A stretch of 35,621 bases of DNA from Candidatus Undinarchaeales archaeon (GTDB lineage Archaea > SpSt-1190 > JASMDC01). The DNA is taken from positions 1 through 35,621 of the forward strand of contig JASMDC010000036.1 of assembly GCA_030753015.1 (NCBI GenBank). The letters run 5' to 3'. Under the pieces are notes generated by a model, which searched no databases, had not been told where the DNA came from, and saw only the letters and a list, made by a program, of their open reading frames with translations. Shown here in pieces: positions 1 to 35,621 of this stretch (the first letter of the stretch is position 1; every line of letters begins with the position of its first letter). The position numbers and the translations under genes are program-made.

Positions 1-864
1 ACGGCCGAGACCGCAGAGCACATCGTCGACATGATCGAGCAGGGGTACAACGTCGTCATTACTCATGGCAACGGGCCACAAGTGGGCAACATCCTCCGCC
101 GCTCGGAGCTTGCCTGCCAGCAGATCCAGCTCTATCCGCTCCCCCTGGACATATGCGGTGCGGATTCCCAGGGAGGGATGGGCTATATGATCCTGCAGGT
201 GCTGTCGAACGCGCTCTTAAAGCGCGGCATCGAGCGCAACGTTACAGCGATCGTGACCCAGACCCTCGTCGACCGGGAAGATCCCTCGTTCCAGAGCCCC
301 TCAAAGCCCATCGGTACGTTCATGGACGAGAAGGATGCCGGGATCCGGCGAGACCGGGACGGCTGGGACGTCATCGAGGACGCCGGTCGTGGCTGGCGTC
401 GTGTGGTCCCGTCCCCGATTCCCATCGACATCATCGAGAAGAAGGCCATCAACACCGTCATCGATTCGGGCTCCATCGTGATCGCTGTCGGCGGGGGCGG
501 CATCCCCGTCATCCGGAAGGAGTCGGGCGAGATCATGGGAGTGGAAGCGGTCATCGACAAGGACCGGGCTTCCAGCCTCCTGGGAACCCTCATCAGCGCC
601 GACCTCGTCCTCATCTCGACCGACGTGGCGAAGGTGTGCCTCAACTTCAAGAAGCCGGACCAGAAGGAGCTGGACACCATCACCGTGTCGGAAGCGAAGC
701 GCTACTCCGAGGAGGGCCATTTCCTCAAGGGGAGCATGGGCCCCAAGGTCGAAGCTGCCATCCAGTTCTTGGAGAATGGCGGCAAGGAGGTCATCATCAC
801 CTCCCCCGAGAACATCGGAGCGGCCCTTGCCGGAAAGAGCGGCACGCACATCGTGCCTGACTGA
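1..864 (+). CDS. arcC: Carbamate kinase, 5'-truncated by the window edge
   Basis: Carbamate kinase transfers phosphate between carbamoyl phosphate and ADP (carbamate + ATP in reverse), usually as the last, ATP-yielding step of arginine/agmatine or purine catabolism. The frame is open from base 1 and already reads family sequence before the first Met at 31 (IVDMIEQGYNVVITHGNGPQVG), so the true start lies before the window. Amino-acid kinase motifs are in order: HGNGPQVG near the start, AVGGGGIPV in the middle, DKDRASSLLG, SMGPKVEAA, and the typical C-terminal GTHIVP just before the stop. The length seen (287 codons) agrees with a ~310-residue family member missing about 20-25 residues. The next gene is convergent, so its operon partners, if any, are upstream of the window. 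Confidence 0.93.
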   Translation, partial: TAETAEHIVDMIEQGYNVVITHGNGPQVGNILRRSELACQQIQLYPLPLDICGADSQGGMGYMILQVLSNALLKRGIERNVTAIVTQTLVDREDPSFQSPSKPIGTFMDEKDAGIRRDRDGWDVIEDAGRGWRRVVPSPIPIDIIEKKAINTVIDSGSIVIAVGGGGIPVIRKESGEIMGVEAVIDKDRASSLLGTLISADLVLISTDVAKVCLNFKKPDQKELDTITVSEAKRYSEEGHFLKGSMGPKVEAAIQFLENGGKEVIITSPENIGAALAGKSGTHIVPD

Positions 865-909
865 TTCCACAGTCAGGTCGACTGGATACAGGTCCCGGGA
901 TCGTCACTC

Positions 910-1812
910 CTACTTCAGGTAGAGCTTGCCCAGTGGCGAGAGCACGACCGTGTCGGTCCTTCCGTCGACGGTCAGGAAGCCCAGGTCCGAGAGTGCCTTG
1001 AGATGACGTCCCACCTTGAACTCAGGGAGACCGGTCTCCTTCGCGATGGTGCCCATTGGATCGTTCACCGGTCCACTGTTCGCCTTCACGAATCCTAGCA
1101 CGGTCTCCTGTCCCTCGTCCGATAGAGCATCTCGCTTTACCATGGGGAGCGCCTTGAACGCGCCGCCAGCGGGATAGACCGCCACTGCGGACCGGTTGAG
1201 GTAGGCTCCCAGGAGGAAGAACGGATCGGTGGCGAGGACCGATGCGCCGGACGAGTTCGAGTACACCTTCTCCACGAGCGTGATGCGTGACGGCTCCTCC
1301 ACCTTTACGGTGTTCCCGAAGCCCGAGACGGACGAGGGTGCGACGATGGAGCCCTTCTCCGGCTCAGCGCTCCCGAGGCGAGCCACTCTGTCACTGAAAC
1401 CACCATCAGCGTCCGGAGCAGTTACAGGTGCACTGACGAGTCGGCCGTCATCCGCGAACACTATCCTGATCTTCGGGTGTACGTAGGCCGCGTACATCAC
1501 GGCCGCCGCGGTCTTGCCTGACGTGAGGACGGCATGGAAGTTGTTCTTCTTGTGCGAGGCCTTCTTGTCGATGGCCTTGAACACCTTCGCAGCATCCGAG
1601 AACAGGTCGCCTTCGTCCACGGCCTTTGCTGTGGCCTTGATGCGGTACTCCTTCGAGATGCGTTCCAGGAACGCCTTGGCCGCCGGTTTCTCCTTCTTGC
1701 GGTGGATGATCACGGCGAGGTCCGCACCGTGCTGGAAGCAGTCGGTGACCTCGTCCTCGTTCTCAGTGTAGGGGATGAGCATGCCTACCTTTCGCGCACC
1801 TAGCTTGGGCAT
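910..1812 (-). CDS. CARF-like/HFX_2341-type domain fused to a winged-helix DNA-binding domain
   Basis: This 300-residue protein has two parts. Residues 1-125 look like a Rossmann-type sensor: alternating beta strands (KVGMLIPYT, LAVIIHRK) and a Ser/Thr-Gly-Lys turn before a helix (HAVLTSGKTAAAVMYAAYVH), as in the CARF and DUF6293/HFX_2341 families that bind cyclic nucleotides or similar ligands. Residues ~235-300 form a winged helix (IAKETGLPEFKVGRHLKALSDLGFL). The order matches Csa3-like regulators. No cas gene or CRISPR array lies in the window, so the ligand and target are unknown. A TATA box TTTATA lies ~24 nt upstream of the ATG, suggesting a leaderless transcript. The domain assignment rests on pattern and gene architecture, not on a profile search. 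Confidence 0.6.
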   Translation of the reverse strand: MPKLGARKVGMLIPYTENEDEVTDCFQHGADLAVIIHRKKEKPAAKAFLERISKEYRIKATAKAVDEGDLFSDAAKVFKAIDKKASHKKNNFHAVLTSGKTAAAVMYAAYVHPKIRIVFADDGRLVSAPVTAPDADGGFSDRVARLGSAEPEKGSIVAPSSVSGFGNTVKVEEPSRITLVEKVYSNSSGASVLATDPFFLLGAYLNRSAVAVYPAGGAFKALPMVKRDALSDEGQETVLGFVKANSGPVNDPMGTIAKETGLPEFKVGRHLKALSDLGFLTVDGRTDTVVLSPLGKLYLK

Positions 1813-1835
1813 GTCAGAATAGAGGCCCTGTCAAG

Positions 1836-1843
1836 CTTTTATA
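1836..1843 (-). promoter_or_regulatory. TATA box for the CARF-like regulator
   Basis: On the minus strand this reads TATAAAAG and ends 24 nt before the ATG at 1812. Archaeal transcription starts about 25 nt downstream of the TATA box, so the mRNA probably begins at or next to the start codon. Confidence 0.6.
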
Positions 1844-1869
1844 GCTATACTTCGGCGGCCCGGCCGGCG

Positions 1870-2274
1870 TCACTCCCTGCTGAAGAGAGTGTGCCTGATG
1901 GATAAGGCGAGCACCAGACCTATACCGAGTCCCGCTGCGGCCATAGGTGTGAAGACGGCCCTGACATCGCCCTTGACCTCGCGCGCCAGCAGGATCCCGC
2001 AGGATATCTCAGTTCCCTCCACCTTCTGGGCAACGACGGCACCTGCTCCGGCCTGGTTCATGGACACACGCTTTGCCTTTATGAGGCCACAGCCGCCCTG
2101 AGTGATGCGGATATCCTCGCCCTGGACGATCTGGGCTCCGCTCCGCTCCATGTGGACCTCGTTCGCGGTGATGTTCTCCACTTGCGCGTCCTGTATCTCG
2201 ACGGTCTCCTCGCCCAGCTGGGCGGGCTCGTCCTGAGAAGCATCGTCGTCTCCGATGGGGATCTTGAACTCCAT
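1870..2274 (-). CDS. Small membrane protein with beta-solenoid-like repeats
   Basis: The 134-residue protein begins with an acidic stretch and continues as short repeats of ~9-10 residues (VENITANEVHM, AQIVQGEDIRI, CGLIKAKRVSM, AGAVVAQKVEG), each with alternating hydrophobic and Gln/Ala residues. This pattern fits a small right-handed beta-solenoid, as in polymer-forming (bactofilin-like) proteins, though I recognise no named family. The C-terminus has one membrane segment (PMAAAGLGIGLVLALSI) and a short basic end, so the repeats would be tethered at the membrane. A weak TATA-like TTTAAGG lies about 21-27 nt upstream of the ATG. The gene stands alone on the minus strand. Confidence 0.6.
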   Translation of the reverse strand: MEFKIPIGDDDASQDEPAQLGEETVEIQDAQVENITANEVHMERSGAQIVQGEDIRITQGGCGLIKAKRVSMNQAGAGAVVAQKVEGTEISCGILLAREVKGDVRAVFTPMAAAGLGIGLVLALSIRHTLFSRE

Positions 2275-2554
2275 GGAGATGCACGAGATGAAAAACCTTA
2301 AATCTACGGCGCGAGCGTGGGTGGATCGGGCCCACCTTCTGAATGTCGATTAAGAATCCCTTAAATTGAGCGATTTGTTGTATTATACTTTATTAAATTC
2401 GTCAATTCAGTAATCTATCCACGTAGAAGGCTATTTCCCCGTCCAGTTCTACAATATATAGTTATTTATTATCCTAAGCCACGGATTGTACCCATTATCA
2501 CGTAATATGCCACCGTTTCACGCCGGGAACGACGGGGAATGTTCAGCGTGCCGT

Positions 2555-2609
2555 GGAACGGTCCGGGAATGGCCGAGAGGGGTGTCGTCCGACCGTGTGG
2601 AACGGTTCC
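2555..2609. promoter_or_regulatory. Paired inverted-repeat elements, likely operator
   Basis: A perfect inverted repeat GGAAC-G-GTTCC is at 2599-2609. An imperfect copy, GGAACGGTCC, is at 2555-2564. Their starts are 44 nt apart, about four helical turns. The second copy sits just upstream of the TATA box at 2618. Two spaced copies of a palindrome at a promoter fit a dimeric regulator, but the regulator is not identified. Confidence 0.4.
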
Positions 2610-2617
2610 GGGGTAAT

Positions 2618-2625
2618 TATAAAGG
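2618..2625 (+). promoter_or_regulatory. TATA box for the 186-residue protein
   Basis: TTATAAAG ends 24 nt before the ATG at 2650, with no Shine-Dalgarno sequence in between. A leaderless transcript is likely. Confidence 0.6.
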
Positions 2626-2649
2626 TCGTTCCAGACAAAGACTTAGATT

Positions 2650-3210
2650 ATGTGGGACCGCGACCAGTGGGATAAGCTCGAAGCGGCTGCCTGTTCAGGG
2701 ATGGAAGCCATCCATGAGCTCTCACCTAAGGATAAGCTCCTGCAGAAGTACCGGACGCTTCTGAAATCGGGACGCGCAGGCTGCATCGGTTACGGGTACC
2801 GCAAGATCCTCAACGACATAGGATGCCTCGCGTCCTTCTACCAGCGCCAGGGGTTCGTCATCGAGGAGGTCGTCGAGGACGAGGACGCCCACGTATTGAG
2901 CATGAGCCGGCCACTTTGCGCCATCAAACGCTCGTTGGTTCAGCGCTATTCCCTCTGCCCGCGCCTCCACGTGGACTTCCTTCCGCTGACGGCCGATAAG
3001 GCGGACGTCTGGGCCATCCCCCATATCGATCCCCACGACCCGTCAGAGGAGCCCAGGCTCCACGAGGTGGACCGCTCCCGCCGCGTTTACGCGCCACCAT
3101 CCCCGGGCGTCAAGGCGATCCTGAAGCTCATACTCTCCGGAAGGGAGCCCAAGAACGTCGTCTCGCCGTTATTTATCCAGTGCATGATGCCGCTAGGCAT
3201 CACGATATAA
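2650..3210 (+). CDS. Hypothetical protein, 186 residues
   Basis: I do not recognise a family. The protein is soluble by composition, with helix-rich N-terminal ~75 residues (EAAACSGMEAIHEL, DKLLQKYRTLLKSG). A middle part has several Cys (CSG, GC, LCAIK, LCPRL) and a Pro/His/Asp-rich stretch (WAIPHIDPHDPSEEP). The C-terminal end is more hydrophobic. The Cys are not arranged as a clear zinc site. There is no signal peptide or membrane segment. It is preceded by a good TATA box and palindromic elements, so its transcription is probably regulated. GAPDH follows 72 nt downstream with its own promoter-like sequence. Confidence 0.7.
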   Translation: MWDRDQWDKLEAAACSGMEAIHELSPKDKLLQKYRTLLKSGRAGCIGYGYRKILNDIGCLASFYQRQGFVIEEVVEDEDAHVLSMSRPLCAIKRSLVQRYSLCPRLHVDFLPLTADKADVWAIPHIDPHDPSEEPRLHEVDRSRRVYAPPSPGVKAILKLILSGREPKNVVSPLFIQCMMPLGITI

Positions 3211-3276
3211 GCTCGGCCCCGAAAAAAGGGTTCATTTTTAATCCTACCGTCCGACCTGCTTCACAACGATAGGTGA

Positions 3277-4275
<999 letters not shown>

Positions 4276-4292
4276 GCACGCTGCGAACGGGG

Positions 4293-4315
4293 GGTCCGGA
4301 AGGAACCCCCGGACC
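4293..4315 (+). terminator. Hairpin after GAPDH, possible terminator
   Basis: GGTCCGG at 4293-4299 pairs with CCGGACC at 4309-4315 across a 9-nt loop, 17 nt after the gap stop codon. No T-run follows directly; the next T-rich stretch at 4340 is more likely the promoter of the following gene. It may end transcription or stabilise the 3' end. Confidence 0.35.
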
Positions 4316-4339
4316 TACCCGTTTGCGCTATGCGTTCCA

Positions 4340-4347
4340 TTTTTATT
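4340..4347 (+). promoter_or_regulatory. TATA box for the AIM24-family gene
   Basis: TTTTTATT ends 21 nt before the ATG at 4369, the spacing expected for a leaderless or very short-leader transcript. It also separates this gene from gap as a new transcription unit. Confidence 0.5.
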
Positions 4348-4368
4348 GTTGAGCGGTGACCTAGAGGC

Positions 4369-5037
4369 ATGCAGATTCAGTTCGACCACAAGCCTGCCTA
4401 CTCCCTTGCCAAGGTCAGCCTCGGCGACGGCGAGTCCATTCGCGCAGAGTCAGGGGCCATGGTCTACATGACACCCAACATGCAGATGGAGACGAGCATG
4501 CAGTCGGGCGGCGTGTTGGGCGCCCTGAAGAAGTCCGTGCTCGGCGGCGAGAGCCTTTTCGTGAACACGTTCACAGCCCAGGGGGGCCAAGGCGAGATCG
4601 GCCTCGCTCCAAGTGCTCCCGGCGACGTTGAGCTGGTGGAGATGCAGGGCGAGACCTGGTTCCTCGAGGGATCGGCCTACCTGGCCAGTTCGCCCACCAT
4701 CAATATCGATACCAAGTTCCAGGGGATGAAGGGTTTACTATCCCGCGAGGGTCTCTTCTTCATCAAGGCTAACGGAAGCGGCCAGCTACTCATCAACTGC
4801 TTTGGCGGGCTCTCCCAGCACCAGGTCAACGGCGAGTTCGTCGTCGACACGGGTAACCTCGTCGCCTACTCCGAGGGCCTCAACTACGAGGTCGAACGTG
4901 TCGGCGGCTTAAAGGCCTCGCTCTTATCTGGAGAGGGTCTCGTCTCACGGCTCCGCGGACAGGGTACAGTCATGGTCCAGAGCAGGAGCCCCGGGGCGTT
5001 CGCTTCCTGGATCAGGAAGTTCATCCCGACCAAGTAA
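4369..5037 (+). CDS. AIM24 / TIGR00266 family protein
   Basis: The 222-residue protein matches the AIM24 (PF01987, TIGR00266) family, small beta-rich proteins found in all three domains; the mitochondrial member AIM24 affects inner-membrane organisation, and the prokaryotic role is unclear. Family features are visible: an early AESGAMVYM segment, MQSGGVLGALKKSVLGGESLFVNTF with its Gly-rich core, an APSAPGDVELVEM beta strand, and a C-terminal RGQGTVMVQSRSP segment. No signal peptide or membrane segment is seen, so it is probably cytosolic or peripheral. A lipoprotein gene starts 41 nt downstream and may share its transcript. Confidence 0.88.
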   Translation: MQIQFDHKPAYSLAKVSLGDGESIRAESGAMVYMTPNMQMETSMQSGGVLGALKKSVLGGESLFVNTFTAQGGQGEIGLAPSAPGDVELVEMQGETWFLEGSAYLASSPTINIDTKFQGMKGLLSREGLFFIKANGSGQLLINCFGGLSQHQVNGEFVVDTGNLVAYSEGLNYEVERVGGLKASLLSGEGLVSRLRGQGTVMVQSRSPGAFASWIRKFIPTK

Positions 5038-5077
5038 GGAGCGCTCTGTACGGAAGGATGAGCGGGTGAGGGGTACC

Positions 5078-5431
5078 ATGGACAGAAAATTTCTCGCGGC
5101 AGTGCTGATCGTCGCAGCCCTCCTGGTCGGATGCTCCTCCCAGCCGCCCGTCCCACCCGAGGAGTGCGACGGAACGGAGGCCGAGAAGGCAGCATGCGTT
5201 GGTAAGTACGTGGCCTACACCGGTGACCTCGCCCCTTGCTGGAAGCTCTCCCCACCACATGATTTCACCTGCGCGCGTCGGGGCTATACCACGCGCAACG
5301 ATCCCAACCTGTGCGCGTCCATCCCCGCGGACAGGACGACCTGTCGCCAGGACTGCATCGTGTACTTCGGGGCCATCATGGAGGGTGGCGCGATGGGCGC
5401 ATCGGCGACCCCGGTCCACGTACGTCCGTGA
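5078..5431 (+). CDS. Small Cys-containing lipoprotein
   Basis: The 117-residue product starts with a lipoprotein signal: MDRKF, a hydrophobic core, then the lipobox LLVGC with the lipidated Cys about 20 residues in. The mature part has seven Cys, two of them in CRQDC, suggesting disulfides outside the cell. I do not recognise a family. The ATG at 5078 is chosen because GGTGAG at 5065-5070 gives a Shine-Dalgarno 7 nt upstream; a GTG at 5066 is also in frame but overlaps that site. It follows the AIM24-family gene closely and precedes the Sec23/24-like gene, which has its own TATA-like box. Confidence 0.75.
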   Translation: MDRKFLAAVLIVAALLVGCSSQPPVPPEECDGTEAEKAACVGKYVAYTGDLAPCWKLSPPHDFTCARRGYTTRNDPNLCASIPADRTTCRQDCIVYFGAIMEGGAMGASATPVHVRP

Positions 5432-5450
5432 CGCTGCCGTCACGCAAAAC

Positions 5451-5460
5451 GATTTAATCC
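5451..5460 (+). promoter_or_regulatory. TATA-like box for the Sec23/24-like gene
   Basis: GATTTAATCC is centred about 26 nt before the ATG at 5481. This places the transcription start at the start codon. It supports 5481 over the upstream in-frame ATG at 5199, which lies inside the lipoprotein gene. Confidence 0.45.
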
Positions 5461-5480
5461 ATACTGGCAAGTTGTTGGCC

Positions 5481-7097
5481 ATGGCCCTGATGAGGACTGC
5501 GTTCTCTGCGCTGACTGCCGAGCGTTCCGAGCTGGAAGAGCGGATGCCGCTGGTCGCGAGCATCAGCTTCGAGGAGCTCTCAAAGGCACGCACCGTTGTG
5601 AGCTGCCAGCCGGTGAGGTGCTCGGGCTGTGGAGCTGTGCTCACCAATCCCCGACATGTCAAGGAGGACGAGCGACTAGGTGTGCACTGGACGTGCGAGT
5701 ACTGCTCGACCGTGAACATCATCTCCAAGGACGAAATACCACCCGGGGGCGGCGACGATATCGACTTTGTCCTCGACGAGCCACCCGACACGAAGGAGAG
5801 CCCGGGGTCCCTTCCGGAGTCCAAGAGTGTCGACACCGTAGCGGTCATCGACACGTCGGGGAGCATGTCATTCAACAAGCTCGATGCCGTGAAGCAGTCA
5901 TTGAACGAGACGCTGGCAGACCTGCGCGTCAACGCACCCACGAGCGCCTTCGCCCTCATAACCTTCGACTCCACGGTGGCCGTGCACACCCTCCCCGGAG
6001 AGGCGCCCGTCGTGCTGTCGGGCGATGTGCTCAGGAACAGCGACCAGCTGATCGCTCAGCTCGTTGAAATGATCGACCCCCGTACACTCCAGCCAGTGGG
6101 GGAGATGGGGGAGCGCTGGACCGAGCTCGTCACCTCGTTACCGGCGCGAGGGATGACCGCCCTCGGACCCGCGGTCAACTCCGCACTCTGGCTCCTCAAG
6201 ACCCGTGGTGGAGGCAGGCTCGTACTCCTCACCGACGGCATGGCCAACGTTGGCCTGGGCACGCTCACTGGACCGTCCTCGTCGGGGCGTGACTTCTACA
6301 AGCGTGCTGCCCGGTCGGCCATGGATGCGGGGATCGTCGTCGACGTGGTCGGGATGCGCGATAAGAGCGAGAGCAACGAGATGGCGCTGGACGTCATCGG
6401 TGAGCTGGCCTCATCGTCCGGCGGTGGCATCTACTACGTCTCCGCTGCCGAGGTGGAGGGGAGCTTCCGCCAGATCAGGGGCCAGGAGTTCCTGGGGCAT
6501 GACGTGTCCCTTCGCCTCGTGACTCCCCGTACCCTCGAGGTCGAGCGCATCACCGGCCCGGGGGCGAAGGCGGATGCTGCTAAGACGCGTCTGGGAGCGG
6601 TCACCGCCGACCGCGAGGTGTTCATCAGGCTCAAGCGTTCGGGCAAGCTCGAGAAGAAGAAGGTCCCGCTCCAGGCCCAGATCGAGTACCGCGACGCCCA
6701 GGGCAGGCGTCACCTGCGCGTGTCCTCCATCAACGTCGACACCATCAAGGACGCCAAGGCGTACGCCAAAGGGTACGATACTGACATCCCGACGGTCATG
6801 GCCATGCAGGAGGCGGGCGAGGAGTACTTCCGCAATCGGACGGCGTCGTCTCTCGATCGGCTGCGGGCCATGAAGAACAACCTCGCCACCGTCGCGTCGA
6901 GCGCCCCGATCGGTAAGGCCCAGGACACCGCCACCAAGAACCTCGCGTTCGTGGAGCGTGAGATCGATCGATTGAGCAAGGCTGAGTCGGAGATACGCCC
7001 TAAAGCGGCCAAGGCGAGCAAGCGAGCCGTCAAGGGCCTCTCCATGCAGCGCATGTCCGTCTCACAGAGGCATGCTGAGGACGATGACTGTGGCTGA
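5481..7097 (+). CDS. Sec23/Sec24-like protein: zinc finger, vWA trunk, beta-sandwich, helical region
   Basis: The 538-residue protein has no signal peptide. Residues 47-75 form a zinc finger, C-x2-C-x21-C-x2-C, inside CSGCGAVLTNP...W-T-C-EYC-STVN, close to the Sec23 pattern C..CRAVLNP...W.C..C...N. A vWA domain (~117-333) follows with an intact MIDAS (DTSGSMS, 125-131), a strand FALITFDSTVAVHTL resembling Sec23's LITYGNVVQLHDL, GMTALGPAVNSAL, LLTDG, and FYKRAARSAMDAGIVVDVVG. Residues ~340-420 are beta-rich (LEVERITGPGAK, QAQIEYRDAQGRRHLRVSS) like the Sec23/24 beta-sandwich, and ~425-520 are helical. No gelsolin domain is present. In eukaryotes Sec23/24 form the inner COPII coat; here the role is unknown. 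A plain vWA protein with an added zinc ribbon is the alternative. Its end overlaps the next gene by 26 nt. Confidence 0.72.
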   Translation: MALMRTAFSALTAERSELEERMPLVASISFEELSKARTVVSCQPVRCSGCGAVLTNPRHVKEDERLGVHWTCEYCSTVNIISKDEIPPGGGDDIDFVLDEPPDTKESPGSLPESKSVDTVAVIDTSGSMSFNKLDAVKQSLNETLADLRVNAPTSAFALITFDSTVAVHTLPGEAPVVLSGDVLRNSDQLIAQLVEMIDPRTLQPVGEMGERWTELVTSLPARGMTALGPAVNSALWLLKTRGGGRLVLLTDGMANVGLGTLTGPSSSGRDFYKRAARSAMDAGIVVDVVGMRDKSESNEMALDVIGELASSSGGGIYYVSAAEVEGSFRQIRGQEFLGHDVSLRLVTPRTLEVERITGPGAKADAAKTRLGAVTADREVFIRLKRSGKLEKKKVPLQAQIEYRDAQGRRHLRVSSINVDTIKDAKAYAKGYDTDIPTVMAMQEAGEEYFRNRTASSLDRLRAMKNNLATVASSAPIGKAQDTATKNLAFVEREIDRLSKAESEIRPKAAKASKRAVKGLSMQRMSVSQRHAEDDDCG

Positions 7098-8529
7098 CCG
7101 CGTTCTCATCGGCGTGCTGTGCCTCGTGCTCATCCTAGCACCGGTACTGGCCGGGACCGGCGACACCTGTGGTGGGTTCGGTGAACCCGTCGTGCTGTCC
7201 GACCACGACAGCTATGTCAATGCGCTCGCGGTCGATGAGCAGTTCCTCTACTCGGGCTCCGCCGATGACACCGTACGGGTGTGGGACCTGGCCAACGAGC
7301 TGGCGGCCTATAAGACCCTGAGGCCGGACGGATCAATCGTCAATGCGCTCCAGGCCCAGGACGGGCTGCTCATCGTGGGGACCAAGGGAGGCTCGATCAC
7401 CCTGCTCGATGCTGCCCGGGGTACCTTCCTGCCCGTAGGCAGCCGGCTCTCCGTGGGAGAAGCCGTGTACGCGCTCTTTGTCCATGATGGGCGTCTGTAC
7501 GTCGGGACGTGGGGCGGAAAGCTTCTCGTGTACGGATTCCCCGGTCTGGAGAGCATCGACACAGTACAAGCGCACCGCTTCCCCGTACTGGATATATTCG
7601 CTGCTGACGGACTCGTCTACACGGCCTCGAAGGACAACTCGGTCAGGGTCTGGAACGCCACTACCCTGGAGCCGGTGCGCACGCTCACGGGCCATCTGGG
7701 GAACGTGTACAGTGTGATCGTTCACGAGGGACTGGTGTACACGGGTTCCTACGAAGGGAGTATCGGCGTATGGCGTGATGGCGACGCTCCCGTCGTGAAG
7801 CCCGGCCCGGGCCCTCTGGTGCTCGCGCTCACAGCGGATGACCGTTACATCTACGCGGGATATGCCAACGGTCTCGTGCGTGTGCTCGATCCCGTCACGT
7901 GGGAGGAGGTCGCGAAGCTGTCCGGCCATCGGGGTGACGTTAATGCCCTGGTCGTCGACGGGCGCCGGCTCTACTCGGGTGCATGGGACGATACGGTGTT
8001 CGTGTGGCAGCTCCCCCCCAAGTGTGGCGATGGCGTGTGCGGGAAATGCGAGCAGGACGTCTGCTGCCAGGACTGCGGGTGCCCCGGCGGTATGCGTTGC
8101 AGCAATTACGTGTGCTGTCCACGGGGGCTGCAGTGTTGTACCGACCACGCTGACTGCGGGGAGGACGAGTTCTGCGGCCCCGCTGATGCTTGCCTCACGA
8201 AGGGTGACGATGGCGCCCTCTGTTCCAGCGACGTAGCGTGCCTCTCGGGATCCTGCTCCCATGGCATGTGCTGCCCGGCGGGGACCGTGCGCAGGGACGG
8301 TACGTGCGCCACGCCCGAAAAGACAGGCGGTCGATGCACCACTGACTTCCATTGCGCCGACAGCAGCTGCTCCTTCGGTAGATGCTGTCCTGCGGGCACA
8401 TGGTGGGGCCCGCTCGGTTGTCGGACCGATTACCCCGTCATGTCCAGCGTCATCCTGGGCCTTTTCGTGCTCGGACTGGCGATCGTGTGGGACCGGGCAG
8501 GACTGTTCGACTGGTCAGGGCGCTGGTGA
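7072..8529 (+). CDS. Exported WD40 beta-propeller with Cys-rich stalk and C-terminal anchor
   Basis: The 485-residue protein has an N-terminal signal segment (VLIGVLCLVLILAPVLAG), seven WD40 blades (~35-312, for example YSGSADDTVRVWDL, YTASKDNSVRVWNA, YSGAWDDTVFVWQL), a Cys-rich region (~315-445) that opens with CGDGVCGKCEQDVCCQDCGC, and a membrane segment near the C-terminus (SSVILGLFVLGLAIVW). The propeller would sit outside the cell on a disulfide-rich stalk, with a short tail inside. WD40 propellers bind proteins, so a ligand or surface-assembly role is likely. The start overlaps the Sec23/24-like gene, implying translational coupling. A GTG at 7090 with TGAGGA 8 nt upstream is an alternative start that keeps the signal segment. 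Confidence 0.85.
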   Translation: MLRTMTVADRVLIGVLCLVLILAPVLAGTGDTCGGFGEPVVLSDHDSYVNALAVDEQFLYSGSADDTVRVWDLANELAAYKTLRPDGSIVNALQAQDGLLIVGTKGGSITLLDAARGTFLPVGSRLSVGEAVYALFVHDGRLYVGTWGGKLLVYGFPGLESIDTVQAHRFPVLDIFAADGLVYTASKDNSVRVWNATTLEPVRTLTGHLGNVYSVIVHEGLVYTGSYEGSIGVWRDGDAPVVKPGPGPLVLALTADDRYIYAGYANGLVRVLDPVTWEEVAKLSGHRGDVNALVVDGRRLYSGAWDDTVFVWQLPPKCGDGVCGKCEQDVCCQDCGCPGGMRCSNYVCCPRGLQCCTDHADCGEDEFCGPADACLTKGDDGALCSSDVACLSGSCSHGMCCPAGTVRRDGTCATPEKTGGRCTTDFHCADSSCSFGRCCPAGTWWGPLGCRTDYPVMSSVILGLFVLGLAIVWDRAGLFDWSGRW

Positions 8530-8531
8530 TC

Positions 8532-8563
8532 ACTCGAAGGTTGGTTCGAGTTACCCATGGGTA
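8532..8563 (+). terminator. Two adjacent palindromes after the WD40 gene
   Basis: ACTCGAA (8532-8538) pairs with TTCGAGT (8545-8551) across a 6-nt loop. It is followed at once by the perfect palindrome TACCCATGGGTA (8552-8563) and then AT/T-rich sequence. Position directly after the stop codon suggests 3'-end formation. An operator for the TPR gene 86 nt further on is also possible. Confidence 0.35.
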
Positions 8564-8617
8564 TACTTAACGGCTTAATTAATCCTTCTATTTCACGTGG
8601 CCACAGGTTCAAGCAGG

Positions 8618-8625
8618 TATATATA
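8618..8625 (+). promoter_or_regulatory. TATA box for the TPR lipoprotein gene
   Basis: TATATATA ends 23 nt before the ATG at 8649. There is no Shine-Dalgarno sequence before the start (…CACACAATG), so a leaderless transcript is likely. Confidence 0.65.
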
Positions 8626-8648
8626 CAATACAATCTAAATCACACACA

Positions 8649-10502
8649 ATGAAGACCAATCGGGGATATCGACTTCTAGTATCGATTATGATCATAGCTG
8701 TACTTTTTATGAGCGGTTGTACAGAAAGTCAACCCCCAGCAGAAGTACCCGACCCGAACCAGAAAACACCAGAAACCACCTCCGAAGTGTCCGAAAGGAT
8801 CCAACCGGTACCAGGAATATCCGACCCGGACCAGAAGACGACGGAAGCCACTCCTGAACCGTCCGAAGTGATCCCACCGACACCGTCAACAATCCCGGAT
8901 GCACCCGATGCTAACGAATACATGATCAGTGGTGATGCTAACGCTGATTCAGGGGATTACTCCAAAGCGATAACCGACTATAGCAGAGCTATCGAATTGG
9001 AGCCCAATAACGCTCTGGCATATTCCAGTAGAGCGACCGCTCAAGCAATGCTTGTAGAACATACCAGTGCGATATCCGACTTTAGTAAGGCTATTGAGCT
9101 GGATCCGAAAGATGCGGTGTCATATCGTAATAGAGGAGCTGTACACCAGGCGACAGGAGATAGTGCCAGCGCGATATCCGATTTTGACAAAGCGATCGAA
9201 CTGGACTCAAAAGATGTTGATACATTTTTCAATAGAGGAATGATCCAAGGTATGCTTGGAGATTTCTCCAAAGCCATATCTGACTTTGATAAGGCGATTG
9301 AGCTGAGCACGGAAGACTCTGCGGGATTGTTCAAGATCTATTACATCAGAGGCGCCATCCATAGCGAATTAGGGGAGGATCCCAAAGCCTCATCTGACTA
9401 TAGCAGGGTCATTGAACTGAACTCAGAATTCTCCAGCGCATATTATGATAGAGGAAGTACCTACTACAAGTCAGGTGACTACTCCAGTGCCATATCCGAC
9501 TTCAGCAAAACGATCGAACTGGATCCAGAGAATTTCAAGGCATATTACAACAGAGGGACCGCTCACTGGTTCGTGGGCGTAAGCTCCAAGGAGCTGGAAA
9601 GCGCGTCCAAGGCGATATCCGACTACGATAAGGTAATCGAGTTGGATCCAAGAAATTCAAAAGCATATCAGGGCAGAATCTCTGCTTACCAGTTACTTAA
9701 CGCATTGGGGGATGAGACTAACGCCGTATCAGATTATGATAATGCTATTATGCTAGACTCAAAGGATGCTACTGCATATTATGCTAGGGCAAGGACCTCC
9801 TTCTTGTTAGGAGAACATTCCACTGCTCTAACTGACTATAGTAAAGTCATTGAGCTAGGTGCAGCCGATGCCGTGGTTTATTACGAGCGAGGCGATGCCT
9901 ACGGCGCGTCGATGGAATATTCTGATGCCTTACCTGATTTTGATAAAGCCATCGAGTTGGACCCGGGATATGTCATGGCATATGTTTCCAGGGGAAGTGT
10001 TCATGGCCTATTGAAAGACTACTCAAAGGCAGTATCCGACGCCACCAAAGCTATTGAGCTGGATCCGAATTCTGCTTTAGCATATTTGGGTAGAGGAAAT
10101 GCCTATGCGAGCATGGGCGCAAAATCCTACGTACAAGGAGAAAAATCCAGAGCTTCAGAAGAGTATATCAAAGCCATATCCGATTATACGAAGGTCATAG
10201 AATTAGCACCCACTTACGCTGATGCGTATTACAACCGGGGAACTACGTATTATAACATGGACCTGGGAGATCTATCCAGAGCACAACCTGACTTTGATAA
10301 GACAGAAGCACTAGGAGGAAGAACGTTCAAGAAACCCGAACAAGCAGTTCAGTTCACAGCCAAACAATTCCCATCCTACCCTAAACGCGGGCCATCAGTA
10401 TCCTCCGGATCGGGATACGGCAGCGAAATATTCTCTTCCGCCATGTCTATGCCGACCTGGTCTAACAGAGTCTATGTGAAACCCGCATATGATTGGCAGT
10501 GA
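8649..10502 (+). CDS. TPR-repeat lipoprotein, AT-richer than its neighbours
   Basis: The 617-residue protein starts with a lipoprotein signal ending in FMSGC (Cys ~25), then a Pro/Thr/Glu linker of ~65 residues with an internal duplication (PDPNQKTPE.. / SDPDQKTTE..). About 13 TPR units of ~34 residues follow; each carries a core such as AYYNRGTxYxxxGDYSxAISDFDKAIELDP. TPR superhelices bind proteins or peptides, so this is a surface-tethered scaffold or binding protein. The last ~60 residues are Ser/Gly/Tyr-rich without TPRs. Codon use (AGA, ATA, GAT, TTA) and base composition are clearly more AT-rich than the surrounding genes, a sign of recent acquisition, although the promoter looks normally archaeal. 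Confidence 0.92.
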   Translation: MKTNRGYRLLVSIMIIAVLFMSGCTESQPPAEVPDPNQKTPETTSEVSERIQPVPGISDPDQKTTEATPEPSEVIPPTPSTIPDAPDANEYMISGDANADSGDYSKAITDYSRAIELEPNNALAYSSRATAQAMLVEHTSAISDFSKAIELDPKDAVSYRNRGAVHQATGDSASAISDFDKAIELDSKDVDTFFNRGMIQGMLGDFSKAISDFDKAIELSTEDSAGLFKIYYIRGAIHSELGEDPKASSDYSRVIELNSEFSSAYYDRGSTYYKSGDYSSAISDFSKTIELDPENFKAYYNRGTAHWFVGVSSKELESASKAISDYDKVIELDPRNSKAYQGRISAYQLLNALGDETNAVSDYDNAIMLDSKDATAYYARARTSFLLGEHSTALTDYSKVIELGAADAVVYYERGDAYGASMEYSDALPDFDKAIELDPGYVMAYVSRGSVHGLLKDYSKAVSDATKAIELDPNSALAYLGRGNAYASMGAKSYVQGEKSRASEEYIKAISDYTKVIELAPTYADAYYNRGTTYYNMDLGDLSRAQPDFDKTEALGGRTFKKPEQAVQFTAKQFPSYPKRGPSVSSGSGYGSEIFSSAMSMPTWSNRVYVKPAYDWQ

Positions 10503-10520
10503 GTACAAGTTACCTAGAAC

Positions 10521-10886
10521 CTACTCGAAGGTGACCTGCACCATCCCTCCAAGCCGGCGGCATCGCTCAATACCAGAGGCCAGTTCCCCGAGCGGTGCGA
10601 ATCCCGAATTGTGGTAGAGTTCAACGATACAGTCAAAGCGATCGGGCTCGGTGAGCGCGGTGGTGGATACCGAACCCTTTGTCCTGCTCGAACCATGAAG
10701 GTACTCCATGAGAGCGTTCACGCGCTTGTCTTCAAGCACGAAATAGAACGATTCGTTCACCTCTAGCTCGACCACATCGCTCTCCAGCAGCACCAGATCC
10801 TCGTCGGGACGGCTGCCACAGATCCGGGAATCGTCATCTGCAATGCCTTCGTGCGGCCTCCAGAATCCGACGACAAGACGCGGCAT
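10521..10886 (-). CDS. Hypothetical protein encoded downstream of rpoK
   Basis: The 121-residue product is soluble and acidic in its first half (ESDVVELEVNESFYFVLEDKRVNALMEYLHG) and beta-rich towards the end (GGMVQVTFE). I do not recognise a family, and there is no membrane segment or clear metal motif. Its ATG lies 20 nt after the rpoK stop, so both are probably on one transcript. It ends convergently with the TPR gene, 18 nt away. Confidence 0.72.
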   Translation of the reverse strand: MPRLVVGFWRPHEGIADDDSRICGSRPDEDLVLLESDVVELEVNESFYFVLEDKRVNALMEYLHGSSRTKGSVSTTALTEPDRFDCIVELYHNSGFAPLGELASGIERCRRLGGMVQVTFE

Positions 10887-10906
10887 AGGAACGACCGAGG
10901 AGTTGT

Positions 10907-11134
10907 CTAGTCGATGGCTGTGTTCGGATCGACACGTATTTGAGTTCCAGCGACCGTGCGGACGATCTCCACGGGGATGCGACCTTCCTGAAACTCGAGC
11001 TTCGCGATCTCGATGGGATCCATCATTCCCTCGGGTGGTTCGATGGTCGTCGGGGAGCCATATGCGATCTGAAGAGCGCGAGCCCCGATGATACGCGCCT
11101 TTTCGAACCTTGTCAGCCTGTTATCTGCCCACAT
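10907..11134 (-). CDS. rpoK: DNA-directed RNA polymerase subunit K (Rpo6/RpoK)
   Basis: RpoK is the archaeal counterpart of eukaryotic RPB6 and bacterial omega and helps assemble the polymerase core. The family signature LTRFEKARIIGARALQIAYGSP is near the N-terminus, and DPIEIAKLEFQEGRIPVEIVR near the C-terminus, with a short insertion (TTIEPPEGMM) between. The frame is open to an ATG at 11173, but I prefer the ATG at 11134 (75 residues). GGTGAG at 11141-11146 lies 6 nt before it, and the TATA box at 11172-11181 would overlap the upstream ATG. The insertion and the ~10-residue C-terminal tail make it slightly longer than the usual 55-60 residues. Confidence 0.93.
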   Translation of the reverse strand: MWADNRLTRFEKARIIGARALQIAYGSPTTIEPPEGMMDPIEIAKLEFQEGRIPVEIVRTVAGTQIRVDPNTAID

Positions 11135-11171
11135 GAACCTCTCACCCAGGAGGGTGAGAACAGGATCATCC

Positions 11172-11181
11172 ATTTAAATAA
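11172..11181. promoter_or_regulatory. Shared TATA element between rpoK and the isomerase gene
   Basis: ATTTAAATAA reads as a TATA box on both strands. On the minus strand it is ~38 nt from the preferred rpoK start, and on the plus strand ~31 nt from the isomerase ATG at 11212. One element may therefore direct both divergent genes. Confidence 0.5.
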
Positions 11182-11211
11182 GTATTGGGGAAAGCGCCCC
11201 CGGAACACATT

Positions 11212-12063
11212 ATGAAGCAGGTTTTCCTCTCCACTACGTGTCTTGGTGGCGGGACCTCGGCGTCAGAGGTCCTTCGGACGCTCGCCGAGGGCGGTTTCAA
11301 ACGCCTTGAGATGGGTTCATCACATCGTTACGAGAGAGAGCTGGTGCCCACCATCGCACGAGAGGCCAGGGAACTGGACCTGACGCTCCTCACCCATAAC
11401 TACTTTCCCCCGTGCAAGAATCCTTTCATGCTCAATCCCGCGGCAAGCGACGAGGCGTTCGTCGAGCGGTCCCGGGCCTTCATGCTCGAAGCCATCGACG
11501 CCGCTGCCACCCTGGGAAGTCCAGTGTACGGCTTCCATCCGGGATTCCGCCTCGAGCGCTCGCTCGGTTTCGGCCACGTCCTTGAAGACACCTCCCAGCT
11601 CACCGATGCCGATGACGCCTACGAGCGGGCCGTACGCTCGGCCGGGCTCTTCGTCGACCGCGGACGCGAGGCGGGCATCAGGATCCTTGTGGAGAACCTC
11701 GAGAACAAGAACGAGTCGTACATCCTCTGCACCGCCGATGAGCTAAATCGCTTCGTTCGCGACGTCGGAGGAGGCCTGGGCATCCTCCTCGACATCGGAC
11801 ACCTCCGCATAGCGGCACGGAAGCACCGGTTCGATCCCACCAGATTCGTGGACACCTTCGCATCGCTCGTGGGCGAGGTCCATGTGAACTCCAACGACGG
11901 CATCATCGACTCCCACGAGCCCCTCGGGCCGAGCGACATCGGTGAGCTCGAGCTGGTCCGGCGCATCGAGAACGATGTGCCCGTGGTGATGGAGATCACG
12001 AGCTCGGACCTGGGAGTGCTCCGTGAGAACATGCGGCTGGTCGAGAGGACAATCTCCGCGTGA
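11212..12063 (+). CDS. TIM-barrel sugar phosphate isomerase/epimerase (AP endonuclease 2 family)
   Basis: The 283-residue protein follows the xylose isomerase-like TIM-barrel plan (PF01261), shared by endonuclease IV, sugar isomerases and epimerases. Metal-ligand positions are plausible at LLTHNYFPP (His), YGFHPGF (His), ILVENLENKN (Glu), LLDIGHLRIA (Asp, His), EVHVNSNDG (His) and VVMEITS (Glu). The substrate cannot be read from the sequence. The ATG at 11212 is chosen over one at 11185 because family sequence begins there (KQVFLSTTCLGG) and because it suits the TATA element at 11172-11181. The upstream neighbour is divergent; downstream genes are convergent, so it is probably monocistronic. 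Confidence 0.85.
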   Translation: MKQVFLSTTCLGGGTSASEVLRTLAEGGFKRLEMGSSHRYERELVPTIAREARELDLTLLTHNYFPPCKNPFMLNPAASDEAFVERSRAFMLEAIDAAATLGSPVYGFHPGFRLERSLGFGHVLEDTSQLTDADDAYERAVRSAGLFVDRGREAGIRILVENLENKNESYILCTADELNRFVRDVGGGLGILLDIGHLRIAARKHRFDPTRFVDTFASLVGEVHVNSNDGIIDSHEPLGPSDIGELELVRRIENDVPVVMEITSSDLGVLRENMRLVERTISA

Positions 12064-12072
12064 GGTCGATCC

Positions 12073-12465
12073 TTAGCCCCACTGCTGTTGCTGCGGGTAG
12101 CCCTGCTGCTGGCCCTGTTGTTGCTGCGGGTAGCCCTGCTGCTGGCCCTGTTGTTGCTGCGGGTAGCCCTGCTGACCCTGTTGTTGGCCCCACTGCTGCT
12201 GCTGCTGCTGCTGCTGACCCCACTGCTGTGGCATCTGCGGCTGTTCGGCGCCGGTGGCGCTCGGGGCCTTTATCGTCTTCTTCTTTTTATTTTTCAGGGC
12301 GAGCATGATGTACCCGATGAGCCCGACGAACGCGAAGAGGAACATACCGGCGCATGCCACAAATATCTTTCCCTCAGGAGTAGAGGTGAGTCCCGAGAAC
12401 AGGCCCGCCTCCTCGGCGGTTGCCACTGTCATGAGTATGACGGCGACAAGATACGCCCTAAGCAT
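12073..12465 (-). CDS. Membrane protein with Gln/Gly/Tyr/Pro repeat tail
   Basis: The 130-residue protein has an N-terminal signal or anchor (LRAYLVAVILMTVATA), a second membrane segment (VACAGMFLFAFVGLIGYIMLAL) followed by a basic KNKKKK stop-transfer, and then a ~75-residue tail made almost only of Gln, Gly, Tyr and Pro. By the positive-inside rule the tail is cytoplasmic. The tail holds repeats of an 11-residue unit around GYPQQQQ; such sequences are prone to self-association, as in prion-like domains. I do not recognise a family. A strong TATA box (AAATATAAATAA on the minus strand) lies 22-33 nt before the ATG, so it is separate from the fibrillarin operon. Confidence 0.75.
   Translation of the reverse strand: MLRAYLVAVILMTVATAEEAGLFSGLTSTPEGKIFVACAGMFLFAFVGLIGYIMLALKNKKKKTIKAPSATGAEQPQMPQQWGQQQQQQQQWGQQQGQQGYPQQQQGQQQGYPQQQQGQQQGYPQQQQWG
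12088..12183 (-). repeat. Three tandem 33-nt repeats coding the Gln-rich tail
   Basis: 12088-12120 and 12121-12153 are identical 33-nt units. 12154-12183 is a third copy lacking 3 nt. Each codes one GYPQQQQ-containing unit. The identity at DNA level implies recent slippage or expansion. Confidence 0.9.
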
Positions 12466-12486
12466 AGCATTTCAACCACTCCCATG

Positions 12487-12498
12487 TTATTTATATTT
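12487..12498 (-). promoter_or_regulatory. TATA box for the Gln-rich membrane protein
   Basis: On the minus strand this reads AAATATAAATAA. It lies 22-33 nt before the ATG at 12465, between that gene and the fibrillarin stop. Confidence 0.6.
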
Positions 12499-12520
12499 TC
12501 ATCCAGGGAGCGGGGATGGC

Positions 12521-13366
12521 TCAGCTCACCCGAGCGATCACCGCAGCGTGATCCTTCTCGAATGGCATAAGGTGCCTCGTTTCGGCGATGGCGAGCCCCG
12601 AGCGTTTCAGAATCCCCATCTGTTCAGCGAAGATCTTGGAGGGCTGTTGCGACACGTCTATCGACCGCGCCTTGATCATCAGCACGAGGGTCCCTTCGGG
12701 CATGAAGGCACGAACGTTCGCCACGGATATATCAGCCTGGTCAGGCTGGGCCACGTCCTGGTACACCACGTCCACAGGTCCCACCAGATCGGAATATCTC
12801 GCTGGTTTCCTGGCGTCCGCAAGGATGGGTACGATGTTGGGGCGCCGCTCTGCTAGCCGGAACAGGTCGCGCATGGAGCGCGGGGCGAACTCAACCGCGT
12901 ACACCACACCTCGAGTGACTATGTCACTGATGTGGGATATGGTAGTCCCAGATGCCGCACCGAGGTAGAGCACACGCGAGTCGCGTTTGAAGGGAAGGGA
13001 TGCGCATCCCTTAAGGATGGCCGCGGAGAACTTGGACCGGAATGGGTCCCAAACGCGCAGCTCGTCGTCACCATGCTTGATGAGCCGCTCGTCGTACACG
13101 CGCGAACCGGGGATGAGGTTCTTTGTGGCCGGACGAACACGCGTGCCCTCCCGTACCTTGAACATGTTGGGACCCAGGGGTTCGACGTTCTTGCCCGGGC
13201 TCATGGTGAGCCCCGGATGCCGATCGAACTGACGAGGTCGGTCGCGCTGTTGGCGGTATGGCCGGTCGCGTTGCGGCGGTCGACCGCCACGTCCGCGGTC
13301 ACGGCCACGGTCCCAGTTTCTGCCCCCGGAGTTGCCGAAGTTGCGTCGCGGTCTGTCGTTTCCCAT
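12521..13366 (-). CDS. flpA: Fibrillarin-like rRNA/tRNA 2'-O-methyltransferase with Arg/Gly-rich N-terminal tail
   Basis: Fibrillarin is the SAM-dependent methyltransferase of archaeal box C/D RNPs and acts with Nop5 and L7Ae. Residues ~60-281 are the family: LYLGAASGTTISHISDIV (SAM site), VYAVEFAPRSMRDL, ILADARKPARY, VYQDVAQPDQADI and LMIKARSID. Unusually, residues 1-54 form a low-complexity tail with 16 Arg and 9 Gly (SGGRNWDRGRDRGRGGR), resembling the GAR domain of eukaryotic fibrillarin, which archaeal proteins normally lack. The start is supported by a TGATG overlap with the nop5 stop and a GGGGGTGG upstream; Met55 would be the start of a tail-less form. Nop5 is directly upstream in the same operon. 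Confidence 0.95.
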   Translation of the reverse strand: MGNDRPRRNFGNSGGRNWDRGRDRGRGGRPPQRDRPYRQQRDRPRQFDRHPGLTMSPGKNVEPLGPNMFKVREGTRVRPATKNLIPGSRVYDERLIKHGDDELRVWDPFRSKFSAAILKGCASLPFKRDSRVLYLGAASGTTISHISDIVTRGVVYAVEFAPRSMRDLFRLAERRPNIVPILADARKPARYSDLVGPVDVVYQDVAQPDQADISVANVRAFMPEGTLVLMIKARSIDVSQQPSKIFAEQMGILKRSGLAIAETRHLMPFEKDHAAVIARVS

Positions 13367-14457
13367 CAGGCGCCACCCCCTTTGGCCTTGCCCTGGGCTA
13401 TGATGCGCTCGACCTTCTCATCGAGGGCCGTCTTGAGCTCCTCGCCGTGGTCCTCGTGCGAGTAGAAGTCCATCTTGGCGGCAAGTGATATCTTCGCTGC
13501 CAGCGCCCGCGCCACCTTTCCCCGAAGCTTGGGAGGAGCGTGGCCGATGGCAGGATGCTGGAATATGACACCGTGCTTGGGGGATGGGGTCCCCTTGGCC
13601 AGGTGCTTGAACAGCGCTCGCTCTGCTCCAAGGATCTGGACCGTTGACGATGGCATGCGGGCCAACCGTTCGAGGGTTCCTGAGATCGAGATTATCCGTG
13701 CGCCCAGGTTCGCTCCCGCCACGGTTCTTATGTTGGGGGCGAGCTCGGTCATAAGCACATCGATGTAATTGACGATGGCGTCACGCTGGGTGTACATCTC
13801 ACGGAGGGACGCGGCGAATCCGGACACGGCCGTGATGTCTGCATCGGCGAGCTTTATGCCAAGGGAACGGCCAGCGTACTCGACGATAGTGGGATCGCCT
13901 GAGGTCTGGGCCACGACATCCCGTTCACCGGCGAGCACCAGCGAGACGAACCGTTCGTGGTCGGTCACCTCCTGGTCGAGCTCGGGGAAGTGGATGCCGT
14001 ACCACTCCCTGATCCGCTCGGAAAGGAGGTTCAGGGTCTTGTCCAGCACGTCGAGCGCTTCGATGGCGTTCGTAGCGAGCCGGTCACGCCCGACGCCCTC
14101 GTGCATGGCGAACCGCACCAGGTCTAAGGCCACAGCATTCTTGAGGGCAATGATGTCTTCCACATCCCCGGATCGGAATAATTCGGCCTCGTTCTTGAGG
14201 ATGTACCGGGTAGCAGGGTTCAGGCGCTCTTTCTGATAGCCCTCTTTCTTGGTGTCGAACACCACGTCCTCTCCCTTCTTGGGCTTGACCTTCTTGAGAA
14301 GGGCCTTCTCCTCCTCCACTATCTCGCCTGAAGCGATGCTGTGGAGACGGTCGGCCACTTCTGCGGGCTCACGCGGGAAGGGTACATTAGCACGGAGCTC
14401 TCCCCCTTCGTCCACTGCGTACACTCCGAGGATGTTCCTGCTGATGTAGATGACCAT
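13366..14457 (-). CDS. nop5: Nop5 (Nop56/58-like) box C/D RNP core protein
   Basis: Nop5 bridges L7Ae, the box C/D guide RNA and fibrillarin. The 363-residue protein has a divergent N-terminal domain that binds fibrillarin, a coiled-coil middle, and the conserved NOP domain: TVAGANLGARIISISGTLERLARMP, then GAERALFKHLAKGTPSPKHGVIFQHP. The Lys/Ser-rich C-terminal tail of many homologues is absent. The frame opens to 14553, but the ATG at 14457 (MVIYISRNILGVYAVDE) is where family sequence begins, and the upstream 32 residues look untranslated. The stop overlaps the fibrillarin start by one base, so the two subunits are co-translated. Confidence 0.95.
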   Translation of the reverse strand: MVIYISRNILGVYAVDEGGELRANVPFPREPAEVADRLHSIASGEIVEEEKALLKKVKPKKGEDVVFDTKKEGYQKERLNPATRYILKNEAELFRSGDVEDIIALKNAVALDLVRFAMHEGVGRDRLATNAIEALDVLDKTLNLLSERIREWYGIHFPELDQEVTDHERFVSLVLAGERDVVAQTSGDPTIVEYAGRSLGIKLADADITAVSGFAASLREMYTQRDAIVNYIDVLMTELAPNIRTVAGANLGARIISISGTLERLARMPSSTVQILGAERALFKHLAKGTPSPKHGVIFQHPAIGHAPPKLRGKVARALAAKISLAAKMDFYSHEDHGEELKTALDEKVERIIAQGKAKGGGA

Positions 14458-14560
14458 ATGCTCGCCGTCCGTTGGTCCGCACCATACCTTGAAAAATGTT
14501 TGGAAAAGGAGCGGCGGCCCATTTCTGGTGTTAAAGTGAGTGGGGACCGGCACGCGACAG

Positions 14561-14568
14561 TTTTAAAT
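14561..14568 (+). promoter_or_regulatory. TATA box for the NHL-repeat gene
   Basis: TTTTAAAT ends 23 nt before a GTG at 14592, indicating a leaderless GTG start. An ATG at 14585 is out of frame. Confidence 0.55.
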
Positions 14569-14591
14569 GAGAAGTCGTCCACCAATGCAAC

Positions 14592-16526
14592 GTGCACTCG
14601 GTCGCGCCCCTACATCGGACGATACTTGTCGTCCTAGCCGCGCTCCTCCTCCTGACCACACCGGGAACGGCCATCACCGCCCAGCTCTCGCTCGGACTTA
14701 CCGGTACGCCCGGTAGCGATCTTCACCATCTCAACTCTCCCGGAGGAGTGCACACCGCCGCCATGAAGACCTACGTCGCAGACACGCTCAACCACCGGGT
14801 CATGGTGTTCGACTCCCTGGGCAATCACGTGCTCGACATTGGTACGGGATCCCCCGGTAACGGCAAGGAAGAGCTGAACGAGCCCGCTGATGTGTTCGTC
14901 AGCAATGACCGTATCTACGTTGCGGACACCGGGAACCACAGGATCATGGTGTACTCGCTCACCGGATCACAGACCTCGTCCTTCGGTTTCGGGCTGCCGG
15001 GTGCTGGCCCCGACAACTTCAACGCCCCTTCTGGTATGTCCGTGGCGGGGGACCGCGTGTACGTAGCCGACACAAGGAACCACCGAGTCGTCGTGCTCAC
15101 CCTCGACGGGCGACGCATATCCCAAATAGGGAACGGTGAAGCGGGGGGCGGGGAGCTCCAGCTCGACCGGCCTTCACGTATCGCCACGGATCCTGAGCAC
15201 GTGTACATCGCCGATACCGGCAATAACCGCATCGCCGTGTTCAACCATCGCGGGGAGTACGTTACCCAGATCGCTACCGGGGAGGCTGGTGCCGGGAACG
15301 ATCAGCTCAACGCCCCTCGGGGTGTGGACGTGTACGGCGAGCAGGTCTACGTGGCGGACACCGGCAATAACCGTCTCCAGGTGTTCGATATCAACGGGAC
15401 CCATATCACGACCTATGCTGGGGGTGCGAACACCGACGGTGTCACCGTAGCCTCACTGAAGGACGTCACGGCTACCGGAACGACCGTGGCCCTGGCGGAC
15501 ACGCCGAACCACCGTGTGCTCATCCTCGACACCGTCATCGAGAGAGCGCCGGCCCCGACGGAGGTCCCCGAGGCCGTGAACGCGACAGTCCCAGTTGAAG
15601 GGGATGCGGGCGACATCAATGCAACAACGGCCCCTCCCACCAGTACAGTGGGGACGGGCGAGTACGGCTTCATCCTCATGGGACTGGCTGCGACCGCGGG
15701 GGTCATCATCCTCGTCCTTGCCATCACCATCTACCAGAGGATCATGGAGGGACGTAACCTCAACCTTGTGTTCGACCTGTCGCACGGCGAGCCCGTTGAG
15801 CGCATCAATACACTGGTCCCCTTCCGTCGGGAAGCGACGTCAGGTGGCTTCGTGGTCCAGACCTCCACCGACTTCGCCTGGACAATCACCAACGCCGATG
15901 TGCTCGTGGTCCTGCTCCCCACACGGCTCTTCACGGCCGACGAGGCGCGCATGATCATGCAGCAAGTGTTCGACCGGGGGATGCATCTGCTCCTCCTGGG
16001 ATCTAGCAGGGTGGAGATGAATGCTGCGGCCATGAACTCGCTCTCCGTCGCTGCCGGGATACGCTTCATGAACGACATACTCTGCGACATCGAACAGGCG
16101 GGCACTACGTCCCTCTTCACGCTCTCGCCCATGACCACCACGCTCGTACGCCACCGTCTTACCGAGGGATTCCGTCGCCTCAAGATAATCAACAGCTGCA
16201 CCCTGTTCGTCGAGAAGGGCAGCGCCGTAGCATACGGCGGGGCCACGAGCTTCTCGTATGCAGAGCCTTCCCGGGATCCAGATCCCACAAATCGTCGGGG
16301 CGACACCCCGTTCATGGCGAACGTCGATTACGGAAGGGGAAAGATCGTGTGTTTGGGCGATGCACGCCTCATCTCTTCGGAAGCGCCCTACGAGCACGAG
16401 ACCTTCATCAGGAACCTGATCGCGTGGCTGAAGAAGAAGTGGCCGATGAAAGGACGCATGCCGGTGCCTCCCAAGCCCAAGGAAGAGTCTTCCGAGAAAG
16501 GAACGGATGGGGCGCCCCCCTCCTAG
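14592..16526 (+). CDS. Exported NHL beta-propeller with intracellular GIFT/DUF4350-like domain
   Basis: The 644-residue protein has a signal segment (ILVVLAALLLLTTPGTA), six NHL repeats (~30-315, each around YVADTxNHRxxVF), a Thr/Pro linker, a membrane segment (~357-380, GFILMGLAATAGVIILVLAI), and a C-terminal Rossmann-like domain (~385-620). The last part, with VFDLSHGEP, NADVLVVLLPTRLFTADEARMI, RGMHLLLLG and GRGKIVCLGDARL, resembles GIFT/DUF4350 domains of GldG and IFT52. The topology puts the propeller outside and the Rossmann domain in the cytoplasm, as expected of a surface sensor or a component that couples outside binding to inside assembly. It ends in a charged tail. The assignment of the inner domain is from pattern only. 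Confidence 0.78.
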   Translation: MHSVAPLHRTILVVLAALLLLTTPGTAITAQLSLGLTGTPGSDLHHLNSPGGVHTAAMKTYVADTLNHRVMVFDSLGNHVLDIGTGSPGNGKEELNEPADVFVSNDRIYVADTGNHRIMVYSLTGSQTSSFGFGLPGAGPDNFNAPSGMSVAGDRVYVADTRNHRVVVLTLDGRRISQIGNGEAGGGELQLDRPSRIATDPEHVYIADTGNNRIAVFNHRGEYVTQIATGEAGAGNDQLNAPRGVDVYGEQVYVADTGNNRLQVFDINGTHITTYAGGANTDGVTVASLKDVTATGTTVALADTPNHRVLILDTVIERAPAPTEVPEAVNATVPVEGDAGDINATTAPPTSTVGTGEYGFILMGLAATAGVIILVLAITIYQRIMEGRNLNLVFDLSHGEPVERINTLVPFRREATSGGFVVQTSTDFAWTITNADVLVVLLPTRLFTADEARMIMQQVFDRGMHLLLLGSSRVEMNAAAMNSLSVAAGIRFMNDILCDIEQAGTTSLFTLSPMTTTLVRHRLTEGFRRLKIINSCTLFVEKGSAVAYGGATSFSYAEPSRDPDPTNRRGDTPFMANVDYGRGKIVCLGDARLISSEAPYEHETFIRNLIAWLKKKWPMKGRMPVPPKPKEESSEKGTDGAPPS

Positions 16527-16565
16527 AGGGACGCCCACGTCCTGAAAATGGAACTTGTCGCTGTT

Positions 16566-17129
16566 CTACTGCTCGTCCTCAGGACCGAATAGCCCCTCAA
16601 ACACGCGTCGGGCGACCTCCATGGTCCCCTCGGTGAGGATCGCTCCTGAGATCTCCAAGGACGCCTCGCGGTACTCGTCGCGCTGGGAAGCGCGGCCGCT
16701 GGGGTACACTCCGGTCGAACCGGGGATGAGCCCGAGCGTCTCGGCGCCGCGACGGGTCTCGTCGGTAAGGAAGTCCGTCAGCTCCTCGTCGCCCAGTGTG
16801 CTGAGATAGCCGTCGATGAGCGAGATGGAGTGCTCGGGGCCGATATCATCCGCAAGCTTGCGAATGTACGCCTCGCGAACGTAGCCAGGGGACTCCATAC
16901 CGTGCGCGAACACATCGGCCTCGAAAGTCTCCAGATTCTCGCGGTAGACGCTCTTGGTCGGTTCGCTCCAGTTTAGGAGCTCCAAGCTGTCATGGTAATG
17001 GTCCACGCGTGATGTGGCCTTTACCAGTTCATCGGTGTTCCAGGTATCGACCTCGTTTCCGTCGTACCGGACATCGTGCATATAGGAGAGCCAGTTGACC
17101 TCTTCGTTAAGTTCTTCGATATCGTACAT
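16566..17129 (-). CDS. Acidic hypothetical protein, 187 residues
   Basis: The protein is strongly acidic and helix-rich with many aromatic residues (NWLSYMHDVRYDGNE, VDHYHDSLELLNW). It lacks membrane segments and recognisable catalytic motifs, and I know no family for it. The start is well supported: AGAGGG lies 8 nt before the ATG, and a consensus TTTTATATA box at 17175-17183 puts the transcription start ~20 nt upstream. A perfect 17-nt palindrome lies beyond the TATA box, so expression is probably regulated. It converges with the NHL gene, 39 nt away. Confidence 0.72.
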   Translation of the reverse strand: MYDIEELNEEVNWLSYMHDVRYDGNEVDTWNTDELVKATSRVDHYHDSLELLNWSEPTKSVYRENLETFEADVFAHGMESPGYVREAYIRKLADDIGPEHSISLIDGYLSTLGDEELTDFLTDETRRGAETLGLIPGSTGVYPSGRASQRDEYREASLEISGAILTEGTMEVARRVFEGLFGPEDEQ

Positions 17130-17174
17130 TTTGAATCCCTCTTGATCAGTATGGACGTGTTCTGCAGGGGCTCC

Positions 17175-17183
17175 TATATAAAA
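17175..17183 (-). promoter_or_regulatory. TATA box for the acidic hypothetical protein
   Basis: TTTTATATA on the minus strand, close to the archaeal consensus, 46 nt upstream of the ATG at 17129. It leaves room for a ~20-nt leader with a Shine-Dalgarno sequence. Confidence 0.65.
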
Positions 17184-17192
17184 GGATTTCGG

Positions 17193-17209
17193 TTAATAAG
17201 ACTTATTAA
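17193..17209. promoter_or_regulatory. Perfect palindrome, possible operator
   Basis: TTAATAAG-A-CTTATTAA, two 8-bp arms around one base, lies 9 bp upstream of the TATA box of the acidic protein gene. Its position fits an activator or repressor site. It could also lie in the 3' region of the dihydropteroate synthase-like gene. Confidence 0.4.
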
Positions 17210-17286
17210 GGATTATCCGGCCTTAATATATGCTAAATCGGAAGAATCGTGCGTTTTTTTCACACACCAGGCCGGAACGTGAGTTG

Positions 17287-18798
17287 TCACTCCCAGTGAC
17301 GACGCTGTCGCCGGAACAGAGGTTCGTCCTGGACGTACCCCTTGCCGGCAGCGATGGCGATCTCTGCTCTTGCGAGCTCGGCACCAAGGTACGCGACGTG
17401 GTCAAGAGCCCGCACGAGGCCCCGTGCAAGCACTTCCGACCAAACCTGTCGTGCCGATACCCCATCCACAAGGCATACATCCACGCCATCACGCTGGACC
17501 AAGCACTGGATGCGGTCATCGGTCGTGACCGAGATGGAGAGCGCCACTCCCCCCTCAAGATCCGGAGACCGGTCGGATTGTGGTTCCGGTGTAAGGTCCG
17601 AACCGACAGGATCACGTACACGTACCTTGTCCTTGAACCCGAGGAGCGAGATCCCCAGGTCCTTCGGGTAGGTCCCTAGGCTGCCAGCGACGACCATCAT
17701 GTCCCGGGCCGCCCTGCACTCACGAACCGTGCCCCGCGTCTTGTGCGAGGCCTCGACCGTGAGGATGACGGCGACGTCGAGCTCGTGAGCTATGGCGCAG
17801 AGCATGGCGTTCGCGCCAGGGGAGTCCGCGTCCATCAGTTCGACCGCGTTCCCCACGCCCATGAGCACAGGGAGGTCCGATGTCCCCGAGATATGGGCGT
17901 AGGCTGCGAGCGAGCGCGCAAGACCAAAACCTGGCGGATCGAGCACGGGATCGAGCACGATGCGCGTGAAACCGCGAGCCCTGGCCCGGTCGGCCATGGA
18001 CAGTACTCCTTGGACCTTGTCCCCGGGGCCTGGAACGACGACACACACAGCATCGGTGGGCCTGACCTTATCAAGATTATCAGGATGGAGCGATAGCACC
18101 AAATGGACACCTGCGTCCACAGCGGCATTGATGATGTCGGGATTGAGCGTGTCCACGCTCACGGGGGCCCCCAGGGGGAGCACCGCCTCCACGATCTCGG
18201 CAGCCCGAATCGCGGTCGCGTCCACCGTGAATCCCAGGTCGATTATCTCGGCCCCCTCGTCCAGGAAGCGCTGCGCCTTTGCGACCACCTCGTCGGTCGG
18301 GCGAGCATCGCAGTCGTCGATCTCTGCGAGCACCCGTACCGGGAGCCCTCGCCCTATCCGCAGTCCTCGGACCTCGTGACTTGGCCCCTTGATATCGACC
18401 GCCTCGGCGTCCTTAAGGAGCCTCCCGGCACGTTCCGCTCTCGAGCGGGACAGGAGCGCATCTGCCGGTTCGTCGGGTGACAGGGGAAGATCGTCGAGTT
18501 CCGCGAGCGTCGAGGGAAGGTCGAACGCGTATCTCGGACCCTTGACCACACGCACGCCTGCACTACTGGCCAGGGCAGCAACGTCCCCCCGTATCAATCC
18601 AGGGAGGATTACAATGTCCCATTCTCCGCCATCGAGGAGCGGTGCGACCTCGTCCGGTATCAGGAGCGCTGCCACGTCCCTCGGAGCGATCCGCACTTCG
18701 ACATCCGGCCCATCCCCGGGCATACCTGCGACCGCGGCACGGACAGCAGCCTCAGCACGCCGGGCGGTCACGAGGAGCACTCGCTTCCTTCGAGCCAC
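17287..18798 (-). CDS. Dihydropteroate synthase-like protein of the methanopterin pathway (TIGR00284 type)
   Basis: This archaeal family is thought to join the pterin diphosphate to the ribofuranosylbenzene phosphate made by MptG during tetrahydromethanopterin synthesis. The 503 residues have three parts: an N-terminal ~130-residue domain (KRVLLVTARRAE, WDIVILPGLIRGD), a pterin-binding TIM barrel (~145-385) with EGAEIIDLG, VSVDTLNPDIINAAVDAG, IVLDPVLDPPG, LMGVGNAVEL and LTVEASHKTRG, and a C-terminal ~100-residue domain. It starts with GTG at 18798 directly after the TAA of the DUF447 gene, so translation is coupled. The pairing with DUF447 and the divergent mptG support the pathway assignment. 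Confidence 0.88.
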   Translation of the reverse strand: MARRKRVLLVTARRAEAAVRAAVAGMPGDGPDVEVRIAPRDVAALLIPDEVAPLLDGGEWDIVILPGLIRGDVAALASSAGVRVVKGPRYAFDLPSTLAELDDLPLSPDEPADALLSRSRAERAGRLLKDAEAVDIKGPSHEVRGLRIGRGLPVRVLAEIDDCDARPTDEVVAKAQRFLDEGAEIIDLGFTVDATAIRAAEIVEAVLPLGAPVSVDTLNPDIINAAVDAGVHLVLSLHPDNLDKVRPTDAVCVVVPGPGDKVQGVLSMADRARARGFTRIVLDPVLDPPGFGLARSLAAYAHISGTSDLPVLMGVGNAVELMDADSPGANAMLCAIAHELDVAVILTVEASHKTRGTVRECRAARDMMVVAGSLGTYPKDLGISLLGFKDKVRVRDPVGSDLTPEPQSDRSPDLEGGVALSISVTTDDRIQCLVQRDGVDVCLVDGVSARQVWSEVLARGLVRALDHVAYLGAELARAEIAIAAGKGYVQDEPLFRRQRRHWE

Positions 18799-19464
18799 TT
18801 ACGTCACATCCCCCGCGAGCGCCCTGATGCGGCTGGCAAGGTCCTCACCATCTGGACGCGTCCGCTGCACGATGTCGAGTGCGATCTCGACACGCTCAAG
18901 CCATTCTCGGCGTTGCTCAGGTGTCGATACGCGGGCCCTCGTGGCATGGACCAGCGCCTCCATGAGCTGGCCATCACCTCGGGACAGGGGGCGTGGCGAT
19001 ATCACAGAGATGACGGCACGGTCCGGTCTGAGGGTGACGGATATGACGTTGGTCTCGCCGATACCGTCGCTCACCATCTTCGCCTCCTGTCGCGCCACCT
19101 TCACGGTGATCGAGGCGAAGCACCCCGCGATCCGCGGAACAGGACCATCCCCCTCTTCGCTAAGCGACCCTTCGAGCGCCGCAAGGAGCACCAGGGGATC
19201 ATGAGTGAGGTGTACGGCCCCATTCCCCTCCTCGAGCAGCGCATCGCGCATCCGTCCGGGGAAAAGACGAACGTGCACGGAGCTGCCTCGCCGGACGCAA
19301 CCAACGGGAACGGCGTGTCCCCTGCAGGATATCAGGCACTCGTGGACAACGCCCTCATCTAAATGGGAGAGGGCACGGTCCAGTTCGATATCAGTATCAT
19401 CCGTTATAGTCCACCCCCACCCGCACGAGGGAGTTGCAGTAAGCACAGGTACACACACCATCAT
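18799..19464 (-). CDS. DUF447 family protein, flavin-reductase-like split barrel
   Basis: The core (~36-220) follows the DUF447 plan: VVHECLISCRGHAVPVGCVRRG, VHVRLFPG, GNGAVHLTHDPLVLLAAL and a helical C-terminus. DUF447 proteins resemble FMN-binding split barrels and often neighbour methanopterin genes; no reaction is established. The start is uncertain. The only in-frame start codons lie inside the preceding zinc-ribbon gene, giving an overlap of 68 nt and a Cys/Pro-rich first ~20 residues unlike the family. A sequencing or true frameshift near 19400, where the upstream gene ends in ATGA, would explain this. The stop abuts the GTG of the dihydropteroate synthase-like gene. Confidence 0.75.
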   Translation of the reverse strand: MMVCVPVLTATPSCGWGWTITDDTDIELDRALSHLDEGVVHECLISCRGHAVPVGCVRRGSSVHVRLFPGRMRDALLEEGNGAVHLTHDPLVLLAALEGSLSEEGDGPVPRIAGCFASITVKVARQEAKMVSDGIGETNVISVTLRPDRAVISVISPRPLSRGDGQLMEALVHATRARVSTPEQRREWLERVEIALDIVQRTRPDGEDLASRIRALAGDVT

Positions 19465-19651
19465 CGGTGAGGTCGTCCTGTTCGAGCGGAGCGCCGCACT
19501 GCGGGCAATGCACGGTCTTCACCTGCATGTGCCGATCGCCGATGATGGCCGGCTTGCCGGAGGGTTTGTTGGCGATACGCGGGACCACTAACCTCTTCTT
19601 GGACAGTTTGCGTATCCGTTTGAGCATCGCCTCCCCGTCGTCCGTTTTCAC
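19397..19651 (-). CDS. Small zinc-ribbon protein
   Basis: The 84-residue protein has a basic N-terminal half (MLKRIRKLSKKRLVVPR) and a C-terminal zinc ribbon with HCPQCGAPLE and, ~20 residues later, CTCAYC. Such ribbons bind one zinc and usually mediate contacts with nucleic acid or protein. The GTG start at 19651 is supported by GGGAGG about 8 nt upstream; an ATG at 19627 is the alternative. It is the first gene of a likely operon with DUF447 and the dihydropteroate synthase-like gene, driven from the GTTATAAC element at 19687-19694. Confidence 0.75.
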   Translation of the reverse strand: MKTDDGEAMLKRIRKLSKKRLVVPRIANKPSGKPAIIGDRHMQVKTVHCPQCGAPLEQDDLTDDGVCTCAYCNSLVRVGVDYNG

Positions 19652-19686
19652 CCGTTCAGCCTCCCGTTCACGGGGGGTGCGGAACA

Positions 19687-19694
19687 GTTATAAC
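19687..19694. promoter_or_regulatory. Palindromic TATA element between the divergent methanopterin genes
   Basis: GTTATAAC is its own reverse complement. On the plus strand it ends 24 nt before the mptG GTG at 19719. On the minus strand it lies ~36 nt before the zinc-ribbon GTG at 19651. It can serve both directions. Confidence 0.5.
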
Positions 19695-19718
19695 TCTTAC
19701 CAGCCCGCTCCCCCTCCT

Positions 19719-20711
19719 GTGGAGGAGGAGCCACTCCAATCTGTTGAGGTATCATCGCCATCACGGCTGCACCTCTCCCTCCTGGACCTCAATGGCGACT
19801 TGGGAAGGATCGACGGCGGTCTCGGAGTGGCGCTCCGAGAACCACGCTTGCACCTTATAGCGGAGCACGCGCCCGGTCTTTCGGTGACCGGTCCCGGGAA
19901 GGACCTGGTTCGTTCCTATGCCAAACGGTTCTGTGCTCAGCATGGGATCGACGGGGCTAAGCTCACCATCAAGGCCTCCATCCCCCGCCATGTCGGATTC
20001 GGTTCAGGTACTCAGTCCGCACTGGTCGCGGGGAGTGCCATTGCTCGCCTCAACGGGCTTGAACGGACACCACAGCAGGTGGCGTGTGACCTCGGACGGG
20101 GTGGTACGTCCGGCATCGGTGTGGCCACGTTCGACAGAGGGGGGTTCATCGTTGATGGTGGTCACTCTTTCGGTCCGGGACAGGAGAAGGAGAGGTTCCT
20201 CCCATCCAGCGCCTCTCGTGCAGATCCACCCCCCGTCCTCATGCGCATCGCCTTTCCATCAAGTTGGCGCTTCGTCGTTGTGGTCCCGCACACGGCGCCC
20301 GGCATCCACGGCGATGCCGAGCGGGCCGCGTTCGCTGAACGATGTCCCGTCCCACGCGACGCTGTCGAGTCCCTCTGCCGGCTTGTTCTCATGAAGCTCT
20401 TGCCCGCGGTGGTCGAGCGAGACATCTCGGGGTTCGGCGAAGCGGTCACGGCCCTCAGACTCGAGGGATTCGGCCGCGTGGGAGCGGACCTTTCTCCTCC
20501 TCGTTCGATAGAACTGGTCGAGCATCTCTTGCACGAAGGTGCTGCCGGCGCAGGGATCTCCTCTTTCGGTCCGGTGGTGTACGGGATAGTCGAGGGGGCA
20601 CGAGGAGCACGCCAGCTCCAAGACTCAGTGATGCCCCACCTCAGAGAAGGGGGCAAGGTGTTCATCACCCAGGCGGACAACCGGGGCGCCCGCATCCGTC
20701 CGATCTACTAA
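19719..20711 (+). CDS. mptG: Beta-ribofuranosylaminobenzene/phenol 5'-phosphate synthase
   Basis: MptG condenses phosphoribosyl diphosphate with 4-hydroxybenzoate (or 4-aminobenzoate), with loss of CO2, in the first step specific to the methanopterin side chain. The 330-residue protein matches the family: SSPSRLHLSLLDLNGDLGRIDGGLGVAL at the N-terminus, the GHMP-kinase-like loop PRHVGFGSGTQSAL, GRGGTSGIGVATFDRGGFIVDGGHSF, and GISSFGPVVYGIVE near the end. The frame is open far upstream, but the GTG at 19719 gives the family length and lies 24 nt after the TATA element, so a leaderless GTG start is likely. It is divergent from the other methanopterin genes. Confidence 0.93.
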   Translation: MEEEPLQSVEVSSPSRLHLSLLDLNGDLGRIDGGLGVALREPRLHLIAEHAPGLSVTGPGKDLVRSYAKRFCAQHGIDGAKLTIKASIPRHVGFGSGTQSALVAGSAIARLNGLERTPQQVACDLGRGGTSGIGVATFDRGGFIVDGGHSFGPGQEKERFLPSSASRADPPPVLMRIAFPSSWRFVVVVPHTAPGIHGDAERAAFAERCPVPRDAVESLCRLVLMKLLPAVVERDISGFGEAVTALRLEGFGRVGADLSPPRSIELVEHLLHEGAAGAGISSFGPVVYGIVEGARGARQLQDSVMPHLREGGKVFITQADNRGARIRPIY

Positions 20712-20721
20712 GATACCGGGA

Positions 20722-20991
20722 TTACCGCGTGCCTACGATCTCCTTGAGAAGCTTCTCGGCCTCTTTAACACGTCCTGAGAGCTCGATACGTTCCTCGGTG
20801 AGCCTCTCGATGACGCTACGGTTCTCCTCCTTCTGGAGCGAAAGCCGCTCTATCTCCTGGACGGTGTCCTCCCGCTCCTTTTGGAGCGTACCTAGTTCCT
20901 CATCGATCCGGTTGACGATCTCGTCCTTCCGCTCGATGGGAAGCCGGGTCTCCTGGAACTCGGAGAGGACCTTTACCTTGAACTTCTCCAT
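20722..20991 (-). CDS. Coiled-coil protein, 89 residues
   Basis: After ~20 residues (MEKFKVKVLSEFQETRLPIE) nearly the whole protein is one heptad-patterned helix rich in Glu, Lys, Arg and Leu (LGTLQKEREDTVQEIERLSLQ). I recognise no family. It starts 5 nt after the end of the upstream coiled-coil gene, so both are co-transcribed. It converges with mptG, 10 nt away. Confidence 0.75.
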   Translation of the reverse strand: MEKFKVKVLSEFQETRLPIERKDEIVNRIDEELGTLQKEREDTVQEIERLSLQKEENRSVIERLTEERIELSGRVKEAEKLLKEIVGTR

Positions 20992-20996
20992 CGAGT

Positions 20997-21215
20997 CTAC
21001 TTGATCTTCAGGACGTCGCCGAGCATCTTCTCGATGTCGATGAGTCGGCCCTGAAGCTCGCCAACGGTCTGTTCGAGCTCGTGGATATTACCCACGTGTC
21101 TCTCGTTCTGTTTTGAAAGGTCCTTGATCTTGGAGATGAGATCCTTCTTCTGTTCACGAAGGCCAGTCACCTCGTCCCGGACCCTCTCGATGAGGTCCCT
21201 CTGCTCTTTTTGCAT
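20997..21215 (-). CDS. Coiled-coil protein, copy 2 of a tandem pair
   Basis: The 72-residue protein is a single predicted coiled coil and closely resembles its upstream neighbour at 21291-21506, sharing DLIERVRDEVT, KIKDL, QN-RH, INELE-like and TVGELQG blocks. The ATG at 21215 is chosen because AGGTGA lies 5 nt upstream; a GTG at 21224 overlaps that site. A TATA-like stretch at 21248-21262 gives it its own promoter. Related ~70-residue coiled coils could form homo- or hetero-oligomers, but the function is unknown. Confidence 0.8.
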   Translation of the reverse strand: MQKEQRDLIERVRDEVTGLREQKKDLISKIKDLSKQNERHVGNIHELEQTVGELQGRLIDIEKMLGDVLKIK

Positions 21216-21247
21216 AACAATCACCTGGGTGTGCCGATGTCACTGAG

Positions 21248-21262
21248 TTTTAAAAATTTATT
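21248..21262 (-). promoter_or_regulatory. TATA-like element between the coiled-coil paralogues
   Basis: AATAAATTTTTAAA on the minus strand, ~33-47 nt before the ATG at 21215. It allows separate control of the second paralogue. Confidence 0.45.
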
Positions 21263-21290
21263 CTCAGCTGTCGCTCTTTTCCTGTATCGC

Positions 21291-21506
21291 TCAGATCTTC
21301 AGGACTTCGTCGAGCATCTTCTCGACGTCCGCCATGCGACCCTGAAGTTCGCCAACGGTATTCTCAAGCTCGTTGATCTGCTTGAGATGTCTCGTGTTCT
21401 GGCTACCAAGATCCTTGATCTTACCAAGGAGCTGTAGCTTCTGGCCGCGGAGGCTGGTAACCTCGTCCCTGACCCGCTCGATTAGGTCCTTCTGTGCTTT
21501 TTCCAT
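21291..21506 (-). CDS. Coiled-coil protein, copy 1 of a tandem pair
   Basis: The 71-residue product is a continuous coiled coil (KDLIERVRDEVTSLRGQKLQ, TVGELQGRMADVEKMLDEVL). It is a paralogue of the gene at 20997-21215 with roughly 60% identity by eye. The ATG at 21506 is preferred because GAGGG lies 7 nt upstream; an in-frame start at 21527 would include the ribosome-binding site. No clear TATA box is seen just upstream, so it may be read from the 86-residue gene 44 nt away. Confidence 0.8.
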   Translation of the reverse strand: MEKAQKDLIERVRDEVTSLRGQKLQLLGKIKDLGSQNTRHLKQINELENTVGELQGRMADVEKMLDEVLKI

Positions 21507-21549
21507 AGTAGTACCCTCTTTTATCACGTATCATGTTGGACTGTTGTTC

Positions 21550-21810
21550 TTACTGAAGGCCCTCTAGGCTGTACTCCTTCTCCCATGGGATCCATCCTGT
21601 GGTCTTGATGGGAGGAAGGTCCTTGTTGTGGCTGATCATTGCCGTCTCAAGGAGGGCCTCGAACATGTATGGGATGGGGATGCGCCTGCCGTTGGAGTCA
21701 TAGGCCTTGAAGTTGAGCCTCTGCTTCGTTTTATCGGCCAGCATGGGCAGCAATATCACCGATCCGCTCTTTTCCATAGGCTTCGGCGCCTTCATGGGCG
21801 GGAACATCAT
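21550..21810 (-). CDS. Hypothetical protein, 86 residues
   Basis: The sequence reads like a real soluble protein (SVILLPMLADKTKQRLNFKAYDSNGRRIPIPYMFEALLETAM). Its codon use (GCC, ATC, AAG, GAG, CTC) fits the genome much better than the overlapping plus-strand frame. I recognise no family. ATG codons at 21810 and 21807 are possible starts; there is no good Shine-Dalgarno, and the sequence upstream is the Pro/Ala repeat array rather than a promoter. It is probably the first gene of the minus-strand coiled-coil cluster. Confidence 0.62.
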   Translation of the reverse strand: MMFPPMKAPKPMEKSGSVILLPMLADKTKQRLNFKAYDSNGRRIPIPYMFEALLETAMISHNKDLPPIKTTGWIPWEKEYSLEGLQ

Positions 21811-22866
21811 CGTCAACTCGGGTCTGGTGCGCAGCCGAAAGTAGCCCCAAAACCGGCAGCAGCCCCTGATGCGCATCCCAAAGTAGCACCCGCCGTAGCA
21901 AAACCGGCACCGAAGCCCGCACCCAAGCCAGGGGGCGTTGACGACATCCTCGGGAACCTCGGAGGGCCTGCGCCGCCAAAAGCAGCCCCGAAGCCCGCGC
22001 CGACCCCAGGGGGTATCGACGACCTTCTAGCGGACATAGGTGGGCCTGCTCAGCCGAAGGCCTCCCCGAAACCGGCAGCAGCCGTAAAACCAGCGCCGAA
22101 GCCTGCACCGGCTCCCGGAGGTGTCGATGACCTCCTAGCGGACATAGGTGGGCCTGCTCAACCGAAGGCCGCTCCGAAGCCTGCACCGGCCCCCAGAGGT
22201 GTCGATGACCTCCTTGCGGACATAGGCGGGCCCGCTCAGCCGAAAGCAGCCCCAAAACCGGCAGCAGCTGCGGCACCGCCACCCAAGGCGGCTCCCGCGA
22301 AGCCAGGCAATCTGACGTCGGCCGTGGGAGATATACTCGGGACGACGACCCAGAGACCGCCCACCGAGCCCAAGGCTGCACCTAAGCCTGCAGGTGTCGA
22401 TGATCTCCTCGGCGAGGCAGTGACGCCAGCGGTGGCTGCAGCTCCACCGAAAGCGGCTCCCGCAAAGCCCGGCAGCCTGTCATCGGCCGTGGGAGATATA
22501 CTCGGGACGACGACCCAGAGACCGCCCACCGAACCAACAGCCGCTCCCAAGCCCACAGGTGTCGACGACCTTCTCGGCGAGCCAGCGAAACCAGCGGCGG
22601 CTACAGCTCCACCGGAAGCGGCTCCCGCAAAGCCCGGGGGTCTCGTGTCCGCTGTGAAGAACATGCTTGGCGGAGGCTCTAAAGAACCACCAGCCGAGCC
22701 CGCAGCCGCTCCAAAACCTGCAGGCGTCGATGATATCCTTGGAACCGATACCCCGAAACCCGATCCGAACGCACCAAAACCGGCAGGTATCGATGACGTC
22801 CTCGGCGGCGACGAGGCCGGCGACCTCGATGGCCTCGACGATCTCCTTGACGACCTTGACGTCTAG
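21628..22866 (+). CDS. Pro/Ala-rich multivalent repeat protein with VDDLLG motifs; start unresolved
   Basis: From ~21820 the frame codes a low-complexity protein of ~350 residues. Flexible Lys/Pro/Ala linkers separate short acidic-leucine motifs: VDDILGNL, IDDLLADI, VDDLLADI (twice), VDDLLGEA, VDDLLGEP, VDDILGTD, IDDVLGGD and a final LDDLLDDLDV. In the second half a longer unit (SAVGDILGTTTQRPPTEP...) recurs three times. It is probably an unstructured scaffold whose motifs dock partner domains. No signal or membrane segment is present. The only in-frame start is GTG 21628 (GGAGGAAGG precedes it), but 21628-21810 is antisense to a better gene and codes an unconvincing His/Arg-rich stretch. Confidence 0.6.
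   Translation: MADHCRLKEGLEHVWDGDAPAVGVIGLEVEPLLRFIGQHGQQYHRSALFHRLRRLHGREHHRQLGSGAQPKVAPKPAAAPDAHPKVAPAVAKPAPKPAPKPGGVDDILGNLGGPAPPKAAPKPAPTPGGIDDLLADIGGPAQPKASPKPAAAVKPAPKPAPAPGGVDDLLADIGGPAQPKAAPKPAPAPRGVDDLLADIGGPAQPKAAPKPAAAAAPPPKAAPAKPGNLTSAVGDILGTTTQRPPTEPKAAPKPAGVDDLLGEAVTPAVAAAPPKAAPAKPGSLSSAVGDILGTTTQRPPTEPTAAPKPTGVDDLLGEPAKPAAATAPPEAAPAKPGGLVSAVKNMLGGGSKEPPAEPAAAPKPAGVDDILGTDTPKPDPNAPKPAGIDDVLGGDEAGDLDGLDDLLDDLDV
21820..22860 (+). repeat. Degenerate tandem repeats coding the Pro/Ala linker and VDDLLG motif
   Basis: Two nested repeat types are seen. A ~78-nt unit (GGVDDLLADIGGPAQPKAAPKP) occurs about four times in 21930-22260. A ~170-nt unit with SAVGDILGTTTQRPP occurs three times in 22310-22760. 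Several copies are nearly identical at DNA level. Confidence 0.85.
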
Positions 22867-22911
22867 CGGTTAGCGAGGCATTATATTACATATATACGGT
22901 CCTTTCAGCAC

Positions 22912-22920
22912 ATATATAAG
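22912..22920 (+). promoter_or_regulatory. TATA box opening the surface-protein locus
   Basis: ATATATAAG ends 23 nt before the ATG at 22944, with no Shine-Dalgarno between. A leaderless first gene is likely. Further TATA-like words lie at ~22880-22897. Confidence 0.6.
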
Positions 22921-22943
22921 GTTAAGCGAGAAGTACCTTGACT

Positions 22944-23825
22944 ATGAGTGGGAGGGCCGAGCGCGGGTTCATCTTCACCCTAGACGCCCTCATATCCCTC
23001 ACCATCGTAGCTCTCCTCATATCCGCTCTGGACTACGGCAATAGACCTATCCCCGACTACACGGAGCTGGAGACCTCCCGCCTGGCCAACAACCTCATGG
23101 AGGCGTGCGCAGGGCACCTTCCTGATGAGTCCTGTTCTCTCACGCTCCATGAGAGCTGTCCTTTCGAACACTGGCTCGAGAACGTGAATTCGAACATGGC
23201 GGCACGTTTAACGTACGAGACCCCCTATTTCGGTGTGTACGAGGCGGGGCTCGAACTGTTGGTACAGGACTACATCGACAATGGCTTCCCTGAGGGGGAC
23301 CTCCCCCCCATGATCACTCGCGCCGGGGAGCTGCGCGAAGAGCTACAGCGCGTGGGGAACTCGTCGCTGGTGCTCCAGCTCGAACGTCCGCTCGACTGGT
23401 CGGCCTTTACCAGGAGTGCGAAGGGGTTCAATCTCACCAACAGCGTCCTCATGGACACCATCCTCGCCCAGCACCTGACGAGCCATCACATCCAGGGCTT
23501 CAAGGACCGGGCCGATGAGATCGAGACGGAGAACGACCTCAGGTGGCTCCCGCCCCTCGAGGGTACGACGGACCAGGAGATCACCGTGCGGTTCCCCGAC
23601 GCTGATCCCTACCAGACCTCTATGCAGGGCTGCGTCAGACGTGTGGTGTCCGTGTGCGCGCTCAACTACCGGTACATCACCGCCCTGGCCGCCAACGACG
23701 GTAATCTGACCCTGGCCGAGGAGGCCGTTGCTGATGATCCGTACTGTAGGTCGATGGTGTGCCCGTACCCGGTCGTTGTCCGGCTGTGCATCTGGAACCG
23801 GTTCCTCGTGACAGGGGGTAGCTGA
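22944..23825 (+). CDS. Membrane-anchored surface protein with pilin-like N-terminus
   Basis: The 293-residue protein opens with a short basic head and RGFIFTLDALISLTIVALLISAL, the pattern of class III (type IV pilin-like) signal peptides and of N-terminally anchored DPANN-type surface proteins. The rest is extracellular by topology, with Cys grouped near the start (EACAG, SCSL, SCPF) and end (GCVRRVVSVCALN, YCRSMVCPYP) that could form disulfides. I recognise no named family. The ATG at 22944 is preferred to a TTG at 22938 because of its TATA spacing. The next gene follows after 3 nt, so this is the first gene of an operon. Confidence 0.75.
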   Translation: MSGRAERGFIFTLDALISLTIVALLISALDYGNRPIPDYTELETSRLANNLMEACAGHLPDESCSLTLHESCPFEHWLENVNSNMAARLTYETPYFGVYEAGLELLVQDYIDNGFPEGDLPPMITRAGELREELQRVGNSSLVLQLERPLDWSAFTRSAKGFNLTNSVLMDTILAQHLTSHHIQGFKDRADEIETENDLRWLPPLEGTTDQEITVRFPDADPYQTSMQGCVRRVVSVCALNYRYITALAANDGNLTLAEEAVADDPYCRSMVCPYPVVVRLCIWNRFLVTGGS

Positions 23826-23828
23826 GCC

Positions 23829-26066
23829 ATGAACAGGCGTCGACGTGGATTCCTTTCGGTGGTCGCCTTCCTCATGATGGTGTACACCCTCCTCGATATC
23901 CTCAACCTCTACTATGACACCCTCCGTGTGAGCCAGCAGCAGCTGGACATCGGGATGGCGCTCGACCAGATGGTCTACATCGAGTCCAATATCGCCAACA
24001 GTTACTGGGGCGTCGTGGACCAGAGCTTCGGGCTCGCGTACGGCGCCGACATGCGTGAGGGCACCAGACGGTACCCGGTAGCGGACACGCTCTTCACGAG
24101 AGAACGGTTCTTCCTACCATGCGAGATCGATGTGGACGGTCTCCTCCAGAACGCTACACGGCGGAACCTCCTGAAATGGGCCCGGGCGACGGCCGTGCTC
24201 CTGCGGTTCGAAGGTAAGGAGGTGAACATCACCGTGGACGGTGCGGACGGGGACCTGACCGACCTCGCCGACGCATTAACCTTGGAGATGGACAGGTCGG
24301 ACTGTGGAATGAACGGCTGCTGCGACATCACGTTCCCCTTCACTAACGACACTCGCGAGCCGCCCGTGTCCGACATCGATGCCCGGTACGGTGGCCATGA
24401 CCTGTGCACCGACGAGTGGCCGGGATGCCCTGCGGTGCCAACAGGCCTTCCCAGTGACTTCTGCATGGCGATCAGCCCGTGCGAGGTGTACGAGGACGCC
24501 CAGACACTGGCCCAGTACTACTCCGGGATCGGTCACTCTGCGGGGAGCCTAGCCATGTCCAACCTCTTCGGCTTCACCGCGGCCTGTCCGGACTGCATCG
24601 ACCACGCCACCGGCCAGACGCTCTCGCGGGACATCCGGTTCCCCAAGTGCCCCGAGTCGGCATCACCCGCATGCCGTGCCGTGGAGGGGTTCGCACAGAA
24701 CGTTGGCCGGGGCATGGGGCTGGCGTTCCTCTCGAGCTGCCCTTACGGGAAATGGCACGACATCACTGTGGGCGTGCCCGTGCGCAGCTACTGTTCCCGC
24801 GACTCCAGGGATGTCGACTGGCCCGGCAGTGATGAGGACAAGCGGCTGCTGGGACCATCGGTCTTCGAGGATGGCGTGGTGGACGACGAAAGAGTTGAGT
24901 CCATGGTTTGTTCGGGATATGACATCTTCGACGCCTGCGGTGGCGCCGGACTGCTCGACACACCGCGACAGACCTACGGCGGCCAACACTGCTGCCTGTG
25001 CAACGACACCTCGCCCGAGTTCACGACCACTCGCATCTGCCTTTCCTGCAACAATACGGTAGACCTGACCATGATGGACGAGCTCGATGACCAGCTCCAC
25101 CTCAATGGCACTTCATGGGACAGGGAGAGGGTGTCCTTGTTCGAGGATCCCGAGGTGGACGATACGGGCATCGTCGTGGAACGCACCTGTCGCATGACGA
25201 CCAATACCTGCAACCACTTCACCATCCGCACTTCGCTCCCGGTACGGGTCGACGTCTCCCTGGCCGATGACCTCTACCGCATCTCGTCGTCCTTCAAGAT
25301 GTCCGGCAGGCGGCGGATCGGCCGACGCTGCTCCCTCCGCCGCATCGACTGGGCGGCCATGGAAGCGGCCTGCCGCGTCCTTTCCGCGGTCCAGGAGGTG
25401 GCGCCGCCCACGATGTACCAGGTGTTCGTGGGCCTGGACGGGATCTGGACGGATTACCTCGTGAGCTCGGGCGTGCCCAACGTCGTCCTCGGCTTCAACT
25501 ACACCGATGGTTCGACCGACGTCAATGCCAGCGCTCTCGGTCCACCAGCCCTCATCGGCGCGCTCATCGAGGCGATTCTGTCCAACCGCGACGCCTTCAG
25601 CGTCGATGGCAACGACTACCATTTCATCGATGCCGCGGGATCGGCTCCTGCCGGTGTCCAGGCCCGGTGCCAGCCAGGCAACACATGTCGCTACCGCTCG
25701 CTCGAATCCGGCCTCGGAGGGGGGATCGCTGCCATGGACCCCGGTCTGCTCGCTCGGGAGGACAGTGATGACCTCCGGGCGCTCCTCGTGCGTAACGAGA
25801 CGGACAGCGATGGCGAGCAGTTCTGGGTACGCAACGATCCTGCCATCGGGTACGACGTCCTCCTCGAACCCGATTACGTGGACAACATCCTATCGCTCAC
25901 ATTCGACTCCCCGTCCCTGACCGGGCTCGGCGGAGTGGGGGCACCCGACATCCTCACGCGAGGTAAGGACTGCGAATGGACCGCAGAGAAGGAGGAGTGC
26001 ATGCGCCACATGCTCCGGATCTTCTATGGCCCGTTCTGCAGGTGGGGGGTGGACCCCGTTGGATAG
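23829..26066 (+). CDS. Large Cys-rich membrane-anchored surface protein
   Basis: The 745-residue protein starts with MNRRRRGF and a membrane segment (LSVVAFLMMVYTLLDILNLY), followed by a ~720-residue extracellular part rich in Asp, Cys and aromatic residues. Cys clusters recur (NGCCDITF, CPDCID, HCCLCNDT, ICLSCNN), which suggests a disulfide-stabilised structure. I recognise no domain. The basic head plus N-terminal anchor is the same design as the gene 3 nt upstream, and the following gene overlaps by 41 nt, so three proteins are likely made together and may form one complex on the cell surface. Confidence 0.78.
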   Translation: MNRRRRGFLSVVAFLMMVYTLLDILNLYYDTLRVSQQQLDIGMALDQMVYIESNIANSYWGVVDQSFGLAYGADMREGTRRYPVADTLFTRERFFLPCEIDVDGLLQNATRRNLLKWARATAVLLRFEGKEVNITVDGADGDLTDLADALTLEMDRSDCGMNGCCDITFPFTNDTREPPVSDIDARYGGHDLCTDEWPGCPAVPTGLPSDFCMAISPCEVYEDAQTLAQYYSGIGHSAGSLAMSNLFGFTAACPDCIDHATGQTLSRDIRFPKCPESASPACRAVEGFAQNVGRGMGLAFLSSCPYGKWHDITVGVPVRSYCSRDSRDVDWPGSDEDKRLLGPSVFEDGVVDDERVESMVCSGYDIFDACGGAGLLDTPRQTYGGQHCCLCNDTSPEFTTTRICLSCNNTVDLTMMDELDDQLHLNGTSWDRERVSLFEDPEVDDTGIVVERTCRMTTNTCNHFTIRTSLPVRVDVSLADDLYRISSSFKMSGRRRIGRRCSLRRIDWAAMEAACRVLSAVQEVAPPTMYQVFVGLDGIWTDYLVSSGVPNVVLGFNYTDGSTDVNASALGPPALIGALIEAILSNRDAFSVDGNDYHFIDAAGSAPAGVQARCQPGNTCRYRSLESGLGGGIAAMDPGLLAREDSDDLRALLVRNETDSDGEQFWVRNDPAIGYDVLLEPDYVDNILSLTFDSPSLTGLGGVGAPDILTRGKDCEWTAEKEECMRHMLRIFYGPFCRWGVDPVG

Positions 26067-29000
26067 ACGGGTGATGCTAGTTCTAGTGCTAGTAATGGCC
26101 GTCGGAACAGCGATCTGTCCTATCGAGGGCGAACGCCGATGCTCGGGCAACTCCGTGGAGGAGTGCCAGTGCGGCATGGAGTGCGATTGGCAGGTCATCC
26201 AGACCTGTGCCTCGGGCCTCGTCTGCAGTTTCGATCGCACCGAGGTCTCCCACGAGGAGTGCGTGGACGCACCCGCACCTCATTGCGAGGAGGTGGTCGA
26301 CGCAGTCTGTACAGGCGAGCGCTGTGACGGCCTCGACCTGACGGTCAACGAGTGCCAGGGCGGCGCATGCGTCGACACCGTGCTCCAGACCTGCACTGCA
26401 GCGGGTGTGGAGAGATGCGTCGACTCAAACCGGCTGCGCACGTACGCGGGATGCGAGGACTCGGGCGACGGGACGTTGGGCTGCCTCTACTCCGGTGATG
26501 AGTTCTGCAACACCAACTCGGAGTGCTCGGGCGACCAGATCCTCATCGGGACGTGCAACGTCGACCGTTGCGAGAACACGGTGCCCGACGAGCTCTGCGA
26601 TGACCGGTGCACATCCCAACGGGACGGCGAGAGCCGGTCCTGCGACGACTCGAGCGGCGATGCCTTGTGCGTCGTGGACTCCACCGTCCGGTGCGGGGAC
26701 ACCTGCGCGGACCCGCGCAACCTCCAGCTCAAGAGCTGCGATGACACGTCGGGCGCGCCGGTGTGCGTTGTGGATACGACAGACCGCTGCGACGACCGGT
26801 GCGCCATCGATGGCGGTTACGACAAAGAGGTCCGGGAAGGATTCTGTGACGACTCGGGCCTGGACGCAGTGTGCAACGACCGGTTCCAGGAGCGGTGCGA
26901 CGACTCCTGTGACGATGACCGGCACTCCAGGTTCTGGATGTGCCAGGTTGACGGCGGCACGGGCCTCGCATCATGCATCCTCGATACATCCCGTGGCGAC
27001 GGATCGACCCCCGGAGTCGAGCATTGCGACGACCGGTGCGCCACCAGCAAGCGTATCCACGAAGGGTACTGCAGCCCCCAGACGCTCCCGTTCCAGCCCG
27101 ACGCCCAGTGCGACGACCGGTTCGATCCGGCATACAATCCGGACCCGGGCGGCCACTCGGACCTTGGTTACTGTATCGATGAGTGCTTCGATCCCCAGGC
27201 GGACGTCACCGGGTGGAGCCCTGCAGCTGATGGGCACCAGACTACTGAGAGTTTCGACCGCCAGATCCATAAGTACTACTGCCAGCTCGAGGCCGACGGC
27301 CTCGCGTCGTGCGCGGACGAGCGTGACACCGACTGCTTCGAGCAGAACTTTGCGGCACACTTCTACCACTCGCCGACCGGCTGGTCGTTCTCGTTCGCGG
27401 GCAACGACGGCCGTGTCATCCCCAGCGAAGGCATCTACTTCATGCGCTGCGAGACCGATCTGGAGGAACAACGTGACAAGCAGTGCACCTACGCCGACGT
27501 CATCCACAAGTGCGACGACTGGTGCTCCACGGACGGTACCGAGGACGGTCGGGTGCGCGACGGCGCCACCCATGAGAACTGGCTGCGTTACGCGTACAGT
27601 CCCGTGACCCCGCCGGTGCCCGCCGATCTGGACGACGTGAAGGAGGAGTTCTGCCAGCCCACGAACGTGGAATGCCAGCGGTTCGACTACTGCCTCTCGT
27701 CCGATGACCTCCAGGAGTACAGCTGCACCACCAGCGGCGGCGACCTTCCTGAAGAGTCCAAGTGTCGTCGGGATACGATCGACAGCCGGACCCCACTCGC
27801 GGATTGGGACCAGACGACCGAGGACGTGGTGACCGTTGATTACTGTCACGGGGGCGAGTGGCGCCAGTGCACGGGGCCCGGACGTCAGCGAGGTGCCGAC
27901 CCATGCTGCTCCGGTGAGATCGACGCGATCCTCAACATCACCGAGATGCGGGACGAGACTAACAGCATCGACAACTGCCGGTCGGACCCTGACGAGGTGG
28001 GGAGCAGGGCCTGTGACGACGTGCGCACCGACGTCGGTGTCACCGAGGAAAGGACGGTCACGACCAGGGACGGTCGGGATACGTTCGACGTGGACGTGGA
28101 TCCCGCCCTCGAGGTCGTGGCAACGCTCAGCGGCCACTCGGGCCGTGTGTGGGACATCCTGGCCGACGACGACCACATCCTTACCGCTTCGAACGACGAG
28201 AACGTCACGGTATGGGAGCGGGGCGGCACCTGGGCCAACCTCGCCAATCTAACGGGACACACCTCCCCGGTCATCAGACTTGCTAAGGACGCCACATCGA
28301 TTTACACGGCATCATCGGACAGCACAGTGCGTGTGTGGGAGAACGGAGGCAGCTTCACGCACAACACCACGCTCTCCCACTCGGGCGTGAACGACGTATC
28401 GGTCAACGGTGACCGCATCGCAGTGGCATGCGTCAACGGCACGGTCCAGATATGGGAGAACGGGGACGACTTCACTGCGCTCCAGACGCTCGGAGGGCAC
28501 GCGGGCGCGGTCACTGCTGTTCACATCGATCCTGACTACATCATCTCCGGTGGACAGGACTTCGCTGTTATCGTGCGGGACAGGGTCACAGGTGGTCCTT
28601 TGGCCACTCTGGTGGACCATCTCGGCATCGTGATGGAGGTATACTCCGATGGCGACTACCTCTACTCCGCCTCCCTGGACGGCACGGTCATAGTTCGTCA
28701 GCGCACACCCCCTTTCACAATCCTCACTATCCTCGAGGCCGCTACCGCGATAACCGACGTCGATGCTAGGGCGGACTACGTGTTCGCCGTCGTGGGCAAC
28801 GGTACGATCATGGTGTGGGACCGGGGCGGCACCTGGGACCCGGTCAACCTCGTGCGTAACTTGGCGAGCGGATGGGCCGTCTCATCGGATGTCGACTATA
28901 TCTACGCAACCCCGGGGAACACGGGCTCGGTCCGCATCCCCGATCTCGTCGTTGAGACCAACACGACCTTCGAGGTGAACCTCACCTCGGGCGGGAGCAT

Positions 29001-30426
29001 GCTCTCGGCCCGGTTCGAGCTGACGGGGAGCGGGGCACCGCTCCCAAGCGACATCACTCTGGACGTGGGGAGCGACGATACCGATGACTGGTCCAGAGCA
29101 GGTGTGCTATCAGGCCCGGTCACCACCGGCGACCTCTCCGCGGCATTCCAGGCCGAGCTGGACGCATGCGTCCTGCCAGAATACGAGAACTGCACGATCA
29201 ACGTTACGCTGTCGTTCCAGAACGGCGGGACCGTTGCCGTAACCGACATCGACCTGCGTGTGATGGTCTTCCGACAACCGCCCGGTGTGGAGATCCCGGG
29301 TTATGTGGCCGGACGGCTCGATAGCGATGTCACAGCGGGAGGCCGCACCCGAAATCAGGTGTGCGGGCCCTTCCCCGAGTACGACGACGCCACGGAATGC
29401 TGCATGACCTCCGCTCAGGTCCTCCAGTGCACGACGGCGATCAATACGTTCAACCTCAACGCCATCGAGGACGTTCGACCCGCTACTTGGTGCGACGATG
29501 CATGTGGGAACGTTGGCGACGTGTTCGAGCAGATGCATGACTCGTTCAAGGGCACTTTCGAATGCATGCTGAACGGCTACTGCGTCGACGTGCGTCGGGG
29601 GATGTGCTGCACCGATGCCAACTGCCACACATGTGGCCTGGACACCGACGACGCCTCCTGCGCCGACCTGTTCGATGACAAGACCTGTGGCCCGGGCGGC
29701 GACGAGTACTGCTCGCAGAAATGCTCGACCTGCTTCATCAACGCGACCGACCTTCTCATGGGGACGGTGCTCACCGAGCTGAACAACATCACCAGTCCCT
29801 TCGTGGTCGGCCACATGCGCAGGCTGGCGGACAACGCCATGTGCGACACAAACACCCGCTTCTGTCGAAGGAAGATTCTCGGTGAGCAACCCTGCACGCC
29901 GGACGGGGAGCAGCTGGACGCTATGGGCCGCAACTGGCGCAGCGACAACTGCATGTCCGGTGTGTGCGACGCTGGATGGGGGCGCTGCGACAACGAGTCC
30001 ATGCGCGGTGGCTGGTACCTTCGGGGATTGGATGCCGTACCCGCGGTCGAGCCGGAGCCAACGGACCTGTGCGATGACCTCCAGGGGAGCGGCATCATAG
30101 AAGCGATGCGCGACATGTGGTGCGGTGACCAGAACAGAGTAAACACGCTCCTCGATATCCATTTCGTGGCCAACTACACCAACGTCCCCTGCCTCCGGTG
30201 CCCCGATCTCGTGCCGCCACCCGGCGCCACCATGCCGCCCGACTACTACGGTGGAGGGGGCGATGTCGAAGAGACGGTCATCACCCAGGGTGAAACGCCC
30301 ATCCCTGAGCCAGCACCAGAAGGGCTCGGTAGCTTCAACCTCTCGCCCAACAATGCCGGGATCGATGCACTCTTCCCTGCCCTGGTGGCCGTGTTCCTCA
30401 TAGGCCTCCACCGTCTGCGCGTGTGA
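26026..30426 (+). CDS. Giant Cys-rich surface protein with embedded WD40 propeller and C-terminal anchor
   Basis: This 1,466-residue protein has a signal segment (VMLVLVLVMAVGTAI), a long Cys-rich region (~35-680) built from repeats around CDDRC/CDDSG/LCVVD, a seven-bladed WD40 propeller (~693-955; SGHSGRVWDILADDD, TASNDENVTVWE), a beta-rich region, a second Cys-rich part (~1110-1400), and a C-terminal membrane segment (ALFPALVAVFLIGL) with a basic end. It should stand outside the cell anchored at its C-terminus. WD40 in an exported protein is unusual. The ATG at 26026 overlaps the upstream gene by 41 nt; a TTG at 26059 with GGGGGTGG 6 nt upstream fits the signal peptide better. Confidence 0.85.
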   Translation: MARSAGGGWTPLDRRVMLVLVLVMAVGTAICPIEGERRCSGNSVEECQCGMECDWQVIQTCASGLVCSFDRTEVSHEECVDAPAPHCEEVVDAVCTGERCDGLDLTVNECQGGACVDTVLQTCTAAGVERCVDSNRLRTYAGCEDSGDGTLGCLYSGDEFCNTNSECSGDQILIGTCNVDRCENTVPDELCDDRCTSQRDGESRSCDDSSGDALCVVDSTVRCGDTCADPRNLQLKSCDDTSGAPVCVVDTTDRCDDRCAIDGGYDKEVREGFCDDSGLDAVCNDRFQERCDDSCDDDRHSRFWMCQVDGGTGLASCILDTSRGDGSTPGVEHCDDRCATSKRIHEGYCSPQTLPFQPDAQCDDRFDPAYNPDPGGHSDLGYCIDECFDPQADVTGWSPAADGHQTTESFDRQIHKYYCQLEADGLASCADERDTDCFEQNFAAHFYHSPTGWSFSFAGNDGRVIPSEGIYFMRCETDLEEQRDKQCTYADVIHKCDDWCSTDGTEDGRVRDGATHENWLRYAYSPVTPPVPADLDDVKEEFCQPTNVECQRFDYCLSSDDLQEYSCTTSGGDLPEESKCRRDTIDSRTPLADWDQTTEDVVTVDYCHGGEWRQCTGPGRQRGADPCCSGEIDAILNITEMRDETNSIDNCRSDPDEVGSRACDDVRTDVGVTEERTVTTRDGRDTFDVDVDPALEVVATLSGHSGRVWDILADDDHILTASNDENVTVWERGGTWANLANLTGHTSPVIRLAKDATSIYTASSDSTVRVWENGGSFTHNTTLSHSGVNDVSVNGDRIAVACVNGTVQIWENGDDFTALQTLGGHAGAVTAVHIDPDYIISGGQDFAVIVRDRVTGGPLATLVDHLGIVMEVYSDGDYLYSASLDGTVIVRQRTPPFTILTILEAATAITDVDARADYVFAVVGNGTIMVWDRGGTWDPVNLVRNLASGWAVSSDVDYIYATPGNTGSVRIPDLVVETNTTFEVNLTSGGSMLSARFELTGSGAPLPSDITLDVGSDDTDDWSRAGVLSGPVTTGDLSAAFQAELDACVLPEYENCTINVTLSFQNGGTVAVTDIDLRVMVFRQPPGVEIPGYVAGRLDSDVTAGGRTRNQVCGPFPEYDDATECCMTSAQVLQCTTAINTFNLNAIEDVRPATWCDDACGNVGDVFEQMHDSFKGTFECMLNGYCVDVRRGMCCTDANCHTCGLDTDDASCADLFDDKTCGPGGDEYCSQKCSTCFINATDLLMGTVLTELNNITSPFVVGHMRRLADNAMCDTNTRFCRRKILGEQPCTPDGEQLDAMGRNWRSDNCMSGVCDAGWGRCDNESMRGGWYLRGLDAVPAVEPEPTDLCDDLQGSGIIEAMRDMWCGDQNRVNTLLDIHFVANYTNVPCLRCPDLVPPPGATMPPDYYGGGGDVEETVITQGETPIPEPAPEGLGSFNLSPNNAGIDALFPALVAVFLIGLHRLRV

Positions 30427-30510
30427 GCGGTCCGGGCCATATACCGCCCATTTTGATCCTCCAAGTGAGGCCGACGTTACCCGTTCCTCTATAGATAATA
30501 TGGACGCTAG

Positions 30511-30517
30511 TATTAAA
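30511..30517 (+). promoter_or_regulatory. TATA box for the fibre-protein gene
   Basis: TATTAAAA-like sequence 60 nt before the ATG at 30577. This predicts a leader of ~35 nt that contains a strong Shine-Dalgarno, in contrast to the leaderless genes elsewhere. Confidence 0.5.
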
Positions 30518-30561
30518 ACCGAAGACCGGCACATATTCTCTGTACGACGAGGTACGACTTT

Positions 30562-30568
30562 AGGAGGG
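30562..30568 (+). promoter_or_regulatory. Strong Shine-Dalgarno of the fibre-protein gene
   Basis: AGGAGGG, 8 nt before the ATG at 30577, is the best ribosome-binding site in the window. It suggests high expression. Confidence 0.7.
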
Positions 30569-30576
30569 CAATAATC

Positions 30577-32139
30577 ATGACAGGAAAGAACGTACTCCTG
30601 GCAGCTTTGATCATCATGCTGGTCATGGTCGCTGGTCTGGATGTAAACTTCTATGATAGAGGACGGGTGAAGCAGAAGACCACCCGTGAATACGTCAATA
30701 CGACGGTGAGGATCGAGATATGGGACCAGGCCACGGTGGGTACCAAGCTCTACACCAAGGACGGTACTGCCACCAACGGGAGGTGGAACATCGCCGTGGG
30801 GCCCGTCGAGCTCGAGTACGGTAAACAGTACTGGAAGGAGTACACCATCGGTGGCGAGGATGCAGACTTCAACGGAGCGGAGCGACAGCCCTTCTACGCT
30901 CTCCATGGCGGCATCAAGACCGGGTACCTCATCACGGACACCTCCGCCGACCTCGTCGTGGACACGACAAACAACCGCGTCGGAATCAACAAGGGAACCC
31001 CTGCAAAGACGCTCGACGTGGACGGTGATATGGGTGTGACGGGCGACGTCACCCTCACCAGCAGTACCGCCAGTACGAACAAGGACACGGGCGCGCTGGT
31101 GGTCGAGGGTGGTGTTGGCGTCGAGAAGAACCTCTATGTCGGCGGTTCATTGACAGTAACTGACGGGACGAACGATCTGGATGTCGCAAGTCATGACGGT
31201 TCCAATGGTCTCAAGCTGGCGGGCACACTAGTGACCGCCACCGCTGCGGAACTCAACTATGTGGATGTTACCCCTGGAACCGCTACGGCAAGTAAAGCGG
31301 TCGTACTGGACGGCTCGTCCAAGATTAACTCGATGGACATCACGACTCTAAAGATCGGTGGTACGACGGTCACATCCACTGCTGCAGAGCTCAACTATGT
31401 CGACGTCACCGCAGGTACCGCTGCCGCAAGCAAGGCGGTCGTTCTCGATGCCAACTCCAAGATAGATACGATCACGGTCGACACCCTCAAGGCTGTCGAC
31501 AACAGTGCGACTGGCCTCGTTATCAAGGATAATGCGGTTTCTGGCTCCAACACGTACATCACGTTCGATTCAACGAACGCTGCCGAGAAGCTGGTAATTG
31601 AACAGAACGCAGAGATCAAGACAGGAAAGACACTGAACGTCGTTGACAATAGCGGTCTGAAGATCGCTGGAACGGCTATCTCGGCCACGGCCGCCGAGCT
31701 CAACATCATAGACGGCGTGACCGCCTCCACTGAGGACATCAACGCCATCACCAACTTCGAGGAGACGGTATCGGCCACCGCATCGGAGGTCAGTATCAAG
31801 ACGGGCAAGACTATCAATATCGTCGATGTGAGTGGTCTGGAAATCGGGGGAACCGCCGTCTCTGCCACCGCCGCCGAGCTCAACTACGTCGATGTCACCG
31901 CTGGAACAGCTACTGCGAGCAAGGCGGTCGTGCTCGATGGCAGCAGCCAGATCGATACCATTTCGATTAGCGGTGCGCTCAAGCTGACACCATCACAGAA
32001 TCCGCCAGGAACGCCATCCGCAGGCTGGATATATGTAGACACCGCCGGTGGAAGTGCAGACGAACTGTGCTTCTACGACGGATCCGCATGGCAAGCACTG
32101 AGCGGGACCGACAGCAACTGTGCTGCTGGAGATCCATAG
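30577..32139 (+). CDS. Exported fibre protein with phage tail-fibre-like TAAELNYVD repeats
   Basis: The 520-residue protein has an N-terminal anchor or signal (VLLAALIIMLVMVAGL), a beta-rich head (~45-115), and a long repetitive stem. The stem includes units such as TATAAELNYVDVTPGTATASKAVVLD, three full and at least one partial copy, of a type widespread in phage tail fibres and large adhesins, where it forms trimeric beta-structure. The C-terminus (GWIYVDTAGGSADELCFYDGSAWQAL) also resembles fibre tips. It is probably a secreted adhesin or fibre acquired from a virus-like source. Its promoter and Shine-Dalgarno are strong. The next surface gene starts 56 nt downstream. Confidence 0.82.
   Translation: MTGKNVLLAALIIMLVMVAGLDVNFYDRGRVKQKTTREYVNTTVRIEIWDQATVGTKLYTKDGTATNGRWNIAVGPVELEYGKQYWKEYTIGGEDADFNGAERQPFYALHGGIKTGYLITDTSADLVVDTTNNRVGINKGTPAKTLDVDGDMGVTGDVTLTSSTASTNKDTGALVVEGGVGVEKNLYVGGSLTVTDGTNDLDVASHDGSNGLKLAGTLVTATAAELNYVDVTPGTATASKAVVLDGSSKINSMDITTLKIGGTTVTSTAAELNYVDVTAGTAAASKAVVLDANSKIDTITVDTLKAVDNSATGLVIKDNAVSGSNTYITFDSTNAAEKLVIEQNAEIKTGKTLNVVDNSGLKIAGTAISATAAELNIIDGVTASTEDINAITNFEETVSATASEVSIKTGKTINIVDVSGLEIGGTAVSATAAELNYVDVTAGTATASKAVVLDGSSQIDTISISGALKLTPSQNPPGTPSAGWIYVDTAGGSADELCFYDGSAWQALSGTDSNCAAGDP
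31234..31953 (+). repeat. Repeats coding the TAAELNYVD fibre units
   Basis: Related ~95-nt units lie at 31234-31326, 31369-31464 and 31858-31953, with a partial, divergent unit at about 31680-31730. They code TAAELNYVDVT-GTA-ASKAVVLD. DNA identity is moderate, so the array is not recent. Confidence 0.8.
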
Positions 32140-32195
32140 GAAACGAGAGGCACCATGACGCACCAGGACGAGCTATCGGCAGTGGAGGTGACGTC

Positions 32196-35100
32196 GTGAG
32201 CCCGTCCTCTCGACACGTCCTCCCGGTCCTCTTCCTGGCCATCGCCATGTTCATGTCGCTTTCGGCCGCGGCGGTCGAGTCAACAACCTTCGTCCTGGAG
32301 GACGAGGAGATGGTGATGAACGTTGCCTCGGGAGAGACCACGTCCTACTACCTTGACCTCGGCGGTGATGCCCCGGTCTTCGCCACCGATAACTACGAGA
32401 GCTGGGACTGGGACCAGGACGTCTGGTACCGGGTCGACGTGTGGGACGAGATCAACAAGACGCTCAAGGGCGCCACGGTCACTACCGGCGACGGGTTCGG
32501 GACGACGTGTGCCGAGCCTTCCGTTCCCAACGGTACCTACTACTGTGCACTCCCGTTCAACCACGACCCGACTGACATCAAGGTGGAGCTCGAGGGATTC
32601 GTCACCAAGGTGTACGATGACGCACTCGTGCACAAGAACGTCCCCCCCCCCTACAACGCCACCCTTGTACGGTACACCATGACGGTCGTGGCCCACGACG
32701 AGCTCAATCTAACATTCCCACTGGACGGTACCCTGGCCAACGGCAAGGTGACGGCCTCCGGCAGCGCGACCATCAATTACGTGAACGACGTCGCGTACGT
32801 CGCGACCACGGTGGCCAATACGTTCACAGTGGAGCGGACGGGCTATCTCACGACCACATCGGCCAGCGCCTCCCCCCTCTCCAATACCGAGCAGGTCGTG
32901 GTCACCTTCGGTACGAACGGCACCTCCTGCACCACTAACGCGTCCCTCCGCTGCGACCAGTCCGTCAAGTACACGTTCAAGGTCTCGTTCTACGGGTGCG
33001 AGCGCCGCCCCCAGAACAATGCTAACGTCACCGTCGTCAACGGGACGACACTGTACGCCACGGCCGTGAACGAGGACGGGACCGCCCACTACTACCTCCC
33101 GGTCGATCCCACCCTTGACGACGATCACCCGCTCGATGTCAAGTTCGATGACTACCATTTCGAAAAGGAGCTCTACAAGGGCAGGGTGAACAATTCTGCC
33201 CAGTACACGATGGAGTACGACTTCGAGGAGATGTGGGGCGGGTGCGGCGGCTCGTCCAGCTCGAGCTCGTCATCATCGAGCAGCACTGGCGGGACGACCG
33301 GCGGCGGCGCCGCAGGCGGCGGGGGAGGAGGCGGAGGCGGTGGTGCTCTCACCGACACCTTCGAGGTCACGTGCCCTGCGGTCACCGTCACGGCCGGCGG
33401 GCGGGCCGGTGCAATCTGCATGTTCCGGCAGCTGGAGGGGTCCACCCCCTACCTCGAAGGCACCGCAGAGACCGCGGGCGATATCATCGTGGAGCCCACC
33501 TCATTCTCCGTGGACCGGCTCTACTACTATGACCCGGACCTTGGAGATTACTCGAACGTGCGCGAGGTGGCTCTCAACGTCTCGGCCGAGGGTCTGGACA
33601 TGTGCACCGACTCCGTCAGCTCCGTTATCGTAAACGCGTCCTTCGACACACGGTCGGGTCCGCTCTTCAACGGTACCGTCCTCCCGGTCACCGTTATGTC
33701 CCAAGACGAGTGCCATGTGTGCGGAGACGGAGCGTGCACAGGACGCGAGAGCGTGGACGCCTGCCCCGAGGACTGCGCGGTCTGTGGGGATGGCACCTGC
33801 TCGTCCAGTGAGGACCTGATCGCGTGCCCGGACGATTGCGCGATCTGCGGTGACGGCACATGTTCGGAGGGAGAGAACGTCACGGCCTGCCCCGGCGACT
33901 GCACGGTCTGCGGTGACGGACAGTGCTCATCGGGCGAGGACGCCGAGAAGTGTCCCGATGATTGCACGCAGTGCGGCGACGGACAGTGCACCGGGGACGA
34001 GACGCTGGGGACGTGTGCTGGCGACTGTGCAAGATGCGGCGACGGGACCTGTTCATCAGGTGAGGTATTGGCCACCTGTCCGGAGGATTGCTCGGCGTGC
34101 GGCGACGGGCAATGCACAGGAAGCGAGGATGCCGCGTCGTGCCCGAACGACTGCTCGGTGTGCGGCGACGGCCAGTGCACGGGGAAGGAGAGCATAACGA
34201 CGTGCTGCGTCGACTGCGGCTGCGATGAGAACATGACGTGCGATGTCGAGCTCTCCCTCTGCCGAGCTCTCTCCACCTGCGGTGACGGGACCTGCGACCT
34301 CGCCGAGACGGCCGCATCCTGCTCCGAGGACTGCGCGACATGTGGCGATGGTGTTTGCTCCGGTGACGAGGACACGGCCTCGTGCTGTGCTGACTGCTCG
34401 TGCGACGAGGGCACGTGCAATCCCGTGCTCAACACCTGCGTGACGACGACCTGCGGTGATGGCACCTGCGACGCGGGGGAAGGGATCACCTGCCCGGAGG
34501 ACTGTGTCAGATGCGGTGACGGTACGTGCGACGAGGGCGAGTCCTGCTGCACCGACTGCGGCTGCTTCGGGGACGAAGTGTGCGACCCGCTCACCGTCAG
34601 CTGCGTGATCGTTACGGACGAGAAGACCCTGACCTTCGACCACTCGTTGTCCGCAGGAGTGGACGGAACCCCCGCATCGGCCGAGGAACAGGAAACACAC
34701 GAGCGGGAGAAGACGCGCACGGTGGAGGAGGTCGCAGCGCTCGTAACGAGAGCCCGGGCCGGGAGCGGGACGGCCGCTGACACCAGTGAGCTCGCCAGCA
34801 AGGTCAGGTCCATGGTGGAGCGTTCCGTTGAGGCGAGCCGCGAGGTCGCATCGCACCGGACAGTAACGGTCAAGGATACATCTGCAGGGTACCGTTCCAC
34901 AGTAGGGCTCGAGGTGGAGAACACGGGAACGACCTTCCGCCGTGACGTCCGGATCGTCGAGACAATTCCCAAGGACGTGGCGGGCGATGTGTCCCAGCTC
35001 GTTTTCGAGCGCCAACCGGACATGATCATCAAAGCGGACCCTGTGGTCGCATGGACGGTGGACATCCCGCCAGGCGAGAAGGTTGCCCTCACCTATTCCG

Positions 35101-35621
35101 TCGCCCGGGACCTGCGGACCGTCACCTCGTATGAACGACCAGTGGTGCTCGTCGAGGAGGAGCTGTGCGGGAACATGGCGTGCGAGCCCTCCGAGAATTC
35201 CGACACATGCCCACAGGACTGTCCCTGTGGGAACGGCGTGTGCGACACCGAGCGCCGGTGCCTCACGCTCACCGGCGGTGCCACCTCGTGCCTGGAGCCC
35301 GAGACCTGCGCCACATGCGCCGCCGATTGCGGGTGCGCTGGATCATTCATCTGTCTGGAGGAGCAGTGCATCGATGCGTCTGTGTGCGGCGACGGGCAAT
35401 GTCTGGGTGACGAGGACAAGGCCACGTGCTGCGATGATTGCGGCTGCCCTGCGAACGAGGTGTGCCGGGAGGGCGGCTGCGCACGCGTGGAGACCGCTGC
35501 CTCCGGCATCCCCAGCGTGTTCCTCCTCGCCGGCATCCTCGTCATCATGATGGTGACCAGCGCTCTGTCATCGCTCTCCCTCCGCCGGGGGCCAGCACCC
35601 GAAGCACCCGTCATGCTCCCC
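32196..35621 (+). CDS. Large surface protein with CGDGxC Cys-repeat array, cut by the window end
   Basis: The frame runs 1,142 codons to the window edge without a stop. It has a signal segment (VLPVLFLAIAMFMSLSAAA), beta-rich Asn-glycosite-rich domains (~30-345), a Ser11 then Gly10 linker (~350-385), a beta domain, about 12 Cys repeats (~508-800, CGDGTCSxGExxxxCPxDC), a helical acidic segment, a CARDB/DUF11-like domain (~895-975, STVGLEVENTGTTF), three more Cys repeats and a C-terminal membrane segment (IPSVFLLAGILVIMMV). The GTG at 32196 is supported by GGAGGTGA 4 nt upstream; no ATG lies in frame nearby. The same Cys motif ends the WD40 protein at 7072-8529, linking both to one surface system. 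Confidence 0.85.
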   Translation, partial: MSPSSRHVLPVLFLAIAMFMSLSAAAVESTTFVLEDEEMVMNVASGETTSYYLDLGGDAPVFATDNYESWDWDQDVWYRVDVWDEINKTLKGATVTTGDGFGTTCAEPSVPNGTYYCALPFNHDPTDIKVELEGFVTKVYDDALVHKNVPPPYNATLVRYTMTVVAHDELNLTFPLDGTLANGKVTASGSATINYVNDVAYVATTVANTFTVERTGYLTTTSASASPLSNTEQVVVTFGTNGTSCTTNASLRCDQSVKYTFKVSFYGCERRPQNNANVTVVNGTTLYATAVNEDGTAHYYLPVDPTLDDDHPLDVKFDDYHFEKELYKGRVNNSAQYTMEYDFEEMWGGCGGSSSSSSSSSSSTGGTTGGGAAGGGGGGGGGGALTDTFEVTCPAVTVTAGGRAGAICMFRQLEGSTPYLEGTAETAGDIIVEPTSFSVDRLYYYDPDLGDYSNVREVALNVSAEGLDMCTDSVSSVIVNASFDTRSGPLFNGTVLPVTVMSQDECHVCGDGACTGRESVDACPEDCAVCGDGTCSSSEDLIACPDDCAICGDGTCSEGENVTACPGDCTVCGDGQCSSGEDAEKCPDDCTQCGDGQCTGDETLGTCAGDCARCGDGTCSSGEVLATCPEDCSACGDGQCTGSEDAASCPNDCSVCGDGQCTGKESITTCCVDCGCDENMTCDVELSLCRALSTCGDGTCDLAETAASCSEDCATCGDGVCSGDEDTASCCADCSCDEGTCNPVLNTCVTTTCGDGTCDAGEGITCPEDCVRCGDGTCDEGESCCTDCGCFGDEVCDPLTVSCVIVTDEKTLTFDHSLSAGVDGTPASAEEQETHEREKTRTVEEVAALVTRARAGSGTAADTSELASKVRSMVERSVEASREVASHRTVTVKDTSAGYRSTVGLEVENTGTTFRRDVRIVETIPKDVAGDVSQLVFERQPDMIIKADPVVAWTVDIPPGEKVALTYSVARDLRTVTSYERPVVLVEEELCGNMACEPSENSDTCPQDCPCGNGVCDTERRCLTLTGGATSCLEPETCATCAADCGCAGSFICLEEQCIDASVCGDGQCLGDEDKATCCDDCGCPANEVCREGGCARVETAASGIPSVFLLAGILVIMMVTSALSSLSLRRGPAPEAPVMLP
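33715..34570 (+). repeat. Tandem ~60-63-nt repeats coding the CGDGxC array
   Basis: Twelve units of ~20-21 codons, three of them with an inserted Cys-rich spacer of ~15-18 codons. The invariant residues are C-G-D-G-x-C, an acidic pair, and C-x2-D-C. Three more distant copies lie near 35166-35460. Confidence 0.88.

Follow-up and report, generated by a model that had tools for sequence, protein, structure and literature searches.

The gene at the centre of this work lies on an archaeal contig of 35,621 nucleotides, and we call that whole stretch the window. Read from its start, the encoded protein lays out N-terminal strands, a zinc finger, a vWA trunk, a beta-sandwich and a helical bundle, which is the order found in Sec23 and Sec24 (Table 1). 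The original prediction, made by a model from the DNA letters, had picked out the cysteine finger ahead of the vWA domain, and the finger is there, with the spacing C47-x2-C50-x21-C72-x2-C75. Its four cysteines are kept in all relatives that cover them (53 or 54 of 55 rows, the remainder being gaps). The MIDAS is just as well preserved, its Asp, both Ser and second Asp being invariant in 55/55 rows and its Thr present in 54/55. The beta-rich segment and helical tail that had been read after the vWA domain appear in the structural model as a sandwich at residues about 340–420, within which QAQIEYRDAQGRRHLRVSS falls, and as helices at residues 425–538. Close to the C terminus, R-x(0,1)-[ST] occurs in 51 of the 55 family tails where shuffling each tail leads one to expect 24, the rows being related rather than independent. 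Neither a signal peptide nor a membrane helix is visible in the protein, which is therefore probably cytosolic. Scanned for promoters and terminators, the surroundings of the gene gave nothing above shuffled sequences.

Table 1. Positions in the window of the Sec23/24-core gene, its parts and two host anchor genes.
Feature	Position	Strand	Basis
Sec23/24-core protein gene	5481..7097	+	538 aa; ORF, Pfam, family alignment A2, model, fold matches
N-terminal segment, residues 1–43: first strands of the split beta-sandwich	5481..5609	+	Model strands 4–6, 10–12, 24–29, 38–40; aligned with Sec23A from residue 13
Zinc finger, residues 44–80 (C47, C50, C72, C75)	5610..5720	+	PF04810 E 0.0076, below cut-off; family-wide Cys conservation; aligned with the Sec24 finger
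vWA/trunk domain, residues 114–337	5820..6491	+	PF04811 E 2.8e-12; model
MIDAS D124-T-S126-G-S128	5850..5864	+	Partners T226 (6156–6158) and D252 (6234–6236)
Beta-sandwich, residues 340–422	6498..6746	+	PF08033 E 2.6e-7, just below cut-off; model strands 337–422
C-terminal helical domain, residues 425–538	6753..7094	+	Model helices; alignment to Sec23A reaches residue ~636; no gelsolin domain
Basic-x-Ser/Thr site R524-M-S526, possible phosphosite	7050..7058	+	Conserved near the C terminus in family tails
Fibrillarin, host anchor	12521–13366	-	Pfam
Nop5, host anchor	13366–14553	-	Pfam; 6.3 kb from the Sec23/24-core gene, same contig

Kinship with Sec23 and Sec24

Taken as a single sequence, the protein matches the three Pfam models of the Sec23/24 core unevenly. 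Sec23_trunk scores 47.2 bits at residues 122–262, above its cut-off of 27; Sec23_BS scores 31.6 bits at residues 340–420, 1.9 bits under the cut-off of 33.5; and zf-Sec23_Sec24 scores 16.7 bits at residues 44–80, under a cut-off of 25. The profile matches proposed as a check of the original prediction were thus obtained outright for the trunk and fell short for the sandwich and finger, the latter being recovered once a family profile aligned it colinearly with the finger of Sec24. A six-row family profile matches Sec24A colinearly from the zinc finger through the sandwich (E 3e-13), and with 55 rows the E values are 8e-16 for Sec24, 8.5e-10 for ArnB and 9e-7 for Sec23. At the level of sequence, the resemblance is not due to chance.

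The structural comparison points the same way. An AlphaFold model built with the 55-row family alignment (pLDDT 90.8, pTM 0.90) was run through Foldseek against the PDB, where the top 46 matches, judged by the listed entries, are all Sec23 or Sec24 chains (best E 2.3e-31); ArnB comes after them at E 5.6e-18. VIA-align lays model residues 1–538 over residues 13–636 of Sec23A, with 490 residues matched, Z 29.5 and rmsd 3.7. The corresponding Z values are 25.6 for ArnB, over 360 residues, and 22.4 for ArnE (vWA2). The sandwich is formed in the model, which can be superposed on Sec23/24 along its entire length. Aligned with Sec23A, the model ends close to residue 636, the point where Sec23 continues into its gelsolin domain, and Pfam finds no gelsolin match in the protein, just as the prediction of a Sec23/24 order minus gelsolin had it. 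A search of the rest of the window genome found no gelsolin domain either, nor a second Sec23/24-like paralogue. Two outcomes had been named beforehand as speaking against a Sec23/24 relative, a generic vWA match alone and a post-vWA part that does not fold as the Sec23 sandwich; we saw neither.

A tree that left out the N-terminal and zinc-finger columns puts the family and Sec24 on one side and ArnB with two other archaeal vWA proteins on the other (98/99). The split is strong but not final, since long branches meet there, and ArnB appears more distant from Sec24 than the family does. With a Sec23/24-type trunk, a zinc finger before it, and the split sandwich and helical domain after it, the protein is, on its sequence and model, almost certainly an archaeal member, single-copy and without the gelsolin domain, of the Sec23/Sec24 core family. 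With the eukaryotic proteins of the COPII inner coat it shares the split sandwich, the zinc finger in cis, the vWA trunk, the helical domain, their order and the modelled fold. It differs from them, as far as sequence and model tell, in having no gelsolin domain, in its intact MIDAS and in coming from one gene instead of a Sec23–Sec24 pair. That MIDAS had been taken as the mark of an ancestral-like form. The motif is indeed complete (D124, S126, S128, T226 and D252), and its intactness may well be the older state, a reading that fits because the MIDAS is also intact in ArnB and throughout the archaeal family (PMC12852372).

A family known from Asgard archaea

PF04811 rises above its cut-off in 6 of 394 archaeal genomes, the window genome among them, and the other five all have full-length relatives. 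The family profile (A2) gives full-length matches of over 600 bits in the window genome and in eight more, of which seven belong to one family group and one to another. The window protein itself scores 602 bits over profile positions 1–533. All remaining matches stay at or below about 35 bits and cover part of the profile, the next non-Asgard archaeal match reaching 35 bits over the vWA domain only. A search of the genome contigs with the single protein brought up no relatives; the alignment-based search did find them. Among the matches listed, relatives come from Jordarchaeia, Freyarchaeota, Sigynarchaeota, Helarchaeota, Lokiarchaeota, Borrarchaeota, Hermodarchaeota and Thorarchaeota, Heimdallarchaeia do not figure, bacterial rows cover only part of the protein, and full-length relatives are confined to Asgard archaea and the window genome. 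Identity to the Asgard family runs from 26 to 37%. None of nine class-mates of the window genome has a Sec23/24-like gene.

That Asgard archaea have such proteins, as the original prediction noted, is already in the literature: Sec23/Sec24 families have been reported in Thorarchaeota (PMC7997004), and PMC9648965 cites Asgard Sec23/24-like proteins from Zaremba-Niedzwiedzka 2017. Ours is a new member of this Asgard-type family. It has in common with the known members its domains, intact MIDAS, zinc cysteines, C-terminal basic-x-Ser/Thr site and full-length profile match, and differs in its host outside the Asgard phylum, its lack of an adjoining GTPase or roadblock gene and its long separate branch.

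The gene neighbourhood

In Thorarchaeia-type loci, the Sec23-like gene keeps distinctive company. In 29 of 31 such loci the 2 kb downstream of it contain a roadblock gene (Pfam Robl_LC7), and in 25 a GTPase gene (Pfam Arf) is no more than 4 kb away. At one of them (L063, 9944–14769) the Sec23-like gene, two roadblock genes, an Arf-family GTPase and a UppS-like gene all run on the same strand, and other Thorarchaeia-type loci are built likewise. Gene order in Thorarchaeia is conserved across the whole region or most of it, so the nearness of the GTPase may reflect shared ancestry rather than function. The arrangement is absent from the other Asgard lineages, save for four Lokiarchaeota loci where, about 0.8 kb upstream, there is a gene for a Ras-like GTPase. 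In the window, no GTPase or roadblock gene lies near the Sec23/24-core gene. The window genome does have one Arf-family GTPase with an adjoining roadblock gene, on contig 33, and the same pair occurs in two class-mates.

Immediately downstream in the window, and sharing the last 26 bases of the Sec23-like gene, is a WD40-repeat protein gene (7072–8529). Its product has a signal-like N terminus, an EB-like Cys-rich part and a hydrophobic C terminus. We considered it as an analogue of the Sec13/31 outer coat and set it aside, because the signal-like start and hydrophobic C-terminal helix suggest that it probably faces outside.

What might the protein do?

Our best explanation as a whole joins a Sec23/24-core identity and a non-Asgard host to the work of a switchable adaptor, and on balance we lean toward it. 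The adaptor role taken by itself is a tentative proposal that we hold a little short of probable. The protein would act in the cytosol as a protein-binding adaptor, holding partners through the metal-binding face of its vWA domain and through the C-terminal helical region with its basic-x-Ser/Thr site. The switch for binding would be a module of small GTPase and roadblock protein, to which gene order in Thorarchaeia points, phosphorylation as in ArnB, or both. By analogy, the C-terminal site may be where phosphorylation takes place. Sec23 is the GAP of Sar1; with the gelsolin domain of Sec23/24 absent, the protein could not act on Sar1 in the manner of Sec23.

The strongest competitor, which we think possible although distinctly less so, is a signalling adaptor controlled by phosphorylation in the way of ArnB, sharing the Sec23/24 core and having nothing to do with membranes. 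ArnB, a phospho-regulated adaptor that works with ArnA in Sulfolobus, has, like ArnE (vWA2), the same split sandwich, a vWA domain with MIDAS and a C-terminal helical bundle, and has been described as Sec23/24-like (PMC12852372). The extent of the structural match to ArnB and the conserved basic-x-Ser/Thr site near the C terminus both favour such an adaptor, as does another archaeal vWA protein (L138, 1048–2628) that carries a C-terminal FHA domain on the same chain, like an ArnB–ArnA fusion. The tree speaks against it, grouping the family with Sec24 and leaving ArnB outside, and so does the zinc finger, which sits in cis at the Sec23 position, whereas ArnB has none of its own and finds one on its partner ArnA. 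ArnB also has an ArnB_C domain (PF18677); a true ArnB orthologue (L132) matches it at E 3.8e-29, whereas our protein gives no hit up to E 1. Nor was any FHA domain found at E 0.001 in the window genome or its class-mates by a search that was positive in Sulfolobus acidocaldarius.

Less probable again is a working membrane coat of ancestral type, one that, under the control of a small GTPase, would oligomerise on the inner membrane and bend or sort it as the inner COPII coat does. In favour of such a coat, the modelled structure matches subunits of the inner COPII coat over its full length, and the Arf-family GTPase and roadblock genes next to the Sec23-like gene in Thorarchaeia suit it, as does the pair on another contig of the window genome. 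Yet that pair turns up in the two class-mates without any Sec23-like gene, and the fold is common to proteins that coat nothing, such as ArnB. The gene is single-copy, which leaves no paralogue for a heterodimer of the COPII kind, and no gelsolin domain was found in the chain or elsewhere in the genome. We give still less credence to the broader proposition of a GTPase-controlled membrane scaffold of Sec23/24 type outside the Asgard phylum, which would mean that machinery of a coat-like kind passed from one archaeal phylum to another or arose before the Asgards. On sequence and modelled fold the protein is truly homologous to the Sec23/24 core, in a host where it was not expected, and a coat role is a candidate only. 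The identification made in the original prediction thus holds, and the membrane scaffold it suggested is likewise no more than a candidate role.

An unexpected host

The original prediction spoke of an archaeon not obviously Asgard, and the host bears this out. The window genome is assigned to a phylum other than that of the Asgard genomes, and those Asgard genomes that carry the family are kin to it only as members of the same domain. At 3.85 Mb it is unusually large for its class, the nine class-mates having 0.6–1.1 Mb each. An archaeal SSU rRNA was not found in the genome, nor a tRNA in the window. If the contig were Asgard contamination or an assembly misjoin, the protein would be an ordinary Asgard one, and the size of the bin together with its estimated contamination of 5.01% gives that idea a foothold; so does the second host marker we tried, fibrillarin, which in an undecided tree came out beside Thorarchaeia (p 0.50 for a place among Asgards, p 0.47 for one within the class). 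Against this, the contig Nop5 groups with the class-mates (96/89) and rejects an Asgard placement (p 4e-5), the Sec23/24-core gene matches both its flanks in composition (GC 0.64, GC3 0.83), and the protein, alone on a long branch, is only 37–38% identical to even its closest Asgard row. Other stretches of the window genome have 55–63% GC. We hold contamination to be very improbable, and the host to be, with high probability, an archaeon outside the Asgard phylum. Least credible of all is a generic vWA protein whose likeness to Sec23/24 goes no further than the common vWA fold: generic VWA Pfam models do match, but the match to Sec23/24 covers all four domains, the family profile gives generic archaeal vWA proteins about 35 bits at most and the window protein 602, and the profile, Foldseek, VIA-align and the tree drawn without zinc-finger columns all refute it.

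Transfer or age

Found in a different archaeal phylum, the Sec23/24-core protein must either have moved between lineages or be older than was thought. In the Sec24-rooted tree it nests with Lokiarchaeota and Sigynarchaeota rows (89/88), on a long branch. A place inside the Asgards has only moderate support: that set does not reject a clade of Asgards alone (p 0.13), and the set with ArnB added barely does (p 0.041). In the latter set, a clade of Asgards and Sec24 without the window protein, as expected of descent from before them, gives p 0.064. We favour, without regarding it as proven, acquisition of the gene from an Asgard lineage over vertical descent, probably long enough ago for the local codon bias to have been taken on. 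The less favoured alternative is older vertical descent with loss.

Sec23 and Sec24 coat transport vesicles in eukaryotic cells, and their archaeal likenesses belong to the set of eukaryotic signature proteins by which Asgard archaea are linked with eukaryotes. With a full-length member outside the Asgard phylum, presence alone is no proof of Asgard ancestry. The window protein offers an independent sequence for rooting the Sec23/24 family, and the biochemistry of a single archaeal relative would reveal the task of the Sec23/24 core in the time before it was a vesicle coat.

Other genes in the window

Several other genes in the window deserve a word. A TPR lipoprotein-like gene (8649–10502) has GC 0.47 and GC3 0.47 on a contig of 61% GC and looks recently acquired. 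Genes for beta-RFAP synthase, a dihydropteroate synthase-like protein (TIGR00284) and DUF447 stand side by side at 17287–20711, a set that suggests tetrahydromethanopterin synthesis. The GAPDH gene at 3283–4275 is of the bacterial class I type, in place of the archaeal type II, and a second WD40-repeat protein, of 1466 residues (26026–30426), is hydrophobic at both its N and C termini.

Follow-up and report, generated by a model that had tools for sequence, protein, structure and literature searches.

Fibrillarin and nop5 in an archaeal genome

The window, by which we mean the whole 35,621-nucleotide stretch of DNA that was analysed, carries on its minus strand a fibrillarin gene (fib) with nop5 directly upstream. 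The features of this locus, in the order in which they are transcribed, are as follows.

13366..14553, minus strand: nop5 (aNop56/58), matching PF01798 at E 4e-60 and PF21572 at residues 35–128
13373..13380, minus strand: Shine-Dalgarno-like site GGGGGTGG, 6 nt upstream of Met1, duplex energy −12.1 kcal/mol
13364..13368, minus strand: TGATG, in which the nop5 stop overlaps the fib start, read from the sequence
12521..13366, minus strand: coding sequence of a fibrillarin-like 2′-O-methyltransferase of 281 amino acids (P0001), identified by PF01269, PRK04266.1-2 and 1fbn
13205..13366, minus strand: Arg/Gly/Asp/Pro/Gln-rich tail MGNDRPRRNFGNSGGRNWDRGRDRGRGGRPPQRDRPYRQQRDRPRQFDRHPGLT, codons 1–54, defined by composition and AlphaFold2 disorder
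12521..13204, minus strand: ordinary archaeal fibrillarin core from Met55, an alternative start, to the stop, defined by pLDDT and invariant columns

The original prediction placed the fibrillarin frame correctly at 12521–13366 and left its strand, which is minus, unstated. Apart from the tail, the encoded protein (Fib) has the canonical features of an archaeal box C/D fibrillarin. Residues 67–280 match PF01269 with an E value of 1.4e-84 (283 bits against a Pfam cut-off of 27), the cut-off of the NCBIfam equivalog PRK04266.1-2 is exceeded, and the nearest solved structure is the fibrillarin of M. jannaschii (1fbn, E 2.6e-67). An alignment of 39 archaeal fibrillarins has 32 invariant columns, all of which are kept in the window Fib, K112, D204, K232 and H273 among them, and an AlphaFold2 model built on the archaeal fibrillarin alignment gives the core a pLDDT above 90 from residue ~61. 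The family domain over its curated cut-off, the methyltransferase positions and the adjacent nop5 place the protein among archaeal fibrillarins. It is the single clear fibrillarin copy in the genome, where two further weak matches fall under the family cut-off; nop5, which probably starts at the in-frame ATG at codon 33, is the sole Nop-domain gene found there.

In an RpoB′ tree that took in six of nine class-mates, the genome (RpoB′ locus L183) groups with them at 100/100, next to Aenigmatarchaeota and among DPANN archaea. Its size of 3.85 Mb, against 0.6–1.1 Mb for the class-mates, is very large for DPANN, and the genome is either that of a giant DPANN archaeon or a bin that is in part chimeric. 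This bin, which has an estimated contamination of 5.01%, is probably where the contig belongs; the GC content of the window (0.609) lies inside the range of the sampled contigs (0.546–0.657). In a fibrillarin tree, the window Fib falls outside its class and weakly near Methanosarcinales (89/87), and an AU test does not reject grouping with the class (p-AU 0.134). We make no claim that fib came from horizontal transfer or contamination, since this test allows the class grouping.

Other genes of the window have features of their own. A plus-strand gene at 5199–7097, which probably starts at an internal ATG, encodes a protein with a Sec23/Sec24 trunk over the cut-off (PF04811, E 4.6e-12), a vWA domain, a Sec23 beta-sandwich match below threshold and what looks like a Sec23-like zinc finger (CSGCGAVLTNP...WTCEYCSTVN); judged from these domains it may be a COPII-coat-like protein of a DPANN-related archaeon, and a phmmer search of solved structures yielded no relative at E 0.01. 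The gene directly downstream of fib, at 12073–12465 on the minus strand, encodes a small protein that apparently contains a membrane segment and ends in a Q/G/Y/P-rich (prion-like) tail based on a tandem repeat of 33 bp. Adjacent genes for a pterin-binding/DUF6513 protein, a DUF447 protein and a divergent GHMP kinase (17287–20711) look like a tetrahydromethanopterin biosynthesis cluster, which is unexpected for DPANN. A plus-strand gene at 26026–30426 encodes a 1466-aa protein whose N-terminal half is Cys-rich and which has WD40 repeats at residues ~697–936.

An arginine-rich tail predicted to be disordered

Residue counts confirm 16 Arg and 9 Gly, with RGR and GGR motifs, in residues 1–54 of Fib, as first proposed from the sequence; the segment also holds 6 Asp, 6 Pro, 4 Asn, 4 Gln and 4 aromatic residues, and carries a net charge of +10. 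The term R/D/P/Q/G-rich basic tail fits it better than GAR domain. AlphaFold2 assigns a pLDDT below 50 to residues 7–28 and 33–53 and predicts secondary structure nowhere before residue 54, and the tail is thus modelled as intrinsically disordered.

The composition of the tail was compared with a 274-kb sample of genome stretches, in which some small contigs were read as N and which provided 208 predicted genes and 65,437 windows of 54 amino acids. When every gene is represented by its best window, the Fib tail has the top Arg count and ties for the highest Arg+Gly. Random reading frames supply a weaker null: among 74k stop-free 162-nt frames out of 200k sampled for this GC-rich genome, 1.4% encode at least 16 Arg and 0.76% reach an Arg+Gly count of at least 25. 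Composition alone is therefore no proof of translation, and the context of the start codon adds the rest.

Rarity of the tail among archaeal fibrillarins

Whole-genome searches for fibrillarin covered 61 genomes across archaea together with 227 genomes of the Asgard phylum, 145 of the Aenigmatarchaeota phylum, 151 of a Thermoproteota-type phylum and 148 of a Halobacteriota-type phylum, the results for these four phyla being those among the matches listed, with the lowest-scoring ones outside. Most fibrillarin open frames among the matches listed are too short for such a tail. The long frames were mostly read, leaving out about seven from Thermoproteota and several from Halobacteriota. Across 180 distinct nop5–fib operons, in which N-termini were read against the position of nop5, no other RG-type Fib tail was found, and none of the Asgard fibrillarins read (among the matches listed, 227 genomes) has such a tail. 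These readings bear out the expectation that the fold is where archaeal fibrillarins normally begin, and by the N-termini compared the window tail is very unusual among them.

Long frames upstream of fib in other archaea were considered as tails and rejected. Most prove to be either Nop5 tails read out of frame or GC-rich open frames; in Thermoproteota, the Nop5 C-terminal tail read in a different frame accounts for most of them. Once nop5 is in view, the true fib start lies near the nop5 stop.

Among the nearest relatives compared, which are related at class level, G004 and G002 share a short basic Fib N-terminus and a tailless Nop5; the former begins MKRNFKRKGRFRGKHKK... and has an ATGA overlap with nop5, the latter begins MAKKHHGDDKRRSGPGGPRKFGHGG..., and both tails are shorter than that of the window. 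In contrast, the N-termini read in the seven f2 genomes of this class lack the tail, as do the Asgard fibrillarins that were read.

Two further arrangements were observed between nop5 and fib. At loci L113–L117 of f2 relatives the gaps measure 211–360 nt, and those of L113 and L116 contain a short open frame whose product would have hydrophobic, membrane-like segments. At the Thermoproteota-type loci L282–L286, L288 and L289 there is no ATG, GTG or TTG from the nop5 stop to the fib domain, and fib thus apparently starts inside the nop5 tail, in another frame within a basic and often RG-rich segment, often with a TTG at −14, so that the coding regions of the two genes would overlap.

Basic tails on archaeal Nop5

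The window Nop5 ends ...EKVERIIAQGKAKGGGA (KAKGGGA) without a basic C-terminal tail, and the next gene, fib, opens with one. Basic C-terminal tails are present on Nop5 in 83 of the 180 distinct operons, 37 tails having at least 25% Lys and 49 at least 20% Arg, and RG or RGG is repeated at the Nop5 C terminus in 21 of the 180. Some operons had been picked for long frames; with most of those removed, 67 of 145 Nop5 proteins are basic-tailed. Examples are G541 (GGRRDDRGGRRDDRGG...), G505 (FRGGGGGFRGREGGGFRG) and G051 (DDRGRGDKRDDRGRGDKRDDRRGG), and the tails of G533 (GRGSRGFDRGRDRNRGNDRSRGGDRF) and G012 (RPRDSFRSRDDRPRDNFRPRDD) are close in style to that of the window Fib. The cationic R/K/G/D-rich composition of such tails (compare G533, G012 and G541) is found in the window tail, but on Fib rather than at the Nop5 C terminus, and at +0.19 its net charge per residue is lower than that of the median basic Nop5 tail (+0.39).

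A ‘C-terminal charged tail’ has been mentioned for A. fulgidus Nop5 (PMC4117494), and a 2024 paper states that archaeal snoRNPs lack both lysine-rich tails and GAR tails (PMC11528048). Almost half of the Nop5 proteins read have K/R-rich ends, some with many RGG repeats. The survey conflicts with the published statement on lysine-rich tails and qualifies that on GAR tails, because several Nop5 tails are RG/RGG-rich in composition. Basic tails on archaeal Nop5 are a more general result than the tail on Fib.

A statistical trade-off between the two tails was also considered. It was promising on 88 operons (54 Nop5-tailed, 3 Fib-tailed, none with both) but non-significant on 180 (both tails in 1, Nop5 alone in 82, Fib alone in 4 and neither in 93; Fisher p = 0.37, from operons that are mutually non-independent). 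We now treat the trade-off as a hypothesis only, and the complementarity of the tails as suggestive only. Because many archaea have neither tail (the 93 operons above), the RNP can do without such an arm. Gar1 (PF04410) was undetected in this genome or class.

It is unlikely that the Fib tail is a neutral low-complexity expansion without function. The genome does carry other low-complexity proteins, such as the products of neighbouring genes with Q/G/Y/P- and P/A/K-rich repeats (12073–12465 and 21628–22866), and the f2 relatives manage without the tail. However, repetition at the DNA level is scant, consisting only of 2-copy repeats of 9 and 12 bp, and the tail, which is richer in Arg than any other segment of the genome sample, belongs to an RNA-modifying enzyme of the box C/D RNP, a particle on which basic tails recur.

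The tail is not a eukaryotic-type GAR domain

The GAR domain of eukaryotic fibrillarin (FBL) has more than 10 RG/RGG repeats, in which each Arg is followed by Gly (PMC9957100). By these criteria the Fib tail is not a eukaryotic-type GAR domain, because Gly follows 3 of its 16 Arg, including one RGG, while di-RGG is absent and tri-RG occurs once (RGRDRGRG); its RG and RGG repeats together fall short of the count in FBL. The description ‘GAR-like’ consequently fails in the eukaryotic sense, although the tri-RG motif and the predicted disorder are features that the tail does have. A PRMT_C model, with which arginine methyltransferases were sought, finds zero matches in this genome, and likewise zero in every control genome.

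GAR domains were reported absent from archaeal fibrillarins in 148 archaeal species (PMC7608942), a statement against which the window sets one archaeal fibrillarin with an Arg-rich tail. The view in the original prediction that the GAR tail is eukaryotic has to be amended, since archaeal box C/D RNPs commonly have cationic, sometimes RGG/RGD-rich, tails on Nop5. Since no Asgard fibrillarin read has the tail, its resemblance to the eukaryotic domain is most likely convergent, as the Asp-, Gln- and Pro-rich composition had led the original prediction to allow, and descent from or towards eukaryotic GAR is unsupported.

The tail might still do the work of a GAR domain and drive condensation of box C/D RNPs, given its N-terminal place on the same enzyme, its predicted disorder and its tri-RG motif. 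We consider this quite unlikely, as the scarcity of Arg–Gly pairs, the lone RGG, the 4 aromatics in 54 residues and the 6 Asp all count against it, and this organism is not known to have a nucleolus-like body.

Translation start of fib

Fib is very probably translated from Met1, judging by the signals around the start codon. The TGATG overlap with nop5, which the original prediction took as support for this start, is confirmed, and start–stop overlaps of −1 or −4 are common among other archaeal nop5–fib pairs. The overlap is joined by the Shine-Dalgarno-like site, whose duplex energy is reached by 0.6% of window ATGs; the corresponding value at Met55, −5.0 kcal/mol, is reached by 32% of random sites. 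Together with the extreme Arg richness of the segment, these two signals favour Met1. Codon-frame scores give the tail frame no advantage (−0.10 per codon, versus +0.15 for the frame of nop5), and were rejected as evidence on the tail because they did not discriminate that frame.

If translation instead began at Met55, a spacer of 162 nt would follow nop5, its open frame and Arg richness being by-products of GC-rich DNA. Such a start would give Fib a normal archaeal N-terminus (MSPGKNVEPLGPNMFKV) and a normal length, and it accords with the codon scores and with the frequency of stop-free frames of this length, of which some are as Arg-rich as the tail. It is nevertheless distinctly improbable, in that the TGATG sits exactly at the nop5 stop and in frame with fib, the Shine-Dalgarno-like site is much stronger at Met1, and the gap from the nop5 stop to the fib domain is longer in just 9 of 115 operon rows, several of which are f2 class-mates with another short frame between. 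That nop5 and fib are one fused gene, with the tail as linker and a miscounted base in the G5 run just upstream at 13376–13380 as the cause of the split, deserves almost no weight: an extra G there lets nop5 read through the tail into fib (...GKAKGGWRLMGNDRPRRN...), but separate overlapping genes are common in archaea, no fusion was noticed among the nop5–fib operons read, and the TGATG and Shine-Dalgarno-like site would become accidents.

A candidate RNA-binding arm

We somewhat favour the reading that the tail is a lineage-specific, disordered, net-positive RNA-binding arm of ~54 residues, translated from Met1, of the box C/D RNP. Translation would be coupled to nop5 termination at the TGATG, and the arm would bind guide RNA and/or pre-rRNA non-specifically by electrostatic attraction, helping to keep the RNP on its substrate. 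A basic tail modelled as disordered plausibly binds RNA, and if the tail is translated a role as such an arm is fairly likely; condensate formation would be possible, not required. The arm would be carried by Fib and not by Nop5. As the same role can be assigned to the basic Nop5 tails, one of which is absent here, the arm may have moved between subunits, and it is conceivable, if only tentatively so, that the Fib tail replaces a Nop5 tail.

This RNA-binding arm is favoured by the start context, the extreme composition, the disorder next to a confidently modelled core, the rarity of the tail on Fib and its kinship with Nop5 tails. Against it stand the non-significant trade-off, the many archaea with neither tail, the tailless f2 relatives, the codon scores and the lower charge density.

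A wider proposal, which we regard as doubtful, is that archaeal box C/D RNPs often have a cationic disordered arm whose host subunit depends on lineage (mostly the Nop5 C terminus, here the Fib N terminus), and that the eukaryotic GAR and KKE/D tails would elaborate this archaeal theme. If true, GAR on fibrillarin and KKE/D on Nop56/58 would not be a eukaryotic invention. If the tails turn out to bind RNA or to promote assembly, box C/D RNPs would have had cationic arms before the nucleolus arose, and the role of these arms would be testable in cultured archaea with tailed Nop5.

Comparison with known systems

With other archaeal fibrillarins (aFib, PF01269/PRK04266), the window Fib shares the fold, the 32 invariant positions and the operon with nop5, at ~46–56% identity to 38 aligned archaeal sequences; it differs by its 54-residue, Arg-rich N-terminal extension, predicted to be disordered. 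Like the GAR domain of eukaryotic fibrillarin/Nop1, the extension is N-terminal on the same enzyme, net positive, predicted to be disordered and endowed with RG motifs, whereas its three RG, single RGG and wealth of Asp, Pro and Gln set it apart. With the basic tails of archaeal Nop5 and the KKE/D tails of eukaryotic Nop56/58, it has in common that it is a cationic and presumably disordered tail in the same RNP, and in some lineages the archaeal Nop5 tails are of the same R/D/G type. Those tails, however, are C-terminal on Nop5 or Nop56/58, whereas in the window the tail is N-terminal on fibrillarin and accompanies a tailless Nop5.
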